From contig WLID01000001.1 in NCBI GenBank assembly GCA_009702325.1, positions 434,001 through 498,000 on the forward strand: a stretch of DNA of 64,000 bases. Direction: 5' to 3'. The position numbers and the translations under genes were made by a program. Position 1 is the stretch's first letter; each line of letters begins with the position of its first letter. The DNA is from Actinomycetota bacterium (lineage in GTDB: Bacteria > Actinomycetota > Thermoleophilia > Gaiellales > Gaiellaceae). Below the pieces are notes generated by a model. It worked only from the letters and a program-made list of their open reading frames with translations, was not told the DNA's origin and searched no databases. Of the stretch, positions 1 to 64,000 are shown in pieces.

Positions 1-66
1 GTGGCGGGCGCGGCCGCTGTGGCTCGGAAAGAGACTCCGAGCGAACCCGCGCCGCTCGCGCTCTAG
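1..66 (+). CDS. 3' end of an unidentified gene (partial)
   Basis: An open frame runs from the window edge to a TAG at 64-66 and encodes a 21-residue Ala/Pro-rich tail ending PSEPAPLAL. It is too short to assign to a family. Support comes from its stop, which shares the tetranucleotide CTAG with the stop of the convergent gene on the minus strand. The convergent gene pairs at 45.5 kb and 53.8 kb are arranged the same way. It could still be chance. Confidence 0.4.
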   Translation: MAGAAAVARKETPSEPAPLAL

Positions 67-575
67 TCGAACGCGGGAAGCCCGTCGAGCGACCGGCTGT
101 TTTTCTCAGCCACGTAGGCGCGCAGGTCGTCGTCGGTCTTGCTTGCGACCCAGCGTTCAAACTGGGTGCGTTCGCTGACGTATTCCATGAGCGGGACGCC
201 GAACCCGCACGAGTCGGAGACGCGGTCGACGTGAACGCGCACAATCGACCTCGCGCCACCAGGGCCTGGGTCGGTGTGAGGCAGCAGCTCTCCCCGCCCG
301 TGGAGCCGCACGATGCGGGGCGGCTCATCGAACGCGCAGAACATCACGCAGATGCGGCCGTCGTTGCGGAGGTGCGCGGCGGTCTCGGCACCCGAGCCAA
401 CACGGTCGTCGTACTCGACGGTGTGGTCGTCGATCACGCGGAAGGTGCCGATCGGCCCCTTTGGTGACAGGTTGACGTGCCCCCCGTCGGCTGGCGCGGT
501 GGCAACAAAGTAGAGGTGCTGGCGTTTCATCCACGTGGCCAACGCGTCGTCGATCCGTGGAAGCACCTTTCCCAT
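63..575 (-). CDS. Pyridoxamine 5'-phosphate oxidase-family protein
   Basis: A 170-residue single-domain protein with the split-barrel flavin-binding look of the PPOX family: an early FVATAPADGGHVNLSPKG segment (the family's ATxxxDGxPxxSPxG region), then strands leading to ICVMFCAFDEPPRIVRLHGRGEL. Family members bind FMN, F420 or heme and reduce small substrates. The SPKGP version is common in actinobacterial uncharacterised PPOX proteins, so no substrate is claimed. ATG start at 575. A TAGGCT -10-like box lies 6 nt upstream of the start, so the mRNA may be leaderless. Confidence 0.85.
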   Translation of the reverse strand: MGKVLPRIDDALATWMKRQHLYFVATAPADGGHVNLSPKGPIGTFRVIDDHTVEYDDRVGSGAETAAHLRNDGRICVMFCAFDEPPRIVRLHGRGELLPHTDPGPGGARSIVRVHVDRVSDSCGFGVPLMEYVSERTQFERWVASKTDDDLRAYVAEKNSRSLDGLPAFD

Positions 576-581
576 CTCGCG

Positions 582-587
582 AGCCTA
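582..587 (-). promoter_or_regulatory. Leaderless-type -10 box of PPOX gene
   Basis: On the minus strand TAGGCT is followed by 6 nt and the ATG at 575, leaving no room for a ribosome-binding site. Confidence 0.45.
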
Positions 588-628
588 CCAATGTGGCGAT
601 GAGCCGTTCTGAGGCGGACGGGCGCGGC

Positions 629-634
629 TACCAT
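629..634 (+). promoter_or_regulatory. Leaderless-type -10 box of vanW-like gene
   Basis: TACCAT lies 9 nt before the GTG at 644. This argues for that start rather than the in-frame ATGs further upstream, which also overlap the divergent gene. Confidence 0.4.
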
Positions 635-643
635 TGCCCGACC

Positions 644-2461
644 GTGACCGAGCAGAGCACCCGATCGGATGCTCGTGCCCGGCCTACTCCGGCGCTCACG
701 CGTAAGCGTCATGTGGGTGCTGCCGGAGTTGCGGCCGGGCTCGCAGCCGCCGCTATCGCGGTCGGCTACGCGTTCCAGGGTTCGCTCATGACCCTGCCTG
801 ACGGCACCACGATTGCGGGGGTGAAGGTCGGTGGTCTTTCGACCACTGCGGCCGTCGCGTTGCTGGAGGAGAAGTCGGCCGCGGTTGCGTCGATACCGGT
901 CACATTTACGGCGCGCGATCACAGTTGGAAGATTGCCCCCGAGCAGTTGGGTGTTCGGGTTGATTGGCAGGAGGCTGTTGATCGGGCGAAGAGCCGTGCG
1001 GGCGGGGTCGCGATCTTGCGGGGCTTCCGTCGCATTCAGCTCAAGTTCGCGCCGCTCCACCTGAGCGCGTCGCCCGAGAGTTATGAGCCGGCCGTCGAGT
1101 ACGAGGTGAGCTTGATCGCTTCGACGATCGATAAGCCTCACCGCGATCCGCGGCTTGTCCGGCGTGGCCTCTTGATTCGGGAGATCCCCGGCGAGTCGGG
1201 TGTCGTGCTTGATCGCGATCAGTCCGCGTCGCTGATCGTGGGTGCCCTTGCGGGGTTCGTGCGCGAAACGGTGTCGCTTCCGGTGCGCACCGATCAGCCC
1301 GCGTTGATCGACGACAAGCTTGTGCGCACGCGTCTGCTTGCAGAACGGATCCTTTCGGGGCCGGTCGTGTTGCGGCTTGGGCGCCAGCGCATTGTGGTGA
1401 CGCCGAACCAGCTTGCACCGATGCTGCAGCTGCCCGCGAGAGCGAGGGGAGACATCGTCCTTGGAGGCGAGGCTGGTGACGCGTTCTTCGCGAAGCTCGC
1501 CAAGCGGATCGGCTCAACGGCCCGCGATGCGGGGTTCGCCGCGGAGGGGAACAGGGTGCGTCTGGTTCCGTCGCGGGCCGGGGTTGGACTTGATGTTGCG
1601 AAGAGTGCCGAGGCGTTGCTTAAGGCTGCTGAACGTGGAACGAACCGTGTTGTTCGGCTTGCGGTGGGTCGTGTTCAGCCGACGCGTACGACTGCTGAGG
1701 CGAAGGCGATGGGAATCACCGGGGTTGTCGGAACGTACGAGACGACGTTCGGGGGTGTCCCGAATCGCATTCACAACGTGGAGCTCGTGTCGCACCTGGT
1801 CGATAACAAGCTGATTGAGCCCGGGGCGACGTTCTCGTTCAACGACACGACCGGCGAGCGGACGGCTGCGAAGGGATTTCTTGAGGCGCCGGTGATCATC
1901 AATGGCGAGGTGCAGACAGGCCTTGGGGGCGGGGTGTGCCAGGTTTCAACGACGGTGTTCAACGCCGCGTATGAGGCGGGTCTGCCGATCACTGCCCGCA
2001 CAAATCACGCGATCTACATCTCGCACTATCCGCTTGGCCGCGACGCAACGGTTGACTATCCGAGCACCGACCTGAAGTTCGTGAACGACACGGGGCACTG
2101 GTTGTTGCTGCGGACGTTCGTCACGTCGTCGTCGCTCGTCGCCACGTTGTATGGCACGCCGCAGCATCGGAAAGTTGAGACGGCGACGTTGCCGCTTCGT
2201 TGGGTTGGGCCGCCCCCGGTGAAGAAGACGATCGACAGGGCGCTGAGGCCAGGTGAGAAGGTGGTTGACGATCCGGGTGTGCCGGCGCAGGCGACGTCTG
2301 TGACCCGAACGGTCTTTGCCCCGGATGGAACGGAGCTCTCTCAAGGAACGTGGGTGTCGAACTACCGGGCGGTTGCGAAGCTCGTTCGTATTGGGCCGAA
2401 GAAGAAGGGCGCGGCTACGACTGGCGCCGCAACGGCGGCAACTACGACGACTCAGCAGTAG
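644..2461 (+). CDS. VanW family protein with putative peptidoglycan-binding repeats
   Basis: About 605 residues. Residues 20-50 hold a basic stretch followed by a hydrophobic segment (AGVAAGLAAAAIAVGYAF), a signal anchor placing the rest outside the membrane. The middle carries two related segments of the type annotated as putative peptidoglycan-binding (YoaR/PG_binding_4). The VanW domain begins near GTYETTFGGVPNRIHNVEL and includes FSFNDTTGERTAAKGF and GGGVCQVSTTVFNAA, the usual VanW signature with its single Cys. VanW occurs in some glycopeptide-resistance operons but is mostly a general Gram-positive envelope protein of unknown mechanism. The end is Ala/Thr-rich. The last 20 nt overlap the convergent thioesterase gene. 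I chose the GTG at 644 because upstream codons lack coding character. Confidence 0.9.
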   Translation: MTEQSTRSDARARPTPALTRKRHVGAAGVAAGLAAAAIAVGYAFQGSLMTLPDGTTIAGVKVGGLSTTAAVALLEEKSAAVASIPVTFTARDHSWKIAPEQLGVRVDWQEAVDRAKSRAGGVAILRGFRRIQLKFAPLHLSASPESYEPAVEYEVSLIASTIDKPHRDPRLVRRGLLIREIPGESGVVLDRDQSASLIVGALAGFVRETVSLPVRTDQPALIDDKLVRTRLLAERILSGPVVLRLGRQRIVVTPNQLAPMLQLPARARGDIVLGGEAGDAFFAKLAKRIGSTARDAGFAAEGNRVRLVPSRAGVGLDVAKSAEALLKAAERGTNRVVRLAVGRVQPTRTTAEAKAMGITGVVGTYETTFGGVPNRIHNVELVSHLVDNKLIEPGATFSFNDTTGERTAAKGFLEAPVIINGEVQTGLGGGVCQVSTTVFNAAYEAGLPITARTNHAIYISHYPLGRDATVDYPSTDLKFVNDTGHWLLLRTFVTSSSLVATLYGTPQHRKVETATLPLRWVGPPPVKKTIDRALRPGEKVVDDPGVPAQATSVTRTVFAPDGTELSQGTWVSNYRAVAKLVRIGPKKKGAATTGAATAATTTTQQ

Positions 2462-2855
2462 CGACGGCCTCGATCAGCCAGGCGGGGATGCGCGTGGGGC
2501 GCATCGTCTGCCTGTCGACCGTGCCGTGGAGCGTCCAGCCTTCAGACACCACCTCGCCGTCTCGCTCGATGGCGTATTCGAATCGGAACCGCGCACCTTT
2601 CATGTCGACGCATCTGGCGTGGATGGTGAGCGTTTCGTCGAATCGTGTTGGGCGGATGAACTTCGCCCACGATTCGAGGACGACTGCCTCGATGCCTTCG
2701 TCGCGGAGCCGCTGGTAGCCCCCGGCGTAGCGCGAGAGGTAGTCGACGCGCGCGACCTCAAACCAGATGAACGTGTTTGAGTTGTGTGCAACTCCTTGAG
2801 CGTCGGTTTCGGCGAACCGGACGCGCACGTCGGACGAAAAGGTGTAGCCGTTCAT
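2442..2855 (-). CDS. Acyl-CoA thioesterase, 4-hydroxybenzoyl-CoA/YbgC-FadM family
   Basis: A 137-residue hotdog-fold protein. RVRFAETDAQGVAHNSNTFIWFEVAR matches the YbgC/FadM active-site region (xYxDTDxxGhVyhxxYlxwfexaR), with the catalytic Asp at the D of ETDAQG. It should hydrolyse an acyl-CoA in the cytosol; chain preference cannot be read. Its ATG overlaps the stop of dinB by 4 nt (ATGA), so it is translationally coupled behind the polymerase. That pairing does not suggest a shared pathway. Confidence 0.88.
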   Translation of the reverse strand: MNGYTFSSDVRVRFAETDAQGVAHNSNTFIWFEVARVDYLSRYAGGYQRLRDEGIEAVVLESWAKFIRPTRFDETLTIHARCVDMKGARFRFEYAIERDGEVVSEGWTLHGTVDRQTMRPTRIPAWLIEAVATAESS

Positions 2856-3928
2856 TGGGGTGGAACGATAGAGGCAGTCTCGAGTGAGAGCTGCGCGTCA
2901 CCGGCGAGGCCAGAGACGCCGACACCGACGAGCCGTAGTGGCCCCGGACGGTCGAGTAGTGCGCGGTCAAGGAGGCTGCATGCGAGTTCCGCGATTCGTT
3001 CGGCGTCGTCGACCCCCACACGGAGGGAGCTTGAGCGTGTTCGGATCGTGAAGTCGGGGTAGCGGAGTTTGGTCGTGACGGTTCGGGCCGCTTGACCTCG
3101 GGAGCGGAGGTGTTCGGCGAGTTTGACGCTCATCCGACGGAGTTCGTCGTGGAGCTTCTCGGGGTCCCCGACATCGCGCGCAAACGTCTCTTCGTGCGAG
3201 ATCGAGATTCGTTCGGATGATGTTTCGAGTGGTCGCGGATCGATGCCTTGGGCCCGTTCGCGAAGGAGTGCGCCGACCTTGCCGGGAAGGAAGCGGCGGA
3301 GCGTGACGTCGTCTGTCGCTGCGAGCGCTCCGATCGTTTCGACTCCGGCGGCGATCAGCCGCTCTTCGGCGCGGGGACCGACTCCCGGAAGGATCCGGAT
3401 TGGGAGCGGCGCGAGGAACGCCGCTTCGTGGCCGGGCCTGACGGCGGTGAGTCCTCCGGGCTTCCGCCGGTCGGAGGCAATCTTCGCGACGACCTTGGAT
3501 GTCGCGACACCAAGGGAGCACGACAGGCGTGTGCGGGCGCGCACGACGGCACGGATCGCTTCGGCGAGCGCGCGCGCGTCGTCGAAGGATGGGGCGACCT
3601 CCCCGAGATCGAGGTAGCCCTCGTCGATTCCCGCCTGCTCGACGGTTGGAACCATCTCGTGCACGACCGACCAGACGGCTTGTGAGTACTCCCGATAGAC
3701 CGACATGCGTGAGGGGACGAAGACCACTTCGGGGCAACGTCGGAATGCCTCTGCGCACGACATTGCCGAGCGAATGCCAAAGCCGCGTGCCATGTAGTTC
3801 GCCGTTGCGACGACGCCGCGCCCCTTCGGGTCGCCACCTACCACGAGCGGCACGGTTGCAAGTTCGGGCCGTTCCAGCTCTTCGACGGCCGCGAAGAACG
3901 CGTCGAGGTCGAGGTGAGCGACGATCAT
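2852..3928 (-). CDS. dinB: DNA polymerase IV (Y-family translesion polymerase)
   Basis: 358 residues, the normal Pol IV length. IVAHLDLDAFFAAVEE at the N-terminus carries the first catalytic Asp. GIDEGYLDL holds the second acidic pair; the family consensus is SIDEAYLD, so Ser and Ala are replaced by Gly here. A helix-hairpin-helix thumb (ILPGVGPRAEERLIAAGV) and little-finger domain follow. No LexA box is obvious upstream. I chose the ATG at 3928 because the longer frame would add 26 non-conserved residues and a TACGCT -10 box sits 7 nt before this ATG. First gene of a dinB-thioesterase pair. Confidence 0.93.
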   Translation of the reverse strand: MIVAHLDLDAFFAAVEELERPELATVPLVVGGDPKGRGVVATANYMARGFGIRSAMSCAEAFRRCPEVVFVPSRMSVYREYSQAVWSVVHEMVPTVEQAGIDEGYLDLGEVAPSFDDARALAEAIRAVVRARTRLSCSLGVATSKVVAKIASDRRKPGGLTAVRPGHEAAFLAPLPIRILPGVGPRAEERLIAAGVETIGALAATDDVTLRRFLPGKVGALLRERAQGIDPRPLETSSERISISHEETFARDVGDPEKLHDELRRMSVKLAEHLRSRGQAARTVTTKLRYPDFTIRTRSSSLRVGVDDAERIAELACSLLDRALLDRPGPLRLVGVGVSGLAGDAQLSLETASIVPPQ

Positions 3929-3935
3929 GTGTTCG

Positions 3936-3941
3936 AGCGTA
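3936..3941 (-). promoter_or_regulatory. Leaderless-type -10 box of dinB
   Basis: Minus-strand TACGCT, then 7 nt, then the dinB ATG. Confidence 0.4.
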
Positions 3942-3974
3942 GTCGCAGCCGCGGGCGGCAACCCTCGGCGGTGG

Positions 3975-4628
3975 CTACAGCAGCTCGGCGGCGACCGACT
4001 CGGCAATCATCGTGGTTTCGTCGAGCGAGAGCCCAGCCGCGGTCGAGTCCGCGTGGCGGGCTGTTCTGAACCGGCTTCGCGGTGTGACGGGAGGCCGGTT
4101 GATGGTGTGCAGCCCCGAAATGGCATCGAGGTAGCTTTGAACTCCGAGCGCAACCTTCCCGGCCGGTGCGTTCGCCGCGTGGAGCGTTTCGACCAACCCC
4201 GCGAGCGCCTGCTTTTCGTTGTGCGTGAGGGTGATCTTGAAGCCGTCGGGTCCAACATCGACGCTGATTAGCCGCCGGTGGAAGAGCCCGACGCCTGCCG
4301 ACCCGACCGCCAGCAGCAGCAGTACGACGACGAGTGTCTCCGAGCGTCGTGATGGCGCGGCCACGCTCGTTGCGCGCTCGATCGCCACGACGGCGCCGCC
4401 CGCAGTTGCCGATCCCGACCGCTGTGTTGTGGTGACGGTGCGCACGACACCAGTGCGCCCTTCGTCGGCTGGGAGCCAGATCCGCCAGATCGCAATCCAG
4501 AGGAGGAGCGCGGCGAGCGGGAGCAGCAGGAGCGGCACGACGTTCTCGCTGAGCCAGGCGAGGAAGCTGGCGAAGGCGCGCCGCCAGGCTGGCCGCACGT
4601 TCCTTCGTGGGGAAGCGGTGGAAACCAT
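3975..4628 (-). CDS. Two-transmembrane hypothetical protein
   Basis: 217 residues, no family recognised. A basic N-terminus is followed by a transmembrane helix (residues about 27-50, ENVVPLLLLPLAALLLWIAI), a 50-residue Ser/Thr/Arg-rich external loop, and a second helix (about 98-115, TLVVVLLLLAVGSAGVGLF). The cytosolic C-terminal domain (about 95 residues) begins LISVDVGPDGFKITLTHNEKQALAGLVETL. Codon use and a TAGAGT box 7 nt before the ATG support a real gene. It is divergent from the coiled-coil gene at 4729, and a TTGAC-N4-GTCAA palindrome lies between them. Function unknown. Confidence 0.7.
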   Translation of the reverse strand: MVSTASPRRNVRPAWRRAFASFLAWLSENVVPLLLLPLAALLLWIAIWRIWLPADEGRTGVVRTVTTTQRSGSATAGGAVVAIERATSVAAPSRRSETLVVVLLLLAVGSAGVGLFHRRLISVDVGPDGFKITLTHNEKQALAGLVETLHAANAPAGKVALGVQSYLDAISGLHTINRPPVTPRSRFRTARHADSTAAGLSLDETTMIAESVAAELL

Positions 4629-4635
4629 GGCCGCG

Positions 4636-4641
4636 ACTCTA
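4636..4641 (-). promoter_or_regulatory. Leaderless-type -10 box of two-TM gene
   Basis: Minus-strand TAGAGT, then 7 nt, then the ATG at 4628. Confidence 0.4.
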
Positions 4642-4646
4642 GACTG

Positions 4647-4660
4647 TTGACTATGGTCAA
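4647..4660. promoter_or_regulatory. TTGAC-N4-GTCAA palindrome in a divergent intergenic region
   Basis: A perfect 5-bp inverted repeat around TATG, between the divergent starts at 4628 and 4729. It could be an operator, or just a -35-like TTGACT/TTGACC on either strand. No regulator is adjacent. Confidence 0.3.
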
Positions 4661-4728
4661 TGCAACTCGGCGGCTGGCTGCTGCCGCCATGGGGCTATGG
4701 TGTGAGCAGTCGTCGAGAGGAGCGGAAC

Positions 4729-5031
4729 ATGGTTCGTCGCACGGTGATCTCGCAGCTGCAGTCGGTGGGTGAAGGGGCGCTTGGCAAGCTCGCGCAGAGC
4801 CCTGTGACGCACAAGGCTCTCGAAGGCGCGATGCAGGTGAAGGATCGGGTCGAGAAGCTTGTGCGCGGCCTCGAGGACATGGACGGACGGGTTGCGAAGC
4901 TTGAAGCGCGCGTTGCGAAGCTTGAGGCAGCGAAGGCTCCGGCTCGTGCTGCCGCCAAGACGCCCGCGAAGTCAGGCGCAGCGGCACCGAAGAAGCCGAC
5001 TGCCCGAAAGCCCGCCGCTCCGAAGGAGTAG
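4729..5031 (+). CDS. Small coiled-coil protein with Lys/Ala/Pro histone-H1-like tail
   Basis: 100 residues. The first 45 are amphipathic (MVRRTVISQLQSVGEGALGK onward). Next is a short coiled coil with the direct repeat RVAKLEARVAKLEAA. The tail of about 35 residues (APARAAAKTPAKSGAAAPKK onward) is of the type found on actinobacterial histone-like and phasin-like proteins. GAGAGGAG lies 6-13 nt upstream of the ATG at 4729, a strong ribosome-binding site, and rules out the longer frame. Two readings fit: nucleoid or polyphosphate-associated protein, or a granule-surface/phasin-like protein. Neither is proven. Confidence 0.75.
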   Translation: MVRRTVISQLQSVGEGALGKLAQSPVTHKALEGAMQVKDRVEKLVRGLEDMDGRVAKLEARVAKLEAAKAPARAAAKTPAKSGAAAPKKPTARKPAAPKE

Positions 5032-5039
5032 CTCGCCGG

Positions 5040-5939
5040 TTAGGCGGGGACGCGTACGTTCAGCGCTGCGGGCACGATTTCGAAGCGCACTGGGGTGGTG
5101 CCACTCGGCTCACCTTCGAGTTCGATCGGAAGTGGTCGCGTTGACTCGACCTCGATCCAGGGTGAGCGCACAACATCGACCTTCTTGTGCTTCAGGTGCC
5201 CGCCGCCATAGAGCTTCGGTGACGTGGTGATGAAGTCAAGCTTCGAGACATCGCCGAAGAAGACGATGTCGAACAGCCCGTCGTCGGGAACTGCGTTCGG
5301 GGCGAGCATCATGCCGCCACCTGCGTAGCGTCCGTTTGCGACGACGACGTTGTTCATCAGGCCGGTTCGTTCGCCACCCTCGAAGCGTGTTGTGACATCA
5401 CCGTTTTTCCAGGCGAGGAACACGCGTGTGAGGGCGTAGTAGAAGGTTGCCTTGCCGCCGAGCGCCTTCGACATGCCGTTCGCGCGATCGGCGACCGCGC
5501 CGCTCATCCCAACCGAACCCATGCTGGCGAAGTGGCGCACCTGCCGTGAGCCATCTGTAGCTGTGAACGTGACCTTGCCGACGTCGACGGTTCGCGCCGT
5601 GCCGTTCAATGCAACCGCGACAGCGTCATCGAACTTCTGCGGGATGCCGTAGGTGCGGCCAAAGTCTTGGCCTGTGCCATTGGGGAGCACTGCCAAGGTG
5701 GTGCCGGTTCCGACGATGCCGTTGACGACCTCGTTCAGCGTGCCGTCTCCGCCGACGGCGACGAGCAGGGTGTCAGGCGCTGCGGCGCTGCGAGCAAGCT
5801 CTGTGAGGTGTCCTGGGCGCTCCGAGAAGAGCACCTCTCCCGGCAGCCCAAGCTCCGCCGCGCGAGCGGCGAGCTTGGGCCATTTCTTGCCGGTCGAGCC
5901 GTTCCCACTCGCCGGGTTGACGAGGAAGACGGCCCGCAT
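5040..5939 (-). CDS. Diacylglycerol kinase-family lipid kinase (YegS/DgkB-like)
   Basis: 299 residues. FLVNPASGNGSTGKKW is the N-terminal NPxSG phosphate-binding motif, and VAVGGDGTLNEVVNG is the GGDGTxxE signature of the DAGK catalytic domain. LAVLPNGTGQDFGRTYGIP supplies the PxGTxNDFAR-type motif, with Gln for Asn. The C-terminal beta-sandwich contains NVVVANGRYAGGGMMLAPNA. It phosphorylates a lipid such as diacylglycerol at the membrane. The ATG follows the deoD stop after 2 nt, so the two genes are in one operon. Confidence 0.9.
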   Translation of the reverse strand: MRAVFLVNPASGNGSTGKKWPKLAARAAELGLPGEVLFSERPGHLTELARSAAAPDTLLVAVGGDGTLNEVVNGIVGTGTTLAVLPNGTGQDFGRTYGIPQKFDDAVAVALNGTARTVDVGKVTFTATDGSRQVRHFASMGSVGMSGAVADRANGMSKALGGKATFYYALTRVFLAWKNGDVTTRFEGGERTGLMNNVVVANGRYAGGGMMLAPNAVPDDGLFDIVFFGDVSKLDFITTSPKLYGGGHLKHKKVDVVRSPWIEVESTRPLPIELEGEPSGTTPVRFEIVPAALNVRVPA

Positions 5940-5941
5940 GA

Positions 5942-6658
5942 TCAGACCTTGTCGGAGGTTGCGACCTGGAGCGCCAGCTGCGTCATCCGGTCGACTGCTG
6001 CGCGCAGGTCTTCGTCGGAGATCCGCTTGAACTCACCTTCGACAACGATGTCGCTGACTGTGAGGAAGCACGACGTCGAGACACCGCGGAGCGCGCCGAC
6101 GGTGAACAGGGCGGCCGCTTCCATCTCGACGGCGAGCACACCCCGCGACGACCACCGCTCGTACTGGCCACCGTCAGGGTTGTAGAACAGGTCGCTCGAA
6201 ACGATTGGCCCGACATGGATCTGCTCGTTCGAATGCTTGGCGATATGCACCGCCTCGTGGACGAGGTTCCAGCTTGCGGTCGGGCAGTGCGGCTCGTTGC
6301 CAACAAGGTGCATGGCGGTCGAGTCGGCCGGAACCGCCGAGAGGGCAACGATCAGGTCGCCAAGGGAGTGCGTCGGCTGAAGGCCGCCGCAGGTGCCGAC
6401 GCGGATGAGCTTCTTGCAGCCGAGCTGCACAAGCTCTTCAAACACGATGGTGGCACCAGGACAACCCATACCGGTCCCCTGGACGGAAACGGGCTTCCCG
6501 TTGTAGGTGCCCGTGTAGCCAAGAAGCCCACGCTCGGAATTGCGCTGGACGACGTTTTCGAGGTAGGACTCGGCGATGTACTTGGCGCGGAGAGGGTCTC
6601 CGGGCAACAGGACGGCCTCGGCGTAATCGCCGGGCTCGGCGCGAACGTGAATAGGCAT
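5942..6658 (-). CDS. deoD: Purine-nucleoside phosphorylase, DeoD type
   Basis: 238 residues, typical of the hexameric PNP/uridine phosphorylase superfamily. AVLLPGDPLRAKYIAE is the phosphate-binding GDP.R motif, GTGMGCPGATIVFEEL and RVGTCGGLQ are family signatures, and VLAVEMEAAALFTVGAL carries the Glu-Met-Glu ribose-binding motif. The base-contact Asp is in SDIVVEGE. It splits purine nucleosides to base and ribose-1-phosphate, feeding the salvage enzyme Hpt encoded at 9.1 kb. The ATG at 6658 is preceded by a TAGAGT box at 8 nt. First gene of the pair with the lipid kinase. Confidence 0.93.
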   Translation of the reverse strand: MPIHVRAEPGDYAEAVLLPGDPLRAKYIAESYLENVVQRNSERGLLGYTGTYNGKPVSVQGTGMGCPGATIVFEELVQLGCKKLIRVGTCGGLQPTHSLGDLIVALSAVPADSTAMHLVGNEPHCPTASWNLVHEAVHIAKHSNEQIHVGPIVSSDLFYNPDGGQYERWSSRGVLAVEMEAAALFTVGALRGVSTSCFLTVSDIVVEGEFKRISDEDLRAAVDRMTQLALQVATSDKV

Positions 6659-6666
6659 GGCGCAGG

Positions 6667-6672
6667 ACTCTA
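6667..6672 (-). promoter_or_regulatory. Leaderless-type -10 box of deoD
   Basis: Minus-strand TAGAGT, 8 nt, then the deoD ATG. Confidence 0.4.
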
Positions 6673-6699
6673 CCCCGGGAGGCGCCAATCCGCGAGGAT

Positions 6700-7494
6700 A
6701 TGGCTCACGTGGCACTTCTCATCGATCCCTCGCTGGAACAGGTACTTGAGTTCTGTGGCCGCGATCCCGTGGAACGGGTCTTCCTTGAAGATGTCGCGCG
6801 AAGGGGCGGCGGGCGGTTTGTCGGCTCGCTTCGCGACGACGGGTTGCTCTCAGCCCTCTGCCATGTTGGGGCGAACCTCGTGCCATCTGGTGCCGACTGC
6901 GAGGTGTTCGCACCGGTTGCTGGGCTCAGTCGGGCCCGAATGATCATTGGCGAGACCGGCGCGGTCTCGGCCCTCTGGGATGCGGCGTCATGGGGAATGC
7001 CGACACCGCGCGAAGATCGTCCAGGTCAGCCGGTGTATGCGATCGATGAGCCTCCCCCTCCGGGCGAGACGGGGTTGCGGGCCGCGAACCTTGCCGACCT
7101 GCCGTTCCTTCTGCCGGCGTGCGCTGCGGCGCACGAACTTGAGCTGGGCGTGAACCCGATGCAACGCGATCCCGACTCGTTCCGTTGGCGCACGATCGCT
7201 CACATCGAAGAGGGGCGCTCCTGGCTTTGGCTTGAAGACGGGGTGATCCGATTCAAGGCTGAAGCGTCCGCGTGGACGCCGGACGCGGTGCAGATCCAGC
7301 AGGTGTGGACCGACCCGGAGGCGCGGGAGCAAGGATTCGCAGGTCGCGCGTTGCGTGATCTTTGCCGACTGTTGCTTGAGACGACACCGACCGTGACGCT
7401 CTTCGTGCGCACCGACAATGCGCCTGCACTCCGGCTGTACGAGTCGATCGGCATGCGCCACGTGCTCACTTTTCGGAGCCTGTTGCTGCCATGA
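6700..7494 (+). CDS. GNAT acetyltransferase with N-terminal DUF4081 domain
   Basis: 264 residues in two halves. The first 110 resemble DUF4081, the actinobacterial N-terminal partner domain (GRFVGSLRDDGLLSALCHVGANLVPSG). From about 125 a GNAT domain runs through VQIQQVWTDPEAREQGFAGRAL, the acetyl-CoA pyrophosphate loop, to FVRTDNAPALRLYESIGM, the usual GNAT C-terminal N-x3-A/R-x-L-Y-x3-G-F/M motif. It acetylates an unknown amine. The last 4 nt overlap the next gene (ATGA), giving an operon with the phosphatase. Confidence 0.88.
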   Translation: MAHVALLIDPSLEQVLEFCGRDPVERVFLEDVARRGGGRFVGSLRDDGLLSALCHVGANLVPSGADCEVFAPVAGLSRARMIIGETGAVSALWDAASWGMPTPREDRPGQPVYAIDEPPPPGETGLRAANLADLPFLLPACAAAHELELGVNPMQRDPDSFRWRTIAHIEEGRSWLWLEDGVIRFKAEASAWTPDAVQIQQVWTDPEAREQGFAGRALRDLCRLLLETTPTVTLFVRTDNAPALRLYESIGMRHVLTFRSLLLP

Positions 7495-8084
7495 GTCGCG
7501 TGATCTTGGCGCGGCATGGCGAGAGCGTGTTTAGCGCCGTCGGCCTTCTGAACGGTGATCCGACCGTCCCCGGTGGCCTCACCGCGCAGGGTGTCGCTGA
7601 AGCCGAGGCCCTCGCTATCGAGATCGCGAGTGAGCCGATCGCGCTTTGCATTCACACCGAGTTTGAGCGGGTCAGTCAGACCGCGGCCCTTGCCCTCGCG
7701 GGTCGGGATGTCCCAACACTCATCGAGCCGTTGCTCAACGATCCGCGCTACGGCAAGTACGAGCGGGCCGACCTCGACGGCTACCGCGACTGGGCTGCCT
7801 CAGCTGGCTCCGGAACACGGGCCGAGGGTGGAGGCGAGAGTCGACAGGAGATCGTCGAGCGGTATGCCGACGGCTACCGTGCAGTCCTCGCCCGGCCCGA
7901 ATCGACGATCCTCGTTGTCGCCCACTCGCTGCCGATCGCCTACGCCTTGGCCGCGCGTGACGGAACACCGCCGCAGCCGCGCGTCCCACTGGCGGCATAC
8001 GCAACGGCCTACCGGTTTGAACGCCGCGAGCTTGAGCGGGTGGTTGACACCCTGGATGCGTGGCTCAGCGATCCCGACTGGTGA
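7491..8084 (+). CDS. Histidine phosphatase (phosphoglycerate mutase-like)
   Basis: 197 residues. VILARHGES holds the catalytic RHG, and TILVVAHSLPIAYAL the second catalytic His. DPRYGKYERADLDGY lies where broad-specificity phosphatases have their acidic residue. The substrate cannot be told from sequence. Coupled to the GNAT gene by a 4-nt overlap and followed 16 nt later by tilS. Confidence 0.9.
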   Translation: MSRVILARHGESVFSAVGLLNGDPTVPGGLTAQGVAEAEALAIEIASEPIALCIHTEFERVSQTAALALAGRDVPTLIEPLLNDPRYGKYERADLDGYRDWAASAGSGTRAEGGGESRQEIVERYADGYRAVLARPESTILVVAHSLPIAYALAARDGTPPQPRVPLAAYATAYRFERRELERVVDTLDAWLSDPDW

Positions 8085-8100
8085 GTGCGACACTGAGGGT

Positions 8101-9084
8101 GTGGACGTGCTCACTCGCGTCGAACGACGCATCCGCTCTGACGCGCTGATCGAACCGGGCGGTGACATCACCTGCCTTGTTTCAGGTGGTGCCGACTCGA
8201 CGTGTCTGTTCTTCGCGTTGAGTGAGCTCGGGTATCGCGTGCAGGCGGTGCACGTCGACTACGGCCTTCGTGGAGAGGAGTCCGATGACGACGCAGCGTT
8301 CTGCGCGTCAGTTCTTGGCGCCACGATCCTGCGTGTGCGTTCGACCCGGGCGACCGAGGATGAGCTGCGCCGACTCCGGTACGAAGCAACGGCTGGACCG
8401 CTGCGCGCAACCGGGCACACCGCGAGCGATCAGATCGAGACGATCCTCTACCGCCTCGCATCGAGCGGACGCCCAAGCGGGATCAAGTCGCGACGGGAAG
8501 ATGGCGTCGTTCGGCCGCTCCTTGACCTTTGGCGGGAAGAGACCGAAGCGTTCTGTCGCGAGCGCGGGATCGAGTTTCGGCTCGACTCATCGAATCCGCA
8601 GACCGCCCGCGGCCTGATCCGCAATGAGATCCTGCCGCTCCTCGAACGGCTGCATCCCGCCGCGCGGCTCAACCTCCTTCGCGCGCTCGACGAGCGCCGC
8701 GTGATGCCCCCGGCGCTTGCCGAGCTGCTGGATGCGCCGATCGCCTCCAAGCGGGTCGACCTCGGTGGTGGGGTGCAGGCAGTGCGCGAGCACGACCGGG
8801 TGTGGCTCGAGCAGTCACCTGTCGCGCTGACCGGCGAGGTGCATTGGGGCGGATGGGTCATTGCATCTGACCGGCCAGGCCTTAGAGTGCGGGGGTGGCG
8901 TCCGGGCGATCGTCTGGCCGGGCGCTCGAAGAAGATCCAAGACGTGTTCGTTGACGCCAAGATCCCCCGCTCCGACCGTGAAGGTTGGCCGCTCGTGGTT
9001 CACGGCGACGAGGTTGTGGCAGTACCCGGGCTCGTCGACGCACCGGGTGTAACGGCGGTACGGCAAACGGAGGTAGGGGAATGA
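8101..9084 (+). CDS. tilS: tRNA(Ile)-lysidine synthase
   Basis: 327 residues. [16 protein letters not shown] is the PP-loop (SGGxDS) that binds [22 protein letters not shown] and [15 protein letters not shown] are the next TilS motifs; the usual GHHxDDQ is GHTASDQ here. The C-terminal TilS domain is recognisable at [29 protein letters not shown]. It makes lysidine at C34 of the AUA-decoding tRNA-Ile, an essential step. I chose the GTG at 8101 because the upstream open frame is the shadow of the phosphatase. It overlaps hpt by 4 nt; the tilS-hpt-ftsH order matches Bacillus. Confidence 0.92.
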
Positions 9085-9641
9085 CTCAGCGCGAACTTGA
9101 GCGTGGTGTCGGTGAAGTCCTAATCGATGAAGAGCGACTCCAGGCCCGGATTCGCGAGCTCGGCGCCGAGATCAGCGCGAACTACGCAGGCCGCGAGCTG
9201 CTGCTCGTTGGTGTGCTCAAGGGCGCCGTGTTCTTCATGGCCGACCTGATGCGCCAGATCAACGTTCCCTGCGAAATCGACTTCATGGCGATCTCAAGCT
9301 ACGGCGCAGGTGCTGACTCTTCGGGCGTCGTGCGGATCCTGAAAGACCTCGACATCAACATTGAAGACCGGCACGTTCTTGTCGTCGAAGACATCATCGA
9401 CTCTGGTCTGACGCTCTCGTACCTCGTGCGGAACCTTGAGTCACGCGGTCCCGCGAGCGTGGACGTGTGCGCCCTGCTCACGAAGCCCGAGCGTCGCGAA
9501 ATCGACGTGGACGTTCGCTACGTCGGCTTCGAGATCCCCAACAAGTTCGTGATCGGCTACGGCCTCGACTTCGCGGAGCGCTACCGCAACCTCCCGTACG
9601 TCGGCGTCCTACACGACGACCTGATGCCCGAGGGTCTTTGA
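9081..9641 (+). CDS. hpt: Hypoxanthine phosphoribosyltransferase
   Basis: 186 residues. [20 protein letters not shown] is the PPi loop, and [18 protein letters not shown] is the PRPP-binding motif with the acidic pair [23 protein letters not shown] is the C-terminal base-binding segment. It salvages hypoxanthine and guanine with PRPP. The ATG overlaps the tilS stop (ATGA) and GGAGGTAGGGG is just upstream. Neighbour of tilS and ftsH as in many Gram-positives. Confidence 0.95.
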
Positions 9642-9738
9642 GCCCCGAAAATCCGAACCAAACTTTTAACTCTGCGATGGCCCGCGCCGAAGCCCCACGC
9701 ACCCCTGTTCGGGTACGCTGGGCCGCGGAGCTGCCCTC

Positions 9739-11712
9739 GTGAATCGCCTCTTCCGTAGCGCGTTCGTACCGCTCATCCTCCTCGTGGTCGTCGTTTGGGC
9801 TGCGAGCCAGGCTCTGATCCCGAGTACGAGCCACACCAAGAAACAGACCTACTCGCAGCTCAAGTCCGAGGTCGTAACGAACCCGGAGGCGATCTCAAAG
9901 GTCTCATTCGACCCGGACCGGCGCGCGATCACCGCATCGTTTGTTGCGACTTCATCGGAGAAGGCGCACAACGTCACCGTTCACTACCCGACGCCGCAGT
10001 CGCAGATCGAGTTCGAAAACCTCCTCGACAAGTCGCAGATCCTCTACGACTCAAAGGGAACGGGCGGCTTCTCGTGGACGACCGTGATTGGCAGCGTTCT
10101 GCCGATTCTCGTGATCGTCATCTTCTGGTTCTTCATGATGAGCCAGGTTCAGGGTGGTGGCTCCAAGGTGATGAGCTTCGGCAAGTCACGTGCGAAGCGC
10201 ATGGCCCCCGACTCGCCGAAGATCGGCTTCAAGGATGTTGCTGGTGTCGATGAGGCGGTCGAGGAGCTGCAAGAGATCAAGGAGTTCCTCGAGAACCCCA
10301 AGAAGTTCCAGGCGCTCGGCGCGCGCATCCCGAAGGGTGTGCTGCTCTACGGCCCCCCAGGCACGGGTAAGACACTGCTCGCGCGTGCGGTCGCAGGAGA
10401 AGCAGGCGTTCCGTTCTTCTCGATCTCCGGTTCTGACTTCGTCGAAATGTTCGTCGGTGTCGGTGCCTCACGTGTTCGCGACCTGTTCGAGCAGGCCAAG
10501 CAGGCCGCGCCATGCATCGTTTTCATGGACGAGATCGACGCTGTCGGCCGTCACCGCGGCGCCGGCATGGGTGGCGGGCACGACGAGCGCGAGCAGACGC
10601 TCAACCAGCTGCTCGTCGAGATGGACGGCTTCGAGATGAAGGACAACATCATCCTCATCGCCGCCACCAACCGACCCGACATTCTCGACCCGGCTCTTCT
10701 GCGCCCGGGCCGCTTCGACCGACAGATCGTCGTCGATCGACCCGACCGCAACGGTCGCAAGAAGATTCTCGAAGTGCACTCGAAGGGCAAGCCGCTCTCC
10801 ACCGAGATCGACCTTGAAACGCTCGCTGGCGGCACACCCGGCTTCACCGGCGCCGACCTCGCCAACCTCGTCAACGAGGCTGCGCTGCTCGCTGCCCGCC
10901 GCGGCAAGAAGATCATCGAGCAGTCGGAACTCGAAGAGGGGATCATGCGCGTGATCGCCGGCCCCGAAAAGAAGGCGCGGCTGCTGTCAGAGAAGGAGCG
11001 CCGCATCACCGCCTACCACGAGATGGGCCACGCGATCGTCGGTCACTTCCTCGAAAACACAAACCCGATCCACAAGATCACCATCGTTTCGCGCGGACAG
11101 GCACTCGGCCTGACAATCTCGCTGCCAACCGAGGATCGCTACATGCAGACGCGACGCGCCCTGCTCGAAGAGATCGCAATGACACTCGGAGGCCGTGCCG
11201 CCGAAGAGATCGTGTTCAACGAAGTCACAACCGGCGCCGCCAACGACCTTGAAAAGATCACCCACACCGCCAAGCAGATGGTGATGCGGTGGGGGATGAG
11301 CGAGAAGCTCGGCCCGCGCGTCCTTGGCCGGCAGAACGACATGCCGTTCCTCGGCCGCGAAATGGGTCATGCGCCCGACTACTCCGATGAGGTTGCACGC
11401 GAAATCGACGACGAGGTGCTGCGCATCATCGAAGACGGCCACCAGCTCGCACTCGCCGTCCTGAAGGAACACCTCGACGATCTTCATCGCATCTCAGAGA
11501 TCCTGATCGACCGCGAAACGATCGACGCCGACCAGTTCCTCCGGCTGCTCGCGGGCGAAGGCCCCGACTCGGTGTTCCCTGCCGACGATGAGCCCGACTC
11601 CGCGCTGCCCGAGGCAACCGCCGAGCAGGGTCGCAAGACGCTGCCGAAGCCGCGACCGTTCCCGCTGCCGGGTCCGGCGATGCAACCGCCAAAGCCCGAA
11701 GGCGCCTCCTAG
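9739..11712 (+). CDS. ftsH: ATP-dependent zinc metalloprotease FtsH
   Basis: 657 residues. The first transmembrane helix is residues 9-25 ([15 protein letters not shown]), a periplasmic-side domain of about 85 residues follows, and the second helix is [19 protein letters not shown]. The AAA module has Walker A GPPGTGKT, Walker [12 protein letters not shown] and the SRH ([18 protein letters not shown]). The protease zinc site is [11 protein letters not shown]. It degrades membrane and regulatory proteins as a hexamer. The C-terminus ends in a Pro-rich tail ([19 protein letters not shown]). GTG start at 9739 after GGAG. Confidence 0.96.
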
Positions 11713-11751
11713 AACCAACCGCCGCGGTCTCTCGGCGGCCGACGTTCTGAC

Positions 11752-12570
11752 ATGGCCATCGAACCTCTCGCGCAGCGCTTCCCACGACCGTCGGTCATGG
11801 GGGTGCTCAATGTCACACCCGACTCGTTCTCCGATGGGGGCGTGCACTTCGACCCGGCAGTCGCTGCTGTCGCAGCGCGCCACATGCTCGAGGCCGGGGC
11901 CGCGATCATCGACATCGGCGGCGAATCAACACGGCCAGGCGCCGGAGGAGTCACCCTCGTCGAAGAGCTGCGACGCGTCGAACCCGTCCTCGCCGCGCTC
12001 CACGGTTCACCCATGTCGATCGACACATCAAAGGCGGGTGTAGCTCGCGTCGCGCTCCAATACGGAGCCGAAATGGTCAACGACATCACCGCCCTACGCC
12101 ACGACCCCGAACTTGCCGACGTCGTCGCAGAAAGCAACGCCTACCTCTGCCTCATGCACATGCAAGGCGAACCACAAACAATGCAACACGCCCCGACCTA
12201 CACCGACGTCGTCAGCGAAGTCAAAGCATTCCTGGAGGAGCGCCTCGCATTCGCGATCGAGGCCGGTATCCCCGCCGAACGTATCTGCCTCGACCCCGGC
12301 ATCGGCTTCGGCAAAACCGTCGACCACTGCGTCGAGCTACTGCAACGGCTCGACGAGATCGTGGCAATCGGCCAACCCGTCCTCGTCGGACTCTCCCGCA
12401 AAAGCTTCCTCGGCAAACTGCTCGGCGATCCAGCCGCCACCCAAGGCCCCCTCGCAGCATCGATCGCCGGTGCCGTCGCCGCCCACGAACGCGGCGCCAC
12501 CATCTTCCGTGTCCACGACGTCCACGAAACTGTCGCCGCCCTCCGCGTCGCCGCCGCGGTCGCCGCATGA
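11752..12570 (+). CDS. folP: Dihydropteroate synthase
   Basis: 272 residues. VMGVLNVTPDSFSDGG and AAIIDIGGESTRPGA are the two DHPS signatures, and GIGFGKTVDHC and VGLSRKSFLG are the pterin/pABA-binding loops. It condenses pABA with hydroxymethyl-dihydropterin diphosphate; it is the sulfonamide target. It opens a folP-folB-folK-DUF2469-coaX run joined by 4-nt overlaps or short gaps. From here to about 16.8 kb the plus strand is strongly C-rich. Confidence 0.95.
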   Translation: MAIEPLAQRFPRPSVMGVLNVTPDSFSDGGVHFDPAVAAVAARHMLEAGAAIIDIGGESTRPGAGGVTLVEELRRVEPVLAALHGSPMSIDTSKAGVARVALQYGAEMVNDITALRHDPELADVVAESNAYLCLMHMQGEPQTMQHAPTYTDVVSEVKAFLEERLAFAIEAGIPAERICLDPGIGFGKTVDHCVELLQRLDEIVAIGQPVLVGLSRKSFLGKLLGDPAATQGPLAASIAGAVAAHERGATIFRVHDVHETVAALRVAAAVAA

Positions 12571-12920
12571 TCGTCGAACTCCAAGGCCTCGAACTCTGGG
12601 GCTACCACGGCGTCCTCGCCGAAGAAAAACGTGACGGGCAACCGTTCCTCTTCGACATCCAGCTCGACGTTGGAGAACACGGCGCAGACGACAACATCGA
12701 CAACGCCGTCGACTACCGCGACGTCGTCCGCACCATCAAAGAACTCTCCGACAGCCGCTCATTCGACCTCCTCGAAGCGCTCGCACCCGCCATTGCCGAC
12801 ACCCTCCTCGCACGCTTCCCCATCTCCTGGGTGAAAGTCCGGGTACGCAAACCCACCGTGCGCCCCGCCGGTGAAAAGGTCGACTGGAGCGCAGTCACCG
12901 TCGAACGAAAACGCACATGA
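12567..12920 (+). CDS. folB: Dihydroneopterin aldolase
   Basis: 117 residues, the usual FolB size. LQGLELWGYHGVLAEEKRDGQPFLFDIQ is the N-terminal signature with the pterin-contacting Tyr/His region. DNIDNAVDYRDVVRTIKEL and FDLLEALAPAIADTLL follow, with the Glu that anchors the pterin ring. It releases glycolaldehyde to give 6-hydroxymethyl-dihydropterin, the FolK substrate. It overlaps both folP and folK by 4 nt. Confidence 0.94.
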   Translation: MIVELQGLELWGYHGVLAEEKRDGQPFLFDIQLDVGEHGADDNIDNAVDYRDVVRTIKELSDSRSFDLLEALAPAIADTLLARFPISWVKVRVRKPTVRPAGEKVDWSAVTVERKRT

Positions 12921-13366
12921 CAATCGCCTACGTCGGCCTCGGTGCCAACCTCGGCGACCGCGAACAGACAATCCTTGAAGCGGCACACCGCATCGGCGCC
13001 CAGCGCATCTCAACCCTGATCGAAACCGAACCCTGGGGCGTCACCGACCAGCCGCACTTCCTCAACGCCGTCGCCGAAGTCCCCACCACAGCCTCACCCG
13101 GCATCTTCCTCCTGCAACTCCTGAAGGTCGAACGAGACCTCGGCCGCATCCGCGACGGCAACCGATGGGGGCCACGGCTCATCGACCTCGACCTCCTCCT
13201 CTACGGCAACGAAATCATCGACGACGAAGACCTCCACGTCCCACACCCACACCTCCACGAACGCACCTTCGTCCTACAACCGCTCGCAGAACTCGCACCC
13301 GACCTCATCGTCCCCGGGCGCGGCCCTGTAGCGGAACTCCTCCGCCGGATACAATCCTCCACGTGA
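12917..13366 (+). CDS. folK: HPPK: hydroxymethyl-dihydropterin pyrophosphokinase
   Basis: 149 residues. YVGLGANLGDREQTI is the start signature. ETEPWGVTDQPHFLNAVAEV is the pterin-binding part. ERDLGRIRDGNRWGPRLIDLDLLLYGN carries the catalytic Asp pair in DLDLL, and HPHLHERTFVLQPLAEL completes the fold. It supplies the diphosphate used by FolP. The stop overlaps the GTG of the next gene (GTGA). Confidence 0.95.
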   Translation: MTIAYVGLGANLGDREQTILEAAHRIGAQRISTLIETEPWGVTDQPHFLNAVAEVPTTASPGIFLLQLLKVERDLGRIRDGNRWGPRLIDLDLLLYGNEIIDDEDLHVPHPHLHERTFVLQPLAELAPDLIVPGRGPVAELLRRIQSST

Positions 13367-13728
13367 GCCACCTCGACGAGCTCGACGAATACGAAGCCGA
13401 GCTCGAGCTTGGCATCAAGCGGGAATACAACGCGGTCTACTCGCTCTTCCGCTACTGCGTCCTCACCCAAGACGCCACCTACCTCTGCAACAAGCTCGAC
13501 ATGCAATACCTCCCCCAAGCGTCCTACCCGCTCTTCCGGGTCAAAATGGAAGACGTCTGGGTCTGGGACAAAAACCGGCCAACCCGGATGATCCCGCGGG
13601 TCGAGGTAAACACCACCTCCGACGTCACCGTCGAAGAACTCCGCGGTGAAGGCGACGGCCCCACCATCACCGCAGAAGCGCTCGCCAAACGCCAAGGCGA
13701 CCACACCCCCGACGACGACGACCAGTAA
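13363..13728 (+). CDS. DUF2469 family protein
   Basis: 121 residues. LDEYEAELELGIKREYNAVYSLFRY followed by VKMEDVWVWDKNRPTRMIP and VEVNTTSDVTVEEL matches the actinobacterial DUF2469 family (the Mycobacterium Rv2901c type), whose role is unknown. In actinomycetes I recall it beside rnhB; here it sits between folK and coaX. The C-terminus is acidic (GDHTPDDDDQ). GTG start at 13363 shares 4 nt with the folK stop; the longer open frame is a folK shadow. Confidence 0.82.
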   Translation: MSHLDELDEYEAELELGIKREYNAVYSLFRYCVLTQDATYLCNKLDMQYLPQASYPLFRVKMEDVWVWDKNRPTRMIPRVEVNTTSDVTVEELRGEGDGPTITAEALAKRQGDHTPDDDDQ

Positions 13729-13750
13729 CCCCGGCCCCGCCCGGAACCTC

Positions 13751-14503
13751 ATGCTGCTCGCAATCGACGTCGGCAACACCCAAACCGTCTTCGGCCTCTT
13801 CGACGACGACCGCATCGCCGAACAGTTCCGCGTCGGCACCGACCGCGCGCACACCGCCGACGAACTCGCGATCATGCTCCGCGCCTTCGTCGACCTCCAA
13901 TCACTCGACGGCATCGTCCTCTCCTCAACCGTCCCCCAACTCATCCGCGAATACGAAACATTCGCCGAACGCTGGGCCGGCACCGACCTCCTCGTCCTCG
14001 GCCCCGGCGTCGCAACCGGCATCCCCATCCGCTACGACGACCCACGCGAAGTCGGCCCCGACCGCATCGCCAACGCCGTCGCCGCCCGCGAACGCCACGG
14101 CGCCCCCGCAATCGTCGTCGACTTCGGCACCTCCACCAACTTCGACATCGTCTCCGCCGCAGGCGAATACATCGGCGGCGTCCTCGCCCCCGGCATCGAA
14201 ATCTCCATGGACGCCCTCTTCGCCCGCGCCGCCCGCCTCCTCAAAGTCCCCTTCGAAGCCCCCGCCAACGTCATCGGCAAAACCACCACCCAAGGCCTCC
14301 AATCAGGCCTCGTCTACGGCTTCGCCGGCCAAGTCGACGGCATCGTCGACCGCATCAAAGACGAACTCGAAGCCCCCAACGCACCCGTCATCGCCACCGG
14401 CGGACTCGCCGGACTCATCGCACCACACTCACGCACCATCACCACCACCGACCCGGAGCTCACCCTCCACGGCCTCCGTCTCGTCTGGGAGAAGAACGCC
14501 TAA
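13751..14503 (+). CDS. coaX: Type III pantothenate kinase
   Basis: 250 residues. LLAIDVGNTQTVFGLFD is the N-terminal ASKHA phosphate loop. GPDRIANAVAARERHG, AIVVDFGTSTNFDIV and GVLAPGIEISMDALFARAARL are CoaX signatures with the catalytic Asp in GPDR. It makes 4'-phosphopantothenate, the first step of CoA synthesis. I chose the ATG at 13751 because the upstream frame lacks conservation. It lies next to the fol genes, as coaX does near fol genes in Bacillus. Codon third positions are almost all C. Confidence 0.94.
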   Translation: MLLAIDVGNTQTVFGLFDDDRIAEQFRVGTDRAHTADELAIMLRAFVDLQSLDGIVLSSTVPQLIREYETFAERWAGTDLLVLGPGVATGIPIRYDDPREVGPDRIANAVAARERHGAPAIVVDFGTSTNFDIVSAAGEYIGGVLAPGIEISMDALFARAARLLKVPFEAPANVIGKTTTQGLQSGLVYGFAGQVDGIVDRIKDELEAPNAPVIATGGLAGLIAPHSRTITTTDPELTLHGLRLVWEKNA

Positions 14504-14516
14504 CGCGCCCCTGGGC

Positions 14517-14558
14517 GGCGCTCACTCTCGGTCGGCGAAGCCGCCCTTCGTGAGCGCC
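14517..14558 (+). terminator. Hairpin downstream of coaX
   Basis: A perfect 9-bp inverted repeat GGCGCTCAC/GTGAGCGCC encloses a GC-rich interior that can also pair (GGCG AA GCC). There is no T-run, so this is a possible intrinsic or Rho-assisted terminator rather than a classical one. Confidence 0.45.
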
Positions 14559-14784
14559 TGACGCCGCTGGCGGCAGGATGCTGCGCCCTCGCGCCCCGGT
14601 CGTACGACATGTACTGCCCTGCGGCGCTCGGGCTTGCCTCCTTGGCCAGCGACGCCCCAGGAACGCGCGCGCGTCGTTGGGCGGCACTTTTCGGTCGGCG
14701 ACCTGGCGCCCCAGGAGCGCGTCGAGAGGGCGACCGAGTGAGGAATTCCGAGGAGCTAGGAAAGCCACGCGGTACCGTGGGAGG
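14559..14784. other. Intergenic stretch with imperfect direct repeats
   Basis: No gene seen. CGCCCCAGGAACGCG (near 14653) is repeated as CGCCCCAGGAGCGCG (near 14707), and the GGCGGC...TCGGTCGGCGA motif at 14514-14537 recurs at 14680-14701. It may be a decayed duplication. Confidence 0.4.
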
Positions 14785-15714
14785 ATGCGGAACGGAGTGA
14801 TCGCCGTCGCATGTCTCGCGCTCGTCGTGGCTGCCGCCGCGGCAGGGGCACGGCGCGACACGGCGCCGATCCAAAACAGCCCTGATCTGCCGTGGACGAA
14901 CCCGAGCCACCAGAGCAACCTCGAACTGCTGCTCGGCCCGATCGCATCACGCATCGCGAACCGCAACGTCACCATCCGCTGCGAAGGCGACACCGACTGG
15001 GTGCAGCTCGTCACGCAACAAGGCGGCAACCCCAACGCCGAGCTCGGCTACGTCAGCGCCACGTTCTCCGCAACCACACGGCAGGCAACCTCGATCGCCA
15101 CCTTCGCCGAGCTACGCACCGCCGTCTGCACACCGCTCAAGGCGTTCGCGGCCGCCAACCCAAAGCCCACCAAGTGCGTTCCGATCAAACGCACACCCGC
15201 CACCACCAAACGCGTCAAGACGACTATCCGCAAACGCGTCACCATCAACGGTGTCCCCACCTGGAAGACCGTCCCCACCACCAAGACGATCACCATCCCG
15301 GGCACCACCACAACCGGCGAACCGACCCCCTGCTACATCGAAGGCGACCACGCCGCCGCCAACATGCCCGAGAGCTACTGGGACGCCTATGAGGACTACT
15401 CCCAAGCGATCCTGACCCTCGCACACGAAGCAATCCACCTCGGCGGTGTCGTGGGCGCCACCCTCCGCAACGGCCTCACCGCCGGCGACGCCCAAGCCGA
15501 AGCCAAAGCCAGCTGCTACGGCATGCAATGGATGCCCTACGTTGCCACCGAACTGGGCGCCACCCCCGACGACGCCCAAGCCATCGCCACCTACTACTGG
15601 GAACGCATCTACCCCAACTATCGCAACGCCGTCAACGCTCAATACTGGTCAGCAAACTGCACTCCCGGCGGAAGCATGGACATTCGGCCCCCCGGATCCA
15701 CCTCCTGGCCCTAG
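14785..15714 (+). CDS. Secreted protein with HExxH motif, putative metallopeptidase
   Basis: 309 residues, no family recognised with certainty. A Sec signal is clear (residues 1-22, RNGVIAVACLALVVAAAAAG). Around residues 130-175 lies a Lys/Thr-rich, repeat-like stretch (KRVKTTIRKRVTINGVPTWK and following). The C-terminal part has LTLAHEAIHLGG, an HExxH zinc-binding motif, followed about 24 residues later by AQAEAKASCYGMQW. This resembles the Glu and ADCYAG segments of neutral zinc metallopeptidases. Four Cys could form disulfides. ATG at 14785 with GGGAGG just upstream. Protease activity is inference. Confidence 0.7.
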   Translation: MRNGVIAVACLALVVAAAAAGARRDTAPIQNSPDLPWTNPSHQSNLELLLGPIASRIANRNVTIRCEGDTDWVQLVTQQGGNPNAELGYVSATFSATTRQATSIATFAELRTAVCTPLKAFAAANPKPTKCVPIKRTPATTKRVKTTIRKRVTINGVPTWKTVPTTKTITIPGTTTTGEPTPCYIEGDHAAANMPESYWDAYEDYSQAILTLAHEAIHLGGVVGATLRNGLTAGDAQAEAKASCYGMQWMPYVATELGATPDDAQAIATYYWERIYPNYRNAVNAQYWSANCTPGGSMDIRPPGSTSWP

Positions 15715-15754
15715 CCGGAGCGGCGGGCCGACGCCGAAAGGCGAAAGGCGTGCT

Positions 15755-16816
15755 TCACCCGCCGCCGTAGGCGGAGATGGGGAGGGAGTCGAGGAGAATG
15801 TCGCCTGCCGGATCGGGCAGTTCGGCCTCAAGCCGCTCCACGATCTCGCGGGCGCCCGGGGCGGCGGCGAGCAGACGCAACTCAACCTCCTCCGTCGAGT
15901 TCAGCACCACAAGCTCCTGCTTGAACGGCTTCGGGAAACGGCCACGGCCGAGGTACCAGGCGTAGAACTTCTTCAAGAAGCCGCTCGCGCGATGCTCGCC
16001 GAGCTCACGCACCGTCTCGCGCATGAACAAGATCAGCTCCGCCGCCACCTCCTCACGGCTCGGCTCGGCAGCATCTCCCATGATCTCGCGCAACGCCCAC
16101 GGATTACCCTGGGCGGCACGCCCAACCATCACGGCCGCCGCACCCGTCGTCGCAAGCACCGCCTGAGCGCGAGCGCGGGAGGTGACATCACCCGACGCGA
16201 TCACCGGCACGTTCACCGCCGCCACGAACTCGGCGGTCAGCGTGTGATCCGCGGTGCCGGTGTACAGCTGCTTCGCCGACCGCGGGTGAAGGGTGAGCGC
16301 TGCTGCACCTGCCTCCACCAATCGCGGCCCAACCTCAAGGCAGGTGCGCGAACCGTTCTCCGTGCCGCGACGCATCTTCACCGTCACCGGCACATCAACC
16401 GCGCCTGCGACTGCCGCCACAATCCGCTCCGCCAAATCAGGCGCGTCAAGGAGCGACGACCCGGCACCCGTCTTCGTCACCTTGCGCACCGGGCAGCCAA
16501 AGTTGATGTCAACGATGTCGGCGCCCGCAGCAACAACACGACGGGCCGCCTCTGCCATCGCCTCAGGATCCGACCCGAAAATCTGAATTGCGAGCGGATG
16601 CTCATCACTCGCAACACGCAGATACCCAAGCGTCTTTTCGTTCCCATGCTGAATCCCAGCAACAGAAACCATTTCTGAACACACAAGGCCCGCACCATAC
16701 CGGCGACCCTGCCGACGAAACGCCTGCACGCTCACCCCAGCCATAGGCGCAAGAACGAGCCGACTCGGAATTTCAACCGACCCAATCCACCAAGATTCAC
16801 GCAATTCAGGAACCAT
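15755..16816 (-). CDS. dusB: tRNA-dihydrouridine synthase
   Basis: 353 residues. RLVLAPMAGVSVQAFRR is the FMN-binding start and VDINFGCPVRKVTKTGAGSS holds the active-site Cys of Dus enzymes. LTLHPRSAKQLYTGTADHTL and VPVIASGDVTS follow in the TIM barrel, with a short helical tRNA-binding domain at the end. It reduces uridines in the tRNA D-loop. I chose the ATG at 16816; a TACCAT box lies 9 nt before it. In Bacillus the homologue lies co-oriented just before lysS, while here it is inverted and divergent from greA. Confidence 0.92.
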   Translation of the reverse strand: MVPELRESWWIGSVEIPSRLVLAPMAGVSVQAFRRQGRRYGAGLVCSEMVSVAGIQHGNEKTLGYLRVASDEHPLAIQIFGSDPEAMAEAARRVVAAGADIVDINFGCPVRKVTKTGAGSSLLDAPDLAERIVAAVAGAVDVPVTVKMRRGTENGSRTCLEVGPRLVEAGAAALTLHPRSAKQLYTGTADHTLTAEFVAAVNVPVIASGDVTSRARAQAVLATTGAAAVMVGRAAQGNPWALREIMGDAAEPSREEVAAELILFMRETVRELGEHRASGFLKKFYAWYLGRGRFPKPFKQELVVLNSTEEVELRLLAAAPGAREIVERLEAELPDPAGDILLDSLPISAYGGG

Positions 16817-16825
16817 CTCTCGGCG

Positions 16826-16831
16826 ATGGTA
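16826..16831 (-). promoter_or_regulatory. -10 box of dusB
   Basis: Minus-strand TACCAT, 9 nt, then the ATG at 16816. It lies partly inside the 11-bp inverted repeat shared with the greA leader. Confidence 0.35.
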
Positions 16832-16910
16832 CCGAGGGGGCTTGCGGCGGCTCACTCGCTAGGGCTACTATTGCCCCCCATTTGGGGGCGCCAATTACGC
16901 CCTCGGTACC
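16828..16910. repeat. 11-bp inverted repeat spanning the dusB-greA promoter region
   Basis: GGTACCGAGGG (16828-16838) and CCCTCGGTACC (16900-16910) are exact inverse copies 61 bp apart. Between them GCCCCC-CATTT-GGGGGC forms a second small hairpin at 16873-16889. Possible operator pair or RNA structure. Confidence 0.5.
16842..16871 (+). promoter_or_regulatory. Promoter of greA
   Basis: TTGCGG (16842-16847), an 18-nt spacer, then TACTAT (16866-16871) form a sigma-70-type promoter. The predicted leader is about 50 nt and holds the GCCCCC/GGGGGC hairpin and GACGGGAGG before the TTG start. Confidence 0.5.
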
Positions 16911-16928
16911 GGCGACGGGAGGCCGTTC

Positions 16929-17402
16929 TTGAAGGAAGTAATCCTCACGCCCGAGGGCTACGAGAAGTTGAAGCAGGAGATCGACCTCCTGTGCAACGAG
17001 AAGCGCCGTGAGGTTGCCGAACGGATCCGGGTTGCGCGCGAATTCGGTGACATCGCCGAGAACGCCGAATACGACGACGCCAAGAACGAGCAGGCGATGC
17101 TTGAACACAAGATCGCACAGCTCGAAGAACGTCTCCTGTCGGCACGCGTCATCACCAAGAAGGAGATCTCGAAAGATTACGTCTCAATCGGATCGATCGT
17201 GAAGCTCCGCGACGTCGACGCGAACAAGACGATCGAGTACCACATCGTCGGATCCGCCGAAGCGAACCCCGCCGAAAACAAGCTCTCGAACGAATCGCCG
17301 GTCGGCAAAGCGATCATGGGCTGCAAGAAGGGCGAGACCGTTGACGTCGTCGCCCCTCGCGGTGCCCTGAAGTTCAAGATCCTCGAGATTCGCGCCGCAT
17401 AA
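16929..17402 (+). CDS. greA: Transcription elongation factor GreA
   Basis: 157 residues. LTPEGYEKLKQEIDLL begins the coiled-coil finger. REFGDIAENAEYDDAKNEQAMLE carries the acidic tip residues (D, E) that act in the RNA polymerase secondary channel. The C-terminal FKBP-like domain includes SPVGKAIMGCKKGETVDV. It stimulates cleavage of backtracked RNA. The TTG start at 16929 is supported by GGGAGG 8 nt upstream and by the KEVILTPEGYEKL start of homologues. Confidence 0.95.
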   Translation: MKEVILTPEGYEKLKQEIDLLCNEKRREVAERIRVAREFGDIAENAEYDDAKNEQAMLEHKIAQLEERLLSARVITKKEISKDYVSIGSIVKLRDVDANKTIEYHIVGSAEANPAENKLSNESPVGKAIMGCKKGETVDVVAPRGALKFKILEIRAA

Positions 17403-17434
17403 CGATCTTCTCGCCGCCGAGCCCCGCAACGCGG

Positions 17435-17440
17435 TAGGTT
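17435..17440 (+). promoter_or_regulatory. Leaderless-type -10 box of GNAT gene
   Basis: TAGGTT, 6 nt, then the ATG at 17447. Confidence 0.4.
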
Positions 17441-17446
17441 CGGCCT

Positions 17447-18037
17447 ATGGAAATCGTGCCACTCCCCCGAGAAAAGCGGCCCGAAGCGGCCGCGGTCCTC
17501 GCGCGCGCGTTCCAACGCGATCCCGCCTGGCAATGGGTGCTGCCCGACGCACGCCGCCGTGCGGCAGTACTGCCATGGCTCTTCGCAAGCAGCTTCGATG
17601 TCACCGAAGCCGAACTCTGGACAACAGCAGGAACGATCCGCGGCCTCTCGCGCTGGATGCCGCCAGGCCGTCCTCCTGTGAAGCTCGGGCCCGCAATCCG
17701 TGCGCTCGTCATCACGCCGCTGCGGCTCCGCGATGCAACCCAACGCTTCTTCGCTTACGGTCGCGCAATCGATGATCTCCGCACCGACGCGGTGCCGATG
17801 CCGCACTGGTACCTCGCAGGTATCGGTGTCGAGCCGGGCGAACGTGGCCGCGGAATCGGCTCGGCCCTCATGCAGCCCGGTATCGACGCCGCCCAGATGG
17901 GAGGGCTGCCATGCGCGCTGCTGACAAACAATGAGCGAAACCTCAGCTTCTACCGCACTCACGGATTCGAGGTTGTGAAACAGACGCGAGCGACCCGAAC
18001 CGGACCTAAGGCGTGGGTCCTCGTCCGGAATCCGTAG
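17447..18037 (+). CDS. GNAT family N-acetyltransferase
   Basis: 196 residues. HWYLAGIGVEPGERGRGIGSALMQPG is the acetyl-CoA-binding motif A with the RGxGxG/A loop. LLTNNERNLSFYRTHGFEVV is the motif B N-x3-FY-x2-GF signature. The N-terminal half (FQRDPAWQWVLPDARRR) is of the type seen in actinobacterial puromycin-acetyltransferase-like GNATs. Substrate unknown. Its end lies 11 nt before the lysS start. Confidence 0.87.
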   Translation: MEIVPLPREKRPEAAAVLARAFQRDPAWQWVLPDARRRAAVLPWLFASSFDVTEAELWTTAGTIRGLSRWMPPGRPPVKLGPAIRALVITPLRLRDATQRFFAYGRAIDDLRTDAVPMPHWYLAGIGVEPGERGRGIGSALMQPGIDAAQMGGLPCALLTNNERNLSFYRTHGFEVVKQTRATRTGPKAWVLVRNP

Positions 18038-18048
18038 GCTTTCTGACC

Positions 18049-19422
18049 GTGACTGCCCCAAAGCGCTTCCCTGATCGCGACGAGATCGCCGCCGTACGCA
18101 TCGAGGCCGAAAGCCTCGAAGCTGGTGTCGAAGGCGCAACCGCCCGTCGCGTCGCAGGCCGTGTGCTTGGCCGTCGAGGCATGGGCAAGCTCGTGTTCCT
18201 CGACCTCGTTGATCGCTCAGGTCGCATCCAAATCATGTGCCCGGTCGAGCGAACCGGCGAGGTCAACTTGCACCTCGGAGACATCATCGGCGTCACCGGC
18301 AAGCCGACGAAGACGCGACGTGGCGAGCCATCGCTTGTCGCCGACGAGCTTGAGCTGCTCGCGCACATTCGGGCGCCGCTGCCCGACACGTTCCATGGAA
18401 TGACCGACGTTGAGCAGCGCTACCGGCGCCGCTACCTCGACCTCTTGATGAACGACGAGACACGCCACGACTTCCAAACACGTGCGCGGATGATTAGCGC
18501 TGTGCGCCGGGCGCTCGACGTCGACGGGTTCGTTGAAGTCGAGACGCCGATCTTGCAGCCTCGCTACGGCGGCGCCTTTGCACGCCCGTTCTCAACGCAC
18601 CACAACGAGCTCGACCAGACGCTCTATCTCCGAATTGCGACGGAGCTGTATCTCAAGCGGCTGATCGTCGGCGGTCTCGAACGGGTCTACGAGATCGGAA
18701 AAGACTTCCGCAACGAAGGCGTCTCCTACAAGCACAACCCGGAATTCACGATGCTCGAATGGTACGAGGCATACGCCGACTACCGCGACACGATGGCGCG
18801 TATGGAGTCGCTCGTCGCCCAGGTTGCCGAGGAGACCACCGGGTCAACCAAGGTGACCTTCCGTGGCAACAACATCGACCTCGCAAAGTGGGAACGGGTG
18901 AAGCTCGTCGACGCGCTCGACGCGCACGGACTTTGGACGAAGGACCCGATCGAGCTCCGCGCGAAGCTGAACGAGCGTGGCGTCGACACAACCCACGATC
19001 GAACCTGGGCGCAGCTGATCGATCACGCACTGTCGCACTACGTCGAGCCGGCGCTCCAGCAGCCGACGATTCTCCACGACTACCCCGTCGAGCTGTCACC
19101 GTTCGCGCGTTCTACCGACGCGGATCCCGCGATTGTCGAACGGTTTGAGTACTTCGTTGGGGGCATGGAATTGGGTAATGCCTTCACGGAGATCAACGAT
19201 TCCGTCGACCAAGAGTCGCGCTTCACAATGCAGGCCGATGAGGGTGCAGGCGGCAACGTCGAGGCTGAACCAGGCGACCCCGACTACGTCGAAGCGCTCT
19301 CGTACGGCATGCCGCCAACCGGGGGTCTCGGGATGGGGATGGATCGGCTCGCGATGGTGCTCCTTGGCAAGGAATCGATTCGCGACGTTGTCTTGTTCCC
19401 GGCACTTCGCGACCGGAACTAA
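18049..19422 (+). CDS. lysS: Lysyl-tRNA synthetase, class II
   Basis: 457 residues, slightly short of the usual 490-500 because the N-terminal extension is missing. The OB-fold anticodon domain holds GRRGMGKLVFLDLVDRSGRIQ. Motif 1 is near FVEVETPILQPRYGGAFARPF, motif 2 at FRNEGVSYKHNPEFTMLEWYEAY, and motif 3 at GGLGMGMDRLAMVL. It charges tRNA-Lys. GTG at 18049 is preferred over the GTG at 18013, which lies inside the GNAT gene. Located as in Bacillus between dus and clpC. Confidence 0.94.
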   Translation: MTAPKRFPDRDEIAAVRIEAESLEAGVEGATARRVAGRVLGRRGMGKLVFLDLVDRSGRIQIMCPVERTGEVNLHLGDIIGVTGKPTKTRRGEPSLVADELELLAHIRAPLPDTFHGMTDVEQRYRRRYLDLLMNDETRHDFQTRARMISAVRRALDVDGFVEVETPILQPRYGGAFARPFSTHHNELDQTLYLRIATELYLKRLIVGGLERVYEIGKDFRNEGVSYKHNPEFTMLEWYEAYADYRDTMARMESLVAQVAEETTGSTKVTFRGNNIDLAKWERVKLVDALDAHGLWTKDPIELRAKLNERGVDTTHDRTWAQLIDHALSHYVEPALQQPTILHDYPVELSPFARSTDADPAIVERFEYFVGGMELGNAFTEINDSVDQESRFTMQADEGAGGNVEAEPGDPDYVEALSYGMPPTGGLGMGMDRLAMVLLGKESIRDVVLFPALRDRN

Positions 19423-19427
19423 CCCAA

Positions 19428-19446
19428 TTTCGCCGTAGCGGCGAAA
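19428..19446 (+). terminator. Hairpin after lysS
   Basis: TTTCGCC-GTAGC-GGCGAAA, a 7-bp perfect stem just after the lysS stop, followed by AA rather than a T-run. A weak terminator candidate. Confidence 0.4.
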
Positions 19447-19498
19447 AACGGCTGCTCGGCGCAGGAAGCTCGCCGAATCTGGAGTAAGGCTTGTCGAG

Positions 19499-20716
19499 AT
19501 GACCGAGGGGCGAATCATCCGTTGGCGCCTGTTCATCCCGCTCGTCCTTGTAGGGGTCGCGGCCGGGATCGGTGGGGCGTACGGTTTCGGAAAGATCCAG
19601 ACGACGCTCTACGCGTCGCAGACCTCGCTTGTCGTTCAGCAGGGCAATCAGCCGCTTTCGGGTGGCCCGACTGCAACCGGGCTCGTGAGCACGATTCGCG
19701 ATCTCGTCCGCAGCGACATCGTTGCGTCGAATGTGATCCAAAACCTGCAGGTTCACGAATCGAGCACAACCTTCCTTCGGCGGGTGAGTGTGCACAACGC
19801 CACAGGGTCAGCTGTCATCACTCTCCGTGTGCTCGACGAAAGCTCGGCGCGGTCGAAGCAGATTGCGCAGGAGCTTGCCCTTGTCTTTACGCAGCTTGTA
19901 CGCGATCGCTTCGGGCAGTCGTCGTCGGCAACACAGACGCCGATCCAAGTTTCAGTTTTCGATCCTGCCCATACGATCGCCGGCAAGGCGCAGCCCAGGG
20001 TTAAGCGCGACCTCGCGTGGGGCGCATTGTTCGGTGTGTTGGCAGGTCTGCTTGTTGCGAACCTCGCCGCGGTGCGACGTCGCCCCGCCCGGTGGGTTGA
20101 GCGCCGCTCGACGACAACAGCACCACGCCGGAAAGGTCGACGCACCGAAGATGTCGCGGCAGCCGAAGCGGCAACCGTGGAAGCGCCGGAGTCCGTTGTT
20201 GCCCCTGAGGCGCTCATCCCTACCGCACCGGCAGTTGTGGCACCGCCCGCAATAGACGATTGGGGCTTGACGACCGACGCCGATCCCCAGCCGGCGCCGC
20301 ACCCCGCAGCAGCAGGTCTCGTGCTTGGTGAGGTCGGAAGCGCAGGAGGTTCCGCGCAGATCGCCGATTCGCTCATCCGCCAGGCAAAGATCGTCCCGTT
20401 CCAAACCGTGATGCTCGCGGGAGACCCTGATGGCGCCGTCACCGCCGGTATCGCGCACACCCTGGCGGAACGTGGCGAAATGACGATCTGGGTGCGGGCC
20501 GCCGACGCCGATCCCGCCGAGCTTGCGCGCCTCTCCGCACGCTGCTCGTTCGTGCTCGTCGCCGACCCGCGGTTTGACTCAGACCTTGCATCTTCCGTCG
20601 ATGCGATCATCGCTGTCACGGATGGCAACGGGACGCCCGGCCTCGACGAACTTGCGGCACGCACTGGCATTCGGATCTTGGGCTCGGTCGTCGCCCGCCC
20701 CGTCGGGAAGGTCTAG
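19499..20716 (+). CDS. Wzz-like chain-length/polysaccharide co-polymerase homologue with long linker and nucleotide-fold-like C-terminus
   Basis: 405 residues. TM1 is residues 10-30 (LFIPLVLVGVAAGIGGAYGF). The external domain of about 145 residues begins KIQTTLYASQTSLVVQQGN and ends with the FDPAHTIAGKAQPRVKRDLAWG segment that precedes TM2 in Wzz/YveK-type proteins (usually ..A.P..P..P). TM2 is LAWGALFGVLAGLLVANLAAV. A Pro/Ala-rich linker (210-280) leads to a 120-residue domain (IADSLIRQAKIVPFQTVMLAG; FVLVADPRFDSDLASSVDAIIAV; IRILGSVVARPVGKV). It is laid out like the end of a BY-kinase but has no Walker A or Tyr cluster. It abuts the coiled-coil gene downstream. Wzz family is probable; function is inferred. 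Confidence 0.72.
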   Translation: MTEGRIIRWRLFIPLVLVGVAAGIGGAYGFGKIQTTLYASQTSLVVQQGNQPLSGGPTATGLVSTIRDLVRSDIVASNVIQNLQVHESSTTFLRRVSVHNATGSAVITLRVLDESSARSKQIAQELALVFTQLVRDRFGQSSSATQTPIQVSVFDPAHTIAGKAQPRVKRDLAWGALFGVLAGLLVANLAAVRRRPARWVERRSTTTAPRRKGRRTEDVAAAEAATVEAPESVVAPEALIPTAPAVVAPPAIDDWGLTTDADPQPAPHPAAAGLVLGEVGSAGGSAQIADSLIRQAKIVPFQTVMLAGDPDGAVTAGIAHTLAERGEMTIWVRAADADPAELARLSARCSFVLVADPRFDSDLASSVDAIIAVTDGNGTPGLDELAARTGIRILGSVVARPVGKV

Positions 20717-21006
20717 CTACGCGCGGTCTTGCGGGAGCGACGGCGCTCATTGCGCTGGCCGCGGGGGCGGCAGGTGCTGCCGCCGCTGCTGGAACGCTGG
20801 TCCCAAACGATGTCGCTGCGGTCATCGCGCTCGCGCTTGCGGCGCTGATCGCTGCCACACGCGCTGAATTTGCGGCGGGCGTACCCGCCGCCGCGGCCCC
20901 ACTTGCCGTTGCCTGGCCGCACGCTGCGCCCGCGCTCGGTGCCGTTGCACTTGCCTCGGCGTTCATCCACACACGCACGCTGGTACGTCCCGCCCTACCG
21001 CTGCTC
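20717..21006 (+). other. Coding-like frame without start codon, upstream of the coiled-coil gene
   Basis: The frame of the next gene is open back through the preceding gene's stop. From 20713 it encodes a very hydrophobic, Ala-rich stretch (VAAVIALALAALIAATRAEF; APALGAVALASAF) like the membrane segments that follow. No in-frame ATG, GTG or TTG occurs before 21007. The ATT at 20749, 11 nt after GGGAG, is one possible rare start; a sequence error near 20.7 kb is another. Confidence 0.55.
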
Positions 21007-23973
21007 GTGGGCCTCGTCTTTGCAGGCTGGATCGCCTATGCCGGTGACGGTGGCCTTGTGCGGGGTGCAGCGGCCTGCATCGCGATCGCGGGAGCCGCAA
21101 CGCTCTCGGTGCGCTCCGAACGCGACATGCGAATGGCGGCGCGCGCGTTCGGCGCATCTGCTGCCGTTGTGGGCATCGTCGCCGGAGTCGTTGGAACAAC
21201 CGGGGTGCGCGCCGACCTCATCGCGGTCGCAGCTGCCGCCGGGCTGGCGGCAGCATCCGGCTCCGGTCTGCGCTGGATTGCGGCTGCGGATCTGGCAGCA
21301 ATTCTTGTGTTGCCTTCGCCTGCTGGGCTTGTTGCGGCGGGTGTTGCGATCGCGGCGTTGATCGCCGTTGAGACGTTGACCGTTGCTGACGGGGCGGCTG
21401 CGGCTGTTGCGGCAGGCCTTGCTTGGGTGCTGGGAGCGCCGATCTCGACGGGCACGCTGCCGCACGGTCTCTGGACGGCTGTGAGCGGTTATGCCGACAC
21501 CTACCACCGGCTGGGTGTCGCGGGACTCGTCTTGTTTGCGCTGCTCCTCTGCGCGATTGCGATCACCTCGCCGCGCCGTCAGGTGCCTGCGGTGCTGGCT
21601 GTTGCTGCGGGGGCCACGCTCGTGCCGCTTGAGGCAACCGCCCCGCTGTGGTTGCTTGCCGGGCTCGCGGCGCCAATCCGTCGTGCAACCTCGTCGTACG
21701 GGGTTGCGTCAACGGCAGTCGATGAAGGCTGGCTGCGGGATCTCGAAGGCGACCTTCGTGATCTTGAGGATGAGATTGAGGCGAAGCGCCGCGGGCTCCA
21801 AGCCGAGGAGGATCGTTTGCGCCGGCGCCGCGAGGCGCTCGATCAGCGTGAACAGGAGCTTGCTCATCGGGAACGCGGCGCCATCGAAGTTCGCACACCC
21901 CAGACACCGCCGCCGCCTCGCGGTGAGGATCCGGAGGAACAGGAACGTCGGCGAAAGCTGCGTGAGCGGGAGGAAGAGGTCGAAGCACGGCTTGCGGCGC
22001 TCGACGACGGAACCCGGAGCTTCGATGTCCGCACACGCGAACTTGATGCACGGCTGCGAGCCGTTGACAGCTCGGCACGGGCGCTTGAGGAGCGCGAGCG
22101 TGTGCTCAACGATCGCGAGCTTGGGCAAGACATCAAGGAACGGAAATTCCACGACACGATCGACGATCTCGAACGGCGTGTCGCAGAGCGTCAGGCCGCA
22201 CTGGAAGGGCGCGAGCGGGCGCTCGAACAGCATGAGCGCGCAATCAGCGATGCGCTTGATATCCGGGAGCGAACACTCACCGATCGCGAGAACGCCATCG
22301 GTTCACGCCTCGAGGAAGGGTTCAACGAGGCATATGCGGCGCAGGAGGCCGAGGTCAAGGCGCGTGCCCGCGATCTCGACGAGCGTGAGAGGCTCGACAC
22401 CGAGCGCCGCCGTCGCTTCGACGATGCGCTGAACGAACGCGAGGCGGTCGTTGCAGCACGGGAGCGTGAGAGCGAGTTGCGGGAGCGCGAGCTCGTCGGA
22501 CGCCTTGCTGAGTTGGAGGTACGCGAGGCCGACTTCACCGAGCGTGAGAGTGCTCTGCGGGAGCGCGAGAACGGCCTTGACGCGACGCTGCGTGAGCGCT
22601 CGAAGAACCTCGACGAGCTGGAACGGACGATCGCCGAACGTGAGCGAGCCCAAGACGAGCACATGCGGTCGCTCGAGGCAGCTGTGGCTGAGCGCGAGCG
22701 GATTCTTGAGAAGCGCGAGAAGTGGGTGGGGCAGAAGCTTGAGGAGCGCGAGCGGGCGGTGATGGAGCGCGAGCGCATCAGCCGCACCTCGTTGACCGAA
22801 CGCGACGCGACCTTCGCTGAGCGTGAACGGCTGTTGAACGAACGTGAAGCAGCGTTCGAGGAGCGTCAGGCGTCCATTGCCGAGCGCGAGGCGGCGATCG
22901 AGACACGCGCCGGGCACCTCGACGAGCGCGACGCCGCACTCGCGGAGCGTGCGAAGGCAGCTGAGGATCTCAGCGGGGCGATGGTCGAGCGCGAAACCGC
23001 GCTGGAGCAGCGGGCGATTGAATTTGAGGCTCGTGCACGGGCGGTGGCCGAGCGTGCTGCGGCGAACGATGCGCAGGGCGCTGTGCTTGCGGAGCGAGCG
23101 CTTGCGCTCGACATGCGCGCCCGCGACCTCGAGGATCGGGAGCGAAACGCCGAGACAGGCCAGAGCGACCTGCAGTCGACGTCGGCAGCGCTCGCCGAGC
23201 GGGAACGCTCACTTGAGCAGCGTGAACGGGCGCTTGAGGAGCGCCTCACGGCGATCGCTTCGCGCGATGAGGTGATCGCGGTGCGTGAGGCGGCGATCCG
23301 TGATGAGGTCGCTGCGGTGCAAGCCCGCGAGGCCCTGTTCGTCGAGCGCGAGCGTGTGCTGGAGCAGCGCGAATCCCAGATTGCCGCAGCCGCGCTGCTT
23401 GTGCCGGGCGACGATTCCGAGCTGATGCATCGCGCGCGTGCGCTTGAGGATCGGGAAGCGGCGCTGGCCTCGCGCGAGCGCGGTTTGAACGAGCGTGAGC
23501 GAGTGCTTGCCCGGCGCGAGCAGCGCGTCGCGCCCGCCCCGAGCCGGGCCGAACGTGCCGTCGAGAGCGAGCCAGCGGCAGGTGCGAGCTCGGCGTCGAC
23601 GCCGCCGTCTGAGCCGCGCCCAATTCGTCGTTTCGATGCACCGGTGTTCCAGCTCGCGGGTGACGATGAGGACAAGCCCACGATTCGGCGCGCTCGCCCT
23701 GTTGAGCGCGAGCTGTCAGCAGCGCAGGTGCCCGACGCTCCGAGCGAGCAGGTTGAGCCCCTCGCCGAGATTGCGGCACCATCTGCTGCGGTACCCGCAG
23801 GCAGCGAAGCGCCAGCTGAATCCCTCGAGGCCCCGGTGGCACCTGTGGAAGCCGCGGCACCTGTCGAAGCGGCCTCAGTCGTTGAGGCGCCTGCGCCAAC
23901 GGTCGTGGCGCCCACTGCCGCGGAGGCCCCCTGCAGGCAAGGGGCCTCGCCCTCTCGGGCCGTTGCAGCCTGA
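21007..23973 (+). CDS. Multi-pass membrane domain (Wzy/O-antigen-ligase-like) fused to a ~600-residue coiled coil
   Basis: 988 residues as read from GTG 21007; the true N-terminus is probably about 85-98 residues longer. Residues 1-230 are a run of transmembrane helices. HGLWTAVSGYADTYHRLGVAGLVLFALLL resembles the HNxYLxxxxExGxxGLxLF loop-helix of Wzy/WaaL proteins. From about 237 to 840 a near-perfect heptad array of the type LEQRERALEERL forms a charged coiled coil of about 600 residues (about 90 nm at 0.15 nm per residue). A Pro/Ala/Glu-rich linker follows. The frame ends at 23973, but a conserved-looking end continues in the next frame. Sits 3' of the Wzz-like gene. No known named family recognised. 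Confidence 0.75.
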   Translation: MGLVFAGWIAYAGDGGLVRGAAACIAIAGAATLSVRSERDMRMAARAFGASAAVVGIVAGVVGTTGVRADLIAVAAAAGLAAASGSGLRWIAAADLAAILVLPSPAGLVAAGVAIAALIAVETLTVADGAAAAVAAGLAWVLGAPISTGTLPHGLWTAVSGYADTYHRLGVAGLVLFALLLCAIAITSPRRQVPAVLAVAAGATLVPLEATAPLWLLAGLAAPIRRATSSYGVASTAVDEGWLRDLEGDLRDLEDEIEAKRRGLQAEEDRLRRRREALDQREQELAHRERGAIEVRTPQTPPPPRGEDPEEQERRRKLREREEEVEARLAALDDGTRSFDVRTRELDARLRAVDSSARALEERERVLNDRELGQDIKERKFHDTIDDLERRVAERQAALEGRERALEQHERAISDALDIRERTLTDRENAIGSRLEEGFNEAYAAQEAEVKARARDLDERERLDTERRRRFDDALNEREAVVAARERESELRERELVGRLAELEVREADFTERESALRERENGLDATLRERSKNLDELERTIAERERAQDEHMRSLEAAVAERERILEKREKWVGQKLEERERAVMERERISRTSLTERDATFAERERLLNEREAAFEERQASIAEREAAIETRAGHLDERDAALAERAKAAEDLSGAMVERETALEQRAIEFEARARAVAERAAANDAQGAVLAERALALDMRARDLEDRERNAETGQSDLQSTSAALAERERSLEQRERALEERLTAIASRDEVIAVREAAIRDEVAAVQAREALFVERERVLEQRESQIAAAALLVPGDDSELMHRARALEDREAALASRERGLNERERVLARREQRVAPAPSRAERAVESEPAAGASSASTPPSEPRPIRRFDAPVFQLAGDDEDKPTIRRARPVERELSAAQVPDAPSEQVEPLAEIAAPSAAVPAGSEAPAESLEAPVAPVEAAAPVEAASVVEAPAPTVVAPTAAEAPCRQGASPSRAVAA

Positions 23974-24169
23974 GCCGCGCCACTGGGATCTCAAGGTGCT
24001 CACGTGGCTTGTCGAAGATGCGGCCGACGAGCACCCGACGCGCATTGAAGAGTGGCGCAGCTACCTCGACCTGCTGAATTCGCATGCCGAGAACGGGATC
24101 GTTCTTCCTGCGTTCGACGAACTCATCTGGGACGTGTTCCGGCCGATCGTCGATCCGCAGGAAAGCTGA
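23942..24169 (+). CDS. Displaced C-terminal segment of the coiled-coil protein (shifted frame)
   Basis: In the frame one base on, the sequence reads KGPRPLGPLQPEPRHWDLKV, then a compact helical domain with LTWLVEDAADEHPTRIEEWR and ENGIVLPAFDELIWDVFRPI, ending at TGA 24167-24169. It has no plausible start of its own. Removing one C from the five-C run at 23928-23932 would join it to the upstream protein, so it is most likely that protein's real C-terminus. Confidence 0.6.
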   Translation, partial: GPRPLGPLQPEPRHWDLKVLTWLVEDAADEHPTRIEEWRSYLDLLNSHAENGIVLPAFDELIWDVFRPIVDPQES

Positions 24170-24290
24170 GCTGCGCGAACAGTCCGGAACGTGCGGGTTT
24201 CTTGCCCGCGTGAGGTCATCTTGGCGGGGTACGATGGGCCACTCGGCAAGCCCAATCGGTGGCTCCGCCTAGGCGGAAGAGAGGTTTCAG

Positions 24291-26801
24291 GTGTTCGAAC
24301 GGTTTACGGAACGAGCTCGCCAGGTCGTCGTTCTTGCTCAGGACGAGGCCCGTGCGCTCAAGCACAACTACATCGGTACTGAGCACATCCTGCTCGGCCT
24401 CCTGCGTGAAGAGGAAGGCCTTGCCGCACGCGTTCTCGAGTCGCTCGATATTACGGTCGAAGAGGTGCGCGCCCAGGTTGCGCGCATCGTCGGCCAGGGC
24501 GATGAGGTGACCACGGGTCAGATCCCGTTCACACCGCGCGCGAAGAAGGTGCTCGAGCTTGCTCTGCGCGAGGCTCTGTCGTTGGGCCACAACTACATTG
24601 GCACCGAGCACATTCTCCTGGGTCTCGTGCGTGAGAACGAGGGTGTCGCTGCTCGGATCCTGCTCGATTTCGACGCCGATGCCGAGAAGATCCGCAACGA
24701 GATCATCCGCATGCTTTCCGGCCCTGGCCGCCGTGGGCAGGCCCAGGCTGGGCCTCCTGGCGAGAAGTCGAAGAGCTCGAAGCTGCTCGATCAGTTCGGC
24801 CGCAACCTGACGAAGCTCGCCGCTGAAGGCAAGCTCGATCCGGTCGTTGGGCGTCAGAACGAGATCGAGCGCGTGATGCAGATCCTGTCGCGCCGCACGA
24901 AGAACAACCCTGTGCTGATCGGCGAGCCGGGTGTCGGCAAGACCGCCGTTGTTGAGGGTCTCGCCTCGCGCATCTCTGCAAATCAGGTGCCCGACATCCT
25001 CAAGAACAAGCAGATCTACACCCTTGATCTCGCAGCCCTTGTTGCCGGCTCGAAGTACCGCGGTGAGTTCGAGGAGCGTCTCAAGAAGGTGATGAAGGAG
25101 ATCACCCAGCGGGGCGACATCATCCTGTTCATCGACGAGCTCCACAACCTCGTGGGTGCGGGTGCGGCAGAGGGTGCGATCGACGCTGCATCGATCCTCA
25201 AGCCGGCGCTTGCCCGCGGCGAGCTTCAGACCATTGGCGCGACGACGCTCGACGAGTACCGCAAGTACCTCGAGCGCGATGCAGCGCTCGAGCGTCGCTT
25301 CCAGCAGATTCGTGTCGAGGAGCCGTCAACCGAAGACACGGTGCAGATCTTGCGTGGCCTCCGCGACCGTTACGAAGCCCACCATCGGTGCAAGATCACC
25401 GATGAGGCGCTCGAAGCTGCCGCCACGCTTGCCGACCGTTACATCCAGGATCGGCAGCTGCCCGACAAGGCGATCGATCTGATCGACGAAGCGGCGTCAC
25501 GCATGCGGATCAGGACGATGTCCGCGCCGCCGCGTCACCGCGAGCTCGACGAGGAGATCGAGCGCGTCCGCACCGACAAGGAAGACGCGATCGAGAACCA
25601 GGAGTTCGAGGTGGCAGCGTCGTTGCGCGATAAGGAGCGGAAGCTCAGCGCGAAGAAGAAGGAGCTTGAAGAGGAGTGGCGCAGCCAGGAGACGGTTGAG
25701 CAGCCCGAGATCGGGGAGGAAGAGATCGCCGACATCGTTTCGATGTGGACGGGCATCCCGGTCTTCAAGCTCACCGAGGCTGAGTCGCAGAAGCTGATGC
25801 GCATGGAGGAGGAACTCCACAAGCGTGTGATTGGCCAGGACGCCGCGATCGTTGCGGTCTCGAAGGCGATCCGTCGTGCCCGTGCCGGGATCAAGGATCC
25901 GAAGCGGCCAACCGGCTCGTTCATCTTCCTTGGCCCGTCGGGTGTCGGCAAGACCGAGCTCGCGCGCACGCTTGCGCAGTTCCTGTTCGGTGACGACGAG
26001 GCAATGATCCAGCTCGACATGTCGGAGTACATGGAGAAGCACGCTGTGTCGAGGCTCGTTGGTTCGCCGCCTGGGTACGTCGGGTATGACGAAGGCGGTC
26101 AGTTGACTGAGGCAGTTCGTCGTCGGCCGTACTCCGTGCTGCTCTTTGACGAGATCGAGAAGGCCCACCCTGACGTCTTCAACATCCTGCTCCAGATCCT
26201 GGAGGATGGAAAGCTGACCGACTCGCAGGGACGCAAGGTCGACTTCCGCAACGTGATCGTGATCATGACCTCGAACATCGGTTCGGCGTCGATCTCGAAG
26301 AACGTCGCGCTCGGCTTCAACATGAGCGACGAGCAGGGCCTGTCGTACGACGATATGAAGACCCGCGTGATGGGCGACCTCAAGCGCGTCTTCCGTCCTG
26401 AGCTCCTCAACCGGATCGACGAGATCATCGTCTTCCCGAAGTTGTCGAAGGAAGAGATCCTCCAGATCGTCGACCTGATGCTGAACCGGCTGCGCGTGCA
26501 GATGGTCGAGCATGGCGTCACGATCGAGCTCTCCGATGAGGCGAAGGAGATGCTGGTCGACAAGGGTTACGACCCGGCGATGGGTGCCCGGCCGTTGCGC
26601 CGTGCGATCCAGCGTCTGATCGAGGATCCGCTCGCTGACTTTGTCCTTGGGCGTAGCCTCGAGCCGGGTTCGACGATCATCGTCACGCGTAAGAACGACG
26701 ACGAGGTTGATATCGAGGTTGTGCCTCCGCCCGCTCCGGAGCTTGTTGCCGCTGCGGCTGACGCTGAGCCCGACGCTCCGGCTGAAGTCGACGCCGAGTA
26801 G
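24291..26801 (+). CDS. clpC: ClpC-type AAA+ unfoldase
   Basis: 836 residues. Two Clp-N repeats (each with [15 protein letters not shown] or the [14 protein letters not shown] variant) come first. AAA-1 has Walker A GEPGVGKT, followed by the UVR-motif linker ([21 protein letters not shown]). AAA-2 has Walker A GPSGVGKT and Walker [25 protein letters not shown] sits where the ClpP-contact loop region lies. It unfolds substrates for ClpP. GTG at 24291 gives the canonical [17 protein letters not shown] start. No CtsR or HAIR inverted repeat is visible upstream; a TACGAT box lies at 24230. CtsR, McsA and McsB, which flank clpC in Bacillus, are absent. Confidence 0.96.
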
Positions 26802-26824
26802 GGCGCGACACGATCTGGTTGTTT

Positions 26825-26850
26825 CCGATGCCCGCGCAAGCGGGCATCGG
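26825..26850 (+). terminator. Terminator hairpin after clpC
   Basis: CCGATGCCCGC-GCAA-GCGGGCATCGG: an 11-bp perfect stem with a GCAA tetraloop, 23 nt after the clpC stop, followed by TCGTTCTC. Strong GC-rich terminator. Confidence 0.8.
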
Positions 26851-26985
26851 TCGTTCTCGGGCCGAAACACGCTTTACGTGCGGCTTACGCCGACTTACCG
26901 CCCGCTGATCGTGGCGGCACGATTGGCTTACAGACCGGTCGCAGGATGCCCCCATCACCTACCCCTCCTCGTAAGGAGCCCTCTG

Positions 26986-27525
26986 ATGGGAAAGCGCATT
27001 GCCACCGTTGTTGTCACCCTCTTCGCCCTGGTTACGGGCAGTGCTCTTGCTGCTGATCCGGCCGTGAAGGGACCGTTCTACGACGCCGTGCACTCGACGT
27101 CTGCTGTCACCTACAAGGACGCCTCCACCCAGAACTGGACGTGGGATCGTGGCGCGATCACCGCGGTCTCATCGTCCTCCCTCACGTTGAAGCGCAAGGA
27201 CAACCAGTCGGTCACGTTCGCGATCACCGACAAGACGGTTGTGCGAAACGCCGGCGCGACCTACGCCGTGACAGACCTGAAGGTTGGTGACGCCGCGGCC
27301 GTGATCTCGCAGTCAGGAAACGCTGTCATCATCCGCAACATCAAGGGTGCCGACGCCCCCGCCGGCGGCACGCCGTCGCCGATCGAAGGCCCTGCTTTCC
27401 AGTCGGTCAACGGCACGGTCTCGGTGCTCTACGCCGACGGCACGAGCCAGTCGTTCGACTTCACCCACGGCCAGATCACGGCGGCGGCATCCGGGTCCGT
27501 GACCATCAAGCGGCCCGACGGGTAG
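26986..27525 (+). CDS. Secreted DUF5666-like protein, N-terminal part ending at an in-frame amber codon
   Basis: 179 residues. Sec signal (KRIATVVVTLFALVTGSALA, cleavage after AAD-like region). Then comes a DUF5666-like beta unit: GAITAVSSSSLTLKRKDNQS, VTFAITDKTVVRNAGA, TDLKVGDAAAVISQSG. A second unit begins at GQITAAASGSVTIKRPDG and is cut by TAG at 27523-27525. The first unit has Gln (KDNQSVTF) where the second has the stop (PDG*SVTL), so CAG-to-TAG is the simplest explanation. The frame continues directly into the next entry. AAGGAG lies 7 nt before the ATG. Function of the family unknown. Confidence 0.75.
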   Translation: MGKRIATVVVTLFALVTGSALAADPAVKGPFYDAVHSTSAVTYKDASTQNWTWDRGAITAVSSSSLTLKRKDNQSVTFAITDKTVVRNAGATYAVTDLKVGDAAAVISQSGNAVIIRNIKGADAPAGGTPSPIEGPAFQSVNGTVSVLYADGTSQSFDFTHGQITAAASGSVTIKRPDG

Positions 27526-27528
27526 TCG

Positions 27529-27849
27529 GTGACGCTCACCGTTGATGCGTCATCGGTTGTGCGGGCAACGGGCGATGCGTCCGCAGCCGACTCGCTCAAG
27601 GTCGGCATGGGTGGTCTCTTCTTCTCGCAGACCGGTGCGTTGAAGCTCGCCTGTCTCAAGGAGCACAAGCAGGGCCAGGGCAATGGCTCAGCTCGGCCGC
27701 GCCAAGGTCAGGGCCAGGGCCAGGGCCAGGGTCAGGGCCAGGCGGGTGCGCGTCAGGCTCGCCCCGGCCAGCAGGGTCAGCAGGGCCAGTCAGGTCAGGG
27801 CCAGCAGACAACAAACGGCGTCCAGATTCTGAGCGTCACCGTTCGCTGA
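27529..27849 (+). CDS. Continuation of the DUF5666-like protein after the amber codon, with Gln-Gly tail
   Basis: 106 residues in the same frame as the preceding fragment. It begins with the missing half of its second DUF5666-like unit (VTLTVDASSVVRATGDASAA; DSLKVGMGGLFFSQTGALKL). The rest is a low-complexity Gln/Gly tail (GQGQGQGQGQGQAGARQARP) ending in NGVQILSVTVR. The GTG at 27529 could start translation, but there is no ribosome-binding site and no signal peptide. It is therefore either a dead fragment or expressed by readthrough. Confidence 0.6.
   Translation: MTLTVDASSVVRATGDASAADSLKVGMGGLFFSQTGALKLACLKEHKQGQGNGSARPRQGQGQGQGQGQGQAGARQARPGQQGQQGQSGQGQQTTNGVQILSVTVR
27703..27744 (+). repeat. 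Hexamer tandem repeat CAGGGC
   Basis: Seven consecutive copies of CAGGGC or a one- to two-base variant encode the Gln-Gly tail. Such an array is prone to slippage, so its length may vary between strains. Confidence 0.75.
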
Positions 27850-27882
27850 GTTCCAAACGCACACCCCCGCAGCAGAGCGAAC

Positions 27883-27915
27883 ACACGGAAGGGCGCCTTG
27901 GGCGTCCTTCCGTGT
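27883..27915. terminator. Bidirectional terminator between convergent genes
   Basis: ACACGGAAGGGCGCC-TTG-GGCGTCCTTCCGTGT: a 15-bp stem with one G-T pair, between the DUF5666-like gene and the aldo/keto reductase gene. Its last base is the first base of the latter's stop. Confidence 0.85.
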
Positions 27916-28850
27916 TAAGCGAAGATCGCGTCGATCGCAGCAAGCGTCGAGGCGTCGAGCTCGATGCCCGAAGCGCCCGCGTTGTCCACGACCTGCTCCG
28001 GCCGCGACGCGCCGATGATGGCTGAGGCGACATTGGGCTCGCGCAACGTCCAGGCGATCGCAAGCTGCGCCATCGAGATCCCAAGACCGTCTGCGATCGG
28101 GCGGAGTTGCTGAACACGCGTGAGCGTGTCGTCGGAGCGGAAGTGGCTCATCCAGCCGCCGATCTCATCGTTCGCGGCGCGCGAATCATCGGGCGGTGGT
28201 GAGCCGGGGAGGTACTTGCCTGTCAGAACGCCTTGGGCGAGCGGCGACCAGACGATCTGGGAGATGCCGTTCGCGGCGCAGACAGGGATCACGCCTTCCT
28301 CGGGAACGCGCCAGAGGATTGAGTACTGCGGCTGCGACGACACGAACTTTTCGACACCGGGAACGAGATCGATCGCCGCCTGAATCTGGGGTGCAGTCCA
28401 CTCCGAGAAGCCGATGTATCGAACCTTGCCTGCCTGGACGATCTCGGTCAGCGCCTCCATCGTCTCTTCCAGCGGTGTCTCGGGATCCCAGCGGTGGCAC
28501 TGGTAGAGATCGACGTAGTCGGTGCGGAGCCGTGCGAGCGAAAGGTCGATCTGCTTGAACACCTGCTCGCGCGAGAGGCCGCGGTCGGTGTCGGTCATCG
28601 GCCAGAAGAGCTTCGTCGCGAGGACGTAGGAGTCACGTGGACGGCTCGCGAGTGCGCGGCCAAGGAACTCTTCTGCCGTGCCCTTGCCGTAGATGTTCGC
28701 GGTGTCGATGAAGTTGATGCCAGCTTCAAACGAGGCATCGACACACGCGAGTGCTGCCGTCTCGTCGACGGCGACGCCGTAGGTCAGCCAGGAGCCGAGA
28801 GAGATCTCCGAGACGTGAAGGTCGCTGTCGCCGAGTTGCCGGTACCGCAT
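27915..28850 (-). CDS. Aldo/keto reductase (potassium-channel beta subunit/YghZ-like)
   Basis: 311 residues. MRYRQLGDSDLHVSEISLGSW is the usual AKR start. The catalytic tetrad is visible: Asp in FIDTANIYGKG, Tyr in the same motif, Lys in VLATKLFWPM and His in LYQCHRWDPE. ARLRTDYVDLYQCH and GKVRYIGFSEW are AKR signatures, and IIGASRPEQV is the NADPH-binding end. It reduces an unknown carbonyl. ATG at 28850 is chosen because the long upstream frame is a shadow of radA. Confidence 0.9.
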   Translation of the reverse strand: MRYRQLGDSDLHVSEISLGSWLTYGVAVDETAALACVDASFEAGINFIDTANIYGKGTAEEFLGRALASRPRDSYVLATKLFWPMTDTDRGLSREQVFKQIDLSLARLRTDYVDLYQCHRWDPETPLEETMEALTEIVQAGKVRYIGFSEWTAPQIQAAIDLVPGVEKFVSSQPQYSILWRVPEEGVIPVCAANGISQIVWSPLAQGVLTGKYLPGSPPPDDSRAANDEIGGWMSHFRSDDTLTRVQQLRPIADGLGISMAQLAIAWTLREPNVASAIIGASRPEQVVDNAGASGIELDASTLAAIDAIFA

Positions 28851-28897
28851 CGCCGCATTGTTCCCGAGATGCAACACCCGCCGTCGGGGTGCCTGCG

Positions 28898-28903
28898 TAC
28901 AGT
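28898..28903 (+). promoter_or_regulatory. Leaderless-type -10 box of radA
   Basis: TACAGT, 6 nt, then the radA ATG at 28910. Confidence 0.45.
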
Positions 28904-28909
28904 GGCCAC

Positions 28910-30250
28910 ATGGCCTCCAAATCGAAACCGGCACCGATGCAGCACGTCTGCACCGAGTGCGGAACGATCTCGGCGCGTTGGCTCGGGCGCTGCCCAGGCT
29001 GCGGTGCGTGGGGGACGTTGCTCGCCGAGTCGACCGAACCCGCGCGTGGCGCCGACCCGACCCGCGCGCGGCCACTGCTGCGCCTTGTCGATGTGACGAC
29101 CGAGGAGGTTGCGCGAATCCCAACGGGTGTGCCCGAGCTCGATCGCGTCCTGGGTGGCGGCCTCGTGCCTGCGTCGCTCGTGCTCGTGGGTGGCGAGCCG
29201 GGGGTGGGTAAGTCGACGCTGCTGCTGAGCGCACTTGGGGCGATCTCGCAAACGCGTCGGGCGCTGCTCGTGACGGGTGAGGAGTCGGCGGCGCAGGTGT
29301 CGTTACGAGCCGCCCGGCTCGGTGGCTGCGATGCGGTCGAGATCCTCGCCGAGACTGAGCTTGAAGCGGTGTGCGCCACGCTTGAGCGTGAGCGTCCCGA
29401 CGTGTGCGTGATCGACTCGGTGCAGACGCTGTGGTCGAGCGAGGTCGGTTCAGCACCCGGCTCCGTCAACCAGGTTCGTGAGGCGGCTTCACGACTGCTG
29501 CGCGTCGCCAAGGAGTCGGGTGTCGCAACGTTCCTCGTCGGGCATGTCACCAAAGACGGCTCAGTCGCTGGGCCGCGCGTGCTCGAGCATCTCGTCGACT
29601 GTGTCCTGCAGTTCGAGGGTGATCGCTACAACGCCCATCGTGTGCTGCGGGCGGTCAAGAATCGCTTCGGCTCAACGAACGAGCTTGGCGTGTTTGAGAT
29701 GACTGGCGAAGGACTCGTGGGTGTTCCCGACGCCTCAGCCGTGTTTGGCAAGAGCGAGGTGGGGGAGATCGGCGCGGCTGTCGTCTGCGCGCTGGAAGGA
29801 ACGAGGCCGATCCTCGTCGAGATTCAGGCGCTTGTCGCGCCAACCGACCTTGCGATGCCGCGGCGTGTTGCAACCGGTGTTGATCCAAAGCGGCTCGCGA
29901 TGATCGTCGCCGTGCTTGCCCGCCACGCCGGGCTGCCGCTTGGCGCTGCTGACGTGTTCGTCAACGTTGCCGGCGGCCTGCGAATCGACGAGCCTGGGGC
30001 AGACTTGGGCATCGCGCTGGCGATCGCCTCGGCCGCACGGAACGTCCCCGTGCGACCTGACCTTGCCGCGTTTGGTGAGATCGGCCTTACGGGCCGCCTG
30101 CGTCCTGCGGCTCAGGCGCCGCGGCGGGTCGACGAATGCCGCAAGCTCGGACGAAGCGCCGTGCTTGCTCCTGCAGGTACTGAGGGTGCGCCGCTCACCG
30201 CCGACACGCTTCGGCGCGCGCTGGGTGTGGGTCTCGCAGCTGCCGAATAG
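28910..30250 (+). CDS. radA: DNA repair protein RadA (Sms)
   Basis: 446 residues. An N-terminal C4 zinc finger (CTECGTISARWLGRCPGCG) is followed by a RecA-like ATPase with Walker A GGEPGVGKST and the RadA-specific KNRFGSTNELGVFEM motif. The C-terminal Lon-like fold (VFVNVAGGLRIDEPGADLGIALAIASA) lacks the protease dyad, as usual. It drives branch migration in recombination repair. Placed after clpC, as in Bacillus, but with two genes between. Divergent from the aldo/keto reductase. Confidence 0.95.
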   Translation: MASKSKPAPMQHVCTECGTISARWLGRCPGCGAWGTLLAESTEPARGADPTRARPLLRLVDVTTEEVARIPTGVPELDRVLGGGLVPASLVLVGGEPGVGKSTLLLSALGAISQTRRALLVTGEESAAQVSLRAARLGGCDAVEILAETELEAVCATLERERPDVCVIDSVQTLWSSEVGSAPGSVNQVREAASRLLRVAKESGVATFLVGHVTKDGSVAGPRVLEHLVDCVLQFEGDRYNAHRVLRAVKNRFGSTNELGVFEMTGEGLVGVPDASAVFGKSEVGEIGAAVVCALEGTRPILVEIQALVAPTDLAMPRRVATGVDPKRLAMIVAVLARHAGLPLGAADVFVNVAGGLRIDEPGADLGIALAIASAARNVPVRPDLAAFGEIGLTGRLRPAAQAPRRVDECRKLGRSAVLAPAGTEGAPLTADTLRRALGVGLAAAE

Positions 30251-30300
30251 CCGCGTTCGCACCGAAAAAATCCGGAAACAAGCCATTTACGGCCCTTTGG

Positions 30301-30306
30301 TACGAT
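30301..30306 (+). promoter_or_regulatory. Candidate -10 box of carD
   Basis: TACGAT starting 51 nt after the radA stop. A clear -35 is not seen; GGAAAC lies about 27 nt upstream. Transcription from here would begin directly before the hairpin at 30316. Confidence 0.4.
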
Positions 30307-30315
30307 GTCCTCCTT

Positions 30316-30350
30316 CGCCGGTCGGGAACGTTTCCCGTCCGGCGCTTTTT
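30316..30350 (+). terminator. Hairpin plus U-run between radA and carD
   Basis: CGCCGG-T-CGGGAA-CGT-TTCCCG-T-CCGGCG followed by C and TTTTT. This is a textbook intrinsic terminator, 12 bp with one T-T mismatch. It lies between the apparent carD promoter and the carD start, so it either ends radA transcription or acts in the carD leader. Confidence 0.8.
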
Positions 30351-30377
30351 CCGGGCACGACGGGAGAGGGAGTCAGC

Positions 30378-30962
30378 TTGTACGAGGTCGGCGACAATGT
30401 GGTGTACCCACACCACGGGGCAGGCACAGTGGTTAGCCGTGAGAAGCGCGAAGTTTTGGGCGAAATGCGCGAACTCCTGACCATCAAGATCCTGCATAAC
30501 GACATGACGTTGACGATTCCGGTCGACAGTATTGAGCGTGTTGGTCTGCGGACGGTTATCGATGAGGAAGCGATCAAGAAGGTGATCGGATATCTCACGA
30601 GCGGCGGCACCGCGATGCCCCCGAATTGGAATCGTCGCTTCAAGCACAACCGGGACAAGATGAGGACCGGCGACATCTTTGAGCTCGCAGAGGTGGTTTG
30701 CAACCTCTCGTTGCGCGATGTCGACAAGGGCCTTTCCACCGGTGAGAAGCAGATGTACGTCAAGGCGAAAAAGATCCTCGCCTCCGAGCTCATGTACGCA
30801 AAGGACATGACGGAGGAAGAGGCGCTTGCGTGGCTCGACGAGGTTCTCGTCAATCAGGCAGGCGGCGCCAAGAAGCCGGCGACCGTCGCGGCAAAGAAGC
30901 CCGCCGCGACGAAGCCCGCAGCCTCTAAGGCTGCGCCAAAGAAGACACCCGCCGCCGCCTAG
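30378..30962 (+). CDS. carD: CarD-family RNA polymerase-binding regulator
   Basis: 194 residues. YEVGDNVVYPHHGAGTVVSREKREVLGE is the CarD N-terminal RNAP-interacting Tudor-like domain. IPVDSIERVGLRTVIDEEAI leads to the helical DNA-binding domain with PNWNRRFKHNRDKMRTGDIFELAEVVCNLS, including the conserved Trp that wedges the -10 element. It stabilises open complexes. The last 35 residues are a Lys/Ala/Pro tail absent from mycobacterial CarD. The TTG start at 30378 follows GGGAGAGGGAG at 6 nt. Its position before ispD matches mycobacteria. Confidence 0.93.
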   Translation: MYEVGDNVVYPHHGAGTVVSREKREVLGEMRELLTIKILHNDMTLTIPVDSIERVGLRTVIDEEAIKKVIGYLTSGGTAMPPNWNRRFKHNRDKMRTGDIFELAEVVCNLSLRDVDKGLSTGEKQMYVKAKKILASELMYAKDMTEEEALAWLDEVLVNQAGGAKKPATVAAKKPAATKPAASKAAPKKTPAAA

Positions 30963-31004
30963 CGGGCCGCGCGTTTTCGGGGTGCGAAGCTGAGCGTTTG
31001 GGCC

Positions 31005-31670
31005 GTGCTCGTCGCCGCAGGGCGGGGGGAGCGGCTCGGCGGGGACCGACCGAAGGCGTTCGCGCCTTTGGCCGGCCTGCCGCTGCTTGCCGAGCCGCTG
31101 CGTCGGCTCGACGAGGAGCCTCTGGTCGACGCGATCGTCGTTGTGTGTCCGCCGGAGTGGGAGGAGCAGTCGATTCTTGTGGCGGAGGACCTCGGTGCAT
31201 CGAAGGTGAGTTCGTGCGTGCCGGGCGGTGAGAGTCGTTCAGACTCGGTGCGAATCGGCCTTGCCGAAGTTCCAGAAGACGCTGCCGTTGTCCTTGTCCA
31301 CGACGCTGCTCGGCCGTTGCTCCCGGAAGGCGTCGTGCAACGGCTCCTTGACGCACTCCTCCAGGGCTACGACGGGGCGGTGCCTGGCCTCCCGGTCGTC
31401 GACACGATGAAACGTGTCGTCGGTGACGTCGTCACCGAGACGCTTCCGCGCGCCGAGCTTGTCGCGGTGCAGACGCCGCAGGCGTTTGTCGCTCCTGTCC
31501 TGCGCCGCGCGCTTGGCGCTACGGGCGAACAGACCGACTGTGCGGCGTTTGTCGAAGCGGCCGGTGGTCGCGTGACGATCGTTGCTGGCGACGAGCGGCT
31601 CCTGAAGGTCACGGGGCCTGCTGACCTCGCGCGTGCCGCTGCGTTGCTCGCGGCCGAACGCGGCGAGTAG
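31005..31670 (+). CDS. ispD: 2-C-methyl-D-erythritol 4-phosphate cytidylyltransferase
   Basis: 221 residues from GTG 31005. VAAGRGERLGGDRPKAFAPL is the CTP-binding loop with its catalytic Arg and Lys, VLVHDAARPLLPEGVVQRLL is the IspD signature, and AVQTPQAFVAPVLRRAL is the MEP-binding part. Homologues usually begin xxVWAVVVAAGxG, and here SVWAV lies just upstream in frame. Translation may therefore start at CTG 30990, 8 nt after GGGG, rather than at 31005. Third step of the MEP isoprenoid pathway; next to ispF, 9 nt apart. Confidence 0.92.
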   Translation: MLVAAGRGERLGGDRPKAFAPLAGLPLLAEPLRRLDEEPLVDAIVVVCPPEWEEQSILVAEDLGASKVSSCVPGGESRSDSVRIGLAEVPEDAAVVLVHDAARPLLPEGVVQRLLDALLQGYDGAVPGLPVVDTMKRVVGDVVTETLPRAELVAVQTPQAFVAPVLRRALGATGEQTDCAAFVEAAGGRVTIVAGDERLLKVTGPADLARAAALLAAERGE

Positions 31671-31679
31671 CCTTCGCGC

Positions 31680-32156
31680 ATGGCTGACCTTCGCGTAGGA
31701 ATCGGTGTTGATGCACACGCTCTCGCGGAAGGTGTGCGCTTGGTGCTCGGCGGGATCACGATCGATCACCCCCGGGGGCTTGCGGGCCACTCCGACGGCG
31801 ACGTCATCGCGCATGCGCTCACCGACGCATTGCTTGGTGCTGCCGGGCTTGGCGATATCGGCGGGCTGTTCCCATCGAGCGACGAGCGCTACAAGGATGC
31901 CGACTCGGTGGGGTTGCTCACTCAGGCATACGCCCACGTCCAGCACGCCGGCTGGCGCCTCGTGAACGCCGACTGCGTGTTGATCGGGCAGGAGCCGAAG
32001 ATCGCGGAGCATCGCCATGCGATGGCCGCGAAGCTGACGAACGCGATCGGCGAGGGTGAGGTCAATGTGCGGGCCACAACGACCGACTTTCTTGGGTTCA
32101 CGGGCCGCGGCGAAGGTCTGGCTGCGCAGGCCGTTGCGCTTCTCGAGCGTCGCTAG
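31680..32156 (+). CDS. ispF: 2-C-methyl-D-erythritol 2,4-cyclodiphosphate synthase
   Basis: 158 residues. VGIGVDAHALAEG carries the metal-binding Asp and His, and LAGHSDGDVIAHALTDALLGAAGLGDIG the third metal ligand His. FPSSDERYKDADSVGLL and TTTDFLGFTGRGEGLAAQAV complete the trimer active site. It cyclises CDP-ME 2-phosphate. IspD and IspF are separate proteins here, not the fused IspDF. IspE is not in the window. Confidence 0.95.
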   Translation: MADLRVGIGVDAHALAEGVRLVLGGITIDHPRGLAGHSDGDVIAHALTDALLGAAGLGDIGGLFPSSDERYKDADSVGLLTQAYAHVQHAGWRLVNADCVLIGQEPKIAEHRHAMAAKLTNAIGEGEVNVRATTTDFLGFTGRGEGLAAQAVALLERR

Positions 32157-32161
32157 GAGAC

Positions 32162-32869
32162 TTACTCCGGGAGCTTTGGCCCGTCGGGTGTGACGACGAC
32201 GAGGCCATCTTTGGCGAGCGACGCGACCGCCTCGTCGTCTCCCGCTGCTTCGCCGGCGGCGATGGCGCGCAGCGCGACGGCGCGCCGCTGCCGGAACGAA
32301 CCTTCAAACTGCGACTGCTTCCGCTCTGGCTCGTAACGCCTGCCGCGCGACGGACAGTTCGCCGCGAGCGGGCAGATCTCGCATCGGGGTATGCGCGCAA
32401 GGCAGATCGTTGCGCCAAGGTCGAAGAGCGCCTGAGTGCACGACCCGTCGAACTGCTCTCCCGTGCGCTCTTGGATGCGGCGGATGTTGACGTCGACGGG
32501 AAGGACGTCACGGCCGAAGGCGAAGTTGCCGACAGCGCCAGCGGTATAGGGGCCAACGCCTGGAAGCTCCGTCAAGTCGTCGGGCCAGCCGCCTTCAGCG
32601 ACGGCACGCGCCGCGCGCTGTAGGTTGAGCGCGCGCCTGTTGTATCCGAGCCCTTGCCAGGCGACGATCACGTCAGCGGTGGACGCTGCTGCGAGTGTCT
32701 CCACCGTGGGCCACCGCTCGAGCCACGCGAGGTAGCGCGGAACCACGCGATCCACCTGGGTCTGCTGGAGCATGATCTCGGACACGAGGATCGCGTACGG
32801 ATCCGTCGTGTGGCGCCAAGGAAGGTCGCGTCCGTGCTTCGCGTACCAGTTGAGGAGCAGCTCACGCAT
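32162..32869 (-). CDS. mutY: A/G-specific adenine glycosylase, short form
   Basis: 235 residues. ILVSEIMLQQTQVDRVVPRY holds the catalytic Glu region, and ELPGVGPYTAGAVGNFAF with PVDVNIRRIQER the HhH and catalytic Asp. CLARIPRCEICPLAANC gives the C-x6-C-x2-C-x5-C 4Fe-4S cluster. It removes A opposite 8-oxoG. It lacks the C-terminal NUDIX-like 8-oxoG-reading domain (usual length about 290-350), so recognition may be weaker or it may act on other mismatches. Start ATG 32869, with a TACAGT box 7 nt upstream. Confidence 0.88.
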   Translation of the reverse strand: MRELLLNWYAKHGRDLPWRHTTDPYAILVSEIMLQQTQVDRVVPRYLAWLERWPTVETLAAASTADVIVAWQGLGYNRRALNLQRAARAVAEGGWPDDLTELPGVGPYTAGAVGNFAFGRDVLPVDVNIRRIQERTGEQFDGSCTQALFDLGATICLARIPRCEICPLAANCPSRGRRYEPERKQSQFEGSFRQRRAVALRAIAAGEAAGDDEAVASLAKDGLVVVTPDGPKLPE

Positions 32870-32876
32870 GCGAGCG

Positions 32877-32882
32877 ACTGTA
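32877..32882 (-). promoter_or_regulatory. Leaderless-type -10 box of mutY
   Basis: Minus-strand TACAGT, 7 nt, then ATG. Confidence 0.4.
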
Positions 32883-32943
32883 GTTAACAGCCTCGCCCAG
32901 ACTCTTAACACGCGACCTTCGGCCGCTCGGGCACGATGGTGGA

Positions 32944-33324
32944 GTGATGGGGGGAACGAAGGGGAAGATCTGGCTCGTGCTTGCAGTCACTGCCGTTGCC
33001 GCGGCGTTTGGCGGTGCGGCATACGGATCGGCAACGCCGGTGGGGCCGCTCCCGAAGGGCCCGGTGGTTGTCGTGAAGCTGCACGTTGGCAAGAGCTACA
33101 TCGTGAAGCTGCGGAAGCCCGCGGCGAAGGGTCACGTGTGGCGTATCGCCCGAGCGTTCGACAGCAAGATCGTGACGGAGACACATGAGGGGGAGACCCC
33201 GATCTTGATCGTCGTCACCTTCAAGGCCCATCACGCAGGGACGACGAACGTTGTTTTTGCAGAGACGCGAGGCGAGACGCGCCACGCGTACGCCGCGCGC
33301 ACGTACCGCTTCGTCGTCGCCTAA
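32944..33324 (+). CDS. Small secreted protein, possibly chagasin-like (I42) inhibitor fold
   Basis: 126 residues. Signal segment residues 9-28 (IWLVLAVTAVAAAFGGAAYG). The mature 95 residues are all beta-like. KLRKPAAKGHVWRIARAFDS recalls the NPTTGYxW loop of I42 inhibitors, and VTFKAHHAGTTNVVFAETRG recalls their GxTxLxFxYxR strand, but the key NPTTG and RPW residues are not kept. I offer the fold as a suggestion only. It could equally be a periplasmic beta-sandwich of another kind. Confidence 0.6.
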   Translation: MMGGTKGKIWLVLAVTAVAAAFGGAAYGSATPVGPLPKGPVVVVKLHVGKSYIVKLRKPAAKGHVWRIARAFDSKIVTETHEGETPILIVVTFKAHHAGTTNVVFAETRGETRHAYAARTYRFVVA

Positions 33325-33337
33325 CGCGACAAAAGAA

Positions 33338-33366
33338 CCACCCGCGGGTGGCACCCCACTTTTCGG
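33338..33366 (+). terminator. Palindrome and hairpin between genes
   Basis: CCACCCGCGGGTGG (33338-33351) is a perfect 14-nt palindrome, followed by CCCC-ACTTTTC-GGGG. It probably terminates the small secreted gene. Confidence 0.45.
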
Positions 33367-33391
33367 GGATGCGCGCGACATGCGAACGTTG

Positions 33392-33397
33392 TAGGGT
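33392..33397 (+). promoter_or_regulatory. Leaderless-type -10 box of aminotransferase gene
   Basis: TAGGGT, 6 nt, then the ATG at 33404. Confidence 0.4.
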
Positions 33398-33403
33398 CGG
33401 TTC

Positions 33404-34777
33404 ATGCTCAACGGAGCCGAACTCCAGCAGGCAGCACGCGACCACCTGTGGCTTCACTTCACGCGCATGGCTGGCTATCGCGACGCCGATGTGCCAGTGA
33501 TCACGCGCGGTGAGGGCTGCTACCTCTACGACACCAACGGGAAGCGCTACCTCGATGCGCTCGCGGGGTTGTACGCCGTCCAGATTGGGTACTCGCATGG
33601 CGAGGAGATCGGCCAAGCGGCGCTCGAGCAGATGCGCGAGCTGCCGTATTACTCAAACTGGTCGTACGCCCACCCGCGCGCGATTGAGCTTGCCCACGAG
33701 CTCGCGCAGCTTGCGCCAGGCGACCTCAATCGGGTGTTCTTCGTCACGAGCGGTTCCGAGGCCAACGAGACGATCTGGAAACTCGCACGCGAGTACCACG
33801 CCGCGCGTGGTGAGCGGCGATGGAAGGCCGTCACGCGCAACCTCGCCTACCACGGCACAACGATGGGGGCGCTGTCGCTGACAGGTCTGCCATCGATCCG
33901 CGCCCCGTTCGAGCCGCTCGTTCCAGACGTCATCCGCGTGCGGAATACGAACCGGTTCCATCGGCCGCGCCACGAGACCGAGGCCGAATTCACACAGATG
34001 CTGCTCGACGAGCTGGAAAGCGCCATCGTCAGCGCCGGACCGCAGACAGTCGCGGTCGTCTTCATGGAGCCAGTGCAGAACGGTGGCGGTGCGTTCACGC
34101 CACCCGCCGGGTATTTCAAAGGCGTCCGCGAAATCTGCGACACCTACGGTGTGCTGCTCGCAGCCGACGAGGTGATCTGCGGCTTCGGACGCGTCGGCGC
34201 GTGGTTTGGCTCAGAGAAGTACGACATCAAACCCGACTTCATCGCGGCAGCAAAAGGCATCTCGTCGGCCTACGCACCGATGGCGGCAGTCATCGCAGCC
34301 GACCACGTGATGGAGCCATTCCTCGACGGCACCGCGATGTTCACCCACGGCACAACGTTCGGCGGGCATCCGGTTGGTGCAGCGGTCGCGCTCAAGAACA
34401 TCGAGATTCTGAAGCGCGAGAAGATCATCGAGCACGTCGCCGCAAACGAAGGGCTCTTCCGAGAGAAACTCGAGACGCTGCTCGACCTTCCGATCGCCGG
34501 CGACGTGCGCGGAACAGGGTTCTTTTACGTCATCGAACTCGTGAAAGACAAAGAGACGCGAACCACATTTAACGATGAGGAGAGCGAAGGGCTCCTGCGC
34601 GGCTATCTTTCCGGCGCGCTCTTTAAGCGTGGCTTGATCTGTCGTGCCGATGATCGCGGCGACCCAGTCGTTCAGGTGTGCCCGCCGTTGATTGCCGGGG
34701 AGAAGGAAATGGACGAAATCGTGGGCGTCCTCGGGGATGTGCTCCCCGAGGCGTGGAAACTCATCACAGGGGGTTAG
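33404..34777 (+). CDS. Class-III PLP aminotransferase (omega-transaminase type)
   Basis: 457 residues. RVFFVTSGSEANETIWKLAR is the PLP phosphate-binding part, and VAYHGTTMGALSLTG-type sequence follows (here LAYHGTTMGALSLTG). LLAADEVICGFGRVGAWFG holds the Asp that binds the pyridine N, and FIAAAKGISSAYAPMAAV the Schiff-base Lys. TFGGHPVGAAVALKNIEI closes the site. It moves an amino group from an omega-amino acid or amine such as beta-alanine, GABA or putrescine to pyruvate or similar. An APC permease follows 7 nt later, so uptake and first catabolic step of one amine are likely paired. Confidence 0.92.
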   Translation: MLNGAELQQAARDHLWLHFTRMAGYRDADVPVITRGEGCYLYDTNGKRYLDALAGLYAVQIGYSHGEEIGQAALEQMRELPYYSNWSYAHPRAIELAHELAQLAPGDLNRVFFVTSGSEANETIWKLAREYHAARGERRWKAVTRNLAYHGTTMGALSLTGLPSIRAPFEPLVPDVIRVRNTNRFHRPRHETEAEFTQMLLDELESAIVSAGPQTVAVVFMEPVQNGGGAFTPPAGYFKGVREICDTYGVLLAADEVICGFGRVGAWFGSEKYDIKPDFIAAAKGISSAYAPMAAVIAADHVMEPFLDGTAMFTHGTTFGGHPVGAAVALKNIEILKREKIIEHVAANEGLFREKLETLLDLPIAGDVRGTGFFYVIELVKDKETRTTFNDEESEGLLRGYLSGALFKRGLICRADDRGDPVVQVCPPLIAGEKEMDEIVGVLGDVLPEAWKLITGG

Positions 34778-34784
34778 GGCAGCC

Positions 34785-36329
34785 GTGACAACTGTGTCGA
34801 TGCCGCAGGAAGTGACCACGAGCTTCGCGCTCGAGGAGAAGAGCAAGCTCGTTAAGTCACTGCGACGGCTCGACATGGTCGGGTTCACGCTGTGCGCGTT
34901 CGTTGGTCTTGACACCCTCGGCAGCGTTGCCTCGAACGGCCCGCAGGGCTTCTTCTGGCTGGCGGCGCTCGCGATCCTCTTCGTCTATCCCTACATGCTG
35001 GTGATGGCCGAACTTGGTGCCGCGTTCACGCAAGAGGGTGGCCCCTACGAGTGGACGAAACTCGCATGGGGACGCTTCGCCGGCGGAGTCGGCGCGCTCC
35101 TCTACTGGGCGACAAACCCGATCTGGGTTGGTGGATCGCTTGCCTTCATCGCGACCGACGCGTGGAGCGGCCAAGTATTCGCGATCACGAGCGGCTCGAT
35201 CGGCGACTACCTCTTCAAGCTGATCTTCATCTGGTTCTCGATCATGGTCGCGATCATGTCCCTGAGCAAGGGCAAGTGGATCCCGAACATTGGCGCGATG
35301 TTGCGCGTGTTCGTGCTCGGGTTCTTCACGATCACTGTTGTCATTTACGGCATCCGCCACGGCATCCACGGCTTCTCTGCCTCCGAGCTTTCGCCGAGCC
35401 GCTCCGTGCTGCTCGCGCTCGTGCCCGTGATCCTCTTCAACTACGTCGGTTTCGAGCTTCAGTCGGGCGCCGCAGAAGAGATGGACAACCCACAGAAGGA
35501 TGTGCCGTTCTCGATCCTCCGCAGCGGGATCCTCGGCGTGCTCCTCTACTGCGTGCCGGTGTTCGGCATCATCCTCGTGCTGCCGTCGACCGCGATCACC
35601 GGGCTCGGTGGGTTCCTCGACGCCGTGAACGTCACCTACCACGGTGCCTACGGCGGCGCAGCACACCCGCTGCTCGTCGCGTCGACGATCGGGTTTGTCG
35701 GCACGCTGATCACCTCCGGATCCGTGTGGATGATCGGGGCCGACCGCACCCAGGCCGTGGCGTCCTACGACGGGTCGTTCTTCCCGTACTTCGGTGTCTT
35801 CAACCGTCGGCTCGGCACGCCCGTGCGTGTCAACGTCCTGTCAGGAGTCGTCGCCACCGCATTCATGGTGAGCGCGATCGCGTTCTTCGACAGCGGCTCC
35901 GACGCCACGTTCGTCGTCGTCCTTGACATCGCCGTGTCGACGACGCTTCTCAGCTACATCCTGATCTTCCCGTCCGTGATCATGCTGCGCCGCAAGTACC
36001 CCGATGTGCATCGTCCGTTCCGGGTTCCGTTCGGCAACATTGGCCTGTACGTCTCGACCGCGCTCATCATGTTCTGGGTGGTGCTTGGATCGTGGGTCGG
36101 TGTGTTCCCCGGGACGCTCGATCGACTGCTCGGTTTGTCGTACGACTTCGAGGACAACTGGGGTGTCTCACGCATGAAATTCGAGACCTACACCCTCGGC
36201 ACGCTCGCCGTGATCCTCGTTGTCGGTATCGCCGGGTACCTGTCGGCATCGGGCGTACGGAACCAATCGGCATCGATCTCAATCGAAGATCCCGACGAGG
36301 GGCTCGCCGAGCCGCCAGCGCACTTCTAG
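34785..36329 (+). CDS. APC-superfamily amino acid/amine permease
   Basis: 514 residues with about 12 hydrophobic helices. RRLDMVGFTLCAFVGLDTLGSVASNG is the TM1 unwound region, and AFTQEGGPYEWTKLAWGRFAGGVGALLYW is the consensus EGGxYxWxxxxxG of TM2-TM3. NYVGFELQSGAAEEMDNPQKDVPFSI matches the FExxxxxxxExxNPxRxxP motif in TM6-7. It imports an amino acid or amine; the adjoining aminotransferase hints at an omega-amine. GTG 34785 is 7 nt after the aminotransferase stop. Confidence 0.9.
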   Translation: MTTVSMPQEVTTSFALEEKSKLVKSLRRLDMVGFTLCAFVGLDTLGSVASNGPQGFFWLAALAILFVYPYMLVMAELGAAFTQEGGPYEWTKLAWGRFAGGVGALLYWATNPIWVGGSLAFIATDAWSGQVFAITSGSIGDYLFKLIFIWFSIMVAIMSLSKGKWIPNIGAMLRVFVLGFFTITVVIYGIRHGIHGFSASELSPSRSVLLALVPVILFNYVGFELQSGAAEEMDNPQKDVPFSILRSGILGVLLYCVPVFGIILVLPSTAITGLGGFLDAVNVTYHGAYGGAAHPLLVASTIGFVGTLITSGSVWMIGADRTQAVASYDGSFFPYFGVFNRRLGTPVRVNVLSGVVATAFMVSAIAFFDSGSDATFVVVLDIAVSTTLLSYILIFPSVIMLRRKYPDVHRPFRVPFGNIGLYVSTALIMFWVVLGSWVGVFPGTLDRLLGLSYDFEDNWGVSRMKFETYTLGTLAVILVVGIAGYLSASGVRNQSASISIEDPDEGLAEPPAHF

Positions 36330-36330
36330 C

Positions 36331-36759
36331 GTGGCTGGGTGGCTCCTCTGGGGACTGTTCGCCGCCGCGCTCGGTGCCGGTGAACTCCTCACGCCGGGGC
36401 TCTTCGTTCTTGGACCGCTCGCGCTTGCCGCCGCTGCCGCCGCCGTCGTTGCGGCCAGCGGTGGCGGCTGGCTCGCCGGCCTGCTCGTGTTCGCAATCGG
36501 CGGCGTGGGCTCGGTTGCCTTGCTGCGGCCCGTCGCGCGGCGCCACCTCCAGATGCCACCGGCAATCCGAACCGGGGCCGCGCGCCTCGTTGGCGGTGAA
36601 GGCCTCGTGGTGGAACGGGTTGACGCAGAGAACGGCCGGGTCAAACTCGGTGGTGAAGTGTGGAGTGCTCGAACGCTCGACCCGAACGACGTGATCGAAC
36701 CCGGCACAACGGTGCACGTTGCCGAAATCGACGGGGCGACCGCGGTCATCTACGAATAG
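36331..36759 (+). CDS. NfeD family membrane protein
   Basis: 142 residues. Two to three transmembrane helices (WGLFAAALGAGELLTPGLFV; LALAAAAAAVVAASGGG; LAGLLVFAIGGVGSVALLRP) precede an OB-fold C-terminal domain, TGAARLVGGEGLVVERVDAE to VHVAEIDGATAVIYE. It is the short-form NfeD that travels with SPFH proteins. GTG at 36331 comes one base after the permease stop and the SPFH gene follows after 8 nt, so all may be cotranscribed. Confidence 0.88.
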   Translation: MAGWLLWGLFAAALGAGELLTPGLFVLGPLALAAAAAAVVAASGGGWLAGLLVFAIGGVGSVALLRPVARRHLQMPPAIRTGAARLVGGEGLVVERVDAENGRVKLGGEVWSARTLDPNDVIEPGTTVHVAEIDGATAVIYE

Positions 36760-36767
36760 GAGAAGGT

Positions 36768-37637
36768 ATGACCTCGCTCATCGTTGTTGCCGTCGTGATC
36801 GTGCTGGTGCTCATCATGCTCGGTCGAACCGTCCGGATCGTTCCGCAGGCACGCGCTGGCGTCGTCGAGCGGCTTGGCCGCTACTCGCGAACGCTCAACC
36901 CGGGTCTCGCGATCATCATCCCGTTCATTGATCGTCTCCGACCGCTGATCGACCTGCGCGAAACGGTCGTGTCATTTGCGCCGCAGCCTGTGATCACCGA
37001 GGACAACCTCGTGGTCTCGATCGACTCGGTCATCTACTTCCAGGTCACCGACGCCCGCGCGGCCACCTACGAGATCGCGAACTACATCCAGGCGATTGAG
37101 CAGTTGACGGTGACAACGCTCCGCAATGTCATCGGCGGCATGGCGCTCGAGAAGACACTGACCTCACGCGACGACATCAACACGCAGCTGCGCGGCGTGC
37201 TCGACGAGGCGACCGGCAAGTGGGGGATCCGCGTCAACCGCGTCGAGCTGAAGGCGATCGATCCGCCGCTTTCCATTCAGGAGACGATGGAGAAGCAGAT
37301 GCGCGCCGACCGTGAAAAGCGTGCCGCAGTCCTTACGGCTGAAGGTGTGAAACAGTCACAGATCCTCACAGCCGAGGGTGAGAAGCAGGCCGCGATCCTC
37401 ACCGCAGAGGGTCAGCGGCAGGCATCGATTCTCCGTGCTGAGGGTGAAGCGAAGGCGATCGAAACCGTCTTCAAGGCGATCCATGACGGAAATCCCGATC
37501 CGCAGCTGCTCGCCTACCAGTACCTCCAAACGCTGCCTCAGATCGCCGCCGGTGAGGCGAGCAAGCTCTGGATCATCCCGAGCGAAGTCACCGCCGCGAT
37601 CGGCAAGTTCGGCGAGATGACCAAGCCGAAGGAGTAG
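36768..37637 (+). CDS. SPFH/band-7 membrane scaffold protein (stomatin/QmcA-like)
   Basis: 289 residues. N-terminal membrane anchor (LIVVAVVIVLVLIMLG) then the SPFH domain: RIVPQARAGVVERLGRYSRTLNPGL, IDLRETVVSFAPQPVITEDN, YFQVTDARAATYEIANY. A charged coiled coil follows with the repeat ILTAEGEKQAAILTAEGQRQ, typical of QmcA/HflK-like proteins. It scaffolds membrane proteases or lipid domains; FtsH, encoded at 9.7 kb, is a usual partner of such proteins. GGAGAAGG just before the ATG. Confidence 0.93.
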   Translation: MTSLIVVAVVIVLVLIMLGRTVRIVPQARAGVVERLGRYSRTLNPGLAIIIPFIDRLRPLIDLRETVVSFAPQPVITEDNLVVSIDSVIYFQVTDARAATYEIANYIQAIEQLTVTTLRNVIGGMALEKTLTSRDDINTQLRGVLDEATGKWGIRVNRVELKAIDPPLSIQETMEKQMRADREKRAAVLTAEGVKQSQILTAEGEKQAAILTAEGQRQASILRAEGEAKAIETVFKAIHDGNPDPQLLAYQYLQTLPQIAAGEASKLWIIPSEVTAAIGKFGEMTKPKE

Positions 37638-37729
37638 CGGACTCCCGGCAATCACAAGCCGGAGAACATGCACTGCCAGAGTGGTGAAATGCCGATGCGC
37701 AGAGGGGCAGCGGGGGTGATGCTTGCGCC

Positions 37730-38524
37730 ATGACACCCTCACTTGACGCACTGCTTGATCTCCACGGGACGACCGCGATCGTCACCGGTGGAGCGAAGGG
37801 AATCGGCAAGGGCATCGCGGCACGTCTCCATGAGGCGGGCGCGGCGGTGGTCATCGCCGATCTCGACCTCGATGCGGCCCGCACCACGACGGCCGAGTTC
37901 GAAGCGCTCCGTCCTGGCTCTGCGATGGCACAGCAGACCGACGTTTCGAACGCCGCGAGTGTCGACGCGATGGTGCGCGACACCGTTGAGCGCTTCGGCG
38001 GCATCGATGTCTTGGTGAACAACGCGGGCATCTTCCCGGCGGTACCGCTCGCTGAGATGACCGAGAACGACTTCATGAAGGTGATTGGCGTGAACCTCGA
38101 CGGTGTCTTCCTTTGCACGAAGGCGGCGTCGACGCAGATGATTAAGCAAGGACGTGGCGGCAAGATCATCAACGTCACCTCGATCGATGCGCTCCATCCG
38201 TCGATGATCGGCCTTGCGCAGTACGACGCCTCGAAGCATGGCGTCTGGGGCTTCACGAAGAACGTCGCGATCGAGCTCGCCCAGAACCAGATCTGGGTGA
38301 ACGCGATCGCGCCGGGTGGGATTGTCACCCCGGGCGTGGCGTCGATGCAGTCGGGCGACACGATCGATCCGGCCGTGATCGAGCAGATGGTTGCGCGGGT
38401 GCCGATGCATCGGTTCGGCGACCCAGATGAGATCGGGCGGGTCGCGCTGTTCCTGGCGTCGGGCCTTTCGAGCTACATGACCGGCTCGCAGATCGTCGTC
38501 GACGGTGGACTGCTTCTGATGTAA
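37730..38524 (+). CDS. SDR-family NAD(P)-dependent oxidoreductase
   Basis: 264 residues. AIVTGGAKGIGKGIAARL is the TGxxxGxG cofactor motif and VLVNNAGIFPAVP the NNAG motif. The catalytic Ser is in INVTSIDALHP and the Y-x3-K pair in QYDASKHGVWG. The C-terminal YMTGSQIVVDGGLLL is the classical-SDR ending. An Asp (IADLDLD) after strand beta-2 suggests NAD rather than NADP. Substrate unknown. It lies alone between the SPFH and gltX-like genes. Confidence 0.92.
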   Translation: MTPSLDALLDLHGTTAIVTGGAKGIGKGIAARLHEAGAAVVIADLDLDAARTTTAEFEALRPGSAMAQQTDVSNAASVDAMVRDTVERFGGIDVLVNNAGIFPAVPLAEMTENDFMKVIGVNLDGVFLCTKAASTQMIKQGRGGKIINVTSIDALHPSMIGLAQYDASKHGVWGFTKNVAIELAQNQIWVNAIAPGGIVTPGVASMQSGDTIDPAVIEQMVARVPMHRFGDPDEIGRVALFLASGLSSYMTGSQIVVDGGLLLM

Positions 38525-38532
38525 GCCGTGCG

Positions 38533-38566
38533 GCGCGGGTGTCCGATTCGCGTCGGATGCCCGCGC
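38533..38566 (+). terminator. Hairpin between SDR gene and gltX-like gene
   Basis: GCGCGGG-TG-TCCGA-TTCGCG-TCGGA-TG-CCCGCGC: 12 paired bases with a two-base mismatch in the middle, 8 nt after the SDR stop. Confidence 0.6.
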
Positions 38567-38580
38567 CCGGCTGCGCCGCC

Positions 38581-38586
38581 TAGACT
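38581..38586 (+). promoter_or_regulatory. Leaderless-type -10 box of gltX-cysS operon
   Basis: TAGACT, 7 nt, then the GTG at 38594. Confidence 0.45.
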
Positions 38587-38593
38587 CAGAGGC

Positions 38594-39589
38594 GTGAAAG
38601 TTCGCTTCGCACCGAGTCCAACCGGCTCGCTCCACATCGGAAACGCCCTGGGCGCGGTTGCCAACCGCAACTTCGGTGGAACGTTCCTGCTGCGGATCGA
38701 CGACACCGACCCGGCACGCAACCTCGCGGGCGGAGAAGAGGCGATCCTCGCCGATCTCGCCTGGCTCGGGATCACCTGGGACGAGGGCCCAGTCCGCCAG
38801 AGCGACCGCGGCGACCGCTATCGCGAAGTTGCAGCGAACCTCCCCGATCGGTTCCAGGGAATTCAGCTGCTGCGGCCCGACGGCACCGCGACCTACCACC
38901 TTGCGAGCGTCGTCGACGACATCGACTTTGGCATCACCCACGTCATTCGCGGCAACGATCACCGGCCGAACGAACATCTCCATCGCGCGCTCACCGAAGC
39001 GATAGGCGGGACTCCGCCCGAGTACATCCACTTCGGCCTTGTGTTGGGTGCCGACGGGAAGAAGATCTCGAAGCGTGCCGACGGAGCGTCGGTTGCGTTG
39101 CTGCGAGAAGAGGGGATTCCCGCCGAGGCCGTTCGTGCCTACCTCGACGAGCTCGGGATTCCCAAACACGACATCCAGCTCGATCTTGCTCGGATCCGGT
39201 CGCTGGCTGGTGATGTGCTGGCGGGCCTCTCCGATGAGGAATTGACCTCACGGGTTGGTGTGCCCGTCGGGGTCGCCCCGGCGTTACGCGGAGCGCACAC
39301 GCTTGTGGAAGCGCGCGCGTTTGCGGACGCGATCCTCGAGGTGCCGAGCGTGTCGCTTCCCGATGAGCGTCCGACCCTCGAACGGTTCCGTGAGCTGCGC
39401 ATCGGCACAAGCGACGTGCTCGAAAAGGACGATGCGAAGGCGATCATCCGCGAGGTGAAGGCTGTCGGCGGTAACCTGCGGGCGCTCCGCCGGGCGCTGA
39501 CGGGGCGCGAGAGCGGCCCTGAACTTTGGTCAGTGATTGCGGCGCTCTCGTCGGATGAAGCGCTGCGGAGGATCGATGCGGCTCTTTGA
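38594..39589 (+). CDS. gltX: Glutamyl-tRNA synthetase homologue lacking the zinc/CP1 insertion
   Basis: 331 residues against about 470-490 for GluRS. Present: VRFAPSPTGSLHIGNALGA with HIGH as HIGN, LLRIDDTDPAR, ATYHLASVVDDIDFGITHVIRGNDH, and LGADGKKISKRADGAS as KMSKS loop. Also present is an end of the anticodon-binding domain (LRALRRALTGRESGPELWSV). Missing: the roughly 90 residues that normally lie between QSDRGDRYREVAANL and the TYHLA strand (acceptor-stem domain, often with the zinc Cys). Only about 15 residues join them. The GTG is the start of the conserved sequence. It overlaps cysS by 14 nt. It may be the real GluRS, a paralogue, or a tRNA-free Glu-activating enzyme. Confidence 0.85.
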   Translation: MKVRFAPSPTGSLHIGNALGAVANRNFGGTFLLRIDDTDPARNLAGGEEAILADLAWLGITWDEGPVRQSDRGDRYREVAANLPDRFQGIQLLRPDGTATYHLASVVDDIDFGITHVIRGNDHRPNEHLHRALTEAIGGTPPEYIHFGLVLGADGKKISKRADGASVALLREEGIPAEAVRAYLDELGIPKHDIQLDLARIRSLAGDVLAGLSDEELTSRVGVPVGVAPALRGAHTLVEARAFADAILEVPSVSLPDERPTLERFRELRIGTSDVLEKDDAKAIIREVKAVGGNLRALRRALTGRESGPELWSVIAALSSDEALRRIDAAL

Positions 39590-40853
39590 CACCTATTCGA
39601 AATCGCTCGTAGATCTGCCGGCGAAACCCGGGCCTGTCCGCATGTACTTCTGCGGCCCAACGGTCTACGCGCGCGCTCACGTTGGGAACGCGCGACCGTT
39701 TGTGATCGGCATGTGGCTGCGCGCGTGGCTCCGCGAGACGGGCTACCAAGCGCTGCTCGTCCACAACATCACCGACGTCAACGACAAGATCTACGACGCC
39801 GCGCCCGGCGCGTCGGCCGAGCTCGCCGCTCGGGCGACGCAGTGGTACCTCGACGACACCGCCGGCTTCGGGCTTGGAATGCCCGACCACATGCCGAAGG
39901 TCACCGAAATGGTGCCGGAGATCGTCTCGTTCATCGAAGAGCTGGTCGAGAAGGGATACGCCTATCCGGTTGGCGGCGACGTCTACTTCCGGGTTGCGAA
40001 GTTCTCCGAGTACGGTCGCCTGTCGGGACAGCGACCCGACCAGGTTGAGGAGCAGGAGCCGAACGCGCTGAAGGAAGATCCGCGCGACTTCGCACTATGG
40101 AAAGGCACGAAGCTTGGCGAGGACACCTCGTGGCCCTCACCATGGGGTGACGGTCGGCCCGGTTGGCACATCGAGTGCTCGGCGATGGCAGAGGAGCTCC
40201 TCGGCGAGAGCTTTGAGATCCACGGCGGCGGACTCGACCTCGTGTTTCCTCACCATGAGAACGAGCTGGCACAGTCACGCGCGCTTGGGCATGGCTTTGC
40301 TGGCATCTGGGCACACAACGGGATGTTGCGCTTCACCGGCGAGAAGATGTCGAAGTCGCTCGGCAACGTGCTGACGATCCACGAGGCGCTTGAGACATGG
40401 GGGCAGGAGACGCTCCTGCTGTTCTTCCTGTCGGGCCACTGGCGCAAGCCGATCGACTTCTCGACCGAGACGCTGGAGCAGGCGGCCGCACGCGCTGAGA
40501 CGTTCCGCAACGCGCTGCGCCTTGAGGATTCGGGGGACGAGACGGGCTGGGAGGCATTCGCGTCGGCACTGGACGACGACTTCGACACGCCGCGGGCGCT
40601 CGCTGTGCTGCACGAGTGGGCCTCAGCCCGCAAGCTGGGGCTGCTTCGCCGCGGCCTCACGGTGTTCTCTCTCAACTCGCTGGGTGACAGTGCCGAGGCG
40701 CCGGCCGAGATCGCCGCCCTTGCCGAGGCGCGCCTTGCGGCGCGAGCAGCCAAGGACTTTGGTGAGGCCGACCGCCTGCGCGACGAGATCGCCGCTGCCG
40801 GCTGGGAGTTGCGCGACGAGGCGGGCGGCTACTCGCTCGTGCCCAAGCGATGA
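39576..40853 (+). CDS. cysS: Cysteinyl-tRNA synthetase
   Basis: 425 residues. MYFCGPTVYARAHVGNARPF contains the zinc-binding Cys and the HIGH-like HVGN. GWHIECSAMAEELLGESFEIHGGG and LVFPHHENELAQS supply the other zinc ligands (Cys, His). KMSKSLGN is the second ATP motif. The C-terminal helical part ends KDFGEADRLRDEIAAAGWEL. It is slightly shorter than the 460-residue norm. ATG 39576 lies inside the end of gltX. The order gltX-cysS-rlmB-yacP-sigH is that of Bacillus minus cysE and mrnC. Confidence 0.95.
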   Translation: MRLFDTYSKSLVDLPAKPGPVRMYFCGPTVYARAHVGNARPFVIGMWLRAWLRETGYQALLVHNITDVNDKIYDAAPGASAELAARATQWYLDDTAGFGLGMPDHMPKVTEMVPEIVSFIEELVEKGYAYPVGGDVYFRVAKFSEYGRLSGQRPDQVEEQEPNALKEDPRDFALWKGTKLGEDTSWPSPWGDGRPGWHIECSAMAEELLGESFEIHGGGLDLVFPHHENELAQSRALGHGFAGIWAHNGMLRFTGEKMSKSLGNVLTIHEALETWGQETLLLFFLSGHWRKPIDFSTETLEQAAARAETFRNALRLEDSGDETGWEAFASALDDDFDTPRALAVLHEWASARKLGLLRRGLTVFSLNSLGDSAEAPAEIAALAEARLAARAAKDFGEADRLRDEIAAAGWELRDEAGGYSLVPKR

Positions 40854-41557
40854 GCGCCGAGATCGTCTACGGCCGCCGTGCCGTGCGTGAGGCGCTCCGC
40901 GGCCGCCGCGAGGTGTTCGAGGTGTGGGCGACCGACCGCGCGATCGCATCGGAAGAGTGGCTTGAGGCCGCCCGACCGAAGCTGAAGAACGAGCGCGACC
41001 TTGGAGAATTGGCTGAAACACGGGATCACCAGGGCGTTATCGCGCGTGTAGCGCCGTTCTCGTACGCCGACGCCTACGATCTTGCCAAGGCCGAGAGGCC
41101 GCTCCTTGCGGTGTTGGATCGGGTCACCGACCCACGCAACCTCGGCGCTGTGTGCCGCGCCGCGGAAGGTGCTGGCGCCACAGGGATCGTCGTTCCAGCC
41201 CATGGTTCGGCGGTGGTCACCCCCGCCGTCGCGCGCGCCTCGGCGGGCGCTGTCGAGCATCTGCCGATTGCCGTCGTCACGAATCTCGCGCGCTACCTCG
41301 AGGACGTGAAGGGCAACAGCGTCTGGGTCTACGGTGCTGCAGGTGAAGCGCAGCAATCGATGTGGGAGACCGACCTCTCGGGCGGCACCGTGCTCGTCTT
41401 CGGCGCCGAAGGCAAGGGACTGCGTCCGCTTGTGCGCCGGTCGTGCGACATGCTCGTGTCGATCCCGTTGCTTGGCGAGGTCGAGTCGCTGAACGTGAGC
41501 GTTGCCGCTGCCGTGATGTTGTACGAGGCGCGGCGCCAGCGAGCAGCAGCGGGATGA
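40850..41557 (+). CDS. rlmB: 23S rRNA 2'-O-ribose methyltransferase (RlmB/TrmH family)
   Basis: 235 residues. IVYGRRAVREALRG starts the small substrate-binding domain. The SPOUT domain has LAVLDRVTDPRNLGAVCRAAEGAGATG (motif 1), LVFGAEGKGLRPLVRRSCD (motif 2) and IPLLGEVESLNVSVAAAVMLYEARR (motif 3, trefoil knot). The expected target is G2251 of 23S rRNA. Translation is coupled to cysS by an ATGA overlap. Confidence 0.92.
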   Translation: MSAEIVYGRRAVREALRGRREVFEVWATDRAIASEEWLEAARPKLKNERDLGELAETRDHQGVIARVAPFSYADAYDLAKAERPLLAVLDRVTDPRNLGAVCRAAEGAGATGIVVPAHGSAVVTPAVARASAGAVEHLPIAVVTNLARYLEDVKGNSVWVYGAAGEAQQSMWETDLSGGTVLVFGAEGKGLRPLVRRSCDMLVSIPLLGEVESLNVSVAAAVMLYEARRQRAAAG

Positions 41558-41572
41558 CCGGCGGGAGAGCGA

Positions 41573-42004
41573 GTGCCTGACACGACGCTCTACCTCTTCG
41601 ACGGCTACAACCTGCTCCACGCGGGGCCCTATGGCGACAGGCGCGAGCTCGTCGACGTGCTCGCGAGTTACGTCGCGGCGCAGGGCGCACGAGGAATCGT
41701 CGTCTTCGACGGGGTGGGGACGGATGCCGACCTTGGCCCGCTGGCAGTCCGGTTCGCTCCCGATGCCGACACGTTGCTCGAACGGCTTGCCGCTGAGAAT
41801 CGCCGGACAACGCGCGTGCTGCTGATCTCGTCAGACACGACGGTGAGCGACACGGCGGGCATCCAAGTGAAGAAGCTCTCCTCGCAGACGTTCTTCCGCG
41901 ATCTCGAGCTTCCCGTTCATCGCGACGAGAAGCCTGCGGGACTCACGGGCCGCCTCGACGAGGAAACGCGCGCGAAACTCGAGCGGCTTCGTCGCGGCCA
42001 GTAG
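41573..42004 (+). CDS. NYN-domain ribonuclease (YacP/Rae1 family)
   Basis: 143 residues, shorter than Bacillus Rae1 (about 170). LYLFDGYNLLHAG carries the first PIN-fold Asp. GIVVFDGVGTD and VLLISSDTTVSDTA hold the other acidic residues (D in SSD), and the usual KKLSSQTFFRDLE end is visible. In Bacillus this family cleaves mRNA at the ribosomal A site. GTG 41573 with GGGAGAGCGA upstream. Last gene of the gltX-cysS-rlmB run. Confidence 0.85.
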   Translation: MPDTTLYLFDGYNLLHAGPYGDRRELVDVLASYVAAQGARGIVVFDGVGTDADLGPLAVRFAPDADTLLERLAAENRRTTRVLLISSDTTVSDTAGIQVKKLSSQTFFRDLELPVHRDEKPAGLTGRLDEETRAKLERLRRGQ

Positions 42005-42013
42005 CTGCGAATG

Positions 42014-42045
42014 CCTCCGTTTTCCCTGCAATAGCGGGGAACGGA
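42014..42045 (+). terminator. Inverted repeat after the yacP-like gene
   Basis: CTCCGTT-TTCCC...GGGG-AACGGAG: a 7-bp outer stem with a bulge and a GC inner stem, 9 nt after the stop. There is no T-run. A probable operon end. Confidence 0.5.
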
Positions 42046-42086
42046 GTGTACAGGTCCAGGCGTAAAAGGTCCAGTGCAAGTTCAGC

Positions 42087-42115
42087 TTGTGTTTGTTTGG
42101 GACCGCTGCTAAATT
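42087..42115 (+). promoter_or_regulatory. Promoter of sigH
   Basis: TTGTGT (42087-42092), 17-nt spacer, TAAATT (42110-42115). It is the most AT-rich stretch nearby. The leader is about 75 nt. Confidence 0.55.
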
Positions 42116-42196
42116 CACCTCAAGTTCAGGGTGAGAGTTGAGCCACGTCGGCGAACGCTCCTGCTCGGGAAAGTGCCAGCAAACGAAGGGAATCTC

Positions 42197-42868
42197 GTGG
42201 CAGTAGCACGCCAGGCGACAGCCGTACCAAAGAGCCCACAGAAGATCGCACGCGAACTGGAGGACCTCCAGCTCGTCATTAAGGCTCGCAACGGCAGCAG
42301 CGAGGCGATGGATGCACTCATCCGGCGCTACACCTCTTTCGTTCGCCTGAAGGCCAGCTCGTACTTCCTCGTTGGTGGCGATAGCGACGACCTGATCCAG
42401 GAAGGCCTGATCGGCCTCTACAAGGCTGTCCGCGACTTCCGCTCCGACCAAGGGACAACCTTCCGGTCGTTCGCCGAGCTGTGCGTGACGCGCCAGATCA
42501 TCACCGCAATCAAGACCGCGACGCGCTTCAAGCACGCTCCGCTGAACACCTACGTCTCGTTTAGCCACACGCCTGCCGGCCAAGAGTCCGACAGTGACGT
42601 GACGCTTGGCGATGCGCTCCCCGGCCCCGGCGTCAACGACCCGTCGGTGTGCGTGATCTCAACCGAAGAGCTGCAGAGCCTCGTCTCGTGCCTCGGCTCG
42701 ACGCTCTCGCCGCTTGAGTCCGACGCGCTGCGCCTGTACCTCGACGGACTCTCCTATGAGGACATGGCCGTCGAGCTCGGCTGCGATACGAAGACGATCG
42801 ACAACGCACTCCAGCGCGTGAAGCGCAAGATCCTGACGCATCAGCAGGGTCGCCAAGTCCTCAGTTAG
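42197..42868 (+). CDS. sigH: RNA polymerase sigma factor, SigH (sigma-30) type
   Basis: 223 residues. Region 2: LIRRYTSFVRLKASSYFLVGGDSDDLIQEGLIGLYKAVRDF and FRSFAELCVTRQIITAIKTATRFKHAPLNTYVSF, almost the Bacillus SigH wording. Region 4: TLSPLESDALRLYLDGLSYEDMAVELGCDTKTIDNALQRVKRKI. The GTG at 42197 with GAAGGGA 5 nt upstream gives a SigH-like length; the longer frame is unsupported. Bacillus SigH controls entry into stationary phase and sporulation. No sporulation genes are seen here. It occupies the same locus, after yacP. Confidence 0.9.
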   Translation: MAVARQATAVPKSPQKIARELEDLQLVIKARNGSSEAMDALIRRYTSFVRLKASSYFLVGGDSDDLIQEGLIGLYKAVRDFRSDQGTTFRSFAELCVTRQIITAIKTATRFKHAPLNTYVSFSHTPAGQESDSDVTLGDALPGPGVNDPSVCVISTEELQSLVSCLGSTLSPLESDALRLYLDGLSYEDMAVELGCDTKTIDNALQRVKRKILTHQQGRQVLS

Positions 42869-42895
42869 CTCACCTGTCGGTTGAGTGCGTCGGGC

Positions 42896-42912
42896 CGTAC
42901 CATTGAGGTACG
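42896..42912 (+). promoter_or_regulatory. Small hairpin upstream of tRNA-Thr
   Basis: CGTACC-ATTGA-GGTACG, ending on the first base of the tRNA. It could guide 5' processing or act as an operator. Confidence 0.3.
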
Positions 42913-42985
42913 CCGAAGTAGCTCAGTTGGTCAGAGCACCTGTCTTGTAAACAGGGGGTCCGGGGTTCGAATCCCCGCTTCGGCT
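42912..42985 (+). tRNA. tRNA-Thr (anticodon TGT)
   Basis: A full cloverleaf can be read. The acceptor GCCGAAG/CTTCGGC encloses the D-arm GCTC-AGTTGGTCA-GAGC. The anticodon arm is CCTGT-CTTGTAA-ACAGG with TGT at the centre, and the variable loop GGGTC. The T-arm is CGGGG-TTCGAAT-CCCCG with the invariant TTCGAAT. Discriminator T; CCA is not encoded. A tRNA-Thr after the sigma-factor gene is common just before rpmG-secE-nusG, but those genes are not here. Confidence 0.96.
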
Positions 42986-42994
42986 TTCGTGAAC

Positions 42995-43684
42995 TCAGCC
43001 GACGGGCGCGACGCCGAACACGCGCTTGTACAGGGCGATCCAGTTCGTCGCGATGCCGACCTGCGCGTCGCGCAAGGTGATTGAACCGGCGCAAACCATG
43101 CTGTGGAGCCGGTTTTCGAGCTTGTCTTTGACGTGATACCCGGGGTTCGCGTTCGCCAGTTCGGGATACAGGTTCGCGATGTCGTTCGACCCGCCGAGCT
43201 CAAGCGAGACGATGTGGTCGATCTCCAGGGTGTGGCCGTAGCTCTTCGGGACGAGCCCATAGGCAACCTCGACCGCGTGTTTCTCAGATGTCGGGACATG
43301 GCGGATCGCGCTCGTACGGAACGTCGATGAGCAGATCACGTTCTTTGTGAGAGCCGAGTACGTCGCCCCGGGCGAGCACGCGGGGTCGGGGATGGCGCCG
43401 AGATGACACCCCGTGGTCTTGGTGCGCGATGCGAGCAGGACAGTGGTGCCGACAAACCGCGTCGAGCCCGAAGTCGAACCCGCCGAGGCGGTGCCGACCG
43501 TCGATCCGTCGAGCCAGCGCGCGACCCCGCCGTGGTGTGAGCAGGTGCCCGAGTGGTGAAGCGAGTAGCTGTAGGTCGCGTCGCGGCAGATCGCCGAAGC
43601 GCCCGACGGCGGTGTGGCAGCACCGGCCCTCAGCACAGCGCCGAGCGTCGCCGCGAGTACCACCACCCCCAGAAGCCACCGCAT
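42995..43684 (-). CDS. Secreted protein with DUF3761 and HNH nuclease-like domains
   Basis: 229 residues. A signal peptide (LLGVVVLAATLGAVLRAGAA) is followed by CRDATYSYSLHHSGTCSHHGGVARW, the DUF3761 signature with two Cys and the HSGTCSHHGG core. The second half has YGHTLEIDHIVSLELGGSNDIANLYPE, the DH..xLxLGGxNxxxNLxP pattern of HNH-type secreted nucleases. It is probably an extracellular nuclease used for nutrient scavenging or competition. It ends 9 nt beyond the tRNA, tail to tail, and has no immunity gene beside it. Confidence 0.83.
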   Translation of the reverse strand: MRWLLGVVVLAATLGAVLRAGAATPPSGASAICRDATYSYSLHHSGTCSHHGGVARWLDGSTVGTASAGSTSGSTRFVGTTVLLASRTKTTGCHLGAIPDPACSPGATYSALTKNVICSSTFRTSAIRHVPTSEKHAVEVAYGLVPKSYGHTLEIDHIVSLELGGSNDIANLYPELANANPGYHVKDKLENRLHSMVCAGSITLRDAQVGIATNWIALYKRVFGVAPVG

Positions 43685-43842
43685 GCGTCACTTTTAGCAC
43701 CGTCTGAATCGGACAGGTGAGCGCCCGCCGCGGCCGCTCGTTTGGGTCGCCGTCGCCTCCCGCGTCGTGCGGCCCGCGATTAGTCCAAAATGGATTGCGT
43801 GAACGGGAGAGTCATGCATCACGAAGCCGGGTTGATCGACGA

Positions 43843-44193
43843 GTGAAGCTCGTGGTTGCCATCGTTCGGCCCGAGCGAGCGAACGACGTGCTGGAGGCGC
43901 TCTACCGCGCCGACGTCCGCGGTCTCTCAATGAGTCGCGTACAAGGGCACGGCGGCGAGACCGACCGTGTCGAGACCTACCGAGGCACCACCGTGAAGAT
44001 GGAGCTCGCCGAGAAGGTGCGATTCGAGGTCGCCGTCTCCGATCACTTCGTTGAGCCGACGATTAAGGCGATCCAGGATGGCGCCCGCACCGGCGAAGTC
44101 GGCGACGGGAAGATCTTCGTGCTCGACATCGACAAGGTCGTCCGTATTCGCACCGGCGAAGAAGACACCGAAGCGGTTACGCCGGTCGTCTGA
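43843..44193 (+). CDS. glnK: PII-family nitrogen regulator
   Basis: 116 residues. KLVVAIVRPERANDVLEALY is the PII start, and GLSMSRVQGHGGETDRVETYRG reaches the T-loop. VGDGKIFVLDIDKVVRIRTGE is the B-loop and C-loop. The T-loop reads YRGTTVKMELAEKVRFEV; in the Escherichia coli alignment (RGAEYMVDFLPK) Tyr51 is replaced by Val, so uridylylation or adenylylation at that site is not possible. It likely binds ATP/ADP/2-oxoglutarate and gates the ammonium channel encoded 2 nt downstream. GTG start at 43843. Confidence 0.9.
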   Translation: MKLVVAIVRPERANDVLEALYRADVRGLSMSRVQGHGGETDRVETYRGTTVKMELAEKVRFEVAVSDHFVEPTIKAIQDGARTGEVGDGKIFVLDIDKVVRIRTGEEDTEAVTPVV

Positions 44194-44195
44194 CA

Positions 44196-45479
44196 ATGGC
44201 TGATCTGCTCGCCACCACCGCCGCGGCCGCGGGCGGAATTGACACGGGCGATACCGCCTGGATGCTCGTCTCCACTGCGCTCGTCTTGATGATGACGCCA
44301 GCGCTCGGCCTCTTCTACGCGGGTCTCGTCCGCTCGAAGAACACGCTGAACACCTTCATGATGAGCGTCGGTGCCCTTGGCGTTGTCACTGTCGCCTGGG
44401 TCGTAGTCGGATATTCGATCGCGTTCGACGGGGGCGGCAGTCTCGTTGGTGGGCTGCACCACGCGTTCTTGCGTGGAGTCGGGCCTGGCGTCCAGCCCGG
44501 CCTAACGATCCCCGCGCTGCTCTTCGTCGTGTTCGAGGCGAGCTTCTGCATCATCACTGCCGCCCTGATCTCGGGCGCCGTGGTTGAACGGATGCGGTTT
44601 GGCCCGTTCCTCGTGTTCATGACGGTGTGGTCGCTGGTTGTCTACGCGCCGCTCGCCCATCAAGTGTGGGGTGGCGGCTGGCTCGCCCAGCATGGCGTGC
44701 TCGACTGGGCTGGCGGCGTTCCTGTCGAGATGGCGTCCGGCTTCTCGGCGTTCGCGGCGGCGATCGTCGTTGGGGCACGCAAGGATTACGGTCGGCAAGC
44801 GCTTCTCCCACACAACGGTGTCTACGCCCTGCTTGGTGCGGGGCTCCTGTGGTTTGGCTGGTTCGGATTCAACGGCGGCAGCGCGTTGACGTCGGGCCGC
44901 GGTGCGGCATTGTCGTTTGCGAACACCCTGTTCGCACCCGCTGCGACGCTCGTCGCATGGATCGTCCTCGACCTTGTCCGTGCACGGAAGGCGACAGCGA
45001 TCGGTGCGGCGACCGCGATCATCGTTGGCGCGGTCGCGATCACGCCTGCGGCCGGCTACGTGAGTCCGCTCGGGGCGCTCGGCCTTGGACTGCTCGCGGC
45101 GATTCCGAGCTACGCGTTCATCGTGTGGCGTCCGCGAACACGTCTTGATGAGTCACTTGACGTTCTTGCCGCTCACGGGCTCGGCGGCGTCACGGGCATC
45201 CTGTTCGTCGGCTTCTTCGCCGCAAAGAGCTGGAGCGGCATCGGTGACGGATTGATCTACGGCGATGCCGGGCGGCTCGGGTGGCAGGCAATCGCCGTTG
45301 TGGTGACCTGCGCGTACGCGTTCGGTGCCACCTTCGTCATCCTCCGCGTCCTCGCGTTGTTCACGCGGTTGCGGGTCAGCTCACGCGACGAGGGTCTTGG
45401 CCTTGACGTCAGCCAGCACGGCGAAGAGGCCTACACAACGGGCGAGGGCGCGATCCTCGTTCGGCTGACCGAAAGCTAG
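44196..45479 (+). CDS. amt: Ammonium transporter (Amt/MEP/Rh)
   Basis: 427 residues with about 11 helices. GDTAWMLVSTALVLMMTPALGLFYAGLVRSKNTLNTFM is the Amt N-terminal signature. The twin pore His are in YAPLAHQVWGGGWLAQ and LAAHGLGGVTGILFVG. DWAGGVPVEMASGFSAFAAAIVVG is the D-x2-GG-x-VvH-x-sgG segment, with Glu-Met where His is usual. The cytosolic C-tail (GLGLDVSQHGEEAY) matches the conserved D-x-x-x-H-G-E-x-A-Y PII-responsive tail. It forms an operon with PII. Its stop TAG shares CTAG with the convergent gene. Confidence 0.95.
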   Translation: MADLLATTAAAAGGIDTGDTAWMLVSTALVLMMTPALGLFYAGLVRSKNTLNTFMMSVGALGVVTVAWVVVGYSIAFDGGGSLVGGLHHAFLRGVGPGVQPGLTIPALLFVVFEASFCIITAALISGAVVERMRFGPFLVFMTVWSLVVYAPLAHQVWGGGWLAQHGVLDWAGGVPVEMASGFSAFAAAIVVGARKDYGRQALLPHNGVYALLGAGLLWFGWFGFNGGSALTSGRGAALSFANTLFAPAATLVAWIVLDLVRARKATAIGAATAIIVGAVAITPAAGYVSPLGALGLGLLAAIPSYAFIVWRPRTRLDESLDVLAAHGLGGVTGILFVGFFAAKSWSGIGDGLIYGDAGRLGWQAIAVVVTCAYAFGATFVILRVLALFTRLRVSSRDEGLGLDVSQHGEEAYTTGEGAILVRLTES

Positions 45480-46432
45480 TTCGCGAGGGCGGCTTTGAGG
45501 TCGCCCCAAAGCAGCTCGACATCTTCGAGGCCAACCGAGAGGCGAAGCAGCCCGGTTGGAATTCGGTCGCCTTCCCAGCGATGGCGGCTCTCGATTGATG
45601 AGGTGACGCCGCCGAGACTCGTTGAGTTGCGGATCGTCGCGAGCGACGTTTCGACGCGACGTGGGTCGTCGACGTCGAAGGCGATCACGCCGGCAAAGCC
45701 GGGGTAGCGCACTTTCGCCACGGCAGGGTGCGCTTCAAGGCGGGCGGCAAGCTCGGTTGCGGTGGTTGTTTGACGGAGCATGCGTGTCTCAAGGGTGTCG
45801 AGGCCGCGCAGGAGCGAATACGCGGTGTCGGCCGAGGCTGCGCCGCCGTAGAGCGTTCGGGCCTGCTGCAGCGCCGCAGTCTTCTCGGGGTCGCGCGTGA
45901 CCGTCACGCCAAGGAGCGCGTCGTGGTGCCCGGTCAAATACTTCGTCGCGGAGTGGACGACGATGTCGGCGCCTTCGTCGAGTGCCTGGAGGTACACGGG
46001 GGTCGAGAGGGTTGCGTCGCACACGAGCAGCGCGTCGGTCGAGGTGACCGCCTCCCAGTTGGGCATCGACAGGGTTGGGTTTGCGGGTGATTCAACCCAG
46101 ACGATCGTGGCCTCAGCGGGCGGAGGGCCAGTCTGGTCGAACTCGATGAGGTTGACGCCGAACTTGCTTAGCGCCCGGAGAAGGGTGGAGGTTCCGTAGT
46201 AGCACCCTTCCGCCACGGCGACGGTTGTTCCTGTCTCCGTGAAGGCGAGGAGGACGGCGGTTTCGGCTGCCATGCCGGAGGCGAAGAGCACCGCGTCGCC
46301 TCCTTCGAGGGCGCCGAGTGCGGCCTCCGCTGCGACGCCCGTTGGGTGGGCGTAGCGGGCGTAGAAGTACGCGCCTGGCTCTCCGGCGTCGTCGAATGGC
46401 CACACGACGGTGCGATCGACGGGCGCGCTCAT
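45476..46432 (-). CDS. Cys/Met-metabolism PLP enzyme (cystathionine gamma-synthase/lyase-like), short
   Basis: 318 residues against about 380-400 for the family. FYARYAHPTGVAAEAALGALEGGDAVLFASGMAA is the start of the PLP domain. LLVCDATLSTPVYLQALDEGADIVVHSATKYLTGHHDALLG holds the PLP Asp and Lys (SATK). SLGGVTSSIESRHRW is the C-terminal SLGG motif. The first 40 or so residues of a normal CGS, which supply a Tyr to the neighbouring active site, are largely missing. Reaction not assignable. It overlaps the YczE-like gene upstream by 4 nt. Confidence 0.86.
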   Translation of the reverse strand: MSAPVDRTVVWPFDDAGEPGAYFYARYAHPTGVAAEAALGALEGGDAVLFASGMAAETAVLLAFTETGTTVAVAEGCYYGTSTLLRALSKFGVNLIEFDQTGPPPAEATIVWVESPANPTLSMPNWEAVTSTDALLVCDATLSTPVYLQALDEGADIVVHSATKYLTGHHDALLGVTVTRDPEKTAALQQARTLYGGAASADTAYSLLRGLDTLETRMLRQTTTATELAARLEAHPAVAKVRYPGFAGVIAFDVDDPRRVETSLATIRNSTSLGGVTSSIESRHRWEGDRIPTGLLRLSVGLEDVELLWGDLKAALAN

Positions 46433-47058
46433 GTGGTTCGCGGGCTGCGGTCGAAGAACGGGACGAAGAAGTGGGCGAGCGGGCCGATACCGAGAGCGTA
46501 GAGCAAGGTGCCAATGCCGACGGTGCCGCCGAGGAGCCAGCCGATGATGAGGACGCCTGCTTCGATCGACCAGCGGGCGACGCGAATTGAGATTCCCGTT
46601 CGGCGTGAGATTCCGAGCATGAGGCCGTCGCGGGGCCCGGGGCCGAGGCCTGCTCCGATGTAGGCGCCGGTCGCGACGCCGTTCAGCAGCACGCCGGCAA
46701 CCATGCAGGCGATTCGTGCGGCCAGCCCGTGTGGGGCGCTAACCAGCCAGAGGACGATGTCCATGACCCCGCCGACGAGGATCGCGTTGGCGACGGTGCC
46801 GACGCCTGGCCGTTGCCGGAGCGGGATCCAGAGGAGCAGGACGCCAGCGCTCGCGATGATCGCCCACGTGCCGATGGCGATGCCTGTGTGGCGTGAGAGG
46901 CCTTGGTGGAGGACGTTCCACGGTTCGAGTCCGAGGCCGCCGAGGACGAGGAGCGCCGAGCTCGCGCCGTACACGACGAGCCCCAGCACGAGTTGGACAG
47001 AGCGGCTCCCGAGTCGCTGGCGGTCGGGGCGTTCAAACAGCGTGGCGAGGCTAGGCAT
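46429..47058 (-). CDS. YczE/YitT-like five-helix membrane protein
   Basis: 209 residues. About five transmembrane segments, with GLGLEPWNVLHQGLSRHTGIAIG and GLGPGPRDGLMLGISRRTGISI. This doubled GLGPxPWDxLxxGLxxxTG motif marks the YczE/YyaS family; function unknown, possibly transport. ATG 47058. Its probable -10 box (TAGGGT, 6 nt upstream) lies inside the adjacent repeat unit. Coupled to the PLP enzyme by overlap. Confidence 0.85.
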   Translation of the reverse strand: MPSLATLFERPDRQRLGSRSVQLVLGLVVYGASSALLVLGGLGLEPWNVLHQGLSRHTGIAIGTWAIIASAGVLLLWIPLRQRPGVGTVANAILVGGVMDIVLWLVSAPHGLAARIACMVAGVLLNGVATGAYIGAGLGPGPRDGLMLGISRRTGISIRVARWSIEAGVLIIGWLLGGTVGIGTLLYALGIGPLAHFFVPFFDRSPRTT

Positions 47059-47060
47059 TT

Positions 47061-47205
47061 GTGAACCCTAGTCGCCCCACCTGTCCTGAAGCCTCACTGG
47101 CTCAAAGAGCCTCTTGACAGAAAAAGGTGTCTGACACCTTTCGCGGCAACTTGGCTCAAACACGCGGCTTCCCAACTGCCGGTGTCAGACACCGGGGTTG
47201 CGGGG
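47061..47205. repeat. Palindromic repeat unit 1 (REP/MITE-like)
   Basis: Carries AAAGGTGTCTGACACCTTT (47123-47141), a perfect 19-nt palindrome, and about 38 bp on CCGGTGTCAGACACCGG (47179-47195). Flanking words GTGAACCCT, CACCTGTCCT, TTGACAGAAA and TTGGCTCAAACAC are shared with unit 2. Such GGTGTCNGACACC palindromes resemble the REP elements spread by REP-associated tyrosine transposases; no transposase gene is here. Confidence 0.75.
47065..47070 (-). promoter_or_regulatory. Leaderless-type -10 box of YczE-like gene, inside the repeat
   Basis: Minus-strand TAGGGT, 6 nt, then the ATG at 47058. Unit 2 has CGAGGG at the matching place, so only this copy carries the box. Confidence 0.4.
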
Positions 47206-47210
47206 CCGCT

Positions 47211-47345
47211 GCGAACCCTCGTTTCCGCACCTGTCCTAAAGAGCGTCTTGACAGAAAAAGGTGTCTGACACCTTTCGCGACAATTTGGCTCAAACACAAG
47301 GTTTCCCAACCGGCGGTGTCAGACACCGGGTTTGGCACCGGGGGT
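47211..47345. repeat. Palindromic repeat unit 2 (REP/MITE-like)
   Basis: Second direct copy, about 85-90% alike by eye. AAAGGTGTCTGACACCTTT is at 47257-47275 and CGGTGTCAGACACCG at 47314-47328. Together the two units fill nearly all of the 327-bp gap between the YczE-like and pgsA genes, where no gene is seen. Confidence 0.75.
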
Positions 47346-47385
47346 TTTAGGGGCGCGCGACCGCGTCCCTGAGGTGCTCGGATGG

Positions 47386-47931
47386 CTAGGCCGCTGGCTG
47401 CTTGCCGCGCAGTAGCGCGGGGGCGACGCGGGCGTAGTCGAGGCCCGACACAACGGTCATCACGACGGCGACGAGCAGCAGCCACCACGCAACGTCAAAG
47501 CGCCATACACCTGCGGCAGCAAGCCCGCCGCCAACCGCAGCAAGCGCCTGCGACCACGTCTTCAGCTTCCCGAGATCGCGCGCCGCAATCACAACACCAC
47601 GCTCCATCGCCGCCTGTCGCAGCCCGCTGATCAGCAACTCGCGGCCAACGATCGTCGCGACCATCCAGGCCGGGAAAACATCCTGGTCGATCAAGATCAC
47701 GAGCGTCGCCATCACAAGCAGCTTGTCCGCAACCGGGTCGAGCAACGATCCGAGCGACGTCGTACGCCCACTCGCGCGAGCGATCCGTCCGTCAAACCAG
47801 TCGGTTGCCATCGCCAGCGAGAACACGATCGTCGCAGCCCAGTTGTGACCGGTGAAGTGGATCGCGTAAAGCAACACAACGATCGGAGTGGCCGCTGCGC
47901 GCGTCACGGTGAGCTGGTCGGCGAAAGTCAT
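47386..47931 (-). CDS. pgsA: CDP-diacylglycerol-glycerol-3-phosphate 3-phosphatidyltransferase
   Basis: 181 residues. DWFDGRIARASGRTTSLGSLLDPVADKL fits the CDP-alcohol phosphotransferase motif D-x2-DG-x2-AR-x8-G-x3-D-x3-D. Five to six helices. It makes phosphatidylglycerol phosphate at the membrane. MTFADQLTVTR at 47931 matches family starts (NxPNxLTxxR region), and a TAAAGT box lies 7 nt upstream. Other CDP-alcohol transferases share the motif; length and sequence favour PgsA. Confidence 0.9.
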   Translation of the reverse strand: MTFADQLTVTRAAATPIVVLLYAIHFTGHNWAATIVFSLAMATDWFDGRIARASGRTTSLGSLLDPVADKLLVMATLVILIDQDVFPAWMVATIVGRELLISGLRQAAMERGVVIAARDLGKLKTWSQALAAVGGGLAAAGVWRFDVAWWLLLVAVVMTVVSGLDYARVAPALLRGKQPAA

Positions 47932-47938
47932 CTGCGCC

Positions 47939-47944
47939 ACTTTA
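47939..47944 (-). promoter_or_regulatory. Leaderless-type -10 box of pgsA
   Basis: Minus-strand TAAAGT, 7 nt, then the ATG at 47931. Confidence 0.4.
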
Positions 47945-48101
47945 CGCGGCCGACGCACGACGTCCTACCTGGCAAACCACGATCCGTACGCCCCGCGCCC
48001 ATCACGACGGCCGGTATTTCGAACACGCACACCCGTCACGGCACACACGAAACCCAACGGCTCACCGCCCGACGCCCGCATGCGCGCGCTGGCGCTACAG
48101 C

Positions 48102-48107
48102 TAGGGT
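48102..48107 (+). promoter_or_regulatory. -10 box of the sucC operon
   Basis: TAGGGT, 8 nt, then the sucC ATG. AGGGG also precedes the ATG, so the leader is either absent or very short. Confidence 0.35.
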
Positions 48108-48115
48108 CAGGGGCA

Positions 48116-49258
48116 ATGGATCTTCTCGAATACCAGGGAAAGCAGCTCTTTGGCGCCGCCGGGATCCCAGTGTCCGACGGTCGCGTTTGCACCACCGCAG
48201 CCGACGCACGAGCCGCTGCAGACGAGATCGGCTACCCCGTGGTCGTGAAGGCCCAGGTGCTGACCGGTGGTCGCGGCAAGGCGGGCGGCGTCAAACTCGC
48301 GTCGAGCGCCGACGAAGCCGAGAGCGTCGCCCAGGGAATCCTCGGGCTGAACATCAACGGCCACATCGTGCGCACCGTCTGGGTGGAGCGCGCGAGCGAT
48401 ATCGCGAAGGAGTACTACCTCTCCGTGACATTTGACCGTGGGGCGAAGAAGCCGCTGTTGATGTTCACCACGGAGGGTGGGGTGGAGATCGAGACGGTCG
48501 CGGCCGAACATCCAGACGCGCTCGTTCGCCTACACGTCGACCCGCTCGAAGGCTTCCAGCCGCACCATGCGCGTGCGCTCGTCTACGGCGGCGGTGTGAC
48601 CGATCCGAGCGAGCAGAAGCAGATCTCGGCGATCGTCGAGAAGCTCTACCGCTGCTTCGAAGCGAACGACGCGATGCTGGCCGAGATCAACCCGCTCGTC
48701 GTGACTCCCGACGGGGAGGTGAAGGCGCTCGACGCGAAAGTGACGATCGACGACTCAGCGCTGGTGCGCCACCCAAACCTCGCCGAGCTGCGAGACGAAG
48801 GCGCATCCGATCCACTCGAGACGCTCGCCCGATCGAAAGGCGTCACCTACGTCAAGCTTGACGGATCGGTCGGGATCATCGGCAACGGCGCGGGTCTGTC
48901 GATGTCGACGGTCGATGTTGTGGTCGTCGCAGGTGGCAAGCCCGCGAACTTCTGCGATCTCGGTGGCGGCGCCTCGGCAGACAGCGTGATCGACGCGCTC
49001 GAAGTGATCACCGCCGACCCCCAGGTCGGATCGATCCTCTTCAACATCTTTGGTGGCATCACGCGCGGCGACGAGGTTGCGCGCGGAATCTTGACGGCGC
49101 TTGAGCGGATCGACATCACCGTCCCGATCGTCGTGCGCCTCGACGGCACGCTCGCCGACGAGGGCCTCGCTCTTCTCGCGGAGGCAGCACCACCGAACGT
49201 GTTCGTTGAACCGACGATGCTCGACGCGGCCCGTCGTGCAGTGGAGCTCGCGGCATGA
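48116..49258 (+). CDS. sucC: Succinyl-CoA synthetase beta subunit
   Basis: 380 residues. MDLLEYQGKQLFGAAGIPVSDG is the standard start. The ATP-grasp domain has PVVVKAQVLTGGRGKAGGVKL, and MLAEINPLVVTPDG the metal ligands. GNGAGLSMSTVDVVVVAGGKPANFCDLGGGA is the CoA-ligase part. It makes succinate and ATP or GTP from succinyl-CoA with SucD. The next gene is not sucD but a methyltransferase overlapping by 4 nt. Confidence 0.95.
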   Translation: MDLLEYQGKQLFGAAGIPVSDGRVCTTAADARAAADEIGYPVVVKAQVLTGGRGKAGGVKLASSADEAESVAQGILGLNINGHIVRTVWVERASDIAKEYYLSVTFDRGAKKPLLMFTTEGGVEIETVAAEHPDALVRLHVDPLEGFQPHHARALVYGGGVTDPSEQKQISAIVEKLYRCFEANDAMLAEINPLVVTPDGEVKALDAKVTIDDSALVRHPNLAELRDEGASDPLETLARSKGVTYVKLDGSVGIIGNGAGLSMSTVDVVVVAGGKPANFCDLGGGASADSVIDALEVITADPQVGSILFNIFGGITRGDEVARGILTALERIDITVPIVVRLDGTLADEGLALLAEAAPPNVFVEPTMLDAARRAVELAA

Positions 49259-49896
49259 CCGACATGTGGAGTGAACGGGCAGAGCTCTACCGCCAGAGCT
49301 TGGCGCACAGCGAGGGGCCTGACCTTGACGCGATCGTCGCGTGGGCAGAGGGGTGCAGCAGCGCGATCGACGTGGCGACCGGCGGCGGCCACACCGCTCG
49401 CCGGTTGCGCGAAGCGGGGCTTGAGGTCGTGAGCTGCGATCCGTCGCCCGGCATGCGCCCCGACGTCATCTGCTTTGCCGAGCATCTCCCGTTTGCCGAC
49501 GGGAGCTTCGACTTTGCAACCACCCGGGTTGCGGCGCACCACTTCGCCGATATCCGTGAAGCAGTCTTGGAACTCGCGCGGGTCGCGCGGCAACGGGTCG
49601 CGGTCGTCGACAACCTGTTCATGGGCGAGGACACGGAGCTTGCGGAGCGTCTCCGCGATCCGTCGCACGTTCGGAACTACGGCGAGCGCGAGTGGCGAAC
49701 TATGCTCGCCGACGCCGGCCTCAAGATTGTTCGTGTCGAGACCTGGGACTACCCGATCTCGTTCTCGGCCTGGCTTGAACGGTGCGGCTGCGAAGGCGAC
49801 GAGGCCGACGAGGTGCGCAGGCTGATGGGGAGTCGCGTCGACGGCGACGAGGTCACGTTGGCACGCATCGGGCTGTTTGCGGAGAAGGTTCGCTAG
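49255..49896 (+). CDS. Class I SAM-dependent methyltransferase inserted between sucC and sucD
   Basis: 213 residues. SAIDVATGGGHTARRLREAGLEVVSCDPSPGM is motif I and post-I of a Rossmann methyltransferase. ICFAEHLPFADGSFDFATTRVAAHHF is motif II-III of the UbiE/Methyltransf_11 type. EREWRTMLADAGLKIVRVETW ends the domain. Substrate unknown. It overlaps sucC by 4 nt and touches sucD with no gap, so it is translated from the same mRNA as both subunits. Confidence 0.9.
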   Translation: MTDMWSERAELYRQSLAHSEGPDLDAIVAWAEGCSSAIDVATGGGHTARRLREAGLEVVSCDPSPGMRPDVICFAEHLPFADGSFDFATTRVAAHHFADIREAVLELARVARQRVAVVDNLFMGEDTELAERLRDPSHVRNYGEREWRTMLADAGLKIVRVETWDYPISFSAWLERCGCEGDEADEVRRLMGSRVDGDEVTLARIGLFAEKVR

Positions 49897-50772
49897 ATGG
49901 CGATCATCGTCGACACCGACACTCGGCTCGTCGTTCAAGGCCTCACCGGCAGTGAGGGACGCTTTCACGGGCTGCGAAACCGCGCCTATGGAACGCAGGT
50001 TGTGGCGGGTGTCACGCCAGGGAAGGGCGGTCAGGACGTCGAGGGGATCCCGGTCTACGACACCGTCGCTGAGGCCGTGACGGAGCAGGCTGCAAACACG
50101 GCGCTCGTGTTTGTGCCCGCCCGGTTTGCGGCCGATGCGGTGTACGAGGCGGTTGATGCCGGTGTCCACACCGTCGTCTGCATCACCGAGCACGTTCCCG
50201 CCCACGACATGCTCGCGCTCTACGCCTACGTCCGCGCAAAGGGCGTCACGCTCGTCGGGCCGAACTGCCCCGGTGTCTTGTCGCCAGGGAAGGCCAATGT
50301 CGGGATCATTCCGGGTGAGGTGTTCAAGGCCGGTTCGATCGGACTTGTGTCGCGGTCAGGCACCCTCACCTACCAGATCGGACATGAGCTGGCTCAGGCC
50401 GGGCTTGGCAACTCGTCGATCGTCGGCATCGGCGGTGACCCAATTGTCGGGTCGTCGTTCATCGATGTTCTCACGCGGTTCGAGGCCGATCCCGAGACGG
50501 AGATCGCGGTGCTCGTCGGTGAGATCGGGGGCGACGAGGAGGAGAAGGCGGCGCGCTTCGTTGCCGAGCACATGTCAAAGCCGGTGTTTGCCTATGTGGC
50601 GGGCTTCTCGGCGCCACCCGGCAAGACCATGGGTCATGCCGGTGCGATCATCTCTGGGTCGTCGGGTACAGCGCAGGCAAAGCGCGAGGCGCTTGAAGCT
50701 GTTGGTATCACTGTCGGCACGACACCGTCAGAAGTCGCCGCGCTCGTCGCTGCGTTTGCGAAAGGGGAATAG
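49897..50772 (+). CDS. sucD: Succinyl-CoA synthetase alpha subunit
   Basis: 291 residues. [34 protein letters not shown] is the CoA-binding start. [22 protein letters not shown] and [17 protein letters not shown] follow. The phospho-His is in [24 protein letters not shown]. It partners SucC. ATG directly after the methyltransferase stop. Confidence 0.96.
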
Positions 50773-51828
50773 ATGGACGTGATCTCACTTGCGCGGGGCG
50801 TTCCTGCGCCCGAGTGTCTCGCCGTGGACGCCCTTGCCGAGTGCGCGAAGGCCGTGCTGGAATCTGACGGGACGACGATCCTCTCGTACGGCCCGGGGGC
50901 CGGCTACGGGCCGCTTCGAAACTGGCTTGCTGATCGGCATGGCGTCGACGCGTCACGGATCCTGATCACGAATGGTTCGCTGCAAGGGTTCGTTCTGCTT
51001 GCGCAGCAGCTCACACCGGGCCGTCGAGTGCTTGTCGAGAACCCAACCTATGATCGGCCGCTGAAGATTCTGCGCGAGCTGGGGGCGGACATCGTCGCGC
51101 TCGAGATGGACGACGAAGGTCTGATTCCTGAGGCGCTTGAAGCTGCGCTCGCTGCGGGTGATCCGCCGGCGATGCTCTACACGATTCCGACCTTCCAGAA
51201 CCCAAGCGGCCGGACTCTCTCAACGGAGCGCCGCAAGCGGGTGGCGGAGATCGCCGCTGCCGCCGACCTGCTCGTGTTGGAGGACGATCCGTATGGTCTC
51301 GTCAGGTACGAGGGTGAGCCGGAGCCGTCGCTCTTCGACCTCACCGGAGGCAAGGTCATCTACAGCTCGTCGTTCTCGAAGACGATCGCTCCAGGCCTGC
51401 GTGTCGGCTGGTTCGTGTTGCCCGAGCAGCTTGCTGCCGACCTCTCTGCGACCGCGACTGCGACCTACATCACGCCGGTCTTGCTTGGACAGGCGACCGT
51501 GTACGAGTTCATTCGGCGTGGCCTCTTTGAGCCGAACGTCGCGCGTGTCGCCGACCTGCTCCGTGGAAGGCGCGACGCGATGCTTGAGGCGCTCGCCGAG
51601 CATCTGCCGGGCGCGAGCTGGTCTCATCCGGCGGGTGGGTACTTCGTGTGGCTCGAGCTTCCGGAGGGAACCGACGCGGCTGCGGTGCTGCAGCGTGCGG
51701 CCTCAGGAGTGATCGCTGTTCCTGGAACCGATTGTGGGGGTACGCCGAACACGATCCGTCTGGCGTTCAGCTTTGTCACCCCGGCGGAGATCCGCGAGGG
51801 GATCCGTCGCCTTGCCGCGGCTGTCTGA
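50773..51828 (+). CDS. PLP-dependent aminotransferase, class I/II (MocR/LysN-like)
   Basis: 351 residues. ISLARGVPAPECLAVDALAE and LSYGPGAGYGPLRNWLADRHG are the fold-type-I start used by 2-aminoadipate/MocR-like aminotransferases. ILITNGSLQGFVLLAQQL binds PLP phosphate, TIPTFQNPSGRTLS is the NPSG motif, and YSSSFSKTIAPGLRVGW holds the Schiff-base Lys. LEDDPYGLVRYEG carries the PLP Asp. The amino donor is unclear; the location directly behind sucD with no gap hints at use of 2-oxoglutarate/glutamate. Confidence 0.9.
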   Translation: MDVISLARGVPAPECLAVDALAECAKAVLESDGTTILSYGPGAGYGPLRNWLADRHGVDASRILITNGSLQGFVLLAQQLTPGRRVLVENPTYDRPLKILRELGADIVALEMDDEGLIPEALEAALAAGDPPAMLYTIPTFQNPSGRTLSTERRKRVAEIAAAADLLVLEDDPYGLVRYEGEPEPSLFDLTGGKVIYSSSFSKTIAPGLRVGWFVLPEQLAADLSATATATYITPVLLGQATVYEFIRRGLFEPNVARVADLLRGRRDAMLEALAEHLPGASWSHPAGGYFVWLELPEGTDAAAVLQRAASGVIAVPGTDCGGTPNTIRLAFSFVTPAEIREGIRRLAAAV

Positions 51829-51829
51829 G

Positions 51830-52030
51830 CTAGGCGGGTGCTGCGGCGTACATCGGTTCGGCTGAACGTTCAGCCGAGCTGAGCGGGCGTGCGACGAGCT
51901 GCGGCTGACGTGGTGGTGCAAGCCGTGCCGTGGTCGATCGGAACGTTGGGCAGGGTGCGTTCCCTGCCAAAGCACAGAGCCCCTTGGTTCGGAAATAGCA
52001 GTCGTCGCAGGTGAGGGGCTTGGGTGTCAT
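51830..52030 (-). CDS. Small four-cysteine protein
   Basis: 66 residues. TCDDCYFRTKGLCALAGNAPCPTFR gives C-x2-C-x7-C-x7-C, a probable zinc ribbon or metal-binding knuckle, followed by a Pro/Arg-rich tail. Similar CxxC...LCA...PCPTFR small proteins occur in actinobacteria. ATG 52030 lacks a clear ribosome-binding site or -10 box, so the start is uncertain. The remaining part of this gap (52031-52172) shows nothing I can name. Confidence 0.5.
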   Translation of the reverse strand: MTPKPLTCDDCYFRTKGLCALAGNAPCPTFRSTTARLAPPRQPQLVARPLSSAERSAEPMYAAAPA

Positions 52031-52172
52031 CGGTCGTTGATCGCGGCGGGCGCGGCGGTTTTGCGCAGCCCGATCGACTCGGGAGAATACGGGTCTCTGG
52101 CCCGTCCACAAGGGCTTGTCTAGAGAGAAAACATGGTGTTTCCGGCGAAATGTTGCGAGCCGGTTACGGGCG

Positions 52173-53189
52173 TTACTGCGTGCCGCCGTACAGTGTTGCC
52201 AGAGCACGCAACGCCTGTTGAAAACTCTTCACAGGGATGATCTTCAGCGATCCCGCATAGCGCCTGGCCTCAGTGCCATTCTCGCCAGCAGGAACGAGGA
52301 AGACGTCCACACCTGCGCGACGCGCTCCGTACGTTTTCTGCTTAATCCCGCCAATTGGGCCTACGCCGCCCCCGAGGAAGATCTCGCCGGTGGCCGCGAC
52401 CTTGTGCCCGTGGTCGACGTCGCGTCCCAACTCTTCGACGATGTCGAGGGCAAACGCGAGTCCTGCGGAGGGGCCGCCGATGTCGCCTGAGTCGATTGAG
52501 ACCTTCCGTGGCAGCACGATCGTCGCGTCCTGTTCGATCGCGAGTCCGATCAGCGCCTGGCCGTTGTGGTTGACGGTCTTGACGCGAACGGTCGATAGGC
52601 CGCGCGCGTTGCGGATCGAGAGCGAGAGGGTGGTGCCCGGCTTCTTGCCGTTCATTACGCGTGCGAGAGCGTTGAGTGTGATCGTCGGCGCGCCGTCGAT
52701 CGCGACGATCACGTCGTTCGGGTAGAGCACGGCAGCGGCGGGCGCGTCTGGATCGACGCCGGTGATGAGGATGCCGTTCGGCGTCGCCCGCACCTTCTCA
52801 CCGAGCGATCGGAGGGCAACCGCTGCCGCCACGTCGTGCGAGCGCCGCATGTCGGCGAGGTCTTCAGCACGGAGAGTGATTGGGCTGACGTTCTGCGGGT
52901 TGACCGCGGCTGGCGAGTAGAGGTCGGCACCCTTGTGAATCGACGGTGCGAACGATTCGAGGATCGTCGCTTTGCGCGTCTGCACGTCGACGAAGTAGAT
53001 GCCGCCACCGTCTGTCGGGTCGCTGCCGCCGGTGACGCGCACAAGTGGGGCTACCGGGTGGGCTGGGTCGGGAAGGAAGAGGTACTTATGCGAGGGCACA
53101 ATCGCGACGATCAGCGCGAATCCGAGCACGGCAACGCCGACCACGAACAGCACCTGGCCGGAGAGGAGCACACGCGCGAGTCGCCTCAC
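52173..53189 (-). CDS. Membrane-anchored PDZ-Lon protease (YlbL-like)
   Basis: 338 residues. TM helix residues 12-30 (VLFVVGVAVLGFALIVAIV). A PDZ domain (ITGVDPDAPAAAVLYPNDVIVAIDGAP) is followed by the Lon-type S16 domain. The catalytic Ser is in SGDIGGPSAGLAFALDIVEE and the Lys in GGVGPIGGIKQKTYGARRAG. It is an external serine protease by homology to Bacillus YlbL. GTG start at 53189. PGENG-type end (VPAGENGTEARR) is typical. Confidence 0.92.
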   Translation of the reverse strand: MRRLARVLLSGQVLFVVGVAVLGFALIVAIVPSHKYLFLPDPAHPVAPLVRVTGGSDPTDGGGIYFVDVQTRKATILESFAPSIHKGADLYSPAAVNPQNVSPITLRAEDLADMRRSHDVAAAVALRSLGEKVRATPNGILITGVDPDAPAAAVLYPNDVIVAIDGAPTITLNALARVMNGKKPGTTLSLSIRNARGLSTVRVKTVNHNGQALIGLAIEQDATIVLPRKVSIDSGDIGGPSAGLAFALDIVEELGRDVDHGHKVAATGEIFLGGGVGPIGGIKQKTYGARRAGVDVFLVPAGENGTEARRYAGSLKIIPVKSFQQALRALATLYGGTQ

Positions 53190-53281
53190 GCGGTCAGTGT
53201 TGCGCCTAGAGCGTCCGCCACGTCGCGCCAGTCTACGTTCGTACTGGTCGTTCCTTCGTCACCCGGGTTGGGGGTATTGGG

Positions 53282-53287
53282 TAGCGT
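53282..53287 (+). promoter_or_regulatory. Leaderless-type -10 box of HEAT-repeat gene
   Basis: TAGCGT, 6 nt, then the GTG at 53294. Confidence 0.4.
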
Positions 53288-53293
53288 GGGAGC

Positions 53294-53818
53294 GTGAGCA
53301 ATCTCGCTGAAGCCGCCGCTCAAGCCGACGCTCTTGCCGTGGCTGGCTCCGAGCGTGAGCTTGCGACGCTTCGTGCCCAGTGGGATGAGGAGCTTGAGTC
53401 CGCTGCGCGTTCGGCCGACTACCGCATCCGCGCGGCTGCCTATCGGGGCGTTGGCCAGTTCCGTTTCCGGCAGAAGATCGAACTGCTTCGGCGTGGGCTT
53501 GAGGATGAGAGCCCGGCGGTGCGCGGGTCGGCGCTGATCTCGCTGGAGCTGCTCTCGCGCGACCATTCAGGTGACATCAACGGTGTGCGGCCGCTGCTGC
53601 ACGAGGTCATCACGAACGACCCCAATGAGGCGGTGCGTCGTCTCGGGATCGTTGCGTTGCGCAACGGTTCGCCGCAGCAGGACACGGTCACGATCCTGCT
53701 TGGTCTTGCCGAAGGCGATACGGCACCTCGCGAAGTGCGCGATGCAGCTCTCAAGGTTGCGCAGGCGCTCCGCAAGAAGGCCCTCGCGAAGCCTTCGGGC
53801 TCTGCGAAGTCTTCCTAG
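53294..53818 (+). CDS. HEAT-repeat-like helical protein
   Basis: 174 residues, all helical. Repeated pairs can be seen: SADYRIRAAAYRGVGQFRFR, DESPAVRGSALISLELLSRD, DPNEAVRRLGIVALRNGSPQ and EVRDAALKVAQAL. They have the (D/E)xxxxVRxxAxxxL pattern of HEAT/PBS-lyase repeats. Probably a protein-binding scaffold. Short Lys/Ser tail. Its TAG stop is shared as CTAG with the convergent next gene. Confidence 0.72.
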   Translation: MSNLAEAAAQADALAVAGSERELATLRAQWDEELESAARSADYRIRAAAYRGVGQFRFRQKIELLRRGLEDESPAVRGSALISLELLSRDHSGDINGVRPLLHEVITNDPNEAVRRLGIVALRNGSPQQDTVTILLGLAEGDTAPREVRDAALKVAQALRKKALAKPSGSAKSS

Positions 53819-54813
53819 CGGGGGACGGCGACGCCGAGCGTCTCGGGAGCGAAGAGCTCCTCGGGCGCGACAAGCCGCTTTGAGAGGCCCTGCTCGAACG
53901 AGTACTGCATCATTGCCTCAAGGATTTTGCGGTTGTTCTCGAAGCCGTAGATCTGGGGGTCGCCGCCGAAGATGCGTTCGATCTGCTTGAGCTCTTCGTG
54001 CCACCAGGGGTGCGTAATCGGTGGGACGTCGGCATCGTGCATCTGCTCCCACCCGAGGCGTCGGGATTCGACGAATCCTTGCAGGAGCGAAACGGGAACC
54101 CACCGGTTTGCCTCGTAGACATCTCTCCGTACGGCGACCATGTGCATGATCGGGTAGAAGCCTGTGCGCTCGAAGTAGTCGGTCTCGACGGGGCGATAGT
54201 TCTCCCAGAGGCGCCGGATCTTCGGCGAACCCTTTCGATACGCGTACGGCGACTGGCTTGCCGAGATCGCGTCGAGCTCGCCCGCCTCGAGCAGCTCGTT
54301 GAGGGTGCGGTCGGTGGGGATTGACTCGAGGCGCACGCCGTCGGGCACGTCGTGGCGCATCCGCTCGGCGTAGTCGGCCGTGTTCAGGCCACCGTAGAAC
54401 CAGTGGATGTCTTCCGGATGCACGCCGTAGTCGTGTTGGAGCATCGCGCGCTGCCAGAGCGCTGCGGTCATTTGGTACTCGGGAACTCCAACCTTCTTCC
54501 CCTTCAGATCCTCGGGCTTCTCGATGCCCGAGTCGACATTCACGTAGATCTGCCGATGTCGGAAGTGGCGTGACGGAAACACGGGGACGCCGACAAAGGT
54601 GTCGATGCCGCGGCTGACGAGCATCGCCATGGTCGAGACGGACATCTCGGAACTCTCGAATTCCGCGAATTGCGCCTGGCGACGGAACAGCTCGCGTACG
54701 CCGAGCGCGATGTAGTTGAGGTCGATCCCGGGCGGCGAGACCTGCCCCGTCTGGAGCGCCTTGGTGCGGTCGAAGTGATCCTCGCCCGCGTAGGTGAGCT
54801 TCAAGCGGCTCAT
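53815..54813 (-). CDS. 4,5-dihydroxyphthalate decarboxylase-like periplasmic-binding-fold protein
   Basis: 332 residues. SRLKLTYAGEDHFDRTKALQTGQVSPPGIDLNYIAL is the usual start of the 4,5-dihydroxyphthalate decarboxylase family. EFESSEMSVSTMAMLVSRG and FPSRHFRHRQIYVNVDSGIEKPEDLKGKKVGVPEYQMTAALW are typical of this type II binding-protein fold. No signal peptide, so it is either a cytosolic enzyme or, less likely, a solute-binding protein. ATG 54813 with a TATCGT box 6 nt upstream. Divergent from a RidA gene. Confidence 0.83.
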   Translation of the reverse strand: MSRLKLTYAGEDHFDRTKALQTGQVSPPGIDLNYIALGVRELFRRQAQFAEFESSEMSVSTMAMLVSRGIDTFVGVPVFPSRHFRHRQIYVNVDSGIEKPEDLKGKKVGVPEYQMTAALWQRAMLQHDYGVHPEDIHWFYGGLNTADYAERMRHDVPDGVRLESIPTDRTLNELLEAGELDAISASQSPYAYRKGSPKIRRLWENYRPVETDYFERTGFYPIMHMVAVRRDVYEANRWVPVSLLQGFVESRRLGWEQMHDADVPPITHPWWHEELKQIERIFGGDPQIYGFENNRKILEAMMQYSFEQGLSKRLVAPEELFAPETLGVAVPR

Positions 54814-54819
54814 GGCACG

Positions 54820-54825
54820 ACGATA
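54820..54825 (-). promoter_or_regulatory. Leaderless-type -10 box of decarboxylase-like gene
   Basis: Minus-strand TATCGT, 6 nt, then the ATG at 54813. Confidence 0.4.
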
Positions 54826-54850
54826 ACGCACCCTCTGATTTCTGTGGGTC

Positions 54851-54856
54851 TATAGT
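54851..54856 (+). promoter_or_regulatory. Leaderless-type -10 box of RidA gene
   Basis: TATAGT, 6 nt, then the ATG at 54863. The best -10 match among the leaderless set. Confidence 0.5.
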
Positions 54857-54862
54857 CGAGCT

Positions 54863-55333
54863 ATGGCATCGAATGTTGAAGCGCGGTTGGCGGAACTTGG
54901 TCTTGAGCTGCCGCCGCCTCTGCCCGAACCCCGGTCGCGCATGCGCCGCACTGCCCGTGCCGGAAATCTTGTTTACCTTTCAGGCAACGGTCCTTTCCGC
55001 GGGACAGAGCTTGTGTGGAAAGGGAAGGTTGGCCGGGACGTCTCGCTGGAGGATGCGCAGGCTGCTGCAGCGCTGACGGCGCTGAACATGATCCGTGTGC
55101 TGCGCGACGAGGGGTATGACCTCGATCGCCTCCGGTGGGTGAAGGCACTGGGGATGGTCAATAGCGATCCCTCGTTCGTCGACCAGGCGGCCGTGGTGAA
55201 CGGTTTCTCTCAGACGATCGTCGACGTCTTCGGCGAGGAGAAGGGTCTGCACGCTCGATCGGCGTGCGGAATGGCCTCGATGCCGTGGGACATGGCCGTC
55301 GAGATCGAGGCCATCTGCGAACTCGAGACCTAA
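54863..55333 (+). CDS. RidA/YjgF-family enamine deaminase
   Basis: 156 residues, of the longer RidA subgroup. RTARAGNLVYLSGNGPFRG and AAAALTALNMIRVLRDEGYDLDRLRWVKALGMVNS are the family core. ARSACGMASMPWDMAVEIEAICEL carries the Arg (ARSA) that holds the substrate carboxylate, and the end Glu. It hydrolyses enamine/imine intermediates or acts as a specific deaminase. An MFS gene starts inside or just after its end. Confidence 0.88.
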   Translation: MASNVEARLAELGLELPPPLPEPRSRMRRTARAGNLVYLSGNGPFRGTELVWKGKVGRDVSLEDAQAAAALTALNMIRVLRDEGYDLDRLRWVKALGMVNSDPSFVDQAAVVNGFSQTIVDVFGEEKGLHARSACGMASMPWDMAVEIEAICELET

Positions 55334-56733
55334 CGTCGCGACGACCGCTGCTGGCGGTCGTGCTTCTTGGGGCGGTGTTTCTGACGACGTTTGTCGCGGG
55401 GGCATCGGCAGTGGCGATGCCGCAGATCGGCTCGGCCCTGCGTCTCAGCTTCGCGACCGCGCTGCTTGTGCAGGCGGCGCAGGTTCTTGCCGCAACGCTC
55501 GTTCTTGTCCCTGCGGGTCGGGTCTCCGACGCGCATGGGCGAAAGCGATTGCTGTTCATCGGGCTGGTGCTGTTTGTGCTCTCGTCCCTTGCCGCGGCGG
55601 TTGCACCGTCGGCCTGGGTGCTCGTCGCTGCACGACTTGGGCAGGGTGTCGCCGGGGCGTTGATCGCTGCGACGAATCAGGCGATGCTCGTGATGCTCTT
55701 CCCGGCGGCCGAGCGGGGTCGCGCGGTGGGGATGAATGTCGTCGCGGTATACATCGGCGTCTCGCTTGGCCCTGTTGTCGGCGGTCTGCTGACTGCTGCG
55801 TTCGGGTGGCGTTCGGTGTTCGGCGCGACTGCGCTGATCGCGCTCGTGCTCACCGTCGCGGTGCCGCTGCTCCGTTGGCCAGCCGATCCCCGCGAACCTG
55901 GCCGCGGGATTGACCTTCGAGGATCTCTGCTGCTTGCAGGCGCGCTTGGTCCGGCGATGGTCGCGTTCACCTACGCGCCTCTCTGGGGCTATGGCTCACC
56001 CGCGACGCTTGTGCTCGGTGCAGTGTCGTGCGTCTCGCTCGCTCTGTTCTTCCTCACCGAGCGGATCACTGTCGACCCTGTTCTCGATCTTCGACTCCTG
56101 CGTCCGCGATCGCTCTTTGGGAACGCCGCGCTCACGACGCTGCTCTATGCGCTTTCCCACTACGCGGTGCCGTTGCTCGTCTCGCTCGACCTGCAGCTCG
56201 TTCGTGGACGTAGCGCGGTCGTCGCCGGTCTTGTTCTCGTTGTGCAACCGATCGCCATGGCGGGCCTGACACCGCTCTTCGGTCGCTCGTTTGATCGTGC
56301 CGGGTCGCGCATCCTCGTTCCGGGTGGACTCGCGGCCGCGGCGCTCGCGCTCGTCGGCCTCGCGCTTACGGCTGAGTCGGGGCCGATCATCGTTGTCGCA
56401 CTCAGCCTCGGCCTGCTCGGTGCCGGGATGGCTGCCTTCAGCACACCCAACGAGGCCGCTGCCCTTGGGGCGCTGCCTGCCGACCGCTTCGCAACCGCCG
56501 GCGCGATTCTGGCCGCGGCACGCAACAGCGGGCAGTTCCTGTCGCTTGCGATCCTCGGCGCGGTTGCCGCCTCACACCTGGATCGGGCCGGTCAGCGTGC
56601 GTTACTCCTGCGTGGCGCCTCGCACGCGACGCTCACGGGCTTCGGAACGGGTCTGCGTCCGGCGCTGCTTGTCGCCGCCGCCGCTTCAGCAGTGGGAGCG
56701 CTCGTCGCGTTCGCCCGACCACGGTCGTCGTAA
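55264..56733 (+). CDS. MFS transporter, drug:H+ antiporter 14-TM-like
   Basis: Up to 489 residues with 12-14 hydrophobic helices. GRVSDAHGRKRLLFIGLVLF is the MFS motif A loop, and YIGVSLGPVVGGLLTAAFGWRSVFG is motif C (GxxxGPxxGG) of drug exporters. The only early in-frame start, GTG 55264, overlaps ridA by 70 nt. The next is GTG 55360, already in helix 1, and CTG 55348 is also possible. The true start is thus uncertain by about 30 residues. Export substrate unknown. Confidence 0.87.
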   Translation: MRNGLDAVGHGRRDRGHLRTRDLTSRRPLLAVVLLGAVFLTTFVAGASAVAMPQIGSALRLSFATALLVQAAQVLAATLVLVPAGRVSDAHGRKRLLFIGLVLFVLSSLAAAVAPSAWVLVAARLGQGVAGALIAATNQAMLVMLFPAAERGRAVGMNVVAVYIGVSLGPVVGGLLTAAFGWRSVFGATALIALVLTVAVPLLRWPADPREPGRGIDLRGSLLLAGALGPAMVAFTYAPLWGYGSPATLVLGAVSCVSLALFFLTERITVDPVLDLRLLRPRSLFGNAALTTLLYALSHYAVPLLVSLDLQLVRGRSAVVAGLVLVVQPIAMAGLTPLFGRSFDRAGSRILVPGGLAAAALALVGLALTAESGPIIVVALSLGLLGAGMAAFSTPNEAAALGALPADRFATAGAILAAARNSGQFLSLAILGAVAASHLDRAGQRALLLRGASHATLTGFGTGLRPALLVAAAASAVGALVAFARPRSS

Positions 56734-56842
56734 GCCAGGCTGTGTCGTAGCCGCATCACAGTGGTGTGACGTTCAGCGACCGCTTGGTGACACACGCTCA
56801 GACGCCCTGGCGCCTCAAGCTCTGTGTGGCCGATCCGTCTTC

Positions 56843-57688
56843 CTAAAGGGCGCGGGAGTTTGCCGGCGGCGCCACGGAGACGTAGTCCCGCCGCGAGACA
56901 TGCCACGGAATTGAGTAGCGCTCTGCGACTTCCATGACGAGGAAGATCAGGAGGCCGCCGAGGGAGAGGTAGCCGACGGCCACGAAGAGGCGAACGATGT
57001 CGTTGTCGCCAGCCGCACCCTGGATGACGTGGCCGATGCCCGAGGTTGAGCTGATGAATTCGGCAACGACCGCACCGTTGACGGCGAGGAGCGCGGCGAG
57101 CTTGAGGCCGCCGAAGATGCTTGGGAGCGCGTTGGGAAGTCGGATGCGCAGGAAGGTTGCGATCCAGCCAGCTCCGACGGAACGGGCGAGGTACATCTTC
57201 TCGATCTCGATCGTTCGCAGCCCGAGCACGGTGTTGATCACGATCGGGAAGAAGGCGAGGAGGAACACGATCAAGACCGTGGAGAGTCCGCCGTATCCGA
57301 ACCAGATCAGGAAGAGCGGGGCGATCGCGAGCTTGGGAATCACCTGGGTTGCAACGAGCACCGGGAAGATCGATCGTGCGAACGGGCGGAACGTGACGAT
57401 CAGGATGGCGAGCACGAAGCCGATGATCGCGGCGAGCAGGAAGCCTTCGATGATCCGCTGCAAGGTGACCCAGAGGTCGGGCCAAAGCTGGTCGAAGATG
57501 CCGAGCTGTGCGGCAATTGCCGACGGTGGCGGCAGGATCACGCTTGAGACGTCGGCGAGGCGCACCCAGGCCTCCCAGATGCTCATGAAGAGCACGAAGA
57601 AGAAGGTGGGGTACAGGACGGTCGACGCGCGATGCACGAGCAGGACGCCGAGGCGGGAGCCGCTACGCGGTGATGTCCAGAAGCTCAT
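56843..57688 (-). CDS. ABC transporter permease (SsuC/ThiX/TauC-like)
   Basis: 281 residues with about six helices. PTFFFVLFMSIWEAWVRLADVSSVILPPPSAI is the usual SsuC-type start. ARSVGAGWIATFLRIRLPNALPSIFGGLKLAALLAVNGAVVAEFI is the EAA loop that docks the ATPase. It begins 1 nt after the stop of a second, related permease. Together they would form a heterodimer, unlike the single SsuC of most such systems. Confidence 0.92.
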   Translation of the reverse strand: MSFWTSPRSGSRLGVLLVHRASTVLYPTFFFVLFMSIWEAWVRLADVSSVILPPPSAIAAQLGIFDQLWPDLWVTLQRIIEGFLLAAIIGFVLAILIVTFRPFARSIFPVLVATQVIPKLAIAPLFLIWFGYGGLSTVLIVFLLAFFPIVINTVLGLRTIEIEKMYLARSVGAGWIATFLRIRLPNALPSIFGGLKLAALLAVNGAVVAEFISSTSGIGHVIQGAAGDNDIVRLFVAVGYLSLGGLLIFLVMEVAERYSIPWHVSRRDYVSVAPPANSRAL

Positions 57689-57689
57689 G

Positions 57690-58505
57690 TCAGCGACCCA
57701 CCGGTGTCCGTTGGGAGAGATGCCACGGTGTTGCGACACGCTCGACGATCTGCATGGCGCCGAAGAACAGCGAGCCGAGGATCGACAGGTAGACGACGCC
57801 GGTCATGAGCGACTGGATGTCGAGGTTTCCGTTCGCGAGCAGCACGTAGTAACCAAGTCCGGCGCTCGCGCTGACGTACTCGGCAACGACGGCGCCGATC
57901 ACGGCGAGGGTCGACGCAATCTTCAGGCCGACAAAGATCTGTGGCAGAGCATTGGGCATTCGCAGCTTCCAGAATGTCTGCCAGGTGTTCGCTCCGGTGA
58001 TGCGGAACAGCTGAATTTGGAGCGGCTGGGTCGACCGCAGCCCGATGATCGTGTTCAGCATGATCGGGAAGAACGCGAAGTTCGCGACGATCAGCAGCTT
58101 CGGCGTCATGCCGAATCCGAACCACGTTGAGAGCAGCGGCGCGATCGCGATCGTGGGAATCACGTGGTAGACGACCACGAGCGGGAAGATTCCCTTCTGA
58201 ACCGGGCGCAGGCTGACGATTGCGAACGCGAGCGGGACGCCGATTGCGGCCGCGAGCACGAACCCGTACACCGATTCGACGGTCGTCACCCAGGTGTGGT
58301 GGAGGAGCTGTCCGCGCCCGTCCCAACACGCACTGAGAACGTCGCTGAACGGAACCATGATGTAGCGCGGCTGGTCGGTAAGCCGCACCCAGACTTCCCA
58401 CGCGACGAGCAAGATCGCGACGGCGAGGCCTGGCGATCCAAGGTTCAGTGCCTTGTCTCGAACGGCGTCGAGGCGGCGCGGGCGTCGGGAGGAGGGGGAA
58501 CTCAT
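57690..58505 (-). CDS. ABC transporter permease (SsuC/ThiX/TauC-like)
   Basis: 271 residues. AILLVAWEVWVRLTDQPRYIMVPFSDVLSAC and the EAA loop FRITGANTWQTFWKLRMPNALPQIFVGLKIASTLAVIGAVVAEY are clear. Similar to the downstream permease throughout, so the pair probably arose by duplication. ATG 58505 with an AGAGG-type site. Divergent from the binding-protein gene at 58674. Confidence 0.92.
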   Translation of the reverse strand: MSSPSSRRPRRLDAVRDKALNLGSPGLAVAILLVAWEVWVRLTDQPRYIMVPFSDVLSACWDGRGQLLHHTWVTTVESVYGFVLAAAIGVPLAFAIVSLRPVQKGIFPLVVVYHVIPTIAIAPLLSTWFGFGMTPKLLIVANFAFFPIMLNTIIGLRSTQPLQIQLFRITGANTWQTFWKLRMPNALPQIFVGLKIASTLAVIGAVVAEYVSASAGLGYYVLLANGNLDIQSLMTGVVYLSILGSLFFGAMQIVERVATPWHLSQRTPVGR

Positions 58506-58560
58506 CGCCTCTTCATTGTGTCGGAAGACACCAATAACAGTGCGATTCGCCGTAACCGCA

Positions 58561-58590
58561 TTGACACTTTCGGGGGATCGGACCTATCCT
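58561..58590 (+). promoter_or_regulatory. Promoter of the binding-protein gene
   Basis: TTGACA (58561-58566), 18 nt, TATCCT (58585-58590). The leader is about 75 nt with CCGCC...GGCGG able to pair, then GAAGGGAG before the ATG. No thiamine riboswitch core is visible. Confidence 0.6.
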
Positions 58591-58673
58591 CATCTCTTCT
58601 GGTCTGTCCAGTCCACCGCAGTCTCGGAGCGAGCCCCGCCGTCCCGGGCAAGGCGGAATCCGAAGGGAGCCAC

Positions 58674-59759
58674 ATGAAGCACGTAAATACCGACTCCCGG
58701 AGGCCCAGGCGTCGCCTGTCCCTCCGGATCCTTGCCGCCACGTTCCTGGTCGCCGTCGTCGCTGTCGGCGTCACCTCGAGCGCGTCGGCGCAGCATCGTG
58801 ACCTGACGAAGGTCAGCATCCGCCTCGACTTCTTGATTCGCGGCCATCACTCCGGTTTCTATGTCGCACTTGACAAGGGCTGGTACAAGGACGCGGGCCT
58901 CGACGTCTCGATCGCAGAAGGCACGGGTTCGGCCCCGACCGCACAGTCGGTCGCTGCCGGCAACGACACGTTCGGTTTCGTTGACGCAACGACGATGATC
59001 TCGGCCAACGCACAGGGTGCGGGGCTGCAGATGATCGCGAACATGCGTGCCAAGAACGGCGCAGCGATCATCGTGCGCAAGACCTCAGGCATCACCGCTC
59101 CGACCGGCCTCGCGGGCCACAAGCTTGCGATCACGCCGCCGGGCACGTTCTTCTACAACATCTGGCCGCTCTACGCGAAGGCCGCTGGGATCGACACGAG
59201 CCAGGTCACGCTCGTTCCGATGTCCAACTTCATCTTCGTGAGCCAGTTCCTTGCAGGGAATGTCGACGGCATCATCGGCCTGATCGACGGTGAGCTGACC
59301 CAGATCCAGCTCGCCAATGTTCCGGTGAACGTCTTCCCGTTCGCCGACAAGGGTCTCGACACGATCTCGCACGGCATCGTTGCGAAGAAGTCCTATATCG
59401 AAGCGAATCCGAAGGTCGTGCAGGCGTTCATCACGGCGACGCTCAAGGGTTGGAAGTTCATGCTCGACAACCCGAACCAGGCGATCGGCGTCCTGCAGAA
59501 GTACTACCCGAACATCAGCGCGATCCAGTACGTCGACCGGATCAAGGGCGTGAAGAACGTCATCACGACCAAGAACAACGCTGGTCATCCGCTTGGCTGG
59601 ATGTCTGCCAAGGATTGGGGAGCAACGGCAGGCCTTCTCTACAAGTACGGCGGCGACGTCTACAAGACGATCCCGGGCGGTCTGAACAACCTCTACACCA
59701 ACCAGTTCATTACGCCGTGTAAGCACGCGGCCGCGAAGGCGAACACGTACTGCAACTAG
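58674..59759 (+). CDS. ABC transporter substrate-binding protein (NMT1/THI5/SsuA-like)
   Basis: 361 residues. Signal peptide RRRLSLRILAATFLVAVVAVGVTSSASAQ; no lipobox Cys. The mature part has LDFLIRGHHSGFYVALDKGWYKDAGLDVSIAEG, the NMT1 signature (F.pn..haG.y.A...G.y...GL.v.i..g). GLAGHKLAITPPGTFFYNIWPLYAKAAGID and FISQFLAGNVDGIIG-like segments follow. The usual ligands are pyrimidine thiamine precursors, alkanesulfonates, riboflavin or other aromatics. Neighbouring genes suggest an aromatic or heterocyclic carbon/nitrogen source. Confidence 0.92.
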   Translation: MKHVNTDSRRPRRRLSLRILAATFLVAVVAVGVTSSASAQHRDLTKVSIRLDFLIRGHHSGFYVALDKGWYKDAGLDVSIAEGTGSAPTAQSVAAGNDTFGFVDATTMISANAQGAGLQMIANMRAKNGAAIIVRKTSGITAPTGLAGHKLAITPPGTFFYNIWPLYAKAAGIDTSQVTLVPMSNFIFVSQFLAGNVDGIIGLIDGELTQIQLANVPVNVFPFADKGLDTISHGIVAKKSYIEANPKVVQAFITATLKGWKFMLDNPNQAIGVLQKYYPNISAIQYVDRIKGVKNVITTKNNAGHPLGWMSAKDWGATAGLLYKYGGDVYKTIPGGLNNLYTNQFITPCKHAAAKANTYCN

Positions 59760-59790
59760 TTCTGCAGTAGCGCCATCGGTGGTGTCTAAG

Positions 59791-59824
59791 CCGCCGCAGC
59801 CTCCGGGCTGCGGCGGCTTTTTTT
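59791..59824 (+). terminator. Intrinsic terminator after the binding-protein gene
   Basis: GCCGCCGCAGCC-TCCG-GGCTGCGGCGGC plus six T: a perfect 12-bp stem. On the other strand it also follows the stop of the convergent gene by 1 nt, although without a U-run on that side. Confidence 0.95.
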
Positions 59825-59825
59825 C

Positions 59826-60599
59826 TTAGCCCGGGATGACGAGCGGTGAGCCGAGGCGCGCGAGTGTTGCGATCACGCTGTGGGCGACGATCGCTGAGGT
59901 CTTCGGGTTTGCGCTTGGCACGTTTGCGAGTGTCAGCTCTGCCTCACCGAAGCTCCCGCGTAACGTGAGCCGCACCTGGTTGGCGCGAAGTGCGGGATCG
60001 GCAACAACGAGCGCGCGTGTGCGTTCGAACCCAAGCCCGGCGAGGGCGACCGAGGCCGCCACGTTCGTCGTCTTCGGGAAGCGGGTGACGACCTCGGCAA
60101 CGGTGCCGTCAAAGACCACGGTTGGCGCAGTGAGGTCGACCGCCTCGTCGGCCGGAAGCAGCGATGAGGGCGGCTTACGTTGCTCAACGATCACCTCGTC
60201 GAGCCCAGCGCCTGCTGCTGCGACCACGAGGTCGAGCGCGCCGACAGCACCGCTTGGCACGACGATCTTGCCGCCTCCGGCGGCCGCTGCGGCGAGGAGG
60301 CGCTCGCGCAACGATGTGTCGGCGAGCGCGCCAGTCGAGACAAGCACCACGGTTTTGCCTGCTGCGAGCAACGGTTCGATGAGGGCGTGAACGGCCCCGT
60401 GGCTTGCCGCCTCGACGATCACGTCGGCGTCAGCAAGTTGGGCGGCGGACGCGAAGCGGTAGTCGAGCAGCTCGTCGGTGGGACTCTCCGTCAGCACCCC
60501 AAGCAGCGCGAGGCCGGGAAGAGATCCTTCGAGGAGTGCGTCGGCGACTCCCACACCGATGGGGCCTGTGCCGATGATCGCTACGCGTTTGGGCTCCAT
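59826..60599 (-). CDS. L-aspartate dehydrogenase-like protein (NadX/DUF108)
   Basis: 257 residues. KRVAIIGTGPIGVGVADALLEG is the Rossmann GxGxxG. ADVIVEAASHGAVHALIEPLLAAGKTVVLVSTGAL and VPSGAVGALDLVVAA are AspDH signatures. The DUF108 end LRGSFGEAELTLANVPSANPKTSAIVAHSVIATL is complete. It can oxidise aspartate to iminoaspartate (NAD synthesis) or reduce another imine. Members also occur in catabolic clusters, which the neighbours (RidA, flavin reductase) suggest here. A CATAAT box lies 6 nt before the ATG. Confidence 0.88.
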   Translation of the reverse strand: MEPKRVAIIGTGPIGVGVADALLEGSLPGLALLGVLTESPTDELLDYRFASAAQLADADVIVEAASHGAVHALIEPLLAAGKTVVLVSTGALADTSLRERLLAAAAAGGGKIVVPSGAVGALDLVVAAAGAGLDEVIVEQRKPPSSLLPADEAVDLTAPTVVFDGTVAEVVTRFPKTTNVAASVALAGLGFERTRALVVADPALRANQVRLTLRGSFGEAELTLANVPSANPKTSAIVAHSVIATLARLGSPLVIPG

Positions 60600-60605
60600 G
60601 TCTCG

Positions 60606-60611
60606 ATTATG
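60606..60611 (-). promoter_or_regulatory. Leaderless-type -10 box of AspDH-like gene
   Basis: Minus-strand CATAAT, 6 nt, then the ATG at 60599. Divergent from the TAAAGT box at 60646. Confidence 0.4.
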
Positions 60612-60645
60612 GGCGTCGCCGACGATCGGCGAAAGCGACCCCTGT

Positions 60646-60651
60646 TAAAGT
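60646..60651 (+). promoter_or_regulatory. Leaderless-type -10 box of CocE-like operon
   Basis: TAAAGT, 7 nt, then GTG 60659. This spacing is why I prefer that start. Confidence 0.45.
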
Positions 60652-60658
60652 GGTCGCA

Positions 60659-62326
60659 GTGGCCGAGATGATTGTTGAGCAGGACCTTCTCGTGCCGATG
60701 CGCGACGGTGTGCGCATCGCGGCCGACATCTATCGGCCTGCAGGTGACGGCCCGTTTCCGGTGCTTGTCGCGATTTCGCCGTACGGCAAGGGCAAGCAGT
60801 CGATTCAGACGCTCCCGCAGCCGCCAGGCAGCCCGATCTGGGATGGCGGTGTTGAGGCGGGCGATCCTCGGTTCCTGACGGCGAACGGTTACGTCCATGT
60901 GATCGCCGACTGTCGTGGCGTCAACAAGTCCGAGGGTGAGTACCGCGGCTGGATGTCGAAGCAGGAGGGTGAGGACGGCTACGACCTGATCGAGTGGATC
61001 GCCGCGCAGCCTTGGTGCGATGGCAACGTCGGCATGGTCGGGATCTCGTACTTCGGAACGATCCAGTTGCATGTTGCCGCGGAGCAGCCTCCGGCGCTCA
61101 AAGCGATCATGCCGTGGAACGCCGTCGCCGACTTCTACCGTGAGGCGACCCATCACGGCGGCACGATCCAGACGTTCTTCTTCGATCTGTACACCCGGTC
61201 GACGAACGGCAACCCCGTGTCGGTCACGCCCGAGGAGTGCACGCCTGACGAGCTCGTCGAGCGGATGGAGGCACTCAAGGCCGACCCCGACCTGCGGATG
61301 TACACGCACCTGTGGCATCTCATCGACAACCCGAACGTGAACCCGTCGTTCTTTGACGTGCTGTTGCACCCGTTCGACGGGCCGTTCTACTGGGAGCGTT
61401 CTGCCTACACGCGGTACGCCGACATCAAGATTCCGTACTACACGCGGTCGGCCTGGTGGGCCTACGCCCACATGCATCTGACCGGCACCTTCCGACACCT
61501 CGCGGGGATCAACGCGCCGGCGAAGCTTGAGATCGACCGGCCCGTCGATGAGGAACGCCCGCTGGCGCGAAGCTACGACGAAGAGGCCGTGCGTTGGTAC
61601 GACTACTGGCTGAAGGGCATCGACACCGGCGTGATGGATGAGCCGCCGCTGCGCCTCTTCGTGATGGGATCGAACACGTGGCGCCGGGAGCATGAGTGGC
61701 CGCTTGCCCGCACCGAGTGGAAGACGCTGCACCTGCGTCCGTGGGGTGGGCTGACTGAGGAGTCCGAGCCGCTCCCCGAGTCAAGCGACGAGTTCTTGCA
61801 GCAGCCCCTCTCGCAGACCCTAAAGATCGAGAGCCTCGACTACGCGACTCTGCCGCTCCCCCAAGACACCGAGGTGATTGGCCCGATCGCATTGCGCCTC
61901 TTCGCGTCGATCGACGCCAAGGACACGAACTGGATCGTTGCGCTCGAAGATGTCGACCCGGCCGGTAACGCCCGTGAAGTAACGCGGGGCTACCTGAAGG
62001 CGTCACACCGCGAGGTTGATCGCGAGCAGTCGAAGCCGTGGGAGCCGTATCACCCGCATCTCAGCGCCGAACCGGTCACGCCGGGTGAGGTCGTTGAGTA
62101 CGAGATCGCGATTTCGCCCACCGCCAACCTCTTCCGTCGCGGCAATCGCATTCGTCTGCGCGTGATGTCGATGGACTATCGGGGGAACCCGCGGCCAGCC
62201 CCGGGCGTCTCAGTCGTGCATTACCCATGGCATGTGTGTTCCAGCGAGACGGTGCGGCACACCGTCTACCACGACGCGTCGCGACCCTCGTCGCTGCTGC
62301 TGCCGATCATTCCCGCGGGCAGCTGA
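60659..62326 (+). CDS. CocE/NonD-family serine hydrolase (X-Pro dipeptidyl-peptidase fold)
   Basis: 555 residues. DLLVPMRDGVRIAADIYRPAGDGPFPVLV is the family start. NVGMVGISYFGTIQLHVA holds the nucleophile Ser in GxSxxG. NGYVHVIADCRGVNKSEGEY is the oxyanion-hole Tyr/Asp region. The C-terminal jelly-roll begins near TWRREHEWPLARTEWKTLHL and ends at RPSSLLLPIIP. It cleaves an ester or amide (CocE esterase, acylases). Candidate starts are GTG 60650, GTG 60659 and ATG 60668. First gene of the operon with the RibBA homologue. Confidence 0.9.
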   Translation: MAEMIVEQDLLVPMRDGVRIAADIYRPAGDGPFPVLVAISPYGKGKQSIQTLPQPPGSPIWDGGVEAGDPRFLTANGYVHVIADCRGVNKSEGEYRGWMSKQEGEDGYDLIEWIAAQPWCDGNVGMVGISYFGTIQLHVAAEQPPALKAIMPWNAVADFYREATHHGGTIQTFFFDLYTRSTNGNPVSVTPEECTPDELVERMEALKADPDLRMYTHLWHLIDNPNVNPSFFDVLLHPFDGPFYWERSAYTRYADIKIPYYTRSAWWAYAHMHLTGTFRHLAGINAPAKLEIDRPVDEERPLARSYDEEAVRWYDYWLKGIDTGVMDEPPLRLFVMGSNTWRREHEWPLARTEWKTLHLRPWGGLTEESEPLPESSDEFLQQPLSQTLKIESLDYATLPLPQDTEVIGPIALRLFASIDAKDTNWIVALEDVDPAGNAREVTRGYLKASHREVDREQSKPWEPYHPHLSAEPVTPGEVVEYEIAISPTANLFRRGNRIRLRVMSMDYRGNPRPAPGVSVVHYPWHVCSSETVRHTVYHDASRPSSLLLPIIPAGS

Positions 62327-63411
62327 TGAGCACGCCTGATGTCGCGTCGGCGCGTGCGGCTGCCGAGGCGCTGCAAAACGGCGGGTTCGTTGTGTTGGCC
62401 GAGTCGAACGACGACGGTGCTGAAGGCAATCTCATGCTCGCAGCCCAATTTGCGACGCCCGCTGCGGTGAACGTCTTGGCCGCAAACGCAAACGGCCTCG
62501 TGCGGCTGTGTCTCACCGACGAGCGGTGCCAGACGCTCGGGCTTTCCGCACACGCGGTCGACGAGCGGGAGTGGCAGCCGACAGCACCCATCTCTCTGCG
62601 CGAAGTTGCCGGGACCGGGGCGTCGGCGGAGGATCGGGCCCGCACCATTCAGGGGGCGATCGATCCGTCCCGCCAGCGGGACGACTTCGCGCAGTCCGGC
62701 TACGTCTTTCCGCTCCGCGCCCGGCCTGAAGGTGTCCTACGTCGCGCCGGGCGCACGGAGGCCGCCGTTGATTTGGCGCGACTCGCGGGTTGCCTTCCGG
62801 CCGCGGCGATGTCGCTCGTCATGAACGAGGACGGCAGCGTCGCGCACGGCCAGGAGCTCGCGGCGTTCGCTTCGACGCACGGCTACCCGCTCGTGACTGT
62901 TGCCGACGTGATCGCGCTCCGTCGCCTCTCGGAGAAGCTCGTCGAGCGGGTCACCTCAGCACGGCTCCCTACCGACCACGGCGAGTTTGTCGCCGTCGGT
63001 TTCCGGGAGACGCTGACCGGAGCTCATCACATCGCGCTCGTCTGTGGCGAGGTTGAGGGAGGCGACGATGTGCTGGTTCGGGTGCACGCCGAGTGCATGG
63101 GCGGCGATGTCTTCCACTCGGTCGCCTGCACCTGCGCGCGTGACCTTCAACACTCGCTCGATGCGATCGCTGCCGAGGGAAGAGGTGTCGTCGTCTACCT
63201 CGTTGCGGGTGACCGCGGCCCGGTACGTCTCACGCGTCATGAGGAGGCCGACGCAGGTGCAGCCCAGATGGCCGAGTACGGCATCGGCGCCCAGATCCTC
63301 GCTGAACTCGGGCTCACATCGATCCGGCTTCTCAGCAACCATCCGCGCACGCTCACAGGCCTCGACGGCTTCGGCCTGCGTGTCACCGGCTTCGTACCGA
63401 TCGGAGACTGA
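62326..63411 (+). CDS. RibBA homologue with degenerate DHBP-synthase and GTP-cyclohydrolase II domains
   Basis: 361 residues (RibBA about 400). The RibB half is recognisable (LAAQFATPAAVNVLAANANGLVRL; AEDRARTIQGAIDPSRQRDDF; LRRAGRTEAAVDLARLAG). However, the DExRENEGD loop reads ESNDDGAEGN, and the catalytic His of GHTEA is Arg. The RibA half keeps the zinc Cys set (ECMGGDVFHSVACTCARDLQ) and the end YGIGAQILAELGLTSIRLLSNHP. It lacks the GRGIGL..K..AY.LQ..G.DT.EAN segment with the catalytic Tyr. Riboflavin synthesis is therefore unlikely. Uracil-catabolism Urc1 is a known GCHII-like paralogue. ATG overlaps the hydrolase stop by one base. Confidence 0.85.
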   Translation: MSTPDVASARAAAEALQNGGFVVLAESNDDGAEGNLMLAAQFATPAAVNVLAANANGLVRLCLTDERCQTLGLSAHAVDEREWQPTAPISLREVAGTGASAEDRARTIQGAIDPSRQRDDFAQSGYVFPLRARPEGVLRRAGRTEAAVDLARLAGCLPAAAMSLVMNEDGSVAHGQELAAFASTHGYPLVTVADVIALRRLSEKLVERVTSARLPTDHGEFVAVGFRETLTGAHHIALVCGEVEGGDDVLVRVHAECMGGDVFHSVACTCARDLQHSLDAIAAEGRGVVVYLVAGDRGPVRLTRHEEADAGAAQMAEYGIGAQILAELGLTSIRLLSNHPRTLTGLDGFGLRVTGFVPIGD

Positions 63412-63413
63412 CG

Positions 63414-63899
63414 ATGGCTGATCTCGACTTCCGCGCACTGCTCGGACGCTGGGGCACCGGCGTGAGCGTCATCACGGCGCAATCGAGCGAAGGGCCCGCC
63501 GGCGGCACGGTGAACGCGTTCACCGCGCTCTCGCTTGAGCCGCCGCTTGTTCTCGTGTGCTTCGACCTCAGCTCACGCACGCTGCATGCGGTGCGGGAGT
63601 CGGAGCGATTCGCCGTCAACATCCTCTCGGCCGCGCAGCAGGAGACCTCACGCCTCTTTGCAACCAAGCGCCCCCAGAGCGACAAGTTCTTCGAGACGCC
63701 GCACAGGCTCGAACACGGGGCGCCCGTACTCGACGGCTCACTGGCATGGCTCGTCTGCTCGCTCGACTCCGAGCTTCGCCGGGGTGACCATGTGATTGCA
63801 ATCGGCCAGGTGCTCGATGGCGGCTACGACGAGCATGCCGACCCGCTCCTCTACTACCGGGGCAGCTACCTCCAACCACCGATGTCGAAGGAGAATTAG
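63414..63899 (+). CDS. Flavin reductase family protein (FMN-binding split barrel)
   Basis: 161 residues. FRALLGRWGTGVSVITAQSSEGPAGGTVNAFTALSLEPPLVLVCFDLSSRTL is the standard start of HpaC/RutF/NtaB-like reductases. RFAVNILSAAQQETSRLFA and YYRGSYLQP at the end complete it. It reduces FMN or FAD with NAD(P)H for a partner monooxygenase, which is not in the window and may lie just downstream. 2 nt after the RibBA-like gene. Confidence 0.93.
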   Translation: MADLDFRALLGRWGTGVSVITAQSSEGPAGGTVNAFTALSLEPPLVLVCFDLSSRTLHAVRESERFAVNILSAAQQETSRLFATKRPQSDKFFETPHRLEHGAPVLDGSLAWLVCSLDSELRRGDHVIAIGQVLDGGYDEHADPLLYYRGSYLQPPMSKEN

Positions 63900-63902
63900 A
63901 CG

Positions 63903-64000
63903 ATGTCTGACCAGCACCCCTACGAGTTGGCCTACGAGAAGGACGGGATCGTCTACGTCTCGGGCGCTGCGGCGATCGATGCCGACCACAACCCGATCCT
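63903..64000 (+). CDS. Start of a RidA-like gene (partial)
   Basis: The first 32 residues (SDQHPYELAYEKDGIVYVSG, then AAAIDADHNPIL) fit the YjgF/RidA N-terminus, xYSxAVxxGxxVYVSGxxxxD. It starts 3 nt after the flavin reductase stop and runs off the window. Family call rests on this short stretch. Confidence 0.6.
   Translation, partial: MSDQHPYELAYEKDGIVYVSGAAAIDADHNPI

Follow-up and report, generated by a model that had tools for sequence, protein, structure and literature searches.

The window analysed here, a 64,000-nucleotide stretch (G000:C1:434001-498000) of a 1.91 Mb genome in 13 contigs, carries two genes between lysS and clpC, an arrangement predicted from the sequence alone and confirmed by the coordinates (Table 1). 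Gene 1 encodes a Wzz-type protein. Gene 2 encodes a hydrophobic bundle that continues into a long coiled coil, a linker and a compact C-terminal domain, referred to here as the EEW domain. As had also been predicted, no glycosyltransferase lies beside the locus, nor does any other sugar gene.

Table 1. Features of the locus, in window positions unless another contig or locus is named
Feature	Position	Strand	Remark
lysS	18013..19422	+	left flank of locus
Gene 1, Wzz-type polysaccharide co-polymerase, 405 aa	19499..20716	+	
Gene 1 C-terminal part, shortened BY-kinase/ParA-like region without Walker A	20279..20713	+	
Gene 2 TM bundle (~9 hydrophobic segments), degenerate Wzy/O-antigen-ligase homologue	20713..21675	+	no ATG/GTG/TTG in frame before 21007
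Gene 2 loop SGYADTYHRLGVAGLVLF, at the position of the Wzy HNxYLxxLxELGxxGLxLF loop; H, N, E lost	21484..21537	+	hhalign and orthologue alignment A7
Gene 2 coiled coil, ~606 residues, ERE/RER heptads	21676..23532	+	
Gene 2 Pro/Ala-rich linker, coil to C-domain	23533..23965	+	
CCCCC run, frame changes +1 relative to relatives	23927..23931	+	
Gene 2 C-terminal three-helix domain (EEW domain), +1 frame, including stop codon	23966..24169	+	alignments A5, A8
clpC	24291..26801	+	right flank of locus
Lone ClpC N-terminal-domain matches in other genomes	G029:C22:29675-30109; G003:C164:2352-2789; G044:C1:1291431-1291967; L111:1543-1821; L119:7447-7863		

The original prediction holds in large part, but the window does not carry gene 2 as a single open frame. 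The coil's own frame stops at 23973, and the predicted compact C-terminal domain, which is present and ends at 24169, lies in the +1 frame and not in that of the coil. In the near relatives G088, G053, G089 and G046 (loci L104, L071, L105 and L107) coil and C-terminal domain share a single frame, so the frame change belongs to the window copy or to its sequencing. It can be placed at the run of five C and amounts either to a single added base or to a fault of assembly. A programmed frameshift was considered and rejected, since the relatives have no frame change at that place. For its first 98 codons (20713-21007) gene 2 contains no in-frame ATG, GTG or TTG, so the true start, near 20713, either uses a non-standard codon or is masked by a further error in the sequence; in G089 an ATG directly follows the gene 1 stop codon.

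Comparison of gene 2 in the window and in G088 gave dN/dS values of 0.061 for the bundle, 0.096 for the coil and 0.13 for the C-terminal domain read in its shifted frame, with dS between 0.9 and 1.5. Such low ratios indicate that gene 2 is maintained despite the loss of its signature residues, which is described below. They also bear on the possibility that the pair is the decaying remnant of a lost capsule locus, a reading that would account for the one-base frame change at 23927-23931, for the lack of a standard start before codon 99 in the window and for the loss of catalytic motifs from both proteins. We regard it as very improbable, as dN/dS stays within 0.06-0.13 in all three regions, also past the frame change, and the frames are continuous in the four relatives named above.

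Relationship of the two genes to Wzz and Wzy

Hydropathy places two transmembrane segments in gene 1, at aa 6-25 (~19514-19573) and aa 171-193 (~20009-20077), with 145 residues between them and a Pro ahead of the second (GKAQPRVKR), in agreement with the topology and motif first read from the sequence. Gene 1 scores 14.8 bits against Pfam Wzz (E 0.036; cut-off 25.5) and matches NCBIfam TIGR01006, the CspC-type chain length determinant, over aa 15-187 with an E of 2.7e-14, below the full-length cut-off. At the profile level, three orthologues of gene 1 aligned with eight Wzz/BY-kinase proteins of the same loci at a probability of 99.9 and an E of 1.4e-32 (hhalign).

A MAFFT alignment matches the end of gene 1 to the BY-kinase domain, PFQTVMLAGDPDG....AVTAGIAHTLAERG standing against PIRTILVTSAAPNQGKTTVTANLAVAIARSG. 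Taken separately, this tail matched the kinase profile with an hhalign probability of 8 and an E of 0.004, and judging from the alignments it is likely of kinase origin. The Walker A loop reads NQGKTT in G015 and G021 and is deleted in the window (alignment A9); G032 is an intermediate, in which the kinase domain has its full length and the loop reads SSGSAL. Gene 1 thus shares with the Wzz/Wzc/CpsCD proteins (PCP-2, PF02706, TIGR01006) the two transmembrane segments around an extracytoplasmic domain, the Pro before the second of these, a tail at the BY-kinase position and an adjacent Wzy-type gene. It differs from them in a Pfam score under the cut-off and in the absence of the Walker A motif of the BY-kinases (CpsD/Wzc), such that no kinase activity is expected. 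The window genome has no Wzz match at E<=0.001, a threshold that gene 1 also misses, and it encodes six ordinary Wzy_C proteins and two initiating transferases, all away from the pair. As a lead, gene 1 could be a co-polymerase for those six proteins.

The bundle of gene 2 comprises ~9 hydrophobic segments between aa 5 and 309 by hydropathy, and Pfam Wzy_C matches neither it nor its nearest relatives. When six orthologous bundles (alignment A7) were compared with nine Wzy/O-antigen-ligase proteins of related loci, hhalign returned a probability of 94.8 and an E of 5.1e-8 in a colinear alignment of 307 columns, this nine-sequence Wzy profile alone giving a decisive match. A three-sequence profile reached a probability of 3.9, the six orthologues against three Wzy proteins 15.6, and the controls 0.18-1.3 (flippase profile) and 1.0 (reversed query). 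Among the polytopic proteins of these loci, Wzy-type proteins take most of the top ranks, with single-sequence E values of 0.01-0.3; BLASTP of gene 2 against one Wzy, sequence against sequence, gave nothing usable. The AlphaFold model of the bundle is poor (pLDDT 48.7) and has no Foldseek match with E<=0.001.

The gene 2 loop had been likened to that of O-antigen polymerases and ligases. In position the likeness stands, because GYADTYHRLGVAGLVLF aligns on the Wzy loop HNxYLxxLxELGxxGLxLF (hhalign). In content it does not, as the H, N and E are absent and the window reads SGYADTYHRLG in place of the catalytic histidine loop HNxYL....E.G. The histidine of this loop is presumably equivalent to those implicated in catalysis by WaaL and PglS. 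His338 of WaaL is the proposed catalytic base (PMC10449877), and in the related enzyme PglS the H324A variant served as an inactivated control (PMC12800693). With Wzy and WaaL (PF04932, GT-C fold), gene 2 shares a colinear profile match over its whole bundle and, with the intact Wzy of related genomes, its place after Wzz. It differs in having no Pfam match, in the loss of HN and Glu, in a shorter bundle and in the added coil and C-terminal domain.

It is also conceivable that gene 2 has kept polymerase or ligase activity, with catalytic residues that have moved or another residue in place of the His, and that coil and EEW domain only position the enzyme. For Asp in place of His there is a precedent, since Asp262 of RodA stands where WaaL has His338 (PMC10449877), and an Asp next to the loop, D262, is invariant in all six orthologues, the shared residue number being a coincidence; that the bundle is under strong purifying selection (dN/dS 0.061) also speaks for this reading. 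Against this, the loop varies among orthologues, with G046 and G032 lacking the HRLG..GLVLF segment, the region before it is much shorter than in Wzy in the profile alignment, and neither a glycosyltransferase nor a flippase adjoins the window locus. We therefore consider an active enzyme unlikely. The absence of catalytic residues from both proteins (Walker A in one, HN...E in the other) makes it more likely, as far as motifs can tell, that the pair is a non-catalytic derivative than that gene 2 is a working polymerase with a tail.

The lysS-clpC interval in related genomes

A search for lysS and clpC covered 61 genomes of the family. In those with the two genes on a single contig, the distance between them ranges from 0.1 kb (G019, G031) to 39 kb (G049). 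When the interval is short, it often contains a single gene that, judged from its sequence, is NDP-sugar epimerase-like; long intervals hold Wzz/BY-kinase, Wzy, glycosyltransferase-like and polysaccharide-deacetylase-like genes and an initiating sugar transferase. Across the family, the lysS-clpC gap is a polysaccharide locus. Intact pairs are present in other genera: within the gap, G021 and G022 have a complete Wzz/kinase gene with a complete Wzy gene immediately after it, and G015 has such an intact pair upstream of clpC.

The closest counterpart of the window pair is found on a short contig of G011, where a Wzz/BY-kinase gene precedes a protein (L115:1473-3272) made of an intact Wzy (Wzy_C E 8e-21), a coil and an EEW domain. 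This protein shares with gene 2 the domain order, the EEW domain and the Wzz/kinase gene directly upstream; unlike gene 2, it has an intact Wzy_C domain, an intact kinase beside it and a coil of ~60 residues. The window pair shows this order in reduced form. Homologues in which the two genes never co-occur, an outcome that the original prediction named as counting against it, were not found: lysS, gene 1 and gene 2 follow one another in G089 (complete, to clpC), G040 and G032. Together, the profile comparisons and the gene order in relatives support Wzz and Wzy ancestry and the link to polysaccharide that had been suggested.

Two further observations concern this interval. The G089 contig carries, on the minus strand, lysS, gene 1 (442 aa), an intact gene 2 (~760 aa) and the start of clpC (L105:3917-5299, 2510-3838 and 225-2507). 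In several genera, lone matches to the ClpC N-terminal domain lie just upstream of lysS, separate from the full clpC downstream (Table 1).

The coiled coil and the EEW domain

The coil of gene 2 spans aa 322-940, of which 606 residues pass the composition criterion, corresponding to ~87 heptads (about 85 had been predicted). Its period is 7.0, with a spectral power of 20.2, whereas the highest value among 2000 shuffles was 11.9 (p<=0.0005). The coil also hit RNase_Y_N, FlbB, SMC and XopZ, and these matches were taken as coil artefacts. Neighbouring species differ in the coil by insertions of 25 and ~45 residues, and its length is ~40-670 residues across relatives and ~70-670 among orthologues within the genus, the shortest of the latter being cut by a contig end. 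An origin by tandem repetition is weakly visible in the DNA, as two short 21-base arrays.

Positive charges flank the membrane segments of both proteins: RIIRWR before TM1 and VRRRPARWVERR after TM2 of gene 1, and SPRRQ before and PIRRA after the last hairpin of gene 2. By the positive-inside rule both C-termini, and with them the coil and C-terminal domain of gene 2, would be cytoplasmic, and the occurrence of the C-terminal domain on soluble HTH proteins without transmembrane segments agrees with this side. We infer that coil and C-terminal domain most likely lie in the cytoplasm. Of the three roles first suggested for the coil, that of a ruler fits poorly, since a cytoplasmic coil could not measure a polymer outside the cell; the coil may instead serve as a tether or scaffold.

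The EEW domain has ~62 residues and the pattern W..L..L...V......P.R.EEW..YL..LR..a..dG..P..FD.L..evF..L. The window domain fits models A5 (E 1.9e-25; 21 rows, the window row among them) and A1 (E 2.8e-28; likewise including the window). AlphaFold2 predicts three helices (pLDDT 86.1, pTM 0.72), and searches of Pfam, PDB sequences and PDB folds gave no match above chance, nor did PHROGs give any. Within the family the domain is present in 53 of 103 genomes, spread over 16 of 34 genera; when 399 genomes from across the class were sampled, two outside the family had it, one of them marginally. A genus-level alignment searched against a genome collection matched two uncultured actinobacteria, Kiruna_bin-03445 and AM_0849. 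By our own count, at least 23 genomes have an EEW-domain gene on one contig with lysS or clpC.

The domain is C-terminal on Wzz-like, Wzy, Wzy-Ig-coil and HTH proteins, the last including one with ~900 coil residues, and it also caps Ig-like proteins that adjoin initiating transferases and glycosyltransferases. It further ends a small two-TM protein downstream of aspS. That no named family has the Wzy-coil fusion was right within the libraries and literature covered, the literature search having found no description of it; the fusion is not unique, though, and its EEW domain is a recurrent, family-wide module.

Several EEW-bearing proteins lie away from the pair. On contig C6 of the window genome, at ~64.2 kb, a gene between aspS and an mnmA-like gene (L106:6166-6954, minus strand) encodes two TM-like segments, a linker and the EEW domain. 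Many genomes of the family have an EEW-domain gene of ~180-320 aa close to a match for a class II tRNA synthetase. Together with the lysS locus, these aspS-side genes make two loci beside class II synthetases that carry the domain. A Wzy-Ig-coil-EEW protein with >800 coil-like residues (L108:7213-10827, minus strand) adjoins flippase-, glycosyltransferase- and polysaccharide-deacetylase-like genes. Two proteins of >800 aa (L109:1332-4736 and L110:6865-9360, both minus strand) consist of coil and EEW domain without transmembrane segments; both adjoin a metallo-beta-lactamase-fold-like gene, and the first starts with an XRE-type HTH. A link from DNA to a scaffold is possible for these two.

DivIVA, Scy and FilP are actinobacterial coiled-coil scaffolds. 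By analogy, gene 2 resembles them as a membrane-linked cytoplasmic coil with a possible part in placing envelope synthesis, and it differs in being anchored by a polytopic, Wzy-like bundle. The pair could have taken on a role in cell division or polar growth, its coil acting as a membrane-bound cytoskeletal element of the DivIVA/Scy kind and its polysaccharide link gone. The long coils with EEW domains on proteins without transmembrane segments, HTH-coil-C proteins included, and the lack of adjacent sugar genes at the window locus would suit such a role. In most relatives, however, the EEW domain of the lysS-clpC interval either belongs to a Wzz- or Wzy-type protein or has initiating transferases and glycosyltransferases as neighbours, and a fixed filament role would not predict a coil that varies from ~40 to ~670 residues. 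To us this role seems improbable.

A proposed role for the pair

Based on ancestry, gene order, motif loss, purifying selection and the sharing of the EEW domain, we propose that a Wzz-Wzy pair has been reduced and given a new task in the polysaccharide slot, where it would form a non-catalytic membrane complex whose cytoplasmic arm places polymer assembly; we give this proposal an even chance. Gene 1 would act as a co-polymerase in the membrane, its appended kinase having decayed, and gene 2 would supply a polymerase-type bundle without catalytic signature, carrying the cytoplasmic coil and a lineage-specific three-helix docking domain. The co-polymerase and the pseudo-Wzy would sit in the membrane as a non-catalytic complex, from which the coil would multimerise and extend into the cytoplasm. 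There the EEW domain would bind a partner common to the other EEW-bearing Wzz-, Wzy-, Ig- and HTH-proteins, and via that partner the assembly of envelope polymers might be gathered or placed at one site.

A broader and more tentative idea, which we hold to be somewhat doubtful, is that the EEW domain, as a docking module particular to this lineage and borne on coils of variable length, gathers co-polymerases, polymerases, pseudo-polymerases and HTH proteins at one cytoplasmic hub, the pseudo-Wzy serving as membrane anchor. The parts of the locus have known parents; within the libraries and literature searched, three things are new: how they are combined, the disappearance of both catalytic signatures from genes under selection, and the EEW domain that other proteins share.

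The pair is a case in which a membrane protein of polymerase type, though without its catalytic signature, is kept under purifying selection beside a co-polymerase that has lost its kinase. It also brings to light an undescribed domain that, in one bacterial family, is carried by both co-polymerases and polymerases. According to a 2025 review, it has yet to be established whether PCP-2 proteins make contact with Wzy (PMC12220298). A domain common to both protein types offers a handle on how the machines of polymer assembly hold together.
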